Positions 1 to 64,000 of a stretch of DNA of 64,000 nt are shown piece by piece. Source of the stretch: Mesostigma viride (Eukaryota; Streptophyta; Mesostigmatophyceae; Mesostigmatales; Mesostigmataceae). The notes beneath the pieces are model-generated. The model was not told the DNA's origin. It worked only from the letters and a program-made list of their open reading frames with translations, and did not search any database. Position numbers and translations under genes: made by a program. Location: positions 8,879,628 to 8,943,627 of the forward strand of contig RPFO01000080.1 in NCBI GenBank assembly GCA_009746045.1, in the 5' to 3' direction. How positions within the stretch are numbered: position 1 is the stretch's first letter; each line of letters starts with the position of its first letter.

Positions 1-649
1 CCAGTGGCAACGTTGGCCACCCTCGTGGAAGGTACGTACATGGCAACAAACCCACGTGGACATCCTTTCCATGCATTTTAGGCCTCCTTCTAGGTTGAAG
101 ACTTTACAGCTTTAAGTGGCTCCATGCATTTTGATACTGCTGGCGTGCTTTAATTTACAATTGAAGCCATTACTGGTTCTGAACTGGAAAAAACCTTGTG
201 TTCCAACATAAACTTCCTTTTCAGTTTACATTCCTCGTTCTCCCTCACAGCTCATCCTTCAGATATTCACTAGCCCAGCTGAGATTCTCACAGGCTTTGA
301 AATAATATATTCTCACAGCATTGGGAAAAACGGTCTTGTGTTGTGAGCAGTTGTGTGCCTAGGATATTAGCAATGACGTGACTGTTTTACTTGTGCAATT
401 GAGCAAATGGAGGTAGGCCTCTTGCATGTAATTTAGTGCACCGAGTGCATTGGTAGCTGTATGTTAATAATGGAGTTGGTTCTTTGCTTTGGAATTGTTT
501 CTTTGCTTAGAACTCTGCGATTCATCTGAAGGGGAGGGGACATCCCTAGCACCCCACCAAAAATACCTTTTATAAATGTAATGCATTTGAAGCATATCCA
601 ATAATGCTTGGGGACCGTGAAGATGATGTTTGTTGGGCATTTATCCCAC
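1..649. other. no gene recognised
   Basis: This is AT-leaning sequence with no convincing open frame. Bases around 590-640 resemble sequence lying about 100 bp inside the TTAA-type elements at 32322-34227 and 60875-62769 (a 'gatgtttg' stretch followed by 'acttgttgggggtac'), so part of it is probably an old mobile element. Nothing else can be supported. Confidence 0.4.
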
Positions 650-1173
650 TGCACTTGTTGGGGGTACTTTTTTGTTGGGGGTTATTGGGGGTTACCCCCA
701 ACCACGCACCGGTGGTGAGCTAAAGAAAACGACGCTATTTAGGACGAATATTATCATTTAGGAGAATGGGCAAACCGTTCTTATGCAAACCACGTACTCC
801 CATGTAGCTGCCCCCTTGGTGAAACATTGTGGCTATTCAGCTCAGTAAAAGAATGAGTATTCCTCATAGTTAATCAGTTTCTCTCCCAAAGTCGCGTCTT
901 TTTTCCCTCTTAATTAGTGAAATCAGACCAATCACATTGTAAAATGATCAACACCACGTACTTGTATTCAAAACTGGCCGAGGGCCGAGGGGGCTGAACC
1001 GCACTGCTGCAAAATTTCAGCTCGTTATGATGGCAAATTCCTTTGTTAATAATAGGGGGTCTTGTTTCTCATATTTTTGCAGTCTTGGGTTTATTTTTTC
1101 TTGCTTGGTGCATGCATTTGTAGCTCACCATTGGTGTATGGTGGGGGCGGGGTAGTACCCTCAACTAGTGGTG
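650..1173. repeat. MITE-like inverted-repeat element
   Basis: The left arm (650-720, 'acttgttgggggtac' to 'ccggtggtgagcta') is matched in reverse complement by the right arm (about 1120-1173, 'tagctcaccattggtg' to 'ctagtggtg'). The same left arm recurs at 32445-32490 and, inverted, at 62590-62660, each about 100 bp inside a TTAA/TTA-flanked element. I infer a diverged relative of that family; no flanking duplication could be defined. Confidence 0.4.
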
Positions 1174-1350
1174 TCATCAACAATTAGTCGCTATAGTTAC
1201 AGGTTCCAATCAACACAGAGACTTCCCAATTGACATAGGAATGATATGAAATAAAAGCTGAATTTTTACTCACTCAAAAAAAATCTACCCACTACGGTCC
1301 CCTGAAACCCTCATATTGATTTGTGTCCACCACTACCTTGTTCCATGCAG

Positions 1351-2516
1351 CGTTACGTGTTCACCAAGTCCTGCTGGAAGACCATTTGAGCAATACGGGC
1401 AAGCACAATAAGATAGAAATAGCTGGCCTCACCGATGGTGAAGTCATGGCCTTCAAGGGCCTCGCTCGCCATTTGGGATTTGTAAATGCTCTGCCAGCTG
1501 GGATGGATGGAAGCATCCCAGACTTGATTCGGGCAATATTGAAAGGGTTCCTACTGCCCCTCTCCGATGCAGATGGCGCTCTATTGGAAGAGCGAGGACA
1601 GTGGGCAGCGAGAGAGCAACAGCTCCTCGCATCCATCGCGCAGCTCCAGGCTGACTTGGCCTTTAGACAAGGCGTGCTTAACACCAGCATCAAAGACTAC
1701 CTGGAGCTGCAAGATGAGATCAAGACCTTGCAAGAGGAGGATGCCCGGGAGCCGAGGGCAGCCCTGAAGAGGAAGCTGGAGGAGGTTACGGCGGAGTGCG
1801 CCCAGCTGGACGCCGAGGTGGACCGCAAGAAGGAGAAGCTCAAGGAAATGGAGAAGTGGCCAGTTTTTGAGCTGCAGAGGGAGCTGGATCGCTCCCGCAG
1901 GTGTCTCACCATGAATGCAGATGGTGAACTGGCTGATGTGGTCCACAGGCGCAACAAGAAGACCTTGGTAACGAGGCGAGATGCTCTGCTGGGTGCGCGG
2001 GACAGCCTCATGTCCTTTAGCATCGGCATGGCAAAAAAGTCACTGCCGATGCTGAGGATTATGAGAACGCGCATCGCTACGCTGCAGCACAAGCGGCCCC
2101 CTGCACCCGTCGCGTGGCCTGACCAGGAGATCCTGAAGAAGCACATCGGGACGGGGGAGACCAGGTTGTCATCTCAAGGGGTCCTCTTGTCCCTCCCCGC
2201 GCGCGACAAGCGCAGGTTTGACGAGCGCGCCATAGCCAAGCACAGCAGGGACGTGAGAGACGCACGCTTGTGGGTGAAGCTGCGCGATACAATCCCAGGC
2301 GGATGCTCCGTGAGGGTCACAGCCGGGGCCAAGAAAATCCTTGGGCCTGTAGTCCCCTGCGAGCAGTTAATCCAACAAGCCCGCAAGGACCAGACCGAGA
2401 GAGTGGACAGCATCGTACCACTATATCGCACGAACATCGCTGAGGATGTCACCGCGATGCCGGACTTCGAGACAGGCGTCTACGGCTGGCAAAATCACCC
2501 CACCAACTCAGCTCAG
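1351..2516 (+). CDS. coiled-coil exon of a transposase-like gene
   Basis: An open frame runs through this stretch. A splice acceptor (pyrimidine-containing tract ending 'ccatgcag') lies just before it, and a donor (CAG/GTCAGT) ends it in phase 0. The middle of the encoded segment (roughly residues 80-190) is rich in E, K, R, L and Q with heptad spacing, indicating a coiled coil. The next exon (2684-3077) joins in phase 0. No ATG is visible, so earlier exons must lie upstream or be lost. The family is not recognised; coding status rests on open-frame length and the matched splice sites. Confidence 0.5.
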
Positions 2517-2683
2517 GTCAGTGGAAAGCTAGTGTCAATCTGAATTGCACATTTTTTCCCCCCGCGTGTTCATTAACTGGAATTTTCCTTACATCGTCCT
2601 AGCATGTATGTGCTGTCACGGTTACCTAAATCTGCCTTGGAGTTATAAATTGTGACTTGCGCGCCCGCATGTGCTGTGTGCAG

Positions 2684-3077
2684 TTGATGGTGATGAGGCT
2701 TTTCCTGGAAAACCCCGATTCACCAGTGTGGCGGGACATGAAGGTCACGAAACGGGCTAAGCTGGACATCGGCTGCGGCGGCGATGGTCATCGAACCCGC
2801 TTAGGCGCCGGCACGATGAACATGCTAGCGATGTCGATACGCCCAGTCGACCCAGCATTCCCAGACCTATGGCAGAGGCCAGACTGGGTGTCAGTCAACC
2901 TAGAATCCCCCGGGGGTGACAAGCGAGCGAACCTGCTCAAGAATGCAGCAGCGTGGCTGGAGGTCATCAAGTACCTGGCCGGGCATGAGATCCCCGTGGT
3001 GCTCGATGGTGTGGAGATCATGATCAAGTTCCGGGTCTTCATCCTCGGCGACATGGCATGGCAGTGGGCGATGCGAG
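2684..3077 (+). CDS. GDG/GDM exon, possible DDE-type transposase
   Basis: Continues the previous exon in phase 0 after a 167-bp GT-AG intron and ends at a GAG/GTACGG donor in phase 1. It encodes about 131 residues. A G-G-D-G motif is followed about 80 residues later by a hydrophobic run ending I-L-G-D-M. Two acidic residues in this spacing, each after a beta-strand-like segment, resemble the first two catalytic aspartates of RNase H-fold transposases. This is inference only: the third acidic residue would lie in an exon I cannot find before the microsatellite at 3238. Confidence 0.4.
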
Positions 3078-3237
3078 GTACGGTATTTCTCGTTTCAAAT
3101 GCCCCAACCCCCCCCGCCCACCACCACCCCGCCCCCCTTAGCTTCCGGACCCGGGCAGCCTTCCATAAGTTCCGTCGCTCTTCACACGGCCACTCACCCC
3201 ATAGATGGCAACTAATCATGGTAACCGATTACACATC

Positions 3238-3372
3238 ATCCCTCCCTCCCTCCCTCCCTCCCTCCATCCATCCATCCATCCCTCCCTCCCTCCCTCCTCC
3301 CTCCCTCCCTCCCTCCCTCCCTCCCTCCCTCCCTCCCTCCCTCCCTCCATCCCTCCATCCATCCATCCATAT
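3238..3372. repeat. (CCCT)n/(CCAT)n microsatellite
   Basis: Tetranucleotide tract, mostly CCCT with short CCAT runs at both ends. It makes spurious open frames of Ser-Leu-Pro-Pro type on the plus strand. Confidence 0.95.
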
Positions 3373-3637
3373 CACGCACGCAAGGGTGTAGGCACGTGGC
3401 ACGCTCAAGGAGAATGCCATGACATTGTGGAGCTTACCTGACACCATAGAAATAATTAGTAATGCTGAAACCATGGCACGGCAACCGGGTTTGAAAAATG
3501 CGGTAAAGACAATAACGCAAGTACAAGATGCAAGGAAGGGCTAGCATTTGAAGCGGCGGAGTAGCCATCATTCCAAGATCAATAATGACGGGATGCCATT
3601 AATATCGCAAAACTTAGCCATCATTATCCGTAATCAA

Positions 3638-4195
3638 TTAATTAATTAGGAACATAACTCCGTTGGAGTACATGCAGCACATATCCCTGAGAAGGTGCAT
3701 ATGGCTTTTAATACATTCTGGGCTACTTCCTGCAAGGGTGGGAATGTAAGCGACACTTGCTCTAGGTGCACCAAGGGCACCTGCACCACCATGTTGTCTC
3801 GGAGCTCAACCCAACTAAGGGGTGCCGGGCATGGGGGGAAGATCATCATGGCTATACAAGAGCTAGGGCATGGCTTCTCAACAGAGAGCGTCTCTCTGCA
3901 TAGGCATAGCATGGCTAAATTCTCAATGCAACATCCATGGGAGGTCCCATTATAGGCATGGCTTGGCTAAATTCTGAAGGCATCATCCATGGGGGCCATT
4001 ATGGGCGCACATGCGCGAGGGCCACATGCTAGGCTAAGCCTGAGTAATCTACACTACTGTTATATATTCCCTAGACTGAGGTGGCAGGAGGGGCTTGCCA
4101 GGGCTTGCAAACAACGTGGATGACCGCACCCCTCCAGCATACCAGCTTCCCCCTGCGCTCTGCCGGAGCTGAAGGTAGGTCGGCCATAACTCGCC
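3638..4195 (-). mobile_element. 5'-truncated ORF1-only retroelement (family 1)
   Basis: Read on the minus strand, this copy starts inside the C-terminal ORF1 region (an LWPTYLQLRQ-like stretch near 4160-4190). It runs through the shared 3' untranslated region with its 'atatgccccttctc' and 'ctcccaacggag' blocks and ends in a (TTAA)n tail at about 3638-3652. Close copies lie at 53052-55087, 35759-36347, 60202-62854 and 63768-63945. Loss of the 5' end with retention of the tail is the usual result of target-primed reverse transcription. Confidence 0.75.
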
Positions 4196-4286
4196 ACCAA
4201 TCCGAAAAAACATCCAATATTGTACAAATCAGAGCATGGGACTGAAACGCCGCACATACTCAAGGCATCACGCAAGTTTCACATAC

Positions 4287-4842
4287 CTCAATCGCGTAGT
4301 CGGCGAAGAGCTCGTCCCGGCCGACTTCCCAGAACGGGAGCACGGACACCACGTCCGTCACCGACGTGATGGGGACCGCTGCCTTGTGGTCGCTAGCCAC
4401 CAGGGTTATGGTGGTCTCCGGCCACCGCAACAAGGTAGCTACCTCGTGAGGAAGCTCCTTGTCACGGTATACCCAATAGCCGACGAGCACCCACCTGTCT
4501 GTGGGGTCGATATTGGCCGCTGCTCCAGACGACGGATCTAGAATCGCGTCCGCGGGCACTATCTTCGCAACTTCTAGGAAAAAAGGCTGACTAGGGGCAA
4601 GCTCGTTGCGAAGCTGAACGACGCACCCAGGGACGATAGATGTCGTGTGATTAAACATTACCGAGCCCGGGTTACTCCGTTCAAGCTTCGCTGCCCGGCT
4701 CCCCGGAAACCACATTTTCTCAGTCGGCAAAAGGCTGCTGGAGTCTTTTACCTTGCGATTAACGGGCAACTGCCGCTGGTCTTTGGGCGGGGGTGGGATG
4801 TGGCTTCTAAAAGTCGTATCCGGGTGATTACGACCCGACATG
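4287..4842 (-). CDS. unidentified protein, one exon
   Basis: An open frame starts at ATG 4842 (MSGRNHPD), preceded by an acceptor-like TTTTCAG, and reaches a strong donor (GAG/GTATGTG) at about 4287. The encoded ~185 residues have balanced composition, with a W-V-L-V-G-Y-W segment and several short hydrophobic strands that suggest a beta-rich fold. Downstream exons are not found; the truncated retroelement ending at 4195 begins 90 bp beyond the donor and may have displaced them. Function unknown. Confidence 0.4.
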
Positions 4843-5246
4843 GCTGAAAACAGATGGAAATAATAGAGTAAGAGAGTATTTACCGCTAGCTTGCAACGTT
4901 GTTTTGGGCACGGTGCGCACGTAAATTTGACCTCAACGGCTGCAACCACAATTGTGGCGCCCCGTAACGTTTCCTTTGTGGACGGTGGGAACTTTCTTTG
5001 GTGCTATTCCTTGGCTATTCATTGAAACTTTTGTTCTCGGCCCGAGCAGAATCAAGAGGAGTAACCGTCGTTCCGTCCCACGCGAATGCCGACACGAAAC
5101 CGAAAACCTCGAGTTTTGCGTGGGTCAGAACTGACTGACTGACTAACCACAGCGACTTGGCCGTACCGCTACACTTAGGGTCCGCACGACCAAGGTCGCC
5201 GGGCATTTTTCGGACCAGCCGACGGGGGAGGCCAGTTAAACGAATT
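4843..5246. other. no gene recognised
   Basis: Between the unidentified exon and the DIRS-like copy there is no homology I recognise and no convincing frame. The DIRS similarity begins at about 5247. Confidence 0.4.
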
Positions 5247-7528
5247 GTAATGGGTGGCCTCCTCCTCCGCCAGCAACAAGCAGAAGTGAGGGGGCGCGGC
5301 GTGTTCCCCCTCCCAGTTCCGGCCGTCCAGCCCCTCGACCGCTCCCGCCTGCGCTCACGACGCAGGCTGCAGCGAGCCACGCGGCGGCGGGCACGCTTGC
5401 TGCTCATGGTCCGGCTCGTGGAAGGCCTGAACTGGATGTGGGGGGGGACACGGGAACCGCCTGTGGGGGCGGCCGGGTGTGGGGCGGGGCCAGCAATGGC
5501 CACGCCTGCCGGCGGGCCCCCAGGGCGCGGCACTAGCGGGGCGACGGCAACGGCTCCCTGCACCGCTGCCCAGCAGGCGGCCCTACAAGGGCTGGAGATT
5601 GCCGCCCAGGTCCATGAGCGCCGGCTGAGAGCCGTAGCGGCAGAGGACCTGGTGCATGACGTTGAGTCTGGGCCCTATGGGCCCGACGGGCAATATGAAA
5701 TGATTGTCCCAGAGAGACTTGCGCTGCCCGCGGGCGGAGTGGCGGGCAGCGTGCCGCTGATGGGCTGCCTCCCCCCCCAGTGGAGGGAGGTATATGGCAA
5801 CATAAAAAATATTTTGAGGGAGGAGGAGGTAGTGCAGCCAGGGCGTCGAAGGCGAGTGACGCATGGCTGTGCGAGCGACACAGAGTACGCGCGCCTGAGC
5901 GTGCGGCTGGCGGAGACCGGGATGACAGAGTACAGCGAGGAGGAGCCCCCGGTCACCAACGGCCTGTTCGGCGTGCCCAAGCGCGATCCAGGGTGGTGGA
6001 CCCGTCAGCCCAGCGCCAGCGACTCATCTGCAACATGGTGCAGAGCAACGACAAGTTCCTCACCCCTGGCGGCTGTTACCTGCCAGATGTGGGGGCGGTG
6101 GCCGAGATGGCAGGGGGCGCGCCCAGCTACTCGAGCGAAACGGACCTGGAGACGTACTACTACCGCTTCTCCGTGCCAACGGAGTGGCGGGAGTGGTTCG
6201 CGCTGCCCCCAGTCTGGTCGGACGAGGTCGGCCAGCCAGGGGAGCGCCGCCGGCTCTATCCCAGGTTCCGTGTTCTGGTGATGGGGTGGTCTCACTCGGT
6301 CCTGCTGGCGCAGGTGGCGCACATGCAGACCCTGTTCGGGCCGGGGAAGCTGAACCCCGGGCTGAGTGTGAGCGTTCCGATGCATCAGCTCGGGGTGCGC
6401 ACAGTGCGTGAGGGAGGACGGGAGTGGATGGAGTTGGTGGGGGCCGCCGAACTTGACTGGCAGCTGCTGCCCGAGGACCCTCCTCGGCCGGCGCAGTTGG
6501 TCATGATCGACGACCTGGGCACCACACACGCGCGCAGCACAGCGGAGGCGAACGCGCTGCTGGACCGCGCATGCACCGAGTGCTACGCGCCAGCTGGCCT
6601 GGTGGTGAATGAGAAAAAGGTCGAGCGGGCGCGGGCAGGTCAAGCTGTGGAGATCCTGGGCATCGAGTTTCACCAAGATGGGAGCTTGTGGCCGTCGGCG
6701 AAGCGACTGGCCCTCCTGGTCCACGACACCGAGGCGGTGCTGGCCCGGGGACGTGCAAGCTACCATGAGTTGGCCTCCCTACTGGGACGCTGGGTATGGA
6801 TCCAGCTGCTGCGCAGGAGTCTGCTAAGCACCTGGTTCCACGCCTACAGGATGCTCCACCAAGTGCTGGCCCTCCGCAAGGGAGGACGCTTCCAACTCTG
6901 GGCAAGTGTGCGCCGGGAGCTCTGGGCGGCTGTCTGCCTGGCTCCCCTGGTGCATGCGCAGCGCAACCAGCCACTGGACACCACCGTCGTGGCCAGTGAC
7001 GCGTCGAGCCGGGGCTCCGGTGTGGTGTACGCCCCGTCTGGCAGAGGCAGACGTGAAGGCTTTGTCCAACTGCCGCGAAATGAAGGGGTGGAAGACTCTG
7101 TGTGTCGGGTCGGAAGAGGTCGGTGTGGAGCGAACGGGGGAGAGGGAACATCGGGCGGTGGCGACCGCCCGCTGGCGTGTGGCGGTGAAACACCGGTGGA
7201 GGGACGCGGGGGCGCACATCAATGAGAAAGAGGCGCGCGCAGCCGTGCAGAGCCTGGAGTGGGGGCTGCGCACGCGGGCGCGGTGGGGGCGACGGCACGT
7301 ACGGCTGGTGGATAACACCGCCGTTCTGGGCGCAGTGGTGAAGGGGCGGTCATCATCTTACCGCCTCAACACGTGGTGCCGCCGCGCTGCCGCCCTGGGC
7401 TGTGCCAGCATCGAACACCAGGTACCACTGGGTGTACATCCGCTCGGAGCGAAACCCCGCTGACGCGCCCAGCCGGGGCCGGTGGGTGCGGGACCTTACC
7501 GCCGATGGCGATGTGGAGAGTAACCCGG
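5247..7528 (+). pseudogene. DIRS-like pol, copy A (RT and RNase H part)
   Basis: Nearly identical to the minus-strand pol at 11849-15036, but disabled. Comparison shows a 1-nt loss near 5990 (after the sequence coding for PKRDPG), a 1-nt gain near 7033, and a 4-nt gain near 7411. The RT motif A reads SETDLETYYYRF and motif C reads MIDDLG; RNase H motifs (SDASS, NEKEA, LVDNTA) follow. At 7528 the reading is cut inside the codons for the 2A-like motif by the split-repeat element; it resumes at 10822. Confidence 0.85.
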
Positions 7529-10500
7529 TCCCTATGCATGTCTCAACTCGTTCACTCCATCACTGAGGGCTCTAGACATTATTTTTTACAAAATACGTTT
7601 ACGCACAAGAGACTCTTGGAGCAAAGTCGCATAATTGGTGAATAAAGCATCTGCAGGCCCCCCCAGCCAGCTGATGCTGCCATCTCACTTCCCTCAGGGT
7701 GGGTTGGGTGGGCTAATAAAAACGAATACCAGCACAGGCACACCTCGGCTGGTTATATGCCAGCACTTTTTCTCAGACTTGGGCCAGCGGCGGCCCAGGT
7801 CCTTCTAATTCGGGTCGAAACACAATTCCGTGACCCATACAATATTCGTACACCATGCGAAGTGGCAGCGTACTTGCCCACCGTGGCGGATGCAAGTCCG
7901 GTACACCTGGTTTTGGCGCCAAAAGCACCCTTGGCCAGTTGTACTACAAGGAACCCATCCCTACTAATTCTTTTGACATTGTACTACGTTTAGTCTTGGT
8001 CTACTACACCCCAGTAGGTTCGTTCACCTCCTGAGCGTCCAGTGCTACGCCGAAGCACGTCAGCACTGGTTTGAACTAGAATGAACTAGTTTGAAGTAGA
8101 TTGAAGTAGACTGTACTACCCTGTAGGCCAAGTGAAGTACTTGGAACTACATCCAAGTACTTAGAACTAGTTTACAAGTTACTCGTACGGACTTACACCC
8201 TATTAGAGGGCAGATCTCGTACCACCACACTGGCGCCCCTTATTAAATTCCAGGGCCCTTATAAATTGTGACTACTGCCCCTTATAAAAGACCAGGGCCT
8301 ATTATAAAATATTAAATGCTCTATTTATTTTTTATATGTGCTGTCACCCAGCGGCGTCCCTCGCCTCCTTCGCTCCCTCCTCCCCGACAAATCAGGGAAT
8401 CCAGATCGAGGGAGATCAACCATCCCTATGCATGTCTCAACTCGTTCACTCCATCACTGAGGGCTCCAGACATTATTTTTTACAAAATACGTTTACGCAC
8501 AAGAGACTCTTGGACCAAAGTCGCATAATTGGTGAATAAAGCATCTGCAGGCCCCCCCAGCCAGCTGATGCTGCCATCTCACTTCCCGCTTCCCCCAGCC
8601 TGGCCATTCTGGCCGTGGAGGACCCGTCACCAATAGTGAAGGCCTAGCATGCCTGCTAGAGTGCCCCTCACTTACTGGTCGCGGGGAAGCCTGTCACCAA
8701 CAGTGGGGCCCCAGCTTGTCTGCTGGAGTGCGCCCCACTAGCGAAGTCTCAAACAATGCCTTGATCCCCCTTGGATAGGAGAGAACAGCGTCCAACCAAA
8801 GGTACGGTCAATCAATCCCCCACACCTTTCCCCCCTCCTCGTCCAGCGAAAATAGCTGGCACGTCTGCCAACTTCCACCCTACACCATCCTCCTCGCGCT
8901 CCTCATGCCATAACTGTCACGATCCAGTGCTATGGCCCAGCGACTCGCCAAAAGTCACATGCCACAAGCTGCCGCTACGGTCACAGCCCTCTGTTTGCAG
9001 GGCGTAACCCGGGGTGCAAGCATCCCCAGGTACTCGCCCTAGAGGGCTGCCGGCGGCATACATAGCAAGGTGTAATCTCCATTCCATTCTCAGGACAGCT
9101 AGCCGGTCACTTAGGCTATCTTGAGCAAGCGCCCCTGCTCTTAGCCCTCACAACCGTCAAAACCAGCCGGTCTCACCAGGCTCCCCCCATTGCCTGCCCA
9201 CCTCTTGGATGCCATTACAGATGTCATCCCAAAGCTCTCAGGGTTCCAGCCTGGCAGCGCCCAAAAGTCTTTTTACGTAGGCCGCTCATTTTGCCTCCCC
9301 CCAGTTCCAAAACACCACAGTTCTTAGCTCCCCAAAGCCGTCAAGAAAGGCACCTCCCCCAACCGGCCACCACTGGCCCAAGGCCGCAGAGCCGCCCTAC
9401 CACCACGTAAGCCCTCGAGAAATAAAATCCAGGGAGCCACACCCAGCGCTCCTTCAGCCACCGGTTTTCCCCATAAATTTCGGCTCCACATATTCTTTTT
9501 CACGTTACCATCACGTAATGGACCAGCCGACCCGCTCCATCAAAGCCATCGGGCTGTGACGCGGTATGCCCTGCCCGCAAAGCCCCGAGAGCCAAAGATA
9601 GCTAATGATGCCGCATTCAGATCTTGGGCAGCCGGCTTTGCAGCCTACTATATTTTTTACACTGCTCGTCGTTGAGGGTCATCATGCAAGGCAGTATCAA
9701 ACGTAAAACAGCTCGAACAAGCACGCCCAGGGCCGAAATAGAATTTTCGTTCCCTTACCGCACTTTCCGGCCTTGCGACTCAATTTCGGGTCAAAATTTC
9801 TATGCCCACCCCTCAAACGACGGGACAGCAGCCGGCCACCTTTGCTCGTCGTTTAGGACCATCGAAACAGGTCCAAGCAACCTTTATTCGCCTCGTCCCA
9901 GGTCAGTTAAGGCCGAAAAAGATTGCCGGCACCCTACCGCAGATTTCGGCACTAAATCCGCAATTTCTGCCCCGATTTTCAACGACTGGCCCTCAAACGA
10001 CCGCTTGGACGCCGACCACCGTCGCGCGTCTCCAAATAAAATTCATTCCCAGCCCCCCCGGACTCGGGGAGGCCTTTTGCATTCGTTTAAATCATTGCCA
10101 GCCACCATGGCTGGCCGTCACCACTAATAAAAACGAATACCAGCACAGGCACACCTCGGCTGGTTATATGCCAGCACTTTTTCTCAGACTTGGGCCGGCG
10201 GCGGCCCAGGTCCTTCTAATTCGGGTCGAAACACAATTCCGTGACCCATACAATATTCGTACACCATGCGAAGTGGCAGCGTACTTGCCCACCGTGGCGG
10301 ATGCAAGTCCGGTACACCTGGTTTTGGCGCCAAAAGCACCCTTGGCCAGTTGTACTACAAGGAACCCATCCCTACTAATGCTTTTGACATTGTACTACGT
10401 TTAGTCACCCCAGTAGGTTCGTTCACCTCCTGAGCGTCCAGTGCTACGCCGAAGCACGTCAGCACTGGTTTGAACTAGAATGAACTAGTTTGAAGTAGAT

Positions 10501-10821
10501 TGAAGTAGACTGTACTACCCTGTAGGCCAAGTGAAGTACTTGGAACTACATCCAAGTACTTAGAACTAGTTTACAAGTTACTCGTACGGACTTACACCCT
10601 ATTAGAGGGCAGATCTCGTACCACCACACTGGCGCCCCTTATTAAATTCCAGGGCCCTTATAAATTGTGACTACTGCCCCTTATAAAAGACCAGGGCCTA
10701 TTATAAAATATTAAATGCTCTATTTATTTTTTATATGTGCTGTCACCCAGCGGCGTCCCTCGCCTCCTTCGCTCCCTCCGCCCCGACAAATCAGGGAATC
10801 CAGATCGAGGGAGATCAACCA
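7529..10821 (-). mobile_element. non-autonomous split-direct-repeat DIRS/PAT-like element, copy 1
   Basis: On the minus strand the order is A1 (10821-10124), unique interior (10123-8588), B1 (8587-8423), A2 (8422-7713), a short linker, B2 (7693-7529). A1/A2 and B1/B2 are near-identical direct pairs; A1 lacks 12 bp present in A2. The B1-A2 junction reads TCCCTATG on one side and GATCAACCA on the other. No RT, RNase H or recombinase is present. It sits in copy A of the DIRS pol between 'taacccgg' and 'gtccggga' with no target duplication, as expected for insertion by tyrosine recombinase. A 3.3-kb near-identical copy lies at 15037-18335. Confidence 0.8.
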
Positions 10822-11167
10822 GTCCGGGAGGGCGGCAGGAACTGCTGGAGAGCACCGTGCTGCCCGCGACCCTGCGCAGCTACCATCGCGCAGTGTTCGC
10901 GTACCTCCTGTGGGCTGAGCCCTATGGTGCTGTACCGCCGGAGGAAGCGGAGAGCGTGTTCTGCGAGTGGCTCGTGTCTGTCTACGAGGATGGAGGGGGA
11001 GCAGGGCGTTCCATGTGCATGAGGGCGCTGTGTGGGCTGCAACTGTACTACCCCAGCCAAGTGCAGGGGTGGCGCGAGGCCCGCCGGCTCCTCTACGGGT
11101 GGCAGCGACGCGTGCAAACGCGTAGCCCCAATCCGGTGCCGTGGGAGCTGCTCTACCTGGTGGTGCA
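10822..11167 (+). pseudogene. DIRS-like pol, copy A (start of recombinase domain)
   Basis: Continues copy A after the split-repeat element. It encodes the N-terminal part of the tyrosine recombinase region, equivalent to residues of about 573-690 of the minus-strand copy, and stops at 11167 where unrelated orientation begins. The catalytic part of the recombinase is missing. Confidence 0.8.
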
Positions 11168-11358
11168 GATCTACCCTGTAGTACCAATGAAGTACTTTGA
11201 ACTACATCCAAGTACTTGGAAGCAGTCCAGAGGTCATTTGCAGGGACTTTCACCCTTTCCAGGAGCATTTCTCGCAGATCAGCCATGAGGCAGCGGCACC
11301 GACTCGCACTCCGCTCCCCTTAGTCGCAAATCAGGGAATCCAGATCGTAAGATCAACC
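11168..11358 (-). repeat. A-type repeat fragment of the coding DIRS-like element
   Basis: Diverged relative of the A repeat of the non-autonomous elements: it shares the 'aagtacttgga' block and the terminal 'aatccagatcg...gatcaacca' end. It abuts the B-type region at 11359 exactly as A2 abuts B1 in the non-autonomous element. It is truncated at 11168 by the opposed copy A. Confidence 0.65.
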
Positions 11359-11848
11359 ATCCTCTGTGCATGCTTTCAGGTTCACTTTGTTTGAGAAGGC
11401 ACCAGAACTTGTTTATTGCAAAATTATATGCTTAAGCCGCTTGCAGGCCTTGGTAGACCGAGAGACTGGCAAATTGTGCGCAAGTCCCAGGCGGCTGCCA
11501 CCATATAACACCCGCATCTCCAACCTGGCCGTCCCCGGCCGCATCTGGAGTGGTTGTAGAGGGGGAAGCCCTAGCGTGGCTGCTAGAGTGCGCCTCCCCT
11601 GCACCTGTCAACGCAGGTACCCGCAGAGCCCTAGTGTATCCACTAGAGTGCGCCCCACCGGCTCTGTCCAAGGCAGGATACGGTCAAAGTTGAGCCAAAC
11701 CGGAAATCAGGATGATGGCGCGACGCCCAAAACCAGCAGGGCCCCAGCGTGTCCGCTGGAGTGCGCCCTGCCGACTCCTCCAATGGAGCTGCATCGTTTT
11801 ATACTGCGCCCCCCGGCCTAGACCGGGGCAGGCGCATCCCCACACTTG
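11359..11848 (-). repeat. 3' region and B-type repeat of DIRS-like copy B
   Basis: Lies downstream of the minus-strand pol stop. The segment next to the stop is shared, inverted, with 30167-30346 downstream of another DIRS 3' fragment ('gcgcagtataaaacgatgcag', 'gttttgggcgtcgcgcc'). It also contains the 'gcccc/agcgtgtccgctggagtgcgcc' block seen in the non-autonomous interior near 8703-8740. It therefore marks the 3' end of the autonomous element. Confidence 0.65.
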
Positions 11849-14467
11849 CTATGGCCAGTGTGAACTCCACTGAGCGGGGGGGAACTCCTCAGCCAGCAAC
11901 CACACCCACCGCGGCACTTGCACCACTAGAGCACGGTGCAGGCCCACGTAGTGGTCCACCGACTTGAACTGGCGCCAACGCCCGCGCTTCTGGATGTCTG
12001 GGAGTGAAACGCCCTGCAGGTAGTCGTACGTTGCCCCACCATGTCGCATGGAGTAGGGCGGAAACATCCCCCGCAGGCCCAGAACATCCCACGCCGCGTG
12101 CCACCGACGAGAGAACTGGCTGTAGTTGAGGCTCCCAAACAAGGGCTCCTCGGGCTCCCGCCCAGCGCACAGGCGCTCGAGCACGTACAGCGAGAGGGGA
12201 TCCTGCACCACCACCGCCTGTGCACCCCCCTTGGCTGTCTTGGGATCCCGCAGAAGAAGCGCGCCCAGGCCTCGCTGCCCCAGGCGACGGTCGCCGCGCA
12301 GCGCCACGTCCCCCACTCGGAGCTTGAAGGCCTCCCCGATGCGCAGGTATTGCTGGAAAGTGATGACGCACACGGCTGCTGCCATGGGCGCCCCCTGCCA
12401 GCGGAGGATCTGCACCACCAGGTAGAGCAGCTCCCACGGCACCGGATTGGGGCTATGTGTTTGCACGCGTCGCTGCCACCCGTACAGGAGCCGGCGGGCC
12501 TCGCGCCACCCCTGCACTTGGCTGGGGTAGTACAGTTGCAGCCCACACAGCGCCCTCATGCACATGGAACGCCCTGCTCCCCCTCCATCCTCGTAGACAG
12601 ACACGAGCCACTCGCAGAACACGCTCTCCGCTTCCTCCGGCGGTACAGCACCATAGGGCTCAGCCCAAAGAAGGTACGCGATCACTGCGCGATGGTAGCT
12701 GCGCAGGGTCGCGGGCAGCACGGTGCTCTCCAGCAGTTCCTGCCGCCCTCCCGGCCCCGGGTTACTCTCCACATCGCCATCGGCGGTAAGGTCCCGCACC
12801 CACCGGCCCCGGCTGGGCGCGTCAGCGGGGTTTCGCTCCGAGCGGATGTACACCCAGTGGTACCTGGTGTTGCTGGCACAGCCCAGGGCGGCAGCGCGGC
12901 GGCACCACGTGTTGAGGCGGTAAGATGATGACCGCCCCTTCACCACTGCGCCCAGAACGGCGGTGTTATCCACCAGCCGTACGTGCCGTCGCCCCCACCG
13001 CGCCCGCGTGCGCAGCCCCCACTCCAGGCTCTGCACGGCTGCGCGCGCCTCTTTCTCATTGATGTGCGCCCCCGCGTCCCTCCACCGGTGTTTCACCGCC
13101 ACACGCCAGCGGGCGGTCGCCACCGCCCGATGTTCCCTCTCCCCCGTTCGCTCCACACCGACCTCTTCCGACCCGACACACAGAGTCTTCCACCCCTTCA
13201 TTTCGCGGCAGTTGGACAAAGCCTTCACGTCTGCCTCTGCCAGACGGGCGTACACCACACCGGAGCCCCGGCTCGACGCGTCACTGGCCACGACGGTGGT
13301 GTCCAGTGGCTGGTTGCGCTGCGCATGCACCAGGGGAGCCAGGCAGACAGCCGCCCAGAGCTCCCGGCGCACACTTGCCCAGAGTTGGAAGCGTCCTCCC
13401 TTGCGGAGGGCCAGCACTTGGTGGAGCATCCTGTAGGCGTGGAACCAGGTGCTTAGCAGACTCCTGCGCAGCAGCTGGATCCATACCCAGCGTCCCAGTA
13501 GGGAGGCCAACTCATGGTAGCTTGCACGTCCCCGGGCCAGCACCGCCTCGGTGTCGTGGACCAGGAGGGCCAGTCGCTTCGCCGACGGCCACAAGCTCCC
13601 ATCTTGGTGAAACTCGATGCCCAGGATCTCCACAGCTTGACCTTCCCGCGCCCGCTCGACCTTTTTCTCATTCACCACCAGGCCAGCTGGCGCGTAGCAC
13701 TCGGTGCATGCGCGGTCCAGCAGCGCGTTCGCCTCCGCTGCGCTGCGCGCGTGTGTGGTGCCCAGGTCGTCGATCATGACCAACTGCGCCGGCCGAGGAG
13801 GGTCCTCGGGCAGCAGCTGCCAGTCAAGTTCGGCGGCCCCCACCAACTCCATCCACTCCCGTCCTCCCTCACGCACTGTGCGCACCCCGAGCTGATGCAT
13901 CGGGACGCTCACACTCAGCCCGGGGTTCAGCTTCCCCGGCCCGAACAGGGTCTGCATGTGCGCCACCTGCGCCAGCAGGACCGAGTGAGACCACCCCATC
14001 ACCAGAACACGGAACCTGGGATAGAGCCGGCGGCGCTCCCCGGGCTGGCCGACCTCGTCCGACCAGACTGGGGGCAGCGCGAACCACTCCCGCCACTCCG
14101 TTGGCACGGAGAAGCGGTAGTAGTACGTCTCCAGGTCCGTTTTGCTCGAGTAGCTGGGCGCGCCCCCTGCCATCTCGGCCACCGCCCCCACATCTGGCAG
14201 GTAACAGCCGCCAGGGGTGAGGAACTTGTCGTTGCTCTGCACCATGTTGCAGATGAGTCGCTGGCGCTGGGCTGACGGGTCCACCACCCCTGGATCGCGC
14301 TTGGGCACGCCGAACAGGCCGTTGGTGACCGGGGGCTCCTCCTCGCTGTACTCTGTCATCCCGGTCTCCGCCAGCCGCACGCTCAGGCGCGCGTACTCTG
14401 TGTCGCTCGCACAGCCATGCGTCACTCGCCGTCGACGCCCTGGCTGCACTACCTCCTCCTCCCTCAA
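11849..14467 (-). CDS. DIRS-like pol: RT, RNase H, 2A-like motif, tyrosine recombinase
   Basis: Open for 872 codons. RT motif A contains D111 (KTDLETYYY), the B-like region VLVMGWSHSVLLAQ is near 154-167, and motif C is D233-D234 (MIDDLG). RNase H acidic residues fit D396 (SDASS), E471/E473 and D500 (LVDNTA), with NPADAPS near 546-552. A 2A-like DVESNPGP occupies 565-572. The recombinase follows: R709 (YLRIGEA), YSMR at 805-808, W831, and the nucleophile Y840 (VDHYVG). The usual His of the HxxR box is Tyr here. The true start lies further upstream (see 14476-15036), separated by a 1-nt slip in a G run near 14510. This is the most intact mobile-element gene in the window. Confidence 0.9.
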   Translation of the reverse strand: MREEEVVQPGRRRRVTHGCASDTEYARLSVRLAETGMTEYSEEEPPVTNGLFGVPKRDPGVVDPSAQRQRLICNMVQSNDKFLTPGGCYLPDVGAVAEMAGGAPSYSSKTDLETYYYRFSVPTEWREWFALPPVWSDEVGQPGERRRLYPRFRVLVMGWSHSVLLAQVAHMQTLFGPGKLNPGLSVSVPMHQLGVRTVREGGREWMELVGAAELDWQLLPEDPPRPAQLVMIDDLGTTHARSAAEANALLDRACTECYAPAGLVVNEKKVERAREGQAVEILGIEFHQDGSLWPSAKRLALLVHDTEAVLARGRASYHELASLLGRWVWIQLLRRSLLSTWFHAYRMLHQVLALRKGGRFQLWASVRRELWAAVCLAPLVHAQRNQPLDTTVVASDASSRGSGVVYARLAEADVKALSNCREMKGWKTLCVGSEEVGVERTGEREHRAVATARWRVAVKHRWRDAGAHINEKEARAAVQSLEWGLRTRARWGRRHVRLVDNTAVLGAVVKGRSSSYRLNTWCRRAAALGCASNTRYHWVYIRSERNPADAPSRGRWVRDLTADGDVESNPGPGGRQELLESTVLPATLRSYHRAVIAYLLWAEPYGAVPPEEAESVFCEWLVSVYEDGGGAGRSMCMRALCGLQLYYPSQVQGWREARRLLYGWQRRVQTHSPNPVPWELLYLVVQILRWQGAPMAAAVCVITFQQYLRIGEAFKLRVGDVALRGDRRLGQRGLGALLLRDPKTAKGGAQAVVVQDPLSLYVLERLCAGREPEEPLFGSLNYSQFSRRWHAAWDVLGLRGMFPPYSMRHGGATYDYLQGVSLPDIQKRGRWRQFKSVDHYVGLHRALVVQVPRWVWLLAEEFPPAQWSSHWP
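12752..12775 (-). other. 2A-like ribosome-skipping motif
   Basis: The codons read D-V-E-S-N-P-G-P, a perfect match to the D-x-E-x-N-P-G-P consensus at which ribosomes skip the last Gly-Pro bond. It stands 16 residues after the final RNase H motif (NPADA) and directly before the recombinase domain, where a polyprotein break would release the integrase. The preceding residues (RDLTADG) are not strongly hydrophobic, so activity is not assured. Confidence 0.75.
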
Positions 14468-14475
14468 AATATTTT

Positions 14476-15036
14476 TTATGTTGCCATATACCTCCCTCCA
14501 CTGGGGGGGAGGCAGTCCATCAGCGGCACGCTGCCCGCCACTCCGCCCGCGGGCAGCGCAAGTCTCTCTGGGACAATCATTTCATATTGCCCGTCGGGCC
14601 CATAGGGCCCAGACTCAACGTCATGCACCAGGTCCTCTGCCGCTACGGCTCTCAGCCGGCGCTCATGGACCTGGGCGGCAATCTCCAGCCCTTGTAGGGC
14701 CGCCTGCTGGGCAGCGGTGCAGGGAGCCGTTGCCGTCGCCCCGCTAGTGCCGCGCCCTGGGGGCCCGCCGGCAGGCGTGGCCATTGCTGGCCCCGCCCCA
14801 CACCCGGCCGCCCCCACAGGCGGTTCCCGTGTCCCCCCCCACATCCAGTTCAGGCCTTCCACGAGCCGGACCATGAGCAGCAAGCGTGCCCGCCGCCGCG
14901 TGGCTCGCTGCAGCCTGCGTCGTGAGCGCAGGCGGGAGCGGTCGAGGGGCTGGACGGCCGGAACTGGGAGGGGGAACACGCCGCGCCCCCTCACTTCTGC
15001 TTGTTGCTGGCGGAGGAGGAGGCCACCGCCCCCCCA
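14476..15036 (-). CDS. N-terminal extension of DIRS-like pol
   Basis: Open frame in a different phase from 11849-14467. It encodes an Arg-rich segment followed by a Gly/Pro/Ala-rich linker and a stretch (HDVESGPYGPDGQYE) leading to RT. Copy A at 5247-5990 carries both parts in one frame, which shows that copy B has a 1-nt deletion in the C/G run near 14510. The 5' side is cut at 15036 by the second split-repeat element. Confidence 0.7.
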   Translation of the reverse strand, partial: WGGGGLLLRQQQAEVRGRGVFPLPVPAVQPLDRSRLRSRRRLQRATRRRARLLLMVRLVEGLNWMWGGTREPPVGAAGCGAGPAMATPAGGPPGRGTSGATATAPCTAAQQAALQGLEIAAQVHERRLRAVAAEDLVHDVESGPYGPDGQYEMIVPERLALPAGGVAGSVPLMDCLPPSGGRYMAT

Positions 15037-18000
15037 TCCCTATGCATGTCTCAACTCGTTCACTCCATCATTGAGGGCTCCAGACATTATTTTTTACAAA
15101 ATACGTTTACGCACAAGAGACTCTTGGACCAAAGTCGCATAATTGGTGAATAAAGCATCTGCAGCCCCCCCCAGCCAGCTGATGCTGCCATCTCCCTCCC
15201 CTCAGGGTGGGTTGGGTGGGCTAATAAAAACGAATACCAGCACAGGCACACCTCGGCTGGTTATATGCCAGCACTTTTTCTCAGACTTGGGCCGGCGGCG
15301 GCCCAGGTCCTTCTAATTCGGGTCGAAACACAATTCCGTGACCCATACAATATTCGTACACCATGCGAAGTGGCCGCGTACTTGCCCACTGTGGCGGATG
15401 CAAGTCCGGTACACCTGGTTTTGGCGCCAAAAGCACCCTTGGCCAGTTGTACTACAAGGAACCCATCCCTACTAATTCTTTTGACATTGTACTACGTTTA
15501 GTCTTGGTCTACTACACCCCAGTAGGTCCGTTCACCTCCTGAGCGTCCAGTGCTACGCCGAAGCACGTCAGCACTGGTTTGAACTAGAATGAACTAGTTT
15601 GAAGTAGTTTGAAGGAGACTGTACTACCCTGTAGGCCAAGTGAAGTACTTGGAACTACGTCCAAGTACTTAGAACCAGTTTACAAGTTACTTGTACGGAC
15701 TTTCACCCTATTAAAGGGCAGATCTCGTACCACCACACTGGCGCCCCTTATTAAATTCCAGGGCCCTTATAAATTGTGACTACTGCCCCTTATAAAAGAC
15801 CAGGGCCTATTATAATATTAAATGCTCTATTTATTTTTTATATGTGCTGTCACCCAGCGGCGTCCCCCGCCTCCTTCGCTCCCTCCGCCCCGACACATCA
15901 GGGAATCCAGATCGAGGGAGATCAACCATCCCTATGCATGTCTCAACTCGTTCACTCCATCATTGAGGGCTCCAGACATTATTTTTTACAAAATACGTTT
16001 ACGCACAAGAGACTCTTGGACCAAAGTCGCATAATTGGTGAATAAAGCATCTGCAGGCCCCCCCAGCCAGCTGATGCTGCCATCTCACTCCCCGCTTCCC
16101 CCAGCCTGGCCATTCTGGCCGTGGAGGACCCGTCACCAATAGTGAAGGCCTAGCATGCCTGCTAGAGTGCCCCTCACTTACTGGTCGCGGGGAAGCCTGT
16201 CACCAACAGTGGGGCCCCAGCTTGTCTGCTGGAGTGCGCCCCACTAGCGAAGTCTCAAACAATGCCTTGATCCCCCTTGGATAGGAGAGAACAGCGTCCA
16301 ACCGTAGGTACGGTCAATCAATCCCCCACACCTTTCCCCCCTCCTCGTCCAGCGAAAATAGCTGGCACGTCTGCCACTTCCACCCTACACCATCCTCTTC
16401 GCGCTCCTCATGCCATAACTGTCACGATCCAGTGCTATGGCCCAGCGACTCGCCAAAAGTCACATGCCACAAGCTGCCGCTACGGTCACAGCCCTCTGTT
16501 TGCAGGGCGTAACCCGGGGTGCAAGCATCCCCAGGTACTCGCCCTAGAGGGCTGCCGGCGGCATACATAGCAAGGTGTAATCTCCATTCCATTCTCAGGA
16601 CAGCTAGCTGGTCACTTAGGCTATCTTGAGCAAGCGTCCCTGCTCTTAGCCCTCACAACCGTCAAAACCAGCCGGTCTCACCAGGCTCCCCCCATTGCCT
16701 GCCCACCTCTTGGATGCCATTACAGATGTCATCCCAAAGCTCTCAGGGTACTAGCCTGGCAGCGCCCAAAAGTCTTTTTACGTAGGCCGCTCATTTTGCC
16801 TCCCCCCAGTTCCAAAACACCACAGTCCTTAGCTCCCCAAAGCCGTCAAGAAAGGCACCTCCCCAACCGGCCACCTCTGGCCCAAGGCCGCCGAGCCGCC
16901 CTACCACCACGTAAGCCCTCGAGAAATAAAATCCAGGGAGCCACACCCAGCGCTCCTTCAGCCACCGGTTTTCCCCATAAATTTCGGCTCCACATATTCT
17001 TTTTCACGTTACCATCACGTAATGGACCAGCCGACCCGCTCCTTCAAAGCCATCGGGCTGTGACGCGGTATGCCCTGCCCGCAAAGCCCCGAGAGCCAAA
17101 GATAGCTAATGATGCCGCATTCAGATCTTGGGCAGCCGGCTTTGCAGCCTACTATATTTTTTACACTGCTCGTCGTTGAGGGTCATCATGCAAGGCAGTA
17201 TCAAACGTAAAACAGCTCGAACAAGCACGCCCAGGGCCGAAATAAAATTTTCGTTCCCTTACCGCACTTTCCGGCCTTGCGACTCAATTTCGGGTCAAAA
17301 TTTCTATGCCCACCCCTCAAACGACGGGACAGCAGCCGGCCACCTTTGCTCGTCGTTTAGGACCTTCGAAACAGGTCCAAGCAACCTTTATTCGCCTCGT
17401 CCCAGGTCAGTTAAGGCCGAAAAAGATTGCCGGCACCCTACCACAGATTTCGGCACTAAATCCGCAATTTCTGCCCCGATTTTCAACGACTGGCCCTCAA
17501 ACGACCGCTTGGACGCCGACCACCGTCGCGCGTCTCCAAATAAAATTCATTCCCAGCCCCCCCGGACTCGGGGAGGCCTTTTGCATTCGTTTAAATCATT
17601 GCCAGCCACCATGGCTGGCCGTCACCACTAATAAAAACGAATACCAGCACAGGCACACCTCGGCTGGTTATATGCCAGCACTTTTTCTCAGACTTGGGCC
17701 GGCGGCGGCCCAGGTCCTTCTAATTCGGGTCGAAACACAATTCCGTGACCCATACAATATTCGTACACCATGCGAAGTGGCCGCGTACTTGCCCACTGTG
17801 GCGGATGCAAGTCCGGTACACCTGGTTTTGGCGCCAAAAGCACCCTTGGCCAGTTGTACTACAAGGAACCCATCCCTACTAATTCTTTTGACATTGTACT
17901 ACGTTTAGTCTTGGTCTACTACACCCCAGTAGGTCCGTTCACCTCCTGAGCGTCCAGTGCTACGCCGAAGCACGTCAGCACTGGTTTGAACTAGAATGAA

Positions 18001-18335
18001 CTAGTTTGAAGTAGTTTGAAGTAGACTGTACTACCCTGTAGGCCAAGTGAAGTACTTGGAACTACGTCCAAGTACTTAGAACCAGTTTACAAGTTACTTG
18101 TACGGACTTTCACCCTATTAAAGGGCAGATCTCGTACCACCACACTGGCGCCCCTTATTAAATTCCAGGGCCCTTATAAATTGTGACTACTGCCCCTTAT
18201 AAAAGACCAGGGCCTATTATAATATTAAATGCTCTATTTATTTTTTATATGTGCTGTCACCCAGCGGCGTCCCCCGCCTCCTTCGCTCCCTCCGCCCCGA
18301 CAAATCAGGGAATCCAGATCGAGGGAGATCAACCA
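15037..18335 (-). mobile_element. non-autonomous split-direct-repeat DIRS/PAT-like element, copy 2
   Basis: Same structure as copy 1 on the minus strand: A1 (18335-17628), interior, B1 (about 16092-15929), A2 (15928-15221), B2 (about 15200-15037). The two copies differ at scattered single bases. Here A1 and A2 are both full length. It lies between gag and pol of DIRS-like copy B, in the same orientation as its host element. No target duplication is visible. Confidence 0.8.
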
Positions 18336-19376
18336 TCCACCTTGGCCAGCACCGCCGCGCTGACCCGCGGCGTCGTGCTCCTTCTTGGCGGCCTTGAGAG
18401 CCCGTCGCGCCGCCCTCGTCCGCTGGCTGCCGCTCTCCACCACCGGCAGCACGAAGGCGGCCTGGGCGACCCACGCGCCCTGGCCCCGCTCGCTCTCCAC
18501 CACCATGAGTGACTCCACGATGCGTGCAAAGTACTCCATGCACGCGAGCTCGGTCACCGCCGTGACTCCCAGCTCCTTCACCGCCACGTCCATGGCGTGG
18601 CAGAGGTTGACCGCGATGTCCATGCGCTCGCGACTCTGCCACCCGCTGGTCTGGCCTGGCCCACGGATGAACATGGGCTTCAGGCCCTCCAGCCGGGCCC
18701 GCAGACTGCCCCCGTACCGGTCCTTGGCCGTTTGCAGGTACTCGGGCAGCACCCGCAGCTTGTACCGGTAGTCCTCCACCTCCCAAGGGATGCTGGTGGC
18801 AGTCCCCGGCAGGGCGACCCCCTTGGTCATGGGCACAGCCAACACCTGGCCGCTCGCTGGGTCGGCGCGACCCGGTAGGCGGTCCCTGCGGCGCCGGCTG
18901 CTGCTGCGCCGGCCCGAGTCGCTGCTGCTGTCGCTGCTGCTGCTGCCGCTGCTGCTGCTGCAACGGCACGTGCGATGGCGGCACTTGGGACACTTGGCTG
19001 CCTTGGCTCGCGCCGGTGCTGGGGCCACTGGTTTGGCGCCGGGCAGGATTGTCCCACCCCCCCGCGCCCCTTGCTGGGCCGCTGGGTGTGAGCTGTGCAA
19101 GGGATACCCCTCTGCAGGCTCCTCGTCCCCCGCCACGGACGCGGGGGCCGTCACCCATCCCCCCTGGCCGCCCCGGGGCTCTTCCCCAGTGCCTGGGCCT
19201 CCAGCCCCCGGCCACCCGGCTCCCCAGTACCCCGGGGGGGGGGCAGGCACCCAGTAACCGCCCCCTGGCACTGCTCCTTCCCCTGCCCCACTGGTGTACC
19301 CCCATGGAGGGGCTACCCCCGTGGCGTGCAGGCCACCAGCCCACAGTGGGGGTGGTTTTACCGGATTAGGATACAT
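18336..19376 (-). CDS. DIRS-like gag (ORF1) of copy B
   Basis: Begins at ATG 19376 (MYPNPVKPP); an in-frame ATG also lies two codons upstream. About 115 residues are rich in G, P and W. A Cys/His cluster (CPKCRHRTCRC) follows, then a Ser/Arg-rich segment and a helical region (about 180 residues; IPWEVEDYRYKL, MDIAVNLCHAMDV, MEYFARIVESL) that could form the capsid-like part. It lies upstream of pol on the same strand; the true 3' end is replaced by the split-repeat element at 18335. Assignment as gag rests on position, composition and the zinc-knuckle-like cluster. Confidence 0.6.
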
Positions 19377-19402
19377 TTGCACGGCTTCAAATGTATCCTA
19401 AA
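19351..19402. other. gag start block and hairpin
   Basis: A perfect 12-bp inverted repeat (AGGATACATTTG ... CAAATGTATCCT) with an 8-nt loop overlaps the gag start. The adjacent block 'ggtggttttaccggattagg' recurs in inverted orientation at 28566-28592. Both blocks mark a switch from GC-rich element to AT-rich flank. Confidence 0.6.
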
Positions 19403-20290
19403 TGCACCATTGGCAAACATGGTTTCTGGACATGGTCGATATCATTAATATGTTTGGCAAGCATAATATGATCATGCTTGCCAAAGATGTTGTCTCTTTT
19501 CATATTTCACACATATATTATCGGCCTCGGCGTGCCATGCTTCCACGTTTGTTGTCTCTTTTCATATATTGTGAATATGATCAATAAAATTCCAAACATG
19601 ACCATGTTGGAGACTTCAAGTGGAGCATCATGATTACTGTTTTCACTATTACGTAACCCATGGTTCATGTTAACATGGCATAATGAGCAATCCTATTGAC
19701 CCCATGACTAATGGTGAAGTTAATAAAGTTACATCGTGGCACGTCACTATAGCATCAAGTTGCATCATTGTGCATAAAGTAGTTTAGCACTGAGTTGGCA
19801 TGCCAACACCAGGTACACTAAATAAATTAAAACCAGAATTGATAAACAACCCAGTATCCAAATACAGTATCCATATATATGCAGGTCGTACTACAGGTAC
19901 AGCCACGGCTGCCACGCGGCTTCTGCAGCGATCACGCTCTTTCTCCTAGACAATTGCTCTACTGGTCCCTACAGGTCGGTCGACTTGGACCATGATGCGT
20001 CAAGAACAGTTAATTGACCGACTTAAACAAGATGTTTGTCTACATGCAGCTGTCTGCACCTAACTAACGCGAAACCGCGTGCTACCAAATATAGGGGCAA
20101 ATGCATGAGTAACACATGTCAACGCACAACCGGTGGAAATCACGCGATACCAACCGCGGCAACAGTGGTGTGAACATAGCGGGCACTGACATGCAAAAAA
20201 GCACCAGCAGCGGCATCAGTAGCAAATTGTAGTAGCGGAACAATAGCCACTACATCAATGCAACAACACATCAGCCCAGCAACACAGCAG
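19403..20290. other. no gene recognised
   Basis: AT-rich sequence with a second short palindrome (near 19455-19483, 'ggcaagcat'/'atgcttgcc'). No coding frame is convincing. Confidence 0.4.
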
Positions 20291-20294
20291 CAGC

Positions 20295-20640
20295 ATGACC
20301 GTAGCACAGCAGCAGCACAACTGTAGCACATCAACACGGCCGCATAGCAGGAGCACAAGTCAGCGCAGCAGCAACTTAGTATGCCGATTCCTGAATTTCC
20401 TATCAGTGGACTATAGTCCATTGATAGGAAATTCACTAATAGGCAGTACTAGCTCAGCAGCACGGCAGCAATGCAGCAGTGCATCAACACAGCAGCACGA
20501 CAGCAATACATCAGCGGCACGGCAGCAATGCAGCAACACATCAGCACAATAGCACAGCAGCAGTACGGCAGCAATGCAGCAGCAATAGCATGGCAGCACA
20601 GCAGCAGCAGCAGCACATGAGCAGCTCAATGACAACAACG
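20295..20640. repeat. imperfect (GCA)n/(CAGCA)n tract
   Basis: Interrupted CAG/GCA trinucleotides with CACA and ACAGCAGC variants. It ends just beside the 3' end of the minus-strand gene at 20652. An inverted pair 'gattcctgaatttcctatcag/ctgatag'-like stretch lies near 20385-20435. Confidence 0.75.
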
Positions 20641-20651
20641 CTGCTTGCGCT

Positions 20652-21869
20652 TCAGCAGTCGTCGTCGTCGTCATCGTCATCGGCAAGGATGAGCGCTCGC
20701 TTCCGACGCCGGGAGGCGCCTGCGTTGTTGTTCTCCGCCACAACGTCGCTGGGTGGAACCATCTCGCGCAATCGAGCCTCGGCCAGGGTGATATCCGGCG
20801 CTTGCAACGCAGGGACGACCACACCGGGGCACCCGCAGATCTGTGCCTCCAGCTCGTGGAGAGGCACGCAAGAAACCGCGTCCTCCTCCCAACGGGCACC
20901 CCAGTACATGGCTACCATGTCGTTTTGCGTGTCGACAACAGCGACACGACCATGGTACCTGCCGTCCCGGCTTTCGGTGCGACCGTCCGCGGATGTCACA
21001 CGCTCCGACGCCCAATGACACACGACTTGCCCTACGAGGTTGCGGCTGCCACTCTTGACCTGCAGCGTTACGCCTTCCCAGCATGCCTTCGCCATGCCGA
21101 CGATGCCCTTCGAGCATTCAGCATCTTGCCACTTCACGACCGGGTGTTCCGCGTCATAGGGCACCTCCTTCAGCGCCTTTAGGCACTCCTTGGTGAGCTT
21201 TTCGTTCGCACCCAAGGAGACTCCATGGGGCGGCTGACCTCGCTTGCCCACCACTTGTGTCAAGACGAGGTCTGAGGCGGTGATGATCACCGTGTGCGCC
21301 GCAGTGGTTGGCGGATGGGGCCATTGCGCAATGTCTGTATTCCACGGGTGCCACGTGTCATGCAAATGCTTAGCGCGGTATACAAAGAGCTCAATAGAAG
21401 GTTGGCCGCCATCCTCCTTCGCAACCACCTCCTTGATGATGCCAACGAGGACTGGAGTCCACGTGAGCTTCGAGTTGCAGAGAATACCAGCTGAAGGGTG
21501 CCAGTATAGAACAGCGGAGCCTTTCTCAACGCCTTGCATGCGCTTCAAGTAAGCGACCTTGGCTGCCATGGCCCTGTCTTCTGCCGCCCATTCCTGCTGT
21601 GTGTGGCCATCATGACGAACTCGGTCTACCAGCGGGGTGACGCGCACCGCCTCTGCGTCGACCAACGCCATGAAGTGCTCTTCTTGCGTCGGTGGTGGTT
21701 CAGGCGCTGCATCGTGCTCACGCAGGGCGGAGATGTCCGCGCGAGATGGCCACGGCAAAGGGCGCCACTCCTCAGGCACCTCCTCAGGGGCATGTGGGAC
21801 TTGACTTGCGAAAAAAGGCCTTGTTTGGCTTGATGGTGTCGGGCGGAAAGTACCACTGCCAGATGCCAT
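20652..21869 (-). CDS. unidentified protein with acidic tail (3' part)
   Basis: Open for 405 codons. Diverse composition, with tryptophan-containing strands (TWTPVLVGIIKEV, DTWHPWNTDIAQW, MVAMYWGARWEEDAV) and a C-terminus of basic residues then a run of eight Asp (20653-20690). It overlaps the frame at 21784-23160; a 1-nt slip in the T6 run near 21815 would join them (NKAFF then ASQVPH). The annotated ATG is therefore probably internal. Function unknown; the beta-rich Trp pattern could be a chromatin-reader or transposase accessory domain, but this is a guess. Confidence 0.5.
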   Translation of the reverse strand: MASGSGTFRPTPSSQTRPFFASQVPHAPEEVPEEWRPLPWPSRADISALREHDAAPEPPPTQEEHFMALVDAEAVRVTPLVDRVRHDGHTQQEWAAEDRAMAAKVAYLKRMQGVEKGSAVLYWHPSAGILCNSKLTWTPVLVGIIKEVVAKEDGGQPSIELFVYRAKHLHDTWHPWNTDIAQWPHPPTTAAHTVIITASDLVLTQVVGKRGQPPHGVSLGANEKLTKECLKALKEVPYDAEHPVVKWQDAECSKGIVGMAKACWEGVTLQVKSGSRNLVGQVVCHWASERVTSADGRTESRDGRYHGRVAVVDTQNDMVAMYWGARWEEDAVSCVPLHELEAQICGCPGVVVPALQAPDITLAEARLREMVPPSDVVAENNNAGASRRRKRALILADDDDDDDDC

Positions 21870-22200
21870 GGGGCAACTTCTCGACCCTTGTTTTGATCGA
21901 CTCCAGCTCCTTCCCCAGAAACTCCATGTTCAATGGTGCGAAGGCTGGGGTGTCCTGCAACATCGGAATGCGGTCTGGATCCACAAGTCGGACGCCAAAC
22001 AGCGGCCGCCCCTCCGCATCAAACCTGTATGGCTGTGTCATCGCCTTCCCGCACCGTGGCGCGCCTTCCTGTCGAGTCCCCGCGGGCTGCCACGGCGTCT
22101 TTTGGGACTCCGTGGTCCGGTAGGACAACCAGGTCTCTGTGTTGCCCTGTACCTGGAAGAAGACGGCGTGGTGCACCTTCATTGAGCGACCGCGTTTTTC
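21784..22200 (-). CDS. unidentified protein, middle part upstream of frameshift
   Basis: The non-repetitive 3' portion of a longer minus-strand frame. It encodes a well-mixed segment (MKVHHAVFFQVQGNTETW, RFDAEGRPLFGVRLVDPDR) ending shortly after the T-run where the next frame takes over. Upstream the frame enters the GC-rich minisatellite, where coding cannot be judged. It may begin at the MKVHH methionine (about 22182) or at an acceptor in the repeat. Confidence 0.4.
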   Translation of the reverse strand, partial: EKRGRSMKVHHAVFFQVQGNTETWLSYRTTESQKTPWQPAGTRQEGAPRCGKAMTQPYRFDAEGRPLFGVRLVDPDRIPMLQDTPAFAPLNMEFLGKELESIKTRVEKLPHGIWQWYFPPDTIKPNKAFFRKSSPTCP

Positions 22201-23205
22201 AGGCACCGGCTGTGCCGCTCCGCCGCTCCGCCGCTCCGCCGCCCGCCGGCTGCGCCGCCGGCCCGCCGCGCGCCGGCTGCCCCGCCCCGTAGCCCGTCGA
22301 CAGGCTGCCCCGCCCCGCCGCATGCCAGCTGCGCCGGCCCGCCGCCCACGCGCGCCGGCAGCGCCGTTGGCCCCCCGCGCGCCGACGGCCCTGCCCCGCC
22401 GCCCGTTGACAGCCCCGCCCCGCCGCATGCCAGCTGCGCCGGCCCGCCGCCCATGCGCGCCGGCAGCGCCGCTGGCCCCCCGCGCGCCGACGGCCCTGCC
22501 CCGCCGCCCGTCGACTGCCCCGCCCCGCCGCCCGTCGACAGCCCTGCCCCGCCGCATGCAGGCTGCGCCGCCGCTGCCACCTCGCTGCGCGCTGGCTGCG
22601 CCACCTCGCCGCCCGCCGACGGCGCCGCCCCGCCGCGCACCGGCTGCCCCGCCCCGCCGCCTGTCGACTGCCCCGCCCCGCCGCATGCCAGCTGCGCCGG
22701 CCCGCCGCCCACGCGCGCCGGCAGCGCCGCTGGCCCCCCGCGCGCTGACGGCCCTGCCCCGCCGCCCGTCGACTGCCCCGCCCCGCCGCCCGTCGACAGC
22801 CCCGACCCACCGCATGCCAGGTGCGCCGGCCCGCCGCCCGCGCGCGCCGGCAGCGCCGCTGGCCCCCCGCGCGCCGACGGCCCTGCCCCGCCGCCCGTCA
22901 ACAGCCCTGCCCCGACGCCCGTCGACAGCCCCGCCCCGCCGCATGCCAGCTGCGCCGGCCCGCTGCCCACGCGCGCCGGCAGCGCCGCTGGCCCTGCCCC
23001 GCCGCCCGTCGACTGCCCCGCCCCGCCGCCCGTCGACAGCCCTGCCCCGCCGCATGCCAGGTGCGCCGGCCCGCCGCCCGCGCGCACCGGCAGCGCCGCT
23101 GGCCCCCCGCGCGCCGACGGCCCTGCCCCGCCGCCCGTCGACAGCCCCGCCCCGCCGCATGCCAGCTGCGCCGGCCGGCCGCCCATGCGCGCCATGCGCT
23201 TCGCA
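22200..23205. repeat. GC-rich minisatellite (~1 kb)
   Basis: Built from short GC-rich modules ('gccctgccccgccgcccgtcgac', 'cgcatgccagctgcgccgg', 'gcgcgccggcagcgccgctgg') that repeat in a larger unit of roughly 110-150 bp, about eight times. All six frames stay open for long stretches, which is an effect of composition. Confidence 0.9.
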
Positions 23206-23209
23206 GGTC

Positions 23210-24285
23210 CATTGGGATCATGAGGCCTGCGCAGAATCTCACCTCGGAGGCCCGTGCTACTTCTAGTAAGATGCTTGCATTTTCAATGCGTCACCTATAT
23301 GCAGGCATAGAGGGTGGTACATGGCGCTAGACTCATCAAGGGATAGGAGCCATGCCCTCAGCAATTACTCACCTCCTGGCCCTTGCTGTTGCGGTCTCGG
23401 ATGAAGATGATGGTCTACACGCCGCCGCATGCAAACAAGGAATGAGAGACAAAGCCGTGCGAGGCCAATATGGGCACAGTGAGAGAAACAAGTCGACGCG
23501 AACCTACATCACGAGTGTCAGCGAAGGGGACCCATGGGAGAAGTCTCCCTCCCATGGTATCATTCACGGACACACGCAGCGGCCATGGGAACAGCCAAAA
23601 CAGCAGGTTCACACACGCAAGGGCAACGACCTGCAGTGCCTGACCAGCATGTCGGTCAGTTGTGATTGGCAAGGCAGAGCCACACACACCAGGTACACGC
23701 TGCATGGGCAGGGAAGACGCTCTTACATGAGAAAAAGCGAGGAAACGTGCGCGAGAAGGATATTAAGAGCGATCCGCGCTAGAAGGATGCTACAATAGCA
23801 TCATATATTCAAGAATTAGCAAAGAAAGATGTAGAAAAGAGACAAAAGAAAGAAATACGAGAGAAAGCAAAGACAGGGAGCTGCCAAACAGGGCAGACAA
23901 AAGGTTACGAGCGGCAAGAGTTGTGAACGCTGCACTTGATTGCTTTCTCTGACTTGTCAACTGCGAAGAGTGACTGACTTACCTCTCTGGAAATGGTATG
24001 CTCAGCATCCCATGGTAATGAAATGGTGAGCTATGCTGTCAGACATGCCTATATAACATAGCTACCCTAGGGTCCTAATACAAAACTAGAAATCAAACCA
24101 TACCGTGAGTTTCCCGGCTCGCACGGCCTCCTCCCTTTGTGCCGACGCCTGCAAACACAACGGGCCGTGGAGGAGGGTGGAAAGGTGGGCAAGTGTGGAG
24201 GAGTTTGGGGGGGACCGGGTTGAGCAGCGGTGGGGGAAAGATGTGCCGGTCATGATGTTGTCAACTACAGCTGTTGTATCGTGAT
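23210..24285. other. no gene recognised
   Basis: Mixed-composition sequence with short frames only. A purine-rich stretch lies at 23820-23880 and a plausible poly(A)-signal-like AATAAA near 24336. Nothing can be assigned. Confidence 0.35.
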
Positions 24286-24289
24286 TCAC

Positions 24290-24610
24290 CTTCAATAAGT
24301 CTACTGTTCTACATCCGGTGGTGGATGGACACAAGCAATAAAGGCCCCGCCCACAACTCAGATTTCTTTAGAAAATCTACTGATCTACATTCGATGGCGC
24401 CTTCACAGAAGCAGGAAACTCCGCCCACCGGTCAAATGTGACGCCCAACAAAGCCCCAACTTATTTCTTCAAGAAGTATACTGTTTTACATCCGGTAGTG
24501 CTTGGACAGAAGCAATATGTAAAGCCCGCCCACAAATCGGATTTCTTTACGAAAAACCTGTTTTACATTCGATGGGGTCTTGACAGATTCAAGCAGCAAT
24601 ACTCGTTTCT
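24290..24610. repeat. diverged tandem repeat, four units in two alternating types
   Basis: Four units share 'ctac/ttacatccggt' or 'ctac/ttacattcgatgg' at 24308, 24386, 24487 and 24561, each followed by 'acagaagca' or a close variant and 'cccgcccaca'. The spacing is 78, 101 and 74 bp. The alternation of 'atccgg' and 'attcgatgg' units indicates a dimeric ancestral repeat. Confidence 0.7.
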
Positions 24611-24639
24611 ACCTGCGTGCGACTGCAGCGGCCGAGTGC

Positions 24640-26030
24640 TGCAACTTGCCTTCACGTCCCAGTCTTCACGTGTCAGTCCTGGTCTTCACGTCTTCACGTC
24701 TTCACGTCTTCACGTCTTCACGTCTTCACGTCTTCACGTCTTCACGACTTCACCTGAACTTGCGGCGTATCGTATCTTTGATACCTTGCATGCACGTCTT
24801 CACGTCTTCACGTCTTCACCGCGTCTTCACCTGTCTTCACCACGTCTTCACGTCTTCGCGTCTTCACGTCTTCACGGCTTCACCTGAACACCTGAACTTC
24901 ACCTGAACTTGCCGTATCGTGTCTTCACGTCTTCACGTCTTCACGTCTTCACGTCTTCACCGCGTCTTCACCTGTCTTCACCACGTCTTCACGGCTTCAC
25001 GGCTTCACGTCTTCACGGCTTCACCTGAACACCTGAACTTCACCTGAACTTGCCGTATCGTGTCTTCACGTCTTCACGTCTTCACGTCTTCACCGCGTCT
25101 TCACCTGTCTTCACCACGTCTTCACGTCTTCGCGTCTTCACGTCTTCACGGCTTCACCTGAACACCTGAACTTCACCTGAACTTGCCGTATCGTGTCTTC
25201 ACGTCTTCACGTCTTCACGTCTTCACGTCTTCACCGCGTCTTCACCTGTCTTCACCACGTCTTCACGGCTTCACGGCTTCACGTCTTCACGGCTTCACCT
25301 GAACACCTGAACTTCACCTGAACTTGCCGTATCGTGTCTTCACGTCTTCACGTCTTCACGTCTTCACGTCTTCACGTCTTCACCGCGTCTTCACCTGTCT
25401 TCACCACGTCTTCACGTCTTCGCGTCTTCACGGCTTCACGGCTTCACCTGAACACCTGAACTTCACCTGAACTTGCCGTATCGTGTCTTCACGTCTTCAC
25501 GTCTTCACGTCTTCACGTCTTCACGTCTTCACCGCGTCTTCACCTGTCTTCACCACGTCTTCACGGCTTCACGGCTTCACGTCTTCACGGCTTCACCTGA
25601 ACACCTGAACTTCACCTGAACTTGCCGTATCGTGTCTTCACGTCTTCACGTCTTCACGTCTTCACGTCTTCACGTCTTCACCGCGTCTTCACCTGTCTTC
25701 ACCACGTCTTCACGGCCTCACGGCTTCACGTCTTCACGGCTTCACCTGAACACCTGAACTTCACCTGAACTTGCCGTATCGTGTCTTCACGTCTTCACGT
25801 CTTCACGTCTTCACGTCTTCACGTCTTCACCGCGTCTTCACCTGTCTTCACCACGTCTTCACGGCTTCACGGCTTCACGTCTTCACGGCTTCACCTGAAC
25901 ACCTGAACTTCACCTGAACTTGCCGTATCGTGTCTTCACGTCTTCACGTCTTCACGTCTTCACGTCTTCACCGCGTCTTCACCTGTCTTCACCACGTCTT
26001 CACGGCTTCACCTGAACACCTGAACTTTGC
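24640..26030. repeat. TCTTCACG 8-mer satellite with ~149-bp higher-order unit
   Basis: The basic unit is the octamer TCTTCACG with TCTTCACC and GCTTCACG variants. It is organised into eight higher-order units marked by 'aacttgccgtatcgtg' at about 24911, 25052, 25185, 25326, 25475, 25624, 25773 and 25922. The spacing is 141, 133, 141, then four times 149. All differences are multiples of eight, so units grow and shrink by whole octamers. Confidence 0.95.
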
Positions 26031-26192
26031 GTATCGTATCTTTCATACATTGCATCATTTGCATGCCTTGGAGCTGCACGTCTTCAAGCAGTGTCACCCA
26101 GTTCCCGCTTGATTCAAATGCACTTCGCGCTTGAATTCGTGACTTCGCCCCGCTCAAGGTGGAAAGAATGATGGGCACTAGCCACGGGAACT

Positions 26193-26540
26193 ATGCCCGA
26201 TGCTGATAGCCGAAGCGATGACATGGACGAATTGATTGATTTGTGTTATGCCGGGGACGATTGTAGAAAATGGGTGCTAGGAAAGAAATCTGGTGCCATG
26301 AAAGTAGATTTTTTGGCCGGTGCAAACCACCAATGCGCCGGCCGATGTGGCAAGGTCCTGCACGGCAGCCAGAGCGCACCCAGCCAGAGCGTACCCAGCC
26401 GCTGCCGCCGCCGACCCCCGTACTGGTGGGCGTGGAACAGACGATGAGAGAGATGCAACGAGCTATGGAGAACCAAAGCAAGAAGGTTGAAGAGCTTGGT
26501 TTGCAGCTGCGTCAAGAGGTGCAGAAACAAGTGGTCCAGC

Positions 26541-26579
<39 letters not shown>

Positions 26580-26604
26580 TGCAGCAGCAACTGCAGCAAC
26601 AACT

Positions 26605-26676
<72 letters not shown>

Positions 26677-26812
26677 CTTCAGTTCCCGCAGGCAGCGTCG
26701 GCAATGTCGCAGTTTCCACAGGCATTGTCGGCACTGCAGCAGTTTTCGCAGGGACCGTCGGCAGCAGAGCAGTTCCCGCAGGGATCATCGGTGGTGCAGC
26801 AGTTCTTTGTGA
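26193..26812 (+). CDS. candidate coiled-coil/polyglutamine protein
   Basis: A frame from 26193 (MPDADSRSDDMDELIDLCYAG) and one from 26270 overlap. The second encodes a Pro-rich stretch, then a convincing helix (VGVEQTMREMQRAMENQSKKVEELGLQLRQEVQKQ split over ~35 residues) that runs directly into polyglutamine. A real gene would need an intron or frameshift between the two frames. Downstream is only satellite DNA until an acceptor-like 'cacatgcag' at 27953 with 80 open bases after it. Identity unknown. Confidence 0.35.
26544..26676. repeat. long CAG trinucleotide tract
   Basis: About 130 bp of CAG with a few CAA and CTG interruptions in the first third and a pure CAG run in the last ~80 bp. 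It encodes polyglutamine in the frame of the preceding coiled coil. Confidence 0.95.
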
Positions 26813-26879
26813 GTCATTCGTGTAGTGTTGAGTGGGTGGGGTGGGGGGGTGTGTGGGGGGGGGGTGTAGGGGGGTTTGA

Positions 26880-27765
26880 CTGTGTGACTGCGTGGCTGCT
26901 TGGCTGGAAAGGAGGGTGCGTGGCTGTGTGGCTGCGTGGCTGCGCTGCTGCGTGGCTGCGTGGCTGCGTGGCTGCGTGGCTGCGCTGCTGCGTGGCTGCG
27001 TGGCTGCGTGGCTGTGTGGCTGCGTGGCTGCGCTGCTGCGTGGCTGCGTGGCTGCGCTGCTGCGTGGCTGCGTGGCTGGAAAGGAGGGTGCGTGGCTGTG
27101 TGGCTGCGTGGCTGCGCTGCTGCGTGGCTGCGTGGCTGCTTGGCTGGAAAGGAGGGTGCGTGGCTGTGTGGCTGCGTGGCTGCGCTGCTGCGTGGCTGCG
27201 TGGCTGCGTGGCTGCGTGGCTGCGTGGCTGCGTGGCTGCGTGGCTGCGTGGCTGCGTGGCTGGAAAGGAGGGTGCGTGGCTGTGTGGCTGCGTGGCTGCG
27301 CTGCTGCGTGGCTGCGTGGCTGCGTGGCTGCGCTGCTGCGTGGCTGCGTGGCTGCGTGGCTGTGTGGCTGCGTGGCTGCGCTGCTGCGTGGCTGCGTGGC
27401 TGCGTGGCTGCGTGGCTGCTTGGCTGGAAAGGAGGGTGCGTGGCTGTGTGGCTGCGTGGCTGCGCTGCTGCGTGGCTGCGTGGCTGCGTGGCTGGAAAGG
27501 AGGGTGCGTGGCTGTGTGGCTGCGTGGCTGCGCTGCTGCGTGGCTGCGTGGCTGCGTGGCTGCGTGGCTGCTTGGCTGGAAAGGAGGGTGCGTGGCTGTG
27601 TGGCTGCGTGTAGCTGCGCTGCTGCGTGGCTGCGTGGCTGCGTGGCTGCGTGGCTGCGTGGCTGCGTGGCTGCGTGGCTGGAAAGGAGGGTGCGTGGCTG
27701 TGTGGCTGCGTGGCTGCGCTGCTGCGTGGCTGCGTGGCTGCGTGGCTGCGTGGCTGGCTGGGGGG
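26880..27765. repeat. GTGGCTGC 8-mer satellite with higher-order structure
   Basis: The basic unit is GTGGCTGC with GCTGCTGC and GTGGCTGT variants. A longer marker 'ggctggaaaggagggtgcg' recurs about eight times (near 26906, 27078, 27144, 27261, 27426, 27492, 27578 and 27679). Because the unit is 8 bp, three frames stay open and give Trp-Leu-Arg-Gly-Cys-Val-Ala peptides that are not real proteins. Confidence 0.95.
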
Positions 27766-28062
27766 GGGGGGGGTGCCGGGTGCGTGGATGCGTGGATGTG
27801 TGGCTGGGTGGGTGCGTCACTGCGTGGCTGGCTGGCTCTGTGGCTGCGTGGGCGGCTGGATGGCCGGGTCAGCGTGGCTTCGTGTTCAATGGGATGCTAA
27901 TATGTTGTTGCCTTTGGATGCCACAGTTCATGGATTCTTTTGTTCACATGCAGGTGCTGCCGTCTTCCCCATCGACGTCGTCAAGACCGATGTCGCCAAG
28001 AAGGATGATGCAATCACTCTCGGCCATGTTTAACTCATGTGGGCCTTCATGGCCATACGGGA

Positions 28063-28540
28063 AATATTATTGAATCAGTTCTTTGACACTGAGTTGGCAC
28101 TACGCAACACCTTTGATGCACATGAGTGCAGGGCGCATGTGTTGAAACCATGCAACCATGGCGATCCCTCAAAAAGTTTGGTTATGTAATAAGTGACACA
28201 ATTATTCCGGACGTATGATGGCCCAACGTCCTGTAAGGTTGAGTTGTCTTGGAGGAGGAGCGTGATGACCGCGGAAGCCGCGTGGGTGTCTGTAGTGCTA
28301 TATCTTGAAGATGTACGGTCTTGGAAGAGTTATGGTCTTGGAATCATATAATAATGAACTTGGAATAAAGTTGCGGGCAGCCTTCAATTGGCATATGTTG
28401 TCTCATTGATGTTGTCTCATTGCGTTAATGGGTCAATTGTCTTAGTTTATATAATGTATATCTTGGGAAACTCATTGCTTCAATAAAATGCATGCTAGGC
28501 GCAATCAACCCCCACAAACACATCTGAAAACTGCACAGTG
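28063..28540. other. no gene recognised
   Basis: AT-rich flank between the satellite block and the gag-like region. Possible polyadenylation signals (AATAAA at about 28364 and 28483) fit transcript ends, but no gene can be tied to them. Confidence 0.3.
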
Positions 28541-28553
28541 CATCAAATGTATC

Positions 28554-29453
28554 CTAGACAAAAAAATGTATCCTAATCCGGTAAAACCACCCTGGGGCTA
28601 TCCCGGGGTGGGTTTGAGGGGTGTGCCCACCCGGCACTCGCAGTGCAGGGCCCAATGGGGGGTGCCCTCCTCCCTGCAAGCCGGCAGGGCCCCCCCCCCC
28701 CCCCGCACCCATCACCCCCTGTCCTCCCATGACGGCGCCCATGCGGGCCATCATGGAGGGGTCCATGGCCAACAGGTGGGCCCCCGCAGCCCCTCCCTTG
28801 CCACCGCTGCGCCCCCCCCCCACAGTTGGGGCCGTGCCCCCTACCCCCTTTCCCCTGGCCCCTCCAGCCACCAGGGGGGTGCCTCCCACCACCTTCCCTC
28901 GCCCAGCAAATGGCGTGGCACCTCTGCCAACAGTCTCCCCACCCCCTGGGAGACCTGTGCCAGTCTCCTGAGCCGATCCTAGGGCTTCTATGCTCATGTT
29001 GCCCATGGTTGCCGCAAATTTTGCCAAATCATTGGAAAAATTCGCAGCTTGAGGCGCCCCATCATTCTGCTCATCTCCAGAGGCCCCAGACATGTCCCCC
29101 AACATATCTTCGGCCTCCTCAGAGCCTACGAAGCCCTCCTCGGCCCCCATTTCGGCCAGGAACCCCTCTGGCAGTTTGTGCTCCAAGGAAAACGCGATAT
29201 TCTTTCCCAGTTGTGCTGGCTCGCTGCTAGCTTCTATTTCATATCCCACACTCACCAAATACCGTCCTAATGAGTCTAAGGGACTTTTTGAAGAAGCTGC
29301 AAGTCTTGCCTTGTAGGCAGGACCGAGGGAACCCACTATCAAAGTGGCCAACGAAGTGCTATCCTTATTTGCTGCAAAATAAAGATTTCGTGCAGTTTGC
29401 GCGAAACCTCTCGGAATGGGCTCATTCGACCCCATTTTTTGCTGCGAAATCAC
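28554..29453 (-). CDS. gag-like protein with glycine-rich tail
   Basis: Open for 299 codons from ATG 29453 (MISQQKMGSNEPIPRGF). The first ~150 residues are well mixed and helical (NLYFAANKDSTSLATLIV, SPLDSLGRYLVSVGYEIE); the rest is Gly-rich with GGGR/GRGK repeats. A helical N-half followed by a Gly/Arg-rich nucleic-acid-binding tail resembles gag proteins of retroelements. No zinc knuckle is visible. Its last codons overlap the 28566-28592 block shared with the DIRS-like gag start, so the 3' end may be a junction. Family not identified. Confidence 0.45.
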   Translation of the reverse strand: MISQQKMGSNEPIPRGFAQTARNLYFAANKDSTSLATLIVGSLGPAYKARLAASSKSPLDSLGRYLVSVGYEIEASSEPAQLGKNIAFSLEHKLPEGFLAEMGAEEGFVGSEEAEDMLGDMSGASGDEQNDGAPQAANFSNDLAKFAATMGNMSIEALGSAQETGTGLPGGGETVGRGATPFAGRGKVVGGTPLVAGGARGKGVGGTAPTVGGGRSGGKGGAAGAHLLAMDPSMMARMGAVMGGQGVMGAGGGGGPAGLQGGGHPPLGPALRVPGGHTPQTHPGIAPGWFYRIRIHFFV

Positions 29454-29609
29454 TTAATATGACGTGGAAATTATCGAGCTTTAAAGAGCGCAAAAAGAAC
29501 GAGTGATTTTGACCAAGAAACGGCAAAGAAAACTGATAAAGCATGCGCCGCCATGTCTTCCTCAATAAATTGGCTGCATTGCATGCGCACGGTGACGGAT
29601 GCAAGTCCG

Positions 29610-30346
29610 GTACAGTACTGGCGTGGCGCATGGCAGCAGCCGTGTGCGTCATCACTTTCCAGCAATACCTGCGCATCGGGGAGGCCTTCAAGCTCCGAGT
29701 GGGGGACGTGGCGCTGCGCGGCGACCGTCGCCTGGGGCAGCGGGGACTGGGCGCGCTTCTTCTGCGGGATCCCAAGACAGCCAAGGGGGGTGCACAGGCG
29801 GTGGTGGTGCAGGATCCCCTCTCGCTGTACGTGCTTGAGCGCCTGTGCGCTGGGCGTGAGCCCCAGGAGCCCTTGTTTGGGAGCCTCAACTACAGCCAGT
29901 TCTCTCGTCGGTGGCACGCGGCGTGGGATGTTCTGGGCCTGTGGGGGATGTTTCCGCCCTACTCCATGCGACATGGTGGGGCAACGTACGACTACCTGCA
30001 GGGCGTTTTACTCCCAGACATCCAGAAGCGCGGGCGTTGGCGCCAGTGCAAGTGGGTGGACCACTACGTGGGCCTGCACCGTGCTCTAGCGGTGCAAGTG
30101 CCGCGGTGGGTGTGGTTGCTGGATGAGGAGTTCCCCCCCGCTCAGTGGAGTTCACACTGGCAGTAGCAAGTGTGGGGATGCGCCTGCCCCGGTCTAGGCC
30201 GGGGGGGCGCAGTATAAAACGATGCAGCTCCGTTGGAGGAGTCGGCAGGGCGCACTCCAGTGGACACGCTGGGGCCCTGCTGGTTTTGGGCGTCGCGCCA
30301 TCATCCTGATTTCCGGTTTGGCTCAACTTCGACCGTATCCTGCCTT
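29610..30346 (+). mobile_element. DIRS-like 3' fragment with recombinase catalytic domain
   Basis: Encodes the catalytic half of the same tyrosine recombinase (ATG-containing MAAAVCVITF through SSHWQ, to 30166): YLRIGEA, YSMRHGGAT, GRWRQ and VDHYVG are all present. The 3' untranslated region to about 30346 matches, inverted, 11695-11848. RT, RNase H and the 2A-like motif are missing. The 5' junction contains a short piece of A-repeat sequence ('ggatgcaagtccggtaca', near 29600). It ends directly in the (GTGG)n tract. Confidence 0.85.
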
Positions 30347-30723
30347 AGGTGGGTGGGTGGGTGGGTGGGTGGGTGGGTGGGTGGGTGGGTGGGTGGGTGG
30401 GTGGGTGGGTGGGTGGGTGGGTGGGTGGGTGGGTGGGTGGGTGGGTGGGTGGGTGGGTGGCTGGGTGGGTGGCTGGGTGGGTGGGTGGGTGGGTGGGTGG
30501 GTGGGTGGGTGGGTGGGTGGGTGGGTGGGTGGGTGGGTGGGTGGCTGGGTGGGTGGGTGGGTGGGTGGGTGGGTGGGTGGGTGGGTGGGTGGGTGGGTGG
30601 GTGGGTGGGTGGGTGGGTGGGTGGGTGGGTGGGTGGGTGGGTGGGTGGGTGGGTGGGTGGGTGGGTGGGTGGGTGGGTGGGTGGGTGGGTGGGTGGGTGG
30701 GTGGGTGGGTGGGTGGGTGGGTG
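30347..30723. repeat. (GTGG)n tetranucleotide tract
   Basis: About 375 bp of GTGG/GGTG with three GGCT interruptions. It starts exactly at the end of the DIRS-like 3' untranslated region and gives Trp-Val-Gly-Gly or Thr-His-Pro-Pro open frames that are artefacts. Confidence 0.98.
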
Positions 30724-30743
30724 AGTGAGCGAGCGAGCTTTTG

Positions 30744-31042
30744 AGGGAGGGAGGGAGGGAGGGAGGGAGGGAGGGAGGGAGGGAGGGGGAGGGAGGGAGG
30801 GAGGGAGGAGGGAGGGAGGGAGGGAGGGAGGGAGGGAGGGAGGAGGGAGGGAGGGAGGGAGGGAGGGAGGGAGGGAGGGAGGAGGAGGGAGGGAGGGAGG
30901 GAGGAGGGAGGGAGGGAGGGAGGGAGGGGGGAGGGAGGGAGGGAGGGGGGAGGGAGGGGGAGGGGGAGGGAGGGAGAGGAGGGGGGAGGAGGGAGGGAGG
31001 GAGGGAGGGAGGGAGAGGAGGGAGGGAGGGAGGGAGGGAGGG
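30744..31042. repeat. (GGGA)n tetranucleotide tract
   Basis: About 300 bp of GGGA with single-base length changes (GGA, GGGGA). Joined to the preceding GTGG tract by 20 bp ('gtgagtgagcgagcgagctttt'). Confidence 0.98.
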
Positions 31043-32025
31043 TAGGTCACTCACAGCAGTTTATTCCCACCCCAGCAGGGCCCCTCCCTCACATCCGGCT
31101 GCAAATGCTGCTTGATATCGCTTGTCTCTAGAATAAGCCGGACAGCCCTGATGCGAGCAAACGGCTCGCCATCATACTGTCGCTCACTAATGCTTTATAC
31201 GCGCTTTCCGTAAGATGCAAACATGACGGAAAAGAGAGACTTGGGGAAAGGGGATACGGTGAAATACTTGTCTGCTACCGGCCGGGGTTTAAACAGCGAA
31301 AAAATTTGCGCCTGAATGTGCACATACCACTCCGTCACGTCGACAACGGTCTTGCATCGCATGTCCGTGTCACAGACGCGCAAAAATTGCTGGCGGCATT
31401 GGCATGCTCGCCGCAGGAAACGCATGTGCGGAGGTCCGTTTTAGCCCCTGAAGCCATGGCGTCTTTGATGCCAAGAACGCCTGCAAAAGACACGATATTT
31501 GGCACAAAAACAATTAAAAACGAATTACGGGTATGCGACGCCTGGCCCAGCCTTGAAATGGGATAAAAAATCGCGGCAGCTAATTGCAAAAGCAAACTGA
31601 AGCGGTAATGAAAAAAGTGCTTCGGTCAAGGCCTTTAAAACTAAAAAATGCGTCGATTAGGGTAAAAAACCAGAGGTCGGGGCCACTTTCATCGGGAAAA
31701 TTTTTTGCTGCAGGTTGATGGGGTCGAGAGAAAATCGGCGACAAAACAGGCACCCACCTGTGAATGACGCCAAAATGCCGAAGGATTCCGCAGAATTTGA
31801 GGCGAAAAAAAATAATTGCAAGTAATATATGACCGTAGGAGCATACACTACAATTTCCAGCCTCTATACTGCATTTTTATTCGCTCACGGTAGCCTGCCA
31901 GGCCGCCATGCCTATCGGTGGAAATTCGGTCACCGTCGTGCACGCACACACCAAAAATCGCATTTCGCGCCACTTTTCGGGTCCTTCTTATGAGGCTACA
32001 TTTTGGCGGGGCTCGGACCGTTGTG
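31043..32025. other. no gene recognised
   Basis: Mixed sequence. On the minus strand, 31335-31595 and 31195-31425 hold short overlapping frames with several cysteines (RTCVSCGEHANAA, RRACQCRQQFLRVCD) that could be parts of a zinc-binding exon, but they lie in different phases and cannot be joined with confidence. Confidence 0.3.
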
Positions 32026-32321
32026 GGATTGAGTGCCTGCAAAACACCGCAGGCCTCACCGCCCAGGCGGTGAAGGACATTGCCGCCCGGCCAGCATCTG
32101 CTGGCCCAGCCGACGATGCTCCTCCCACCCACACCTGGGCGGACATGCTGAAGCACCACACCACCTGCACCGCCTCCACCATCGTGGCAAAGATCAAGCA
32201 ACAAACGCTCGACCTCCGCGAGGAGGCTGACATCACCAAGCGCAGCCCTAACTAATGTCATCGTCAAGCACTTCGACCAGCCGGCAGGTGAGGACTCGGA
32301 GTCTCTTGCCATAGGGTTTAA

Positions 32322-34227
32322 GGGGACTCGCACGTCCAAAAGCCTGAAAAACTGACTTAATGAATTTCAGTTCCAATGCACTCGGGAACCATCTAGTGAT
32401 GATTGAGTACCATAAATATGATGTTTGGACATTCATGCCACCACTTGTTGGGGGTACTACGCCCAACCACGCACCGGTGGCGAGCTAAAAATAGAAAAAG
32501 ACGCTATTTATGAGATATTTTGCCCAAGACAAACCACTTATCCAAATGACCTGCCCATACATTTCTGCAAAGTTCCCCCACTTTTTTAAAAGCTGGGCTA
32601 TTTACATGGCCAAAATGGTCACATTTGTTTGAGTTATTAATTTTCCCGCAAAATGGGTACTTTTTTGAGCCAAAAAAAATAAATCAAATCATTAACACAT
32701 CAGATTGGGTCATCCATACATTTTAAATTCCACTGAGTGGGGGGAAACACAACCCCAAAGTTTGAGCTCATTCTGACAAGCGTAGCTCAAGTTATTGATT
32801 TTCCTGTGATGCCACCTGGGTAGACGCTAAAAGAGAATTGAGCTATTGCTGAGCCAAAATGACATCTGTTTTGCTACCCTAGACAGCCAAAAACATGCCC
32901 ACTTTGATCACGGAGTGTGAGGAGGATGTCCGGAGCGTCATACGCCCCACCCCTCCATCGTCACAGCCAGCCTTGTGAGTCTACCCTTAACAACAAGGCT
33001 GGTAGGACGACACGCCTGAGCAGCATATGTCATGCCTATCTCAGGCTAATAATGTGTGATTTTGTGCCAACAACCAAGTTGTTCCACCCAACAACACATT
33101 AAAAACCCTCTTCCAAAATGCCCAACAAGCCGGACATGTGGAGGACCACACACGCAGTATATAAAGAGAAAATAAGCTGACTTTTTATCCAGCCAACCTG
33201 TGGCTAGCTGCTCTGGTTAGCATGACAAAGGCTATCATTTACTCAGTGGGAAAGGTGAAGAGACCATTGGAACAACCTACCTGATGCATGTGCCACCAAA
33301 GCATTGTGTCCCGCAAAATGCACACTGCCTCCTTTCTAACAAGCACGAGCCACTTTCTTTAGGAGACTGGTGCCAGCTCGTCAGTGTCTGGGGAAAATGA
33401 TGCCGCTGCTTAGGAAGACCGCGTGAATTTCCTCGAACACAACTGTCTATAAAGCAAAAGAAATTTCAGAGAAGCATGGAAATAAAAGCATTACACCTTC
33501 CCGACAGGTTGTGGGCCACGCGCTGCAGCAAGCCAGCCACGTCACAGACGAACTTGCTAAAAAACATCCAGGAATCCAGCGATGCAGCGCCAGGACCCGC
33601 AACTTCATGGCTGCATCTGGCCGGAAAGAAGGCAAATAGCTTACGCTCAACGAGCTAAGAAAGCAGGAAAGCGCTATCTTAGGACGTTTAATACAAGAAC
33701 GTACCATAACGGGCATTTATTCGTGCCCAGGCGCACAAGAAAGGCCACCCTTTCATGGAGAGGTCGGGCGCGCATCGCGCAGGCCTAATGTTATCTTACC
33801 GCAAAATGACGGGAAAGGTAAAGATAGCAGCGGGAATTTTTACGGCTTTAGAAACATCATTAAACTAGCTTCCATTAGGACCATCAAAACTGGCAACAAT
33901 CGACAATCACACCTGCAGGCATCAATTATACTTAATTCATCCCGACAGAAATTCAGGCCGGACCCCCCCTGCCGATGGTAAAGAAAAAGAGCCCGCGACA
34001 TTATAGATCGCAACTATCCCACCATAAATTAGAATCAGTAACTAATTTTCTCCAAGAATCGAGCATTTTTTCTGCTTTCCGCGAGCCAGATTTGTCACGT
34101 TTCGTCTTAAAGCAGTCGCCATGGCCACTTCCGCAAGGGGTGCGCGCACCGTGCACCCACTTTTCACGGTACGGAGGGTACCGCGGAATTTTTTTGGCGC
34201 GGAAAATATTCGTCGCGCCGAGTCCCC
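32322..34227. mobile_element. TTAA-flanked DNA transposon, non-autonomous
   Basis: The 1906-bp insert has inverted ends GGGGACTCG...CGAGTCCCC and is flanked on both sides by TTAA (32318-32321, 34228-34231). Taking it out with one TTAA restores the ORF1 host sequence (TTTAAGCGCGACAT). The right end, read inwards, shares 'ggcgcg..gaatatttt' and later 'gtgcgcgcacc' with the left end of 60875-62769; the left end shares the 'acttgttgggggtac' block. No transposase is recognisable. Confidence 0.8.
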
Positions 34228-35081
34228 TTAAGCGCGACATTCTTATCCCCATGCAACTCACTGGTGAGCTGTGGATGTCGACTGTCCGCCTTCCCCGCGC
34301 GCGGGGTAAGGCTGGCCCGGCTCCCCTGCTACTCACCATGGCGCATAATGGTTGATCTCCCTCGATCTGGATTCCCTGATTTGTCGGGGCGGAGGGAGCG
34401 AAGGAGGCGAGGGACGCCGCTGGGTGACAGCACGTATAAAAAATAAATAGAGCATTTACTATTCCATATGCCCTGGTCTTTTATAAGGGGCAGTAATCAC
34501 AGTTTATAAGGGCCCTGATATTTAATAAGGGGCGCCAGTGTGGTGGTACGAGATCTGCCCTTTAAATGGGTGAAAGTCCGTACAAGTAACTTGTAAACTA
34601 GTTCTAAGTACTTGGACGTAGTTCCAAGTACTTCATTTGGACTACAGGGTAGTAAAGTCTACTTCAATCTACTTCAAAATTGTTCATACTAGTTCAAACC
34701 AGTGCTGACGTGTTTAGGCGTAGCACTGGACCCTCAGGAGGTGAACGGAACTACTGGGGTGTAGTAGACCAAGACTAAACGTAGTACAATGATGAAAGAA
34801 TTAGTAGGGATGGGTTCTTTGTAGTACAACTGGCCAAGGGCGCCAAAACCAGGTGTAATGGACTTGCATCCGCCACAGTGGGCAAGTACGCTGCCACTTC
34901 GCATGGTGTACGAATATTGTATGGGTCACGGAATTGTGTTTCGACCCGAATTAGAAGGACCTGGGCCGCCGCCGGCCCAAATCTGAGAAAAAGTGCTGGC
35001 ATATAACCTCCTCCCATCTTGGCACAGGGGCTAGACATGGGGGGGCTAGGTCTCTCCGTGATTTGGAACAAGATGATGGAC

Positions 35082-35123
35082 AAGGCCAAGTCTAATTAAT
35101 TAATTAATTAATTAAGGCCAAGT
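35082..35123. mobile_element. tail-only retroelement insertion
   Basis: A 22-bp C(TAAT)n stretch lies between two copies of AAGGCCAAGT (35082-35091 and 35114-35123). The target duplication with only tail sequence between is what an extremely 5'-truncated insertion would leave. Removing it joins KAK to WAQV codons in one reading. Confidence 0.6.
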
Positions 35124-35233
35124 GGGCCCAGGTCATAGAGGACAACGAACCCCCTCCTGTGGGGAAGCGCCCACGTGTGCAAACATACGGGAAGCACGCC
35201 AGACCGGTCGCCTAGGGTAGAGAGCTTAGACTA

Positions 35234-35290
35234 GTTGTTGTAGATAGATGTTGTAGATAGATGTTGTAGATAGACGTTGTAGATAGGTTA
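35234..35290. repeat. 16-bp tandem repeat
   Basis: Four units of 'gttgtagatagat' with slight changes, downstream of the short ORF ending near 35215. Confidence 0.8.
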
Positions 35291-36347
35291 GACCGGTAGG
35301 ACTGTTTGCACCCATCCATCCATCGGGGTTAATTAAATTAATTTACATTAAATTATAACATGCCTCCGTGGGGAGATCATGTAGCACATATTCCTTGATG
35401 GGGGGTGGAGGTGAAGGAAGCCGCGTAATCGAACTATCTCAACGCTAAGCTATCTAGTCTATAAAATCCTAACTACACTACTCATCAAAACGCCTCCTCC
35501 TCTTGGGAGGAGGTGGCTTGCCCACAGGGGCTGGCGTGTGAGCCTGGACAATCTTCTGCCACCGCTTCTTGTTCTGCATGGCAGTCTTTGAAGGGAGAGG
35601 GAGTGGATGCGGTGTTCAAACTGAGCTGGGACCACTAGGTCGGCCAGCAACATCTGGGTTAATGCTCCGTGACTCCCCAACGGGAGCACGAGTCTAATTA
35701 ATTAATTAATTAATATGACCAGCCGAGGTGTGCCTGTGCTAGTATTCGTTTTTATTAGGAGCTGTTGTTTCTTAAATGCCGCAAGAAGCTCTCGGGGACT
35801 TCCTACACGCTGGACGACGACTTGACCCTGGTTCAGCAACAGCGGCGACGGGACGGCTATGGCCGACCTACCTCCAGCTCCGGCAGACCGCAGGGGGGAA
35901 ACCGGTATACTGGAGGGGGGACGTCATCCACGTTGACCACAAGCCCTGGCAGGCGCCCCCTGCCACCCCAGCAATCCCAGTTTAGGGAATATAGCAGTAG
36001 TGTAGATGAGTCAAGCTTAGCTTAGCACGTGGCCCACGCCTATGCAATTGTGCGCGTATAATGGGACTCCCCACGGATGATGCATGAAGAATTTAGCCAA
36101 GCTCTGCCTATGCAGAGAGCTACTCTCTGCTGAGACGCCACGCCCTAGCCATTGTTTAGCCATGATGATCTTCCATATGTCCGCACCTTAGCTGCTGGAA
36201 TACATAGTGGTGCATGTGCACTTTGTGCACCCAGAGCAGGTGTACTTTACACCCTACCCTTGCAGCCCAGAATGTATTAGAAGCCATATGCCCCTTCTCG
36301 GGGATATGTGTTACACGTACTCCCAACGGAGATATGTTCCAATTTAA

Positions 36348-38089
36348 CCCGTGTTTTTTTTTTTAGAACGCGATATACTGCGTTGTAAGCTATTTATAGA
36401 ACACGTCATAACATCTAGGGAAATTTTTTTTTCATAGTCATGTGTATACTTTCCTGAAAGCCCATAAATCAAAGGATTTTTTGAGCTACTCAGACCTACA
36501 AAATGCTAATTCATTAGAGAGATACACTGGTTTGAATACAGGGGGGTCTGACCATGACCGCGATTTGTTGACCCTAGGTCACAAGTCATGTGCTTATTCG
36601 CAAATGGTTCATGAAAAAAATCTGGCTTCTTGCACGAGCTATGGGCAACATATGCAGGCTCTGTGAAACAAAACTCAGGCCCATTGGGCCACTGGAGCTA
36701 TTTTTTATTAGCATTACAATTACAACGCAGTACAACGCAGTGGGAAAAATGAGAGCCCTTCACAACATGACACAACGACACGAGCCCCGTAAACGGGGAT
36801 ATCATGAGCTAGGAGGGTCAACACGTTGAAAATAGGAGTTGTATAAGTTATACAGCATCAAACATGCATCAAACATCATGACTGGATGACATTATATGAC
36901 TGAATCAGGCAGCCATAGCCAAAGCATCATCCACTCTCACAACGTGTTGAGCACATGCCTCGTGGGAAGGGAGGCACTGGGTTTTCATTCCATAACGTGT
37001 GCAATCCTGAAAGAAAGAGGCATGTGTAATGCAAGGCTTGGATCTATAGGTTGAGTGATCCATGAGCTTACATGCAGGCAAAGATGACGCTTGAATGCAT
37101 GCTAGCAAATGGTGGCAAGATGCTAACAACACATGATTATACATCATGATTATGGGCACCTAGCTGATCTTCTTGCACAATCAACGCAGTATAAACCATC
37201 AATATCCAATCCTCACGATATATGCACGGCTTGACGACGTATACAGCACCTAAATACTGCACAACTGCAACCTGCTATGGCTGACATGCAAGCAACGTCG
37301 AGTAGGATGGCGGTCTTAGAGAGGCTGGGCAGAGGTCGGTAGAAATAAGTGGAAAACTGGCAGAAACTAGGTAGAAACACGATATACTTACGCCTGCAAG
37401 CACTATTGAGCCGGTGGCAGAGGCCATTTCCAGGAAAATACAGCATACCGTAGCAATAGCCACGGTCACGCCTTCCGCTATTTGCAGGCACCATCATGCC
37501 CGGAGCTACCCAATAAAAGTCTGCACAAATCTCGGTTTAGCCGAGCGTCCGGGCGTTCGGAATGAATAAACATGTGTTAAGAAGTCGAAACACCATGGAA
37601 ATACCAAGCATGGTGCCGCAGCAGACCCGAGTCTTGACGTAATAATATGTATGCCGGTTTCCAGGGTTTCCGCATGAAAGTTGGGTGAGAAACTGGAAAA
37701 ATCTACGTTTCCTTTGCCCCAGTACCTCAACAAACTCGTAGAAACCTAATTATCAACCTTTGAACGCATCATCATGGTCGTGCCACCCAACAACCACTGA
37801 AATTCGCGCGAAAACTGGCGAGATCTACCTGCCGCCATCGCCGTCGTCTTCACCTTCGTCCCGCGAAAATGCCTTATTTCAGTGGTACATATTTGTTTGC
37901 AGCTGTCACAAAAAAAATCCAAAAAATACCAGGATTTTTTCTTGAGTTCTACGGGATGTAAGGAGGCCGTCCACCGAGTTTCAGACCGAAAATCTCGTAT
38001 CTACTGTGCCTGCCACGTGTCAGATTACAACGCGATACATCGCGTTCTAACCCTACAACGCGATACATCGCGTTGTAAAAAAACACGGG
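36348..38089. mobile_element. piggyBac-like non-autonomous element 1
   Basis: The 1742-bp insert begins CCCGTGTTTTTTT and ends with the reverse complement AAAAAAACACGGG; TTAA flanks both sides (36344-36347, 38090-38093). The subterminal palindrome 'aacgcgatacatcgcgtt' occurs twice at the right end and once, diverged, at the left. TTAA target and CCC-starting inverted ends are piggyBac hallmarks. It sits in the TTAA-rich tail of retroelement copy W. No transposase is recognisable. Confidence 0.75.
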
Positions 38090-38093
38090 TTAA

Positions 38094-39040
38094 TTTAATT
38101 TTAATGCATAATCAATATAGCGTGCATGTGTTTTGCTGCGATGTCAACCCTCCAAGGGCTCAGGAGCGTGCCAACAGCACCCACATCCCACTCTGGTCGC
38201 GATACTGCATCATGTGCGGGACTGGCTCGTCCCCATGCCACTTCTCCTATGCCATCAGCGATGTGCTGTGAACAAGGCCGCCTGATTGCCCGCACGTGAT
38301 GAGCACGGATACTGACCCTACACAGCCCCTGTCCTTGCATGAACCTGTCAGCTATGTCACCCTTCCATCATGCCACCAGTGGGCTGCCATGGCACTCAAG
38401 CTTCCTGCATGTCATGTCGGTAGCATCCACAGAACGACGTCCACCGGCATTGCCCTGTTTCCCTGCCTTCACCACCACGTGGCCGCTAGCTCGCCCATGC
38501 CTAGCCAAGGGTGCTGCCACATCCCAACCTAGGCGCCTACTCCATCCTGCGCTCAGCTGCACCTCTTGCATCACTGCTGCTATTTTCACCTATCACGGTG
38601 CAACAGGGGCTCCCTATCCATCCTGCCAGGACAGGATGGCACCCACCAAGCCTGCTTTATCCCCCACCACATCCACCACGAAGGTGTGTGGGACAAGCTG
38701 CCTCCGCCATCCGCCACACCCACTGCGCCATTCGACTCCGCATGAGGGCGCCATGAAACCATGCCATCAGAATGTGCCACGCGCATGTGCCATGACGGTG
38801 AGGTGGCATCGCCCACGTCGTCGTGCCCCATGCGCGTGCAGGCACCTGCGGATCAAGCGTCGATGCCGCATGCGGACCATCGCGCCTGGAGGTGGCGTAA
38901 ACCGCCAGCACCAGCATGATATGGCTGCCCGCCCCACCCGCCGTGGCTGCGGCCACCACCACCATCGTCCCCCTGCTGCCCGCCAGCCACCAGGGTCAAG
39001 CACACATCCACCCACAAGCCACCACCACCGCGTCGTGCCT
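38094..39040. other. 3' flank of CHMP1, no gene recognised
   Basis: Open frames on both strands here are artefacts of composition (for example 38339-39154), since the last part overlaps the CHMP1 coding exon on the other strand. A 3' untranslated region for CHMP1 must start just below 39041. Confidence 0.5.
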
Positions 39041-41774
39041 TTAGCTGCGCTGCCTGAGCTCGGCCAGTCGGCGGCTGAGGTCGGCGTCCGGGTCCACCGC
39101 GGCCGCCTGTGCCGGCGCGGCCTGGGCGAGCGCACCCTGTGCGGCCGCCGGTAGTGCAAACGCGACCTCGAGGCCGTGCTGGTCCGCCACCTGCTGCATC
39201 AGCATGGTCACCTGCACAACCAATGCCACGCAAACACACATGTACACATATGCAACTCCTGCTGCATCAGCATGGTCACCTGCACAACTTACACCACGCA
39301 CACACACATGCACATGCACACACATGCAACTCCTGCTGCATCAGCATGGTCACCTGCACAACCAACGCCACGCACCCACCCACGCCCCCCCGTGCCCCCC
39401 CATGCCCCCCCATGCCCGCCAACGCCCGCCCATGCCCCCCCATGCCCGCCCATGCCCCCCCATGCCCGCCCATGCCCGCCCATGCCCGCCAATGCCCGCC
39501 CACGCCCCCCCATGCCCCCCATGCCCCCCCATGCCCCCCCATGCCCCCCCATGCCCCCCCATGCCTCCCCATGCCAGCCCATGCCCGCCCATGCCCGCCC
39601 GCGTCCGCCCATGCCCGCCCATGCCCGCCCATGCCCGCCCACGCCCGCCCATGCCCGCCCATGCCCGCCCATGCCCGCCCATGCCCCCCCATGCCCCCCC
39701 ATGCCCCCCCATGCCCGCCCATGCCCACCCATGCCCACCCATGCCAGCCCATGCCGGCCCATGCCCACCCATGCCGGCCCATGCCCGCCCATGCCCGCCC
39801 ATGCCCCCCCATGCCCCCCATGCCCAGCCATGCCCAGCCATGCCCCCCCATACCCCCCATACCCCCCCATGCCCCCCATGCCCCCCCATGCACACGCATG
39901 CACTACCTATTGATGGCCGTGCGCGGGCAGCACCTGCGTTCCATGGGACGCCATGAGGTGGCAACGAGTCTGGAGTCGTGACAAAAATCAGGATCTCAAT
40001 GGCATATCGTGCCACCCGCCCTGCAGGGGTGTCGCATGGCCATGGGCGCCACCAGGAGGGGACATCTCCAGGCACCCCTAAGCGGCTACCGCGACCCATC
40101 AATACCCGTGATCGAGACCCGCACCCCCCCCCTCCCCACCCCCCACCCCCACCCCCATGTGCCACCCCCACCCCCCACCCCCACCCCACCCACCCACCCC
40201 CCTTCCCCCCCCCCCCCCCCACATCCCCCCCCCCTCCCCCCGATCCCCCCCCCATCCCCCCCCCATCCCCCCCCATCCCCCCCCCCATCCCCCCCCCCCA
40301 TCCCCCCCCCCATCCCCCCCCCCATCCCCCCCCCATCCCCCCCCCATCCCCCCCCCATCCCCCCCCATCCCCCCCCCATCCCCCCCCCATCCCCCCCCCA
40401 TCCCCCCCCCCATCCCCCCCCCATCCCCCCCCCCATTCCCCCCCCATCCCCCCCCCATCCCCCCCCATTCCCCCCCCCCCCCCCCATCTCCCCCCACAAG
40501 CATCCTACCCCCCACAGACACACCTCGTCCTCGGGCGCCACCATGGATGTGCTGGCCCCCATCGCACTCTCCACAAACTCGCTCTGCACGTCCAGAGACT
40601 CAAACTGGCGCTCAAACGTATCCATCGTCTGGGGGGTGGGGGCAGGGGAAGGCGAGGCAGGGCAAAGGCAGACAAGGCGGGGGACGAGAGGGAGGGATGA
40701 ACGGGCAAGGCGGGGGGCAAGAGGGGAGGGAAGGGGAGATGAGGCCAGGACAGGCGCGAGAGGGGGGACAAAGTGGAACGAGAATGCGGTGGCTGGCTGT
40801 GATGATGCACACGCAGCCAGCGGGCCACACGCGGTGCAGGCGGCTACGCATGCGTGCAGCCAAGCGCCATGCCTGCGGTCACACAAGGAGCCATGGCGAT
40901 GCGCCTCCCCTTGCCAGCGCACGCAGCGAGACGAGGCGCCGCCATGTGGCCTGTGGCAAGCGCCGTGTGGCTAAGTGGCACTTGACGCATGACCAGTGGC
41001 CATTGCCCCAGAGGTGGAGCCGCGAATAGTTGTCACGGCTGCTACGGTGTGTGAATTTACAAAGGGCTTCAGCACGTTTCGCACTTCAAACCGCCCAAAA
41101 ACGATCCCACACAAATGAGACACATACTCCATGGCCTGCCCATCCCAGAGGGACAGCCCAAGCCCGGAGTCCAGGGCGCCGCCGGAGCGGCCGCCTGGTG
41201 TGCTCCAAGCAAGGGAGAGGATGACCCGGCTGGCTCATCGTGGCATTCGAATATCAGGCCGTTGGCCGGGTCGCCTCACGCCTGCCTACTGTCTAATGCA
41301 CATGTGGCGATTCGGGAAAACGGCGAGACACCTTCGCGCACTTGACCCGATCACGCACACTACACAGATGCATGCAGAGGCAATACAACAGGGAATACAG
41401 GCACCGGCCCGTAAAATTTATAATACCTGGGAAATTTGCTCCAAATTCGATGTGGACACGGCTTTCTCCAGGGCCTTGGTGATGCCTTCCATGGACTTGT
41501 GGACCACCTGCATCTTCATCTGGGTGTCGAGCCGGCTCACGACAGCGTCCAACCGAGATGCCAACCTCAGATAATTAAGCTCTTCGGTCTTCTTCCTAAT
41601 AGCATCCTGGGCATAAATGCGCGCACCATCCATGTTGCCTTTTTCAATCGCTTTTTTAACTTTGAGCTTGGCGTCCTTTTGATCTTTCTCGCATTTCTTT
41701 GCCTGTCTAGCGAGCGTCTTCGACATGAATCGAAGGTTAAATATCTGGTCCATTAATTTATCCTGATTCCCCAT
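39041..41774 (-). CDS. CHMP1: CHMP1, ESCRT-III subunit (three exons)
   Basis: Exons 41774-41427, 40628-40524 and 39211-39041 join in phase 0 at CAG/GTATTA, GAG/GTGTGT and CCCCAG and TGTGCAG acceptors, giving 207 residues; the family is about 200. Residues 1-12 ([12 protein letters not shown]) match the plant-type start. A basic helical core follows ([33 protein letters not shown]), then the acidic C-half. The last helix RRLAELRQR is the MIM that binds the MIT domain of Vps4. CHMP1 (Did2/Vps46) regulates Vps4-driven disassembly of ESCRT-III on endosomes. The open frame extends upstream to 41882, but conservation fixes the start at 41774. Confidence 0.95.
39259..39366 (-). repeat. duplicated exon-3 splice-acceptor modules in CHMP1 intron 2
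   Basis: The first ~21 bp of exon 3 with its acceptor ('gctgcatcagcatggtcacctgcacaac' on the plus strand, written here in parts) occurs at 39191, 39259 and 39333, spaced 68 and 74 bp. Only the copy nearest the body of exon 3 is followed by the rest of the exon. The other two are intronic acceptor decoys. Confidence 0.9.
39370..39900. repeat. CCCATGCCCG decamer satellite in CHMP1 intron 2
   Basis: Tandem 'catgcccgcc'/'catgcccccc' decamers for about 530 bp. On the transcribed strand this is a G-rich run (GGGCGGGCATG) of the sort that can form G-quadruplexes. Confidence 0.95.
40110..40492. repeat. (CCCCCCAT)n satellite in CHMP1 intron 2
   Basis: C-runs of 6-10 separated by AT or ATT; the transcribed strand is G-runs. 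It ends about 30 bp before the donor of exon 2. Confidence 0.95.
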
Positions 41775-42159
41775 CCTGACACTAAATCCCTTGATCTGAT
41801 ATACCAAGGAATCTGATATGCGAAGGAACAGTCCGGGAGCCGCAAGCCTTGCCCAACCGACAAAGAAAATTGCAAAACGCACTCTTTTTTCTATGACAAT
41901 CCTTCCAGCAAAATTTACAACGACAAAACGCTGAAACTTGAGCCGAGATAAGTTTTATCGGCCATAGTCAAGATCGTCAGCATACCAGGCGCTTTACCGA
42001 GTTTTGATGACGAGGCGCTTTAACGAGTTACGAGTTACGACGGGCTGCGGGCAATTATGCCACGCGTCGTCAAAAGCATGCCGGCAAGAAGCTGGGGTTT
42101 CGGCCCCACTCGGCACTCCTAGGATATTCTACTTTCCGGACACGTGTGCAGGTCTGCTA

Positions 42160-42800
42160 CAGTTGTGAGTTGTTGTTGTTGTTGAACTTGTTGTTGTTGT
42201 TGTTGTTGTTGTTGTGTCCCACGCCGCACATGAGCAGCAGAGAACAGTAAGTAAGTATCAAGTACGAATTTTTGTTGTGTGCCGCACCGACAGGGTTGTT
42301 ACCTGTCGGTTCACCAGCGCGGGAATAAACTCCACTCAACTCAACTCACCGCCGCACCGGCGCCGGAATAAACTCAACTCAACTCAACTCAACGCCGCAT
42401 CAGTGGCCGACTGTTGTTGTTGACTTGTTGTTGTTGTGCGCCTATGCGGTTCTTCGGATCCATCTATGCGGTTTTTCGGATCCATCTATGCGGTTTTCGG
42501 ATACAACTATGCGGTTTTCGGGTGTACCTGTCCGTCGGTCCGTTGGATTCACACATCTGACGGTCGTAAATCGGTGGGAGAGTAATGGGTGGGAGAGAGG
42601 AGCATTCTTGTTGTTGTTGTGTCCCACGCCGCACAATCTTGGGCAGCAGAGAATCTATACTGTAGTGGCCGAGGGCCGGATATATTTAGTATCCGGGTAT
42701 AGGGTTATGACTGTATCACAACTGTATCAACCCCTCGGCACTATGTACTGTTGTTGTTGTTGTTGTTGTTGTGTCCCACGCCGTCGGCACTACAGTACTG
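42160..42800. repeat. (TTG)n-linked repeat modules
   Basis: Three modules have a (GTT)n run followed by 'gtgtcccacgccg' (ending about 42230, 42630 and 42783); two continue 'cacat/cacaatcttgg...agcagagaa'. Between them lie 'aataaactcaactcaactc' pentamer repeats (42325-42395) and four ~24-bp units of 'ctatgcggttttcggat' (42445-42525). It separates the CHMP1 start from the gene at 43405. Confidence 0.8.
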
Positions 42801-43404
42801 CACCTGTATCAACCCCTCGGCCACTATAGACTCTCTGCGGCCCATGCGTGGGAAACAAGTGAACTGAACTGAACACAGCACCTCCAACTCCAAGCTGGTC
42901 GCCTGCACGCCACGTTCCCCGCAAGCATGCACAAGGTCGGGGCTGTTCAGCGCTCGCCCGGCGTCGGTCGGTGTTCAGGGCCCTCGGCGGCTCGGCCGTG
43001 TTGATCTCTGCCCATGTTGATGATGTCCATGTCCCACCGCCCACGTAACACGGAACATTTTATGGCAAATTTCATGGTGGCAGATGCCTCGTCAGGCCAT
43101 CGCCCACGGCACGCAGTCACCGATAATTATATATCGGATTTGAAGCACAGATACATGGCTGCGACGATGTCGCAGAGGTTTTACCGGAATTATATCGCAT
43201 GAATGCATGGCAACACCGGACCATCCAGAGTCGTGGTAAGTTGAGCGTCGTAAGTCGCTAATCCCTTCCGCGGCCCCCGCTAGGCTGCAACCACAGCCTG
43301 GCCGAGTACGTCTTGCATGACCATCTGCGGGGTTTTGTCGTCCTCGCTTGTCTAATGTAAACGCGACGAGGGGGCGATAGGGGAATCGGCAGGATTCGAC
43401 AGTT

Positions 43405-45642
43405 ATGGAGGCGGCCATGCTGGACAACGCGGACGAGTTGATGTACACTTTTCGACAGCGGGAGTTTCTGCGCCACGAGCAGCTACTCTCGGGCTATACG
43501 CCAGCCCGCCGCTGTTTGGATGCCGAGCAGGGTTTAGCACATTTCTTCAACAGGTAGGCAATTTCCCGCAGCTGCTCTTGTTATGTGTTATTCCAAGGAG
43601 GGATAGCCCGGCAAACAGATCGTTGTAGCGGGTTTATGTGCTGGCTTACGGCGCATTGTGCATGCAGGCGTTGCATTGCAGGAGTTATATACATTTAAGA
43701 GCTGGCACAAAGGTATCACTCCTTAAAACTAAGATATTGTTAATTATTTGTAACATTTTTGGGGTCTGATCTGTTTCGTTTGGTAGCAAGCTTCTGTGGC
43801 AGCTTATGCCTTTCCATGACATTGGGCTGACCTATACCAACTCTCTGGTTCCAGCATCCCCCCACCCCATGTGCTGGCAGGCCCTGGGTAGTCATCGAGG
43901 CAGAGCGCATGCTCTTGAGGGCAGAGCTCGACCGGCGCCGACGTCAGCAAGCGATGGCGATGGCCGGGTATGACGTCAGCGGTCCCGAGGGTGCCTCCCC
44001 TGGCCCTCCTGTCCCCCCCGAGCAGGGTGATGCCTCTGCCGGAAGTGCATCTGCGGGGCCGCACGCGGGCGTGGTGCCCCCACCGGATGGCCCGGCGCCG
44101 CCAGGTGGCACTGGAGGCAGCGCGGGGCACCAAGCCAAGCCCACTAAGTGCAGGTGCTGGTGGGTGGTGGGTGTGCTGGTGGGGGGGGGCATCCTGCTGC
44201 TGCGTTGGGCGGTGGGGGGGGGCAGCTGCGGGCCCCGGAGGGTGGAGGCACCGAGGGGCAGCAAGGGCTTGTGGGCAACCAGCGGTGGTAATCAGCAGCG
44301 CGGTGCGGGGCCAAAACCGGAGGCGAGGGGCAGCGAGAGGCACAAGGCTGGGGGGACCGGCGCGGGTGGTGATGTCAGCGCGGGTGGTGACGTCAGCGCG
44401 GGTGGTGACGTCAGCGCGGGTGGTGACGTCAGCGCGCAGGAGGCCGGTCGCACCCCTGCTGAAGCGCATGGCCATGCGACCACCCTTCCACCCCCCTGCA
44501 GTTATGGGCCACGCGCTGACAGCCAAGGCAAGGACGGGAGCGGCAACCATGGTGGGGGCGGGGGCGCAGCGGGCAACGACAGCCACTGTGCGGATGCTGG
44601 CGAAAAGCACCCTTGGGGTGGCCACGGCAACCCTGACGGGCAGCTCGAGGATGGCAGCCGTCGTGGTGATGGCGCCGCTACTGGCGACCGTGAGCCGGCC
44701 ACACGCAGCGTCCGCGCGGCTCCTGCCAAGCCGCCGGAGTCGTGCGTTGAAAATGTGCGCGTGGGGAGCGTGCTGCTGACCCATGGGGGTGCTTGGTTGC
44801 GTTCGCAGGTGTGGGCGGAGCTGCACCGTGCCAGGTGTCGCCTCCAGCACGGCATGTGGCAACTGGCGCAGCAGCGGTTGTTTGATGCGGGCGTGCCACC
44901 CCCCCACCTGGTGGTGACGCACTGCTGGGCGTGGCTGCGAGCGGTGGCGAGGCCCCGGCCTATCGGCACCAAGCAGGAAGAGGGGGCCAATGGGGTGGGG
45001 GCGACACAGGGTGGGGCACGTGTAGGGGAAAGGCAGGACATGGCCGTCAGGGAGGAGGGGAGCACCCTCGACGGCGCCGCATTGCTCATGACACAAGCGG
45101 AGGCCCCTGACAGTGTGGTGGACGCGGTGGTGGCATCCGAATTGCAAGCGACCATGCCGGGGACCGAAGAAGTGGAGTTGGAGGCGATGGTGGAGGAGGT
45201 GGAGGTGGGGGTTGATGATGTCGTCGCATTGCCAGGGCAGCCAACCACTTATTTGGAGGAGGGTCCAGCTGCAGATCGAAATAGCCTGACATTGATGGGG
45301 AATGTCCAGACAATCAGTGGTGGTGCAGGAGACGTGCTTGTGTGCCCACAATGGGACGAGGCTGCTGGTGAGACTGGGCCAGAGGCTACCCCGGATGGCG
45401 GTGATGATGGGGGCATTGATAACGATCCGCCTGCAGTTGGGGATGCCAGGGACCCAGGGGAGGTGTCCTTGCTGTGGCAGCTACCAAGTAGTCATCACGA
45501 CGATGCGAAAGCCCTCATCGCCTGGCAGAGCCTTGCGCATGGGGGTGCAGGCCCTGCTCATTTTCTGCAGCAGGACGGTGAAGGTCGTGCGGCACGCGCG
45601 GCTTTAGAAGATGGATTGGAGTTTGCTTGCCAGCTTTTGTAA
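43405..45642 (+). CDS. unidentified two-exon gene with one membrane segment
   Basis: Exon 1 (43405-43553) starts with ATG (MEAAMLDNADELMYTF) and ends AAC-AG/GTAGGC. Exon 2 starts at 43881 after a pyrimidine-rich tract and GCAG, and the frames join exactly (N-R-P-W-V-V-I-E-A-E-R). The protein is about 637 residues. A helical charged N-terminus is followed by a Pro/Gly linker and one likely transmembrane helix (WWVVGVLVGGGILLLRW, near 142-160). Then come four GGDVSA repeats (18-bp units, 44366-44437), a helical segment with WLRSQVWAEL and an acidic Glu-rich C-half. Function not recognised; it lies outside recognisable elements and may be a host gene. Confidence 0.6.
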
Positions 45643-45927
45643 CAAATTTGCACTTGCCTAGGTGCTCAGGCGAGAACATGGAAAGGGGGTGGGAAAATGG
45701 GAAGGGATGGATGGTAAAGAGGGAAGGGTTGCCGGGCGGGTAGGATGTCGATGGACAACTGGGTTACTAAGGTGATCCAGAAAATAGCGCATGTATGCAG
45801 TGGCTAGGGTGCCGCATCGTTGAGGCCAGTCAGAAGTTGCCATTTTGAGTGTTCGTGGTCCCAGGGGTCTTGCGGGCTTCCTACCCGTGTGTCATGGTGA
45901 CTTGCTTGGCTCAGCAACTGTGCACTA
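45643..45927. other. 3' flank of the 43.4-kb gene
   Basis: No coding frame. It ends where a (TTAA)n tail of a minus-strand retroelement begins at 45928. Confidence 0.4.
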
Positions 45928-47218
45928 ATTAATTAATTTAATTATACACGTGCCCCCGTTGGGGAGTCACGGAACACCAGAGTGCACAGCGGGCAAGGGG
46001 GCAGAGATCCCCCCCCTTCCCTCATGCCTCAGGCATGCCACAGGGTGCACAATTGGATCCGTCGCAACGTTCCGGCATCCCCTGTGGGTACAATATGACG
46101 CGTGTGAGCATTGCATTACTAAATTGTCGTGAGCATACATGCAGTGCTGGGCGACGCACATAGCTAGGCTGGAGCATGGTTTTCACCTTTGCGGCGTGCC
46201 AAATCAGAATAGCTAGGCTGGCGGATATCATTGGCTATTGGTTAGGCTATGGGCATGCATGACTACGTTCTACCCTTCATTGGCATGGCACAGTGGCTAA
46301 GCGCGTCCAGGTTGCATCACCCAGGCATGGGTGTGACGACTACTAATATGGCTACTCCAGCCCGTGGCGGGCGGCCACAGCTGGTTGTTGACTATCAGGT
46401 CCCCGCCTCTCCAGAACACCTTTGGCTTCTTGGGGTCTTGCTTGTGGCGGCGGTACTCCGGCCACAGGTCGCGTCGCTGCTGCTGCTGAGCAGGTCGTCG
46501 TCCCGCAGCGTCCAGGGGACGTCGTGCAAGTTCCTCAGCGAGCTAGAGGAACCACCGCTTATTCTCTATGCAGCGGAAGGCGAGCAGGATTGGTGGGGGA
46601 GCCGCCTTGTCCCATGAGTTGGGAAGGTGGTGCCCACTCAGCTCTAGCTCACCTATTGAGGTCCAGTTGGGTATAAGAAGCTTGCTCCTGAGCTCGGCCT
46701 CGAGAGACTTGGCTGTCTCCCCTGGCTGCTGCTCGAAACGACGCAGCCCCGCTGGTGGCGGGCGCGGTCGATGTCCTCGCGTTCTTCTGCTTGGCGGTGG
46801 GCTTCTATCTCCTGCAGCTTCGTGGCGATGGCGTCCGTGATCGAGGTGGTCGCTGACCGCTAGGGTTGGGTCCACGCTGGATTTTGGGCAGCGAGTACGA
46901 GTACCGAGTACTACTCAGGCTAAAAAAAGTCGGCGAGTACGAGTACCGAGTACTACTCGGGCTCAGAAAAAGAAGGCGAGTACGAGTAGCGGGGCTCAAA
47001 AAAGTAGGCGAGTACGAGTAACGAGTAGTACTCGGGCTAAAAAAAGAAGGCAAGTACGAGTACCGAGTACTGCTCGGGCTCAGAAAAAGCCGGCGAGTAC
47101 GAGTAACGAGTAGTACTCGAGTACTACTCGAGTACCTGCGATACTATTGGCTGATATAATTTCCCTAAAATTTACAAAAAAAACTATGCAGTGACGGGCC
47201 AAATATATATATAAATCG

Positions 47219-47700
47219 GTGGCGCGGCCCTTGGCTCTTAGCCACGTGGCTGGGGCCTCCCTCACGGCAGGTTACACGGCGGACCGGGCGGAGCGGGCCA
47301 AGCTCCTGGCCTACGGCGACGTCGGGCACCATCGTGTGGTGCCCTTTGTCCTGGAGGAGTTTGGGGCCATGGGGCCCCTGACCTCCGCCTTCTTCAAGGA
47401 GTGTTGCCGGCTCCGGGAGGACCGGCTGGACCTGGAGGGCCAGCGGGCCCCATGGTCGGCGCGGACCTGGACGTCATATTGGCGTCAGCGCTTGTCGGTG
47501 GCGCTGACTCGGGCCATGGCTGACATCATGCTCCGCCGTACGCGGGCTGATTTTGCGGTGCAGCAGGGCTATTAGGTTCATCCCGTTAGGCGTTTCCATT
47601 GGTCTTATCGTAGTATAGAGCTTTGACATGGCTCTGTATATAGGTTTATAGCTGGGCGTTTGCTTTGGTTTGAGTGATTTCACTCTGCTGTAAGTAATTA
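47219..47700 (+). mobile_element. LINE 3' fragment (C-terminus of ORF2)
   Basis: Encodes 119 residues ending at 47575. The stretch VPFVLEEFGAMGPLTSAFFKECC and a Trp-containing helix (WTSYWRQRLSVALTRAMADI) resemble the C-terminal end of RT proteins of some non-LTR elements, where such a domain follows RNase H or the thumb. The RT itself is missing, so it is strongly 5'-truncated. Tail and duplication are not resolved. Confidence 0.5.
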
Positions 47701-47779
47701 TATTTTTATAATATATATTTATATACTTTCTGAAAATAACAATACTTTATGAAAAGAGACAACAAATATTAATGTTTAT

Positions 47780-50194
47780 CAAGGAGACAACCAGCGCAGG
47801 CCAGAAATCGGGAGAATCAGTCCGGACCATGGTAGCTCGAGCCTGCCGTTATCTTGTCCGCGTGTTCGAGTCGTTCAGGATGATGAAGATGAATGGTGAT
47901 GGAAATGTGTATCCTTGTGCATTGAAATTATGGCTGGCTTACGTGTAGAGCGACTAGATGACCTAGACGGTGGGGCCGGAAACAGCATGCTTGATCAGGG
48001 CGTGTGTTTCGAGCCTAACTGGCCGGGAGTGTCTAGTGGTGAGCACCATTGCTGCGATCGCTCTCCCACCATTTACGAGGAAATACCCGCAAATGGAAAA
48101 CCACTGAAAAGGTCTAGCTAGTCAGTCATCACGTTAGCCATGCCATGATTCCAAACGTCCAAGAACTGCACACGGTGCAAAGGCAAAAAGCCGGAGGACA
48201 GCACTTTCAAATGTGCGGCGGGAACCAAAAGCCCGCGGATGCCAGAAAACATCGTGTTGCGGCAGCGACGCGACGATGTGGACAACGAATCCAGTGCCAA
48301 GCTCGGAACGGCCGCAAAGGAGATCTGGCATCACAGGGTTCAGATGTGCGGAGATACTATGCGATCCAGCCGGTCCACGACCTGTTTGTAGAGCTTGTGC
48401 CAAGGGGCAGCACCGAACAGATGTGGGTGACGTTGCAAAAAACATCGGACTTGACGGAGCATAATGGCTCGGTCATAGTCTTTGACCAATAAACGCTGCA
48501 AGAGTTCAACAAGAGTCGTGATGAAATCAACACGATAAGAACAAAGACGGGAAAAACGATGTAACTGAGAAAGAACAACACCATATTTTGCTGTGTGGGA
48601 AAGGAGACTGTGAATATCGGGGTAACGAATAAAAGGAATTTGCTGGTATTTAGGATCCTTGCGCTTATCATAGACAGCCGTACGCCAGCCCTTCTTGTTA
48701 TGGGTAATGTTAAGATCGAGGTAATTGCAATGAGTATCCTCCGACGTGAGCTTTAATGTGAGGGACGCTTGCGGGTAGATGCCAGGCAGACCAGCGGTGA
48801 TATACAAATGGGTTGCGAAATCAGGGTTGTCGAAAGCGATGACATCATCAATGTATCGACATGTATGGATAAAACGCCTGATGAGAACATCATCGTTTGA
48901 GGCAATGAGATTCTCCATGAATGCAAGCTCATAAGTGTATAGATAGAGGTTTGCAAGGAGCCCGGCACAGTTAGTGCCCATAGGGATGCCGATAGCTTGT
49001 TGGTATACATTGCCCGCAAAACAGATGAAGGTGTTATCAACAAGATAAGAGATCCAATGGACAAGGTCAGCCTTCGTGATAATATAATTATAACCATCCC
49101 GCACGATAGCACCTGCCGCGATCCCTGAGAGCCACGTTGCCGTGGGCTTGGTCTGAGAAACACGCACGTGCAGGTGGTTGCGCCCGTGAGGCCTACGTGC
49201 ATACAGACGAGTAAGGAGGCTATCTAAACGAGCTTTCAAATCGTGCAAATCTAGTGTGGTATATAGAGTGGTGAAATCATAGGTGGCTATGGGCATAGGT
49301 ATACGTTTCTCTGCTGCTGTCTTAGAACGGCTAAGGGCGGCAAGGCGTAGGCGTACTTGGGCTGAGTCTATGACGATCCAACTACCAGCGCATTCATACC
49401 CGGCATTCGACAGCACCTCCACCCATAATGCATTGGCTTCGGGGAGAAGAGCATTCAAAGCATGGCAGATGAGTTTCGAGAGAGGCATCAGTGGGGCTGA
49501 ATGCGACGCAGCAATGGTGCGCAAAGCAACAGGAGTTTTGTGCAGCTTAAGAGTGAGATACAGATATGGGAACGTAGTGGTGGTGGCGCGTCGCTGCCGC
49601 TTAAGGAATGCCCGAGCAAAAATGTTTTGGCTGTGCAGAAAAGCCCGATGAGCAGCAGTGATACTGGCGGTGGACTGTGCACGCTGAACATAGGTAGGGC
49701 TGGACGCCAACTCGTGTTGCAAAGTAGCAAGGTAGTGCTTCTTGCATATGAAAGCAAAGTTGTTGGCACTCTTGTCAACACACGTGATGATAAAGTCCTG
49801 CTTGAAGTGGTCAAGAAGTGCTTTATCTGTGGTGTTGAGCCAGGTGGTGCGGTGGACCTGCTGGAGACGGTAATCAAGCCTTGTGAGACGTGCATTGCAT
49901 TCGTGAATGACGGCGCGAAACCACGGTTCCATGGCAAGGGGAGCAAGCTGTAGGTCCGTGCTCATGGCATTGCAGAATTTGCGCAGTGATGTTGAGAGCA
50001 GTGCATTCACCTCTTTGGCACACGTGCGCTGGACCCACGGCCGAAACTTGGTGCCTTTGGCAAAAAGGTCTACAAGCGTGTGGCTCGGCAGGATGCTGAG
50101 GTCAGCGGTCATGACGTGCTGTGAGGTGGGATCAAAGTACTTGAAATACCGTTCTTGTTGGCAGGGGCAGGGCCCTGCCAAGATGGTGGCCAGC
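47780..50194 (-). mobile_element. Penelope-like element without GIY-YIG domain
   Basis: Bounded by a perfect 12-bp duplication ATTAATGTTTAT (47768-47779 and 50195-50206). The insert contains the RT ORF below and about 560 bp of 3' region with no GIY-YIG endonuclease motif. Elements without endonuclease are known in this group, usually near telomeres. Here the copy lies inside a hAT. The 5' end may be truncated, because the ORF's ATG overlaps the duplication. Confidence 0.75.
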
Positions 50195-50196
50195 AT
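48340..50196 (-). CDS. Penelope-like reverse transcriptase
   Basis: Uninterrupted for 618 codons. Motifs in order: CVDKSANNF at 139-147, TLKLHKTP near 215, motif A YDFTTLYTTL with D307, motif B GIPMGTNCAGLLAN at 403-416, motif C RYIDDV with D450-D451, and YLDLNI at 492-497. The GxPMG and RYxDD patterns and the N-terminal KSANN block are typical of Penelope-like RTs rather than LINE or LTR types. The C-terminus has no GIY-YIG. The absence of stops suggests recent activity. The first codons come from target sequence. Confidence 0.85.
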   Translation of the reverse strand: MLATILAGPCPCQQERYFKYFDPTSQHVMTADLSILPSHTLVDLFAKGTKFRPWVQRTCAKEVNALLSTSLRKFCNAMSTDLQLAPLAMEPWFRAVIHECNARLTRLDYRLQQVHRTTWLNTTDKALLDHFKQDFIITCVDKSANNFAFICKKHYLATLQHELASSPTYVQRAQSTASITAAHRAFLHSQNIFARAFLKRQRRATTTTFPYLYLTLKLHKTPVALRTIAASHSAPLMPLSKLICHALNALLPEANALWVEVLSNAGYECAGSWIVIDSAQVRLRLAALSRSKTAAEKRIPMPIATYDFTTLYTTLDLHDLKARLDSLLTRLYARRPHGRNHLHVRVSQTKPTATWLSGIAAGAIVRDGYNYIITKADLVHWISYLVDNTFICFAGNVYQQAIGIPMGTNCAGLLANLYLYTYELAFMENLIASNDDVLIRRFIHTCRYIDDVIAFDNPDFATHLYITAGLPGIYPQASLTLKLTSEDTHCNYLDLNITHNKKGWRTAVYDKRKDPKYQQIPFIRYPDIHSLLSHTAKYGVVLSQLHRFSRLCSYRVDFITTLVELLQRLLVKDYDRAIMLRQVRCFLQRHPHLFGAAPWHKLYKQVVDRLDRIVSPHI

Positions 50197-50560
50197 TAAT
50201 GTTTATTGTCACAATAATCCTTTCCGAGCCAGCTGCGAACTTGTGAGGCCGGGCCAGCCAGTGTCGACCCGTGTCGAATGTCTCGCTATTCATGACAACC
50301 ATGATGATTGTCCTCAGAACATGAGTACTACTCGAGTACTACTCGACCATCTCAGGTTCATGAGTACTACTCGTGTACTACTCGAGTATCTGATACTTTC
50401 ACGAGTACGAGTACCGAGTACTACTAGGGCTCAGAAAAAGAAGGCGAGTACGAGTAACGAGTACTTACTCGGGCTAAAAAAAGTCGGCGAGTACGAGTAA
50501 CGAGTAGTACTCGAGCTCAAAAAAGTAGGCGAGTAGGAGTAACGAGTAGTACTCGGGCTC

Positions 50561-51930
50561 CAGTGCTTCTGCTAACGGGACTATTTCGTCAACCGGTTGA
50601 CGAATTTTGAAAATAGTAGTAAAATAGTCAACCATTTTGGGCAATTCGTCAACCACATTCGTCAACCAACTCGGCAATTCGTCAACCAATTGACGAATAT
50701 GTTCCGAAGTTCGTCAACCGGTTTCACGAAATGTTTAGGGTATTCGTCAACCACCCAAGTCCTGAAGGCCAGACCTAAGGTCCAGCGGCGCGGCGTCAGG
50801 CCGTCAGCCCGTACCATCTGAATCCTAGGTACGCTGCAGTTGGAGTTGGTTTGGAAAGACAGTACGTCAGTACGGTTCAGGACAATGCTCGGGTACCAAA
50901 ACTGAAGACGAGCAAGGCAGGACTTGAGCCGACCAGGGCATGAAAAAATTATTACCTGTAAACTCTGGTGTTTGGTGGGCAATCATGGTATTAATTACGT
51001 GACGACCTCAGGCCGTCTGGCGACTTCATGTGCGATAAAATATTTCATGCGAAATTGTTTCGATAATGGCGGCGGCGATGTTTAGGTAGTGTTGCATGAG
51101 CTAGAGAATGTCGAAGAAAAACGGGTTGGCAGGTTTCAAGACTAGCACCTTAGATGCTCTGTTTAAGAAGCAAGCTGGAGAAATTGTAGAAACGGAAAAT
51201 ATCATCGACCTAGGCCGCAGTTTAGATGAAAAGGAGGGCAGGCAGGGTCGCGACAAACGCAAGAGAGTAGAGCGTGAGGAAGAGCATGGGTCTAATGCGC
51301 AGGAAGAGGAAGATGGCGGCCAGTCAGCATCATCTGACAGCGCCTCAAACTCTGGCGAGGAGGAATCTGGCGAGGAGGGGGCCTAGACAGAAAGGAGCAA
51401 GGCCGATGATGACGGCAGCTCTGAGCCAGGGGAGAAGAAGGGGAAGAAGAAGGGCAAGAGAAAGCCAGCAGCGAAAAGGCAGAGACAGGAGTACAACCAG
51501 TGGACAGGCGCGCGCAGCGCGCAGGGTGCAGGGCCAAGCTCGGACAAAACTGTGCCAGTAGTGCCTGTTGATAGCAGCGAGGAGGATGTAGTGGTTGTTT
51601 AATGGCCTCGTGCTGTGCACACTTGACTCAGGCCTAGCTGTGAACCATACTAGTAATTATTCTGTAGTTTATGCAGTTGTCAACAACCACTATGTGATAT
51701 TATGTTTTATCCACATGCATTACATGCGTGTGTGAGGCGTGAGCGACCTTACGTTAATTATGAAGAAATAAAGCTTCCTCCTCCCCCCCCCCCCAGGGTT
51801 GACGAAGCGCCAAGGCAAATAGTCAACCAGTTTGACGAATTGCTGAGGCAAATAGTCAACCATTTGACGAAGTGCCGAGGCAAATAGTCAACAAGTTGAC
51901 GAATGACAAAAACCCTTAGCAGAAGCACTG
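50561..51930 (+). mobile_element. hAT element 2, nested in hAT 1
   Basis: The 1370-bp insert begins CAGTGCTTCTGCTAA and ends TTAGCAGAAGCACTG. The 8-bp duplication TCGGGCTC flanks it at 50553-50560 and 51931-51938, inside the right GAGTAC array of hAT 1. Subterminal motifs TTCGTCAACC (left, 50585-50760) and the inverse GGTTGACGAA-like motifs (right, 51798-51905) mirror each other, as expected for transposase-binding sites. It is non-autonomous, with one small ORF. Confidence 0.9.
51108..51602 (+). CDS. small charged ORF in hAT 2, with in-frame TAG
   Basis: Starts ATG 51108 (MSKKNGLAGFKTSTLDALF). A TAG at 51384-51386 splits it, yet the same frame stays open to TAA 51600-51602, giving 165 codons in total. 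The first part is Glu/Ser-rich; the second is Lys-rich (KKGKKKGKRK, nuclear-localisation-like). It ends VPVDSSEEDVVVV, which fits a SUMO-interacting motif of acidic residues next to a valine run. It could be the N-terminal remnant of a hAT transposase or carried host sequence; no BED finger or hATC domain is visible. Confidence 0.55.
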
Positions 51931-53466
51931 TCGGGCTCCAAAAAAAAGGCGAGTACCGAGTACTACTCGTGAGCACTACTCACTACTCGGTACTCGCCTT
52001 TTTTACTCGTGGACTTAGTACTCGTGGACCCAACCCTGCTGACCGCAGTAGGTCCGCGTAGGAGTGCGGCGGGAGGCCGCCATCTGCCTGCCGAGTGGGC
52101 TGGGCAGCGATCATTGGTGGCCGTCTGCTCCGCAATCTGTTGGACCTGCGCGGCCAGTGCCTCCGTTTGGGCGGTGATGGCGTCCAACTTCTTGACGAGC
52201 AGGCCGCACTTGCCCTCCACCAATTGTTGATCGAGGCAAGAGAGTAGGGCGGCATGTGCATCAGAAGCCTGCGCCGCGCGCCCGCGCCGGCCGCGGTCTG
52301 CAGCGCCGTGAGCTGGGGTAGGAGCTTGTGGGCGACCTTGGTTTCCGCATTAGAGACCCGGGTCTCCACCATGTTGAGCATCGACTGCATCGTGGTCAGC
52401 GAGTGGTCAGCTTCTCCGCCAGCGGCCAGGTCATGTTCGTGCTCCTCCAGCACTGCTCGGATGTCATCCTTGCTGCATGAGGGAGGGCACTACAGCAAGC
52501 ACAGACCCTACTATAGCTTGCAATGAGTAGCGGTAAATAGCAAACATTGGCATGTCGCTTGCCATTAATAAGCATGCGGCACGTGGGTGCCAATACAGAG
52601 TAAAGGAACCTTCAACCCTATATACACAACGAGATGTACATCCCAAGCCACGAGCCACGAGGTAGCCATGGCTGACGGCGGAGCTCATAACTCACGTTTG
52701 GGCACCGAATTCGGCCGTGAATATCCCAATCGCTTCGTCTTTCTAAGACGCAGACGCTGATATATTTTCCCGAAGCTATCACGCAACATTATGGCGAGCA
52801 AACGCTCCTCCGCGCAACGCAGGTTGGCAGCTGCGCTAAGCCCTGAAAACATGTCTGCAGCTCCGGCTGCAGCTTCGCCCTCCGGCCCAGAAGGCAGCGG
52901 CTCCAGTTACTAGCCAAGCACTAGTAGTCGTCCCGCCCCCCGGGCTCGCCTCGCCCGCAGCGTCGCCTGAGCCCAAGCGCAGTCGCCCTGCCGAGCCGAA
53001 CTGGGAAGAGCTTGACTTTGACGCCAGCCAGCCCGGCTTTTTGGACAAGATTAATTAATTAATTAGGAACATAACTCCGTTGGGAGTATATGTAGCACAT
53101 ATCCCAGAGAAGGGGCATATGGCGTTCTGGGCTACTTCCTGCAAGTGTGGGAATGTAAACGACACTTGCTCTAGGTGCACCAAGAAGGGCACCTGCACCA
53201 CCATGATCTCTTAGAGCATTAAGGCCTGTCATGGGGTGGAAGATCATCATGGCTATAGAAGCTCATATCATGGCTAGGGCATGGCTTCTCAACAGAGAGT
53301 GACTCTCTGCATAGGCAGAGCGTGGCTAAATCCATGGGGGTCCCATTATAGGCATGGCTTGGCTAAATGCTGAAGGCGTCATCCATGGGGGCCATTATGG
53401 GCGCACATGCGCGTAGGCCACATGCTAGGCTAAGCCTGACTAATCTACACTACTGTTATATATTCC

Positions 53467-54861
53467 CTAGACTGAGGTTGCTGGGGTGGCTGGAGGTGCC
53501 TGCCAGGGCTTGTGGTCAACGTGGATGACCGGCCCCCTCCAGTATACCGGTTTCCCCCCTGCGCTCTGCCGGAGCTGAAGGTAGGTCGGCCATAGCTCGC
53601 GTCGCCGTTGTTGCTGGGCCAGGGTCAAGCCGTCGTCCAGCGTGTAGCGAGTCCGCGAGAGCTTCTTGCGGCATTTAAGGAACGACAGCTTGTCCGCCAT
53701 GTACTTAGGTGAGGAGCACGGGTGCCGGGCCAGCCTTACCCCGCGCGCGGGGGAGGCGGACAGCCGACATCCGCAGCTCACCAGTGAGTTGCATGGGGGC
53801 AAAAATGTCGCGCTTAAATGCCATGAGAAGCGTCTCTGAGGTCTCATCTACCGGCTGGTCGAAGTGCTTGACTATATGACATTGTGGCTGCGCTTGTCGA
53901 TCTCGGCCTCCTCGCGAAGGTCGAGGGCTTGTTGCTTGAGCTGTGCCGCAATGGTGGAGGTGGTGGAGGTGGTGTGGTGCTTAAGTAAGTCCGCCCAGGT
54001 CGATCTGGGTGGAAGGAGCATCGCTGGCCGGGCCAGCAGATGCCGGCTGGGCAGCGATGTCCTTCACCGCCTGGGCGGTGAGGCCTGCGGTGTTTTGCAG
54101 GCACTCAATGGCCGGCGATGGTGTTGGCGCGGATGCGCTGGTCGATGTCGAGGAGCCGTGGGCCTTGATGACGGCAGTGGAGGTGGGCGGCAGTGGTGCA
54201 TGGTGGAGGCGAGGAGGGCGGAGGTGGAGGCGACGGTGGTGGAAATGTGAGGGAGCTCAGTAGCCAGCGTGCCGCCCATTGCTGCCACATCGGCAGCAAG
54301 GGGGGTCACGTGCTGCTGGAAGGCTTCCGTAAGGATGGAACGGAGTGTGGGTGCGGAGATGGATGGAGCCCAGATCTCGCCATCAGAGCGCATGAGGAGA
54401 GAGTTGAGAATATATGGTGTGCTGGAGTTGGGGGCGGGCGCACCCGAACAGAGCGCCGGGATTAAACCATTTGCATGCCGTCCGGGGTGAATCATGAGGC
54501 GGTTGATGCTGTCCAGATGGATGCACAGGTCGTAAAGCGAGGCGTAGTCCCCGAAGAATAGGCACTTGAGCAGGGCAGTTGCCGGGGACGTGTTGGTCCA
54601 GTCGTGATCGTCGATCGCCTTGAAAGGTTGGGGCCGAAAGTGCGGTTCTGTTGGGCGCGATTCTGCTGGGCGACTGCGTTTAGGATCAGGCGATGCCGAT
54701 GGCGAGGCCGCAGGAGCCGAGTGCACTACCAACGCTTGAGTAGTGGCCTCGCTGCCTGGCAGGCCGGGCGGAACTACAGCCGGAGCTGCAGTCAAATTTT
54801 CTTGGCTCATTGCAGCCGCCAGGCTGCGCGTTGCATGCGTAGTCGAGCGTTTGCTCGTCAT
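53467..54861 (-). pseudogene. L1-ORF1-like protein of copy C
   Basis: N-terminus MTSKRSTTHATRSL, a Pro/Ser-rich linker (PDPKRSRPAES), and a helical domain (ATALLKCLFFGDYASLYDL). A predicted coiled coil follows around 54130-53900. The RRM-like region has VKHFDQPVDET and VRLPRARG, then FLKCRKKLSRTRYTLDDGLT and ELWPTYLQLRQ, ending IHVDHKPWQAPP. The order coiled coil, RRM, C-terminal domain is that of L1 ORF1p, an RNA-binding trimer. Frameshifts near 54110, 53880 and 53740 break this copy. Confidence 0.7.
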
Positions 54862-55004
54862 AATATTGCGTTTTAGCTTCGGGAAAATATATCAGCGTGT
54901 GCGTCTTAGAAAGATGAAGCAATAGTGATATTCACGGCCGAGCTTGGTGCCCAAACGTGAAAGTCATGAGCTCCGCCGTCAGCCATGGCTACCTCGTGGC
55001 TCGT

Positions 55005-55087
55005 GGCTCGTGGCTCGTGGCTCGTGGCTCGTGGCTCGTGGCTCGTGGCTCGTGGCTTGTGGCTCGTGGCTCGTGGCTCGTGGCTCG
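55005..55087. repeat. CTCGTGG heptamer at the 5' end of copy C
   Basis: About twelve CTCGTGG units on the plus strand, equal to CCACGAG on the element strand. Copy X begins with two such units (52643-52661). Variable-number monomers at the 5' end resemble the promoter monomers of some L1 elements. Confidence 0.8.
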
Positions 55088-56147
55088 TTGGACAAGATCG
55101 CCTACGACAGCCTCCTGGGCTACGTGTTCTGGGGATCGCACGCCTCGCTTATTGAACTGTGCAAGCAGCTCTTCCACCAGCTAGGGTCGCCTCGGCGATG
55201 CCTCCCTTAATTCGGAGGCGCCCGGCCATACGAATACATCCTCACAGCCCCCCGCCCCAGACTGCAGCAATACGCCCTCTTCTCCCTCCTTGGACGCTCC
55301 ATCGCGGAGCTCTGACCCCCCAAGCCCCTCACCACCATGCACCTTGACCGAAGTCCTCCATCCGCAGTCACTCGATCCTTAAGGAGGCCCTCAAGCAGCA
55401 CGTGGCCCCCCTTGCTGCAGATGTGGCACTGCCATGGGCGGCACGCTGGCTGCCGAACTCCCCCTCCTCAGACTCCACCATCTGGCATGCAACGCAATGA
55501 CACGTCCGCCACCTCCGGCACCCCAGTCCTCGCCTCCTCTACCGCCATGCACCACCCCCACCACCGACGCCATCACCGCCCAGCTCCGCGACATCGACCA
55601 GCGCCTCAAGGACATTACGCCATCGCCATCGAGTCTGACCATGTGCCTGCAAAACACCCGGCGCAGGCCTCACCGCCCAGCCGGTGAAGGACATATTTGC
55701 CGCCAAGCCAGCCCCCGCTGGCCGCGCCCCCGGCAGGCGATGCTTCCCCCCAGACCTGGGTGGACATGCTGAAGCACCACACCACCTCCACCACCTCCGC
55801 CGTCGCATGCAGCACAGCTCAAGCAGCAGACGCTTGACCTCCGCGAGGAGGCCGAGCTCGACAAGCGCATCGTCAAGAACTTAGACCTGGTGGAAGGTGA
55901 GAACTCCGTGAAGCTTCCACAGGCGTTTGAGAAAGAAATCCTTGGCCGCATGGGCCTCATTCATTGGTGAGATCAAGCTGGAGGCCCACCGCCGCCTTGT
56001 CACGTTTGCGTCCCATTATGTCCTAGACTATTACTTGGAAGACATATCCACAGCAATAGAGCACTCATGTGTGTGATCCACTATAATCGCAAGCAAATCC
56101 CGCGCCATAGCACTAGCTGTCAAACCTGGCTACGTGCGCGCCATTAA

Positions 56148-58191
56148 CCCTTAGTCCGCTGACCCATTTTTGGCACTTTCATACCCCTGAAAATGAAAAA
56201 AATCATAACTCACAGGCCACTACTCCAAATACCCCCAACCAAGATGCTAGGAGTATCTACACTTCAAGGGCTTTCAGAATATGCAATAATACCACGGGTT
56301 TATCAAAGCATTTGGATGATAGCTCTACTCAAAGTTGGCCAAAAGACGATCTTTTTTTCCCAAGGAAAAGTCTACCCCCCCCTAACTTCCCAGGAAGGGT
56401 AGGGAATCTCAATACCAACATTGGACAACTTAGTTGGATAGTCCAATGGTGGTTTCCTTGGGTCAGACCACCCGGATAACCCATTACCCCTATATAACGT
56501 GCTCATACATGTGTGTGGATTACGCGCGTGTAAACAGCTATCTATGACATGCAACACAGTAATGCATTATAACAAGCCATCAAAGGCTGCCAAAAGTGCT
56601 GGAATACAAACACGTTGCCTACCTGCACTGAGGAGTGATAAACTCCAAAGAAATGCCATAAACTGGGCACTTTCAGGGCTAATACCACTCTTTACAACAG
56701 GCATGGAAGCTTGCTGAATATATCATGCATAAAATCGTCATTTATAATGCATGGGATACGTATTCCGCTGCAAACAACACGCAAATACGCTGTCGTACCT
56801 GGCTCGTTCATGCCCTACCCGGACTCCGCTGGCCGGGACACTCATATCTCACACATACTGATGCTCTACAGGCAAAGGCCGCCATAGCCGCATACTGCAT
56901 GATCCGCCATGACTACCAGGTTGATGTTCCGTGCAAAGATGGCCACTAAACTAGTCCGCATTCTCAGCAATCACTGCAGCTGACGTCCCTTACCCAAACT
57001 GGATGCCCGGGCTGGCGCAGATTGCCCGGCAATAGGGAGAAAATCGACCTATGATGAGCTATGAATCGTCTGGAACTGACGACCAGGAAAGTTCTATTTT
57101 CCTACCTGTATTTTCCCAACCCTATAAATCTGGCCGTGCCTGACCTACGAAAATCATGCATCGTCATTCTGAGCAACATTCTGAACCGTTTCGAGCCGCG
57201 AGACGCAAAAATTTTGTGACAGCGGCACGTTGGCAGCCATATCTCATTACGCGCGCGCGAGCGAAAATTTCCCGCCAAAGTCACGTGATACATTCTCAAT
57301 ACACGTTGTTAGAATTATCTTCTGTCCGATGGCTTTCTTACGCTGAACAGTTACGGCCGATTTACAATATATGGCCGAGACGCTTACGCGTGAATGAATC
57401 TGTACTAGTGTGACGGAAACTTTTTCAGACGTACTTATATTTTCAGTCCACTTGGTCAAAGTCCGATGTAGTATAAATCGGCACTCAATATATTTCCAGC
57501 ACTGCTTGCTGTCATCCGTAACGTACCGAGCACTGTCCTGCCGGTACTGTAGCCGTCGTACAAATTTGCCAGGATCCGCGCTTCGCGCCGACCCTTTTCT
57601 CACTAAGTGCTGCCCTGGAGGCGCAATGTCCTTGTACTTGCATACTAGTGACCCAACGCATCATGTCTGTGTTGATGCAAGCCACCCACGTTTTGTGTGG
57701 CGGCTGGCCTGCACCCAAACTGTGCCGTAGATTTTTCCTAAATCGACGGCTATAGGGACGGTGTGCTTTTCCACATAATGTTGCTCTGGCAGTTTGTCCT
57801 GTAAGCCTTGACATGCTAAGCTATGGCAGCTGGCCGCCCCATGGCCGCAGCCTAGACTATGTTGGATGAATGCTTAAACGAATATTACCAATGAATTCGC
57901 CTCATTTTTGTCCATAAGTCAAAGGTCTTCAAGTACCGGAACTTTCCTCCGATAGCCAGCATTTATTGTGCAAGCTAGGAGAAGTTTTTGGTCATTTTCC
58001 TGACACACGTTGTAATTACCAGGCTATGGCGAATATTACCCCCAAACCTATGCATCACCTTCGTCCCTAAGTGTTCCCGGACCCACCGGACAACTGTCCT
58101 CCGTCACAAGTGGCGCGGCGATCACGGCGCGGCGCGAAATTCGACCGTTAGTCAACCCCCCCGACAGGTCGGGGGGTTAGCGGACTAAGGG
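56148..58191. mobile_element. piggyBac-like non-autonomous element 2
   Basis: The 2044-bp insert starts CCCTTAGTCCGCT and ends AGCGGACTAAGGG, with TTAA on both sides (56144-56147, 58192-58195). The paralogous sequence at 59740-59760 lacks it ('cgcgccaagctatg' against 'cgcgccaTTAActatg'), which gives an internal empty site. A GC hairpin (AACCCCCCCGAC/GTCGGGGGGTT) lies 14 bp inside the right end. Interior frames are short; no transposase is recognised. Confidence 0.85.
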
Positions 58192-58844
58192 TTAACTATG
58201 CGCGCATTTCCCAGCAATACAGCAAATCGTATGACAGTGCTGCCAATCCTGCCTGCTTGTCACAACACATTTCAGGCTTTGGCGCGCTCAGGCTATGAGC
58301 GACGTGTGTGCGCATCAATCAAATCAGTCTGCACGGCAGCAATACAACAATGATTACGTACGATCGACGCTCTGACAGTCATCATGACATAATGACTGTG
58401 CCGTCCGATATCTACCAACGGTAGACTGAACATACTACAACAAAAGTAAATATTCAGCCACAAGCATCGTAGAGTTGGGTACTAGCATCCGTTGCGGCGC
58501 TTCACAACCGGCCGGTACCAGACTTGAACAAATCCGAGCCAAACGGCTATACCGCGGAACCAAACCAACGGAACTGAACCGGACGTAAATGATTCGGTGA
58601 ATAGCCGTTTCTCGAGTGCGCGGACGTAAATGACCACGGACGTGACACTGAGCTGTCGCGTTTGCGTGCCACTATGTCCTACTAAGACTAATACTTGGAA
58701 GACATATCCACAGCGATAGAGCACTCATGTGTGTGATCCACTATATCCTTCCCACGTTTTAGCTCGAAGCTGGAAGAGCCAAAAAGTCAAAAAAGAGGAT
58801 CACATAGGGAAAAAAATTCCCATTGCAGGACCACGCATGCTTTT

Positions 58845-59085
58845 CTAAATATAGGCTTAGCAATAACCTCTTCAGTGCTTTTCAAATAGGCTAAGCAATA
58901 ACCTTCTCAGTGCTTTTTCAAGGATAAGCCTAATCCTCTTCAGTGCTTTTCAAATAGGCTAAGCAATAACCTCTTCGGTGCTTTTTCAAGGATAAGCATA
59001 ATCCTCTTCATGGCTTCTTCAAGGATAAGCCTAATCCTCTTCATAGCTTTTTACAGGATAAGCTTAATCCTCTTTCAAGTGCTGC
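58845..59085. repeat. tandem repeat, ~35-45 bp units
   Basis: Seven units with 'ggataagcctaatcctcttcagtgcttttca' in two alternating forms ('ggctaagcaataacctcttc' and 'ggataagcctaatcctcttc'). It lies in the second TIR copy, in the part missing from the first copy. Confidence 0.8.
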
Positions 59086-59098
59086 CGCTGCAAGCAGC

Positions 59099-59503
59099 TT
59101 GGGTATCTCCGGCTCAGGCTGGCCGAACCGAACCCGCCAAGGGTTGTTCGTTCGTTTTAAAAGGGTAAAAATGATAGGTGCGGTCAATCTTAGTCACGGC
59201 ACCGCCACCTTCATGACAGACAATCCGCCAGCCGATTTCATGTTGAGATCATGCTTTATCATCAAAGCAAGCAAAAGACCTTTCCATTCCAAGAAGATCA
59301 ATGACGAATTACAAAGACTGTCGAGTTGTAATGTTGCAATTATAAGAGCAGCTGTGTACAGTCTCAGGAATTCCATGATCCCGTATTGTACTTCGAGCTA
59401 CTGGCTTGCTGAGCCACCGATGACAGGCCTAGGGCATTACGGGGCTATCCCTTCCCTGCTGTTGATGTTCCCAATGTTACCCACATTCTTACAAAACACA
59501 TGA
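59099..59503 (+). other. open frame, coding status unclear
   Basis: 134 codons of mixed composition (VNLSHGTATFMTDNPPADF, RPFHSKKINDELQRLSS) in the internal part of the second TIR copy. No family is recognised and no splice context is obvious. Confidence 0.25.
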
Positions 59504-60874
59504 TTGTCATTTCCGTCAATCCATTCTTGTGGCAATGGACTGCATGCAACCACTCACGGGGGCTGCTCGGGCTGCTCGGACTATTTCATCCCCATGAAGA
59601 CACAAACCAGTTGTGAGGGAGAGAAACGAGCGAAACACGATCTCCATGGCCGAGGCTCGTTCCCTTAAGCTATTTCCAATAGTGCCGCTGACGCAAGCAA
59701 ATCCGCGCCGGCCATAGCACTAGCTGTCAAACCTGGCTACGTGCGCGCCAAGCTATGTGCGCATTTCCCAGCAATACAGCAAATCGTATGTGCTGCCAAT
59801 CTTGCCTGCTTGTCACAACACATTTCAGGCTTTGGCGGCGTCAGGCTATTATGAGCGACGCGTGTGCGCATCAATCAAATCAGTCTGCATGGCAGCAATA
59901 CAATAATGATTACGCGCGACGCTCAGTCATCATGACATAATGACTGTGCCGTCCGATATCTACCAACGGTAGACTGAACACTGATACTACAAAAGTAAAT
60001 ATTCAGCCACAAGCGTAGAGTTGAGTACTAGCATCCGGCGCGGCGTTCACACTGGCCGGTACCCCCGGCCAGACTTGAACAAATCCGAGCCAAACGGCTA
60101 CCACGGAACCAAACCAACGGAACTGAACCGGATGTAAATGATTCGGTGAACAGCCGTTTCTCGAGTGCGCGGACGTAAATTATCACGGACGTGACAGCCT
60201 TCCCCGCTCGCGGGGTAAGGCGGGAGCGCCTCCGCTGCTGCTCATCTTTGAGACCCCGGCGGACAAGATTTCGTTCCTCAGAGGCTGCAGGCGGCTTGAG
60301 AGGACTCACTACACTTTGGATGACGACTTGACCGTTGGCGGAGCAACAAAGGCGACGGGAGCTATGGCAGACCTACCTCCAGCTCCGGCAGACAGCAGCA
60401 GGGAAGCCAGTGTACTGGAAGGGGGCGGCCATCTACGTCGGCCAGAAGCCCTGGCAGGCGCCCCCCTCTGCCCAGCACCCTCAGTAACCCCAGCCTAGAG
60501 GGGATAAGTAGTGCAGAATAGTAAGGCTTAGCCAACGTGGCCTTATATACATGTATACACCTATTATGGGCATCACAAGATGATGAGCATTATTTTAGCC
60601 ATGTACACTGTGTGCCTATGAAGGGCTCCACACCAGATCATTGACGCATAGCATTATTTACTCATGCTTTGCCCATGCAGAGAGTCGCTCTCTGCTGATA
60701 TGCCATGCCCTATAGCCATTGTTTAGCCATGATCATCTTCCATCCTATGTCGGCCGCACCATGCAGTAGCTGCTGGAACACATAGTGCATGGTGCTGGTG
60801 AACTTCGTGCACCCAGCAGAGCTTGTGGTAGTTTGCAGTCCCTACCCTTGCAGGAAGTAGCCCAGAATGTATTA

Positions 60875-62769
60875 GGGGACGGTCCCGGCGCGAATATTTT
60901 GGCGCCGAAAAATTCGCGGTACCCGTCCGTACCGCGAAAAAGTGGTGCACGGGGCGCGCACCCTCCGGAGCTGGCCATGGCGACGTGCTTTCAGGCAGAG
61001 TAGAAAAAGATAGCTCGCGGAATGCAGAGAAACTGAGCGAATCTAAAAGACGATGAGTAAATGATACTACTTCGTTACTAGCGGAGTTCGCGTTTTTTGC
61101 AGTGTCGATGATTTTATTGATGACCATCGCCACGGGGGTCCAATCTGATGTTTTCGTCGAGAGGAATAAATTAGAATGCACGCTGGCGGCGGTGATTGTC
61201 AGGTTTTATGGCTTTACCTAGCGTCAAGGATGCGTTTAAATCGTTATTGGTAAAGCTTTAAAAAATTTGCTGGGTTTCGGCAAGATTTCCGTCATGATCG
61301 GTAAGACACTCTCCAGGCTCGCGGGATGCGCGTCTTATTATTCCATGGAAGGTTGTTCTTTCTTGCGCCGCTGGGCGAAGGACAATTCCGGTAATGGTAC
61401 GATCGTGTGATCAACGTGACCCTATGAATGTTTCGCTTCCTTTATGGGTTATCAGCGCAAGTTTTCGGCTTCTTTCCGTGCAGTTAGCGCCAGGTAAGAT
61501 GCCATTCCGTGCTGCGCATCGCCAGATTCCTGGCACCTTTCAGTGGTTTTTATGTACGTTGCATGGCTGGGATGTGTCAAAGCGTGACCGTGGCATAATC
61601 GTCAAGTTGTCAGGGATTTGCTGAGTGGTTTTCTTGGAAGGAGATTGCGAACAGCACTCAGTTTTGTGTGAATATTGACGCGGCCTTTCTAGCAGAGGCT
61701 TCATTGTGGTTAGAGGCTCACAAGCTTGAGTTTGTTTTCTTGGCAAACAATTGCGCTGGAAAGAAAGGTGGCAGTGGTTTTTTCTGAGGGCATACTGCAT
61801 GGGTGGAACTGCACGTAGGTAGGGGTTATCGTTGTCTTGTTGGCCTTTCTCCACACTAAAATGGGAGAGCCCTAATTCATATGCTAGCAAGGCAAGGTAA
61901 CCATGGTAGAAGCCTTGGCAAGCAGCATGTATGATAATTCTGCTTTCTCTGTGGACTGTCTGTTGTTACCTTGTTGGGCAATTAGTGGATATGGCTTTCT
62001 AGGGTGTGTTTGAGCTTGGTTTTGGGATGATGCCCACACCATAAACCTGGAATATGCTTTAGAAGTGTTGCTAGGCATGTAGAGCTACCTGCCTCATTGT
62101 TGTGCACACACGCAACAGGTTGCCCGTGTCGAGGTAAGGCAAGGGCACATGACGTGCCCAGCCACCTCCTTGTACATTGTGGTCGAATTGGGCATGGTCA
62201 GGAGCCTTTTGGATGGCAATAGGAAGTGTTAGTGTGCCTTAATACTCACTAATCGTTCCTTAGCGTCTGCACAGGTGGCCAACTGCCAAAATTAATCACT
62301 GCTACAGCTGAGCTCAGAATGCCACCGAAACTTTGACAGTGCCTTCTATGGTCATGACAGAATTTGACTTGTGCTTTTCAGGCCTAATTGATGTGTTATG
62401 AGTGTGTATGGGGACGCCCCGCCTAAAAAAGCGTATTTTTTTGGCCCAAAAATTAATAACTCGAAGGGATGTGCTGATTTTGTTGATCAATTAGGTAGAA
62501 ACAATGTCCCATGACATTTTTTATAAGGGGTGTGCTTTTTTCATGCAACTGGTTCTCCCACTGTTCTGGGCAAGATGTGCCCCGGACAGCGTTTTTTTCT
62601 ATTTTTAGCTCATAGCCGGTGTATGGCTGGGGGTAGTACCCCAACAAGTGGTGGTATGCATGCCCAAACATCATGTTTATGGTCCCCAAACATCATTCAG
62701 TGGTTGTCAGTTGCATTTCTGTAGTTATTAGGGGGGGTAAGTTTTGATATATTTCTATGGGACCCTCCC
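60875..62769. mobile_element. TTA-flanked DNA transposon, same family as 32322-34227
   Basis: The 1895-bp insert begins GGGGACGGTCCCGG and ends CCCTCCC, with TTA on both sides (60872-60874, 62770-62772), in the 3' region of X. Its left end is homologous to the right end of 32322-34227 and its right end to the left, so the two are inverted relative to each other and nearly equal in length. No transposase is recognised. TTA/TTAA targets fit PIF/Harbinger or piggyBac; the G-starting ends favour the former. Confidence 0.75.
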
Positions 62770-62866
62770 TTAAAGCCATATGCCCCTTCTCAGGGATATG
62801 TGCACATGTACTACTCCCAACGGAGATATGTTTCAGTTTAATTTAACTTGATTTTACACAACGAGA

Positions 62867-63209
62867 AGGAGGGAGGGCGCCCTAGCTTCTCTCACTGCTG
62901 CAAGTGGGCAGTCCACAGAGCGTCTCTCCATCATTGGTGCCGGGCGCAACACTGTCGGGTGCAATACAACCATGCAATATACCACAGGTACCGGCTGACC
63001 CATAGCTTATGCTACAAAGTATGTAGTAACAAATTAAGGTGAGGTGGGCACAAGTCGCCGGCTAAGGTGCAAGCTGATTGTGGCGCGAGAGCTACTTTAA
63101 GGTACCATAACGCTGTGCGCTGATATCATTTGAAGTGAGCTGTAAAATGCCTAAGCTATCCCATAATCGACTGCCCCCGCTTTAGACAACTAGCTCGGAG
63201 TGATCTTAG
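62867..63209. other. no gene recognised
   Basis: Flank beyond the right duplication of copy X. No convincing frame. Confidence 0.35.
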
Positions 63210-63622
63210 TATCCTGGAAAACCCAGGGGGGATTCCACAGTTTCTTGTTCACATAAAGGTCCCTGCCCGCCACTGAGTAAACTTGGGGCTTCTCGGGGTT
63301 GGTCTTGTGGCGGATGTAGTCGCCGGGGCGACTGGTCGCGGCGTTGCTACTGTCTGTTGGCTACTTTTAAGCTATATAATAGGCATGCATGGCTGCGTTC
63401 TACCCCAGGCTTTGCGTTGCAACTAATTATCATTGGGATGGCGATGTCCAGGTTGCATCACCCAAACTACTTGGGTGACTACTTATGGCTAGTCTACCCG
63501 TGGGCGGGGCTTCCACGGCTGGTTGTCGGTTGACCGCGATCAGGTCCCCGCCCCTCCATGCAGAACAACGCTTCTTGGGGGCTCAGTGCTTGTGGCGGAG
63601 GTAATCCGGCCAGAGTAAACCA
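63210..63622 (-). mobile_element. family-2 ORF1 C-terminal fragments
   Basis: Two minus-strand fragments of the C-terminal ORF1 domain lie in series. The first (63210-63345) reads YIRHKTNPEKPQVYSVAGRD-like residues. The second (63370-63622) matches 46240-46460 of copy Y ('gcatgcatg.ctacgttctacc', 'ggttgcatcaccca'). Both are short and truncated. Confidence 0.6.
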
Positions 63623-63767
63623 GTACGCCGTACGGTAAAGTACGGTCCGGGGCGCATTGTGTATAATACGACGCTAGTACGCTGTAGTATAATACGCATT
63701 AGTATGGTAAAATGCTAAATAGATTTTTCAAAGTACTTAATTTTGTAGGTTAAGACTGAATACCTTA

Positions 63768-63945
63768 GTATGGTGGTGCAGTTGCACTTTGTGCAACCCA
63801 GAGCATGCAGGGGTAGTTTACACCCTATACCGCTTGCAGGAAGTAGCCCAGAATGTATCAAAAGCCATATATGCCCCTTCTCAGGGATATGTGCTACATG
63901 TACTCCACGGAGATATGTTTCATTTTAATTTAATTAAGTTTCAGT
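63768..63945 (+). mobile_element. family-1 retroelement 3' end
   Basis: Matches the last ~175 bp of the family ('gcactttgtgcaacccagagca', 'cagaatgtat', 'atatgccccttctcagggatatg', 'ctccacggagatatg') and ends in 'ttaatttaattaa'. Strongly 5'-truncated. Confidence 0.75.
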
Positions 63946-64000
63946 GATCTGGGCACTGTTGTTTCAATAAATTTTCAGTGATCAGTGTTCGGTTATAATT

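Follow-up and report, generated by a model that had tools for sequence, protein, structure and literature searches.

Retrotransposons with a tyrosine recombinase (YR) are described, in the excerpts of two sources (PMC3266345, PMC6681497), as having separate ORFs for gag, YR, and reverse transcriptase/RNase H (RT/RH), which often overlap. The same excerpts give PAT-like elements (PAT, TOC, and Kangaroo) split direct repeats (A1...B1-A2-B2), a gag-like frame, an RT-RNase H, and a tyrosine recombinase. The element that we describe here shares the repeats, the gag-like frame, and the tyrosine recombinase, and probably the RT-RNase H, but its RT-RH and YR are in one frame with a 2A sequence. The single-ORF copies of TATE from Bodo saltans are similar in that gag-like, YR, and RT/RH parts are in one ORF, but no 2A is mentioned for them in the excerpt of PMC6681497.

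2A (StopGo) sequences are known from non-LTR retrotransposons, including L1Tc of Trypanosoma cruzi and APE-type elements (PMC4981915, in part). There, as here, the 2A lies inside a retrotransposon frame, but the kind of retrotransposon and the hosts are different. A further comparison is with the StopGo sequences of RNA viruses, as classified in the portions of Li et al. 2026 (PMC12846837) that we drew on. The StopGo core is (D/G/C/N)(V/I)ExNPGP, and an upstream signature, WV(R/K)DLTx[acidic]G, is shared. Motif 4 is DLTxDG and is accompanied by D at position 12 (p12) and S at position 15 (p15). Motif 1, (R/K)DLTxE, is shifted by one residue and is accompanied by G (p12) and P (p15). In reticulocyte lysate, the assayed examples of both motifs showed almost 100% activity, and changing the characteristic residues led to a near-complete loss of activity in almost all cases. 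H at p14 is a rare variant that is active. The element described here has the same core, the same upstream signature, and the same one-residue offset between D-type and G-type cores, but in a cellular retrotransposon and between RNase H and a tyrosine recombinase.

The window (the whole stretch of Mesostigma viride DNA that we analyzed, 64,000 nucleotides) contains two interrupted copies of this element. In copy 2, the open part of pol (11849–14467, − strand) runs through RT, RNase H, the 2A, and the tyrosine recombinase without a change of frame. The sequence-only reading had described an 872-codon pol. The length is correct, but this frame starts from a TTG just past a frame break (at about 14476), and the N-terminal part of pol (14476–14994, −) is in a different frame from the RT. 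Residues 230–236 are VMIDDLG (13760–13780, −), which we take to be the catalytic motif of the reverse transcriptase. ASDASS (residues 394–399), HINEKE (468–473), and LVDN (498–501), all within 12956–13288 (−), are presumably the motifs of RNase H, which ends with NPADAPSR (546–553; 12809–12832, −). Sequence matches to this part of the protein are RT-RH proteins ending in NPADxxSR; the window protein has no match to a Pfam RT family, and our tree has no named PAT reference.

The rest of the frame (residues 573–872 plus the stop codon; 11849–12751, −) contains YLRIGE, DPKTAKG, MRHGGA, KRGRW, and HYVGL, and probably has a Cre/Xer-like fold. Phage_integrase (PFam PF00589) matches residues 701–841 with E = 3.5e-4, which is below Pfam's cut-off; this family is above the cut-off in two relatives (P0006 and P0026). 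The predicted structure of the whole protein has a mean pLDDT of 54.6: RT and RNase H are mostly poor, and the catalytic part of the recombinase is usable. The model matches structures of Xer and Cre (best E = 1.6e-5, TM-score to the target 0.46). By this Pfam family and the fold match, the element has a tyrosine recombinase in place of an integrase. One box of the recombinase (12032–12058) varies across relatives: it reads Y-S-M-R in family A and H-x-x-R in P0009, P0010, and P0026, and the Y is also found in P0002, P0003, P0004, and P0006.

Between the two enzymes is the octapeptide D-V-E-S-N-P-G-P (residues 565–572; 12752–12775, −). It is in frame, exactly where the sequence-only reading had placed it: after the RNase H motifs (11 residues after NPADAPSR) and directly before the recombinase. 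The octapeptide fits the StopGo core, and the bond that we predict to be skipped is G571/P572. The nine residues before it, W-V-R-D-L-T-A-D-G (556–564; 12776–12802, −), match motif 4 of Li et al., which suggests an upstream context of the active type. The whole signal of 17 residues, WVRDLTADG-DVESNPGP, is motif 4 to the letter: its core fits D(V/I)ExNPGP, its upstream part fits WV(R/K)DLTx[acidic]G, and residues p12 and p15 are D and S.

Insertions interrupt both copies in the window, and copy 2 has the frame break as well, so we considered that the octapeptide might be a chance match or a frame artifact of one decayed copy. However, the back-translated pattern D-V-E-x-N-P-G-P matches just once in the 64 kb and in none of 100 shuffles. 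A looser pattern that allows one mismatch has one extra match (7510–7532, +), which is the same site in the interrupted copy 1. Given the composition of the ORF, the expected number of D(V/I)ExNPGP matches within it is about 1e-6, or about 7e-16 if the upstream WV(R/K)DLTx[DE]G is added. Furthermore, relatives keep the motif. We read 28 loci (L001–L028) of the 56 matches listed in the 440-Mb assembly, and considered only places with an intact NPADxPSR. Of 35 such places (26 from family A and 9 from family B), 34 have NPGP and the remaining one has NPGL, and several other families have the motif as well (see below). So we rejected the chance explanation, which seems very improbable.

Instead, we are confident in proposing that this is a PAT-type element in which a 2A between RNase H and recombinase divides the single pol frame, with a predicted Gly-Pro skip that would free both enzymes. 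After ...NPG, the last residues of RT-RNase H, the ribosome would skip formation of the Gly-Pro bond and keep translating, which would yield a recombinase of 301 residues that starts with proline. The recombinase would be released as a separate DNA-binding integration enzyme, without a second start, an overlapping frame, or a protease. (We know of no protease in DIRS-order elements.) In related elements, a separate ORF seems to serve this purpose.

Family B is about 71% identical to family A, and it retains the signal, although with N instead of D at p6. In both families, the 2A starts two residues past NPADxPSR (GR-WVR...), and the recombinase comes directly after it. Comparing A to B across codons 553–572, 8 of the 20 codons are identical, 11 have synonymous differences, and just one has a nonsynonymous difference; the eight core codons have four synonymous and no nonsynonymous differences. 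Across the whole ORF, 294 codons are identical, 322 are synonymous, and 254 are nonsynonymous; in the adjoining 66 codons, the counts are 16, 25, and 25. The support from these comparisons is modest, as they involve one pair of families: p = 0.015 for synonymous versus nonsynonymous codons in the linker versus the rest, p = 0.005 for nonsynonymous codons in the linker versus the start of the recombinase, and p = 0.031 for the 17-residue signal versus the rest (all Fisher's exact tests).

The expectation that the closest relatives of the element would have NPGP at this place also held outside of families A and B. Proteins that are 66–80% identical contain DVESNPGP (P0002 and P0006), DVEANPGP (P0003), DVERNPGP (P0004), or DVETNPGP (P0007), and NPGP is found at this place in each of P0002–P0007, in P0026, and in a fragment from a further family (L011:8560). 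P0007 is further from the motif, and although its 2A is present, its frame contains no recombinase and stops 38 residues past the RNase H motif. In a tree that leaves out P0026 and P0005, the six 2A-bearing proteins form one clade (support 100/98), and P0009 is the sister of this clade (99/99). We did not accept P0009 as a sister that lacks 2A, as its gene model passes straight from RNase H to recombinase and leaves out the border; the gene models for P0008 and P0011 are also without this stretch. The relatives from databases include Logan sequences. Two others are EukProt models from Mesostigma viride that are 97–99% identical, over parts, to the window's pol (P0005, covering 60% of the query, and P0011, covering 14%). 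One species is probably the source of all three families, A to C, which leaves little evidence across species. When we searched viral contigs for relatives, we found just one weak match, to the recombinase (L030, 30% identity).

Family C is represented by P0026, another model from Mesostigma viride, which is 45% identical to the window's pol. Its signal, WVRDLTAEG-IHPNPGP, corresponds to motif 1 and has the residues preferred by that class at p12 (G) and p15 (P). The fragment at L011:8560 reads WIPDLTRCG-DVHPNPGP. Both have H at p14 instead of the canonical E, which counts against our proposal. At the protein level, all 78 of the scored genome places for family C are 100% identical over 557 amino acids, without stops, and their open frames span 670–3610 codons; we read one place (L038) at the DNA level. 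At least 78 places with an identical protein point to amplification of the family very recently in the Mesostigma genome.

Could the conserved stretch be a plain linker, so that RT-RNase H and recombinase act as one fused protein, with skipping weak or absent? Conservation could reflect folding or binding between the domains. Also, two more distant RT-RH-YR fusions that come from other sources (P0010 and P0027) lack NPGP, so fusion does not require a 2A, and a fused protein may work without skipping. P0010 lies among RT-RH-only proteins in the tree, so its fusion looks independent; P0027 has a long branch and its place in the tree is unsure. However, conservation falls on the residues that StopGo requires, while variation is seen at positions that are free in StopGo (p15 and the residue that follows the final P). 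And the one-residue difference in length in family C mirrors the difference between motifs 1 and 4; a linker would not explain both. So we think a plain linker is unlikely, and we prefer a functional 2A. Since both the core and the residues before it belong to a StopGo class that has been assayed, and the variation between families follows the rules of that class, the signal probably works, and does so efficiently.

The location of the signal can also be compared to where related proteins end. Among 13 related RT-RH proteins without a recombinase that we could see, 12 (P0012 to P0023) end 1–11 residues past the RNase H motif, so the 2A stands about where the others stop. The thirteenth, a partial model from a dinoflagellate (P0025), runs on for 87 residues past the motif. 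Just before the recombinase, P0027 (from JGI) has QPGP and P0024 (from Prorocentrum cordatum) has HPGP, without the other core residues. (The recombinase of P0027 was identified by a Pfam match below the cut-off, and that of P0024 by eye only.) We did not count these as 2A, as the neighboring core residues do not fit; by their sequences, they could be relics, divergent variants, or chance.

A functional 2A need not be complete. Skipping could be partial by design, which is a special case of our proposal and not exclusive of it: some fused RT-RH-YR would be made along with free recombinase, and the fusion would carry the recombinase into the particle with RT. The excerpts of PMC4981915 and PMC12846837 describe functional partial skipping in 2A signal sequences of sea urchins, and the N at p6 in family B or the more divergent sequence of P0007 might lower the efficiency. 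But given that the assayed examples of motif 4 and motif 1 were almost fully active (PMC12846837, in part), we view this as possible but rather doubtful.

The sequence-only reading had called the element DIRS-like. A complete copy from family A (L033, about 6.6 kb) allows a more precise assignment. It has repeats A1 (1603–2078), B1 (7386–7545), A2 (7543–8018), and B2 (8064–8223), with the A repeats 99.8% identical and the B repeats 98.8% identical, and the gag-like and pol frames lie between A1 and B1. With split direct repeats in the order A1-ORFs-B1-A2-B2, the element is a PAT-type tyrosine-recombinase retrotransposon. The inverted terminal repeats and internal complementary region of DIRS1-like elements (sensu stricto) were not seen: the repeats are direct and split, and comparing L033 to itself listed no inverted match. 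Nor was the methyltransferase of DIRS1-like elements among the Pfam matches of P0001, P0002, P0004, and P0006; in pol, RNase H is directly followed by the 2A and the recombinase.

Three other loci (L034, L035, and L015) match L033 at 99.88–99.94% identity over 6.55–6.62 kb, and these alignments end at or near the ends of the element, so family A moved recently. In the complete family-A copies that we read (L015, L033, L035, and L036), the frame is broken on the 5' side of RT, and gag seems to carry a frame break too, so these copies are not fully coding. Either these young, near-identical copies with a shared break are helped by other copies, or they are expressed via a frameshift or an intron. 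Outside family A, a family-B frame in L009 has 1102 codons and encodes RT, RNase H, 2A, and recombinase, and P0002, P0003, and P0004 are unbroken proteins of 1029–1054 residues.

This is likely the first 2A in tyrosine-recombinase retrotransposons. The sequence-only reading knew of no report of this arrangement in DIRS or PAT elements, and our full-text literature searches agree: among the matches listed, no title reports a 2A in a tyrosine-recombinase retrotransposon. The main texts of two Mesostigma genome papers do not contain "DIRS" or "tyrosine recombinase." And we know of no tyrosine recombinase in the non-LTR retrotransposons that have 2A. As for its origin, we lean towards an ancestor that swapped the stop codon between RT-RNase H and recombinase for a virus-type StopGo, which was then kept through at least four families, with a register shift from motif 4 to motif 1. 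If our proposal is correct, then besides being the first StopGo in this kind of retrotransposon, it would be a naturally occurring StopGo in the lineage of green plants. This would place natural use of 2A in a streptophyte alga, whereas Li et al. (PMC12846837) found no natural use in plant viruses. It would also add a way for retrotransposons to separate their enzymes, as compared to the separate or overlapping ORFs that are described for DIRS-order elements (PMC3266345 and PMC6681497, in part). The change of register between families A/B and C would be a natural experiment on which residues of the nascent chain matter, and the alga's signals are candidate 2A tools for algae and plants.

Within the window, copies 1 and 2 are joined tail to tail at 11171 and lack some pieces, in a nested and rearranged cluster. 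Copy 2 retains a terminal repeat B (11357–11516, −; 98.8% identical to B2 of L033) and the first 195 bases of a terminal repeat A (11171–11365, −), which is broken off at 11171. Its gag-like open frame (18339–19382, −) is cut near the 3' end by a 3.3-kb insertion (15034–18338, −), with most of the frame beyond the insertion; L029 and L032 have uninterrupted counterparts. The insertion is a PAT-type element without a pol-like frame, with the repeat order A1-Z-B1-A2-B2. In copy 1, the RT-RNase H part (5253–7528, +; 99.4% identical to copy 2) ends inside the 2A codons, within which another 3.3-kb PAT-type element is inserted (7529–10823, +; 98.0% identical to its counterpart at 15037–18335). The start of the recombinase follows (10824–11171, +) and is broken off at 11171. 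The 3.3-kb elements have A repeats of about 710 bases, which are about 71–75% like those of the autonomous element, and B repeats of about 165 bases; from their sequences, they may be its non-autonomous partners. Finally, a third fragment encodes the C-terminal part of the recombinase (29543–30166, +) and lies with a piece of an A repeat at 29528–30346.
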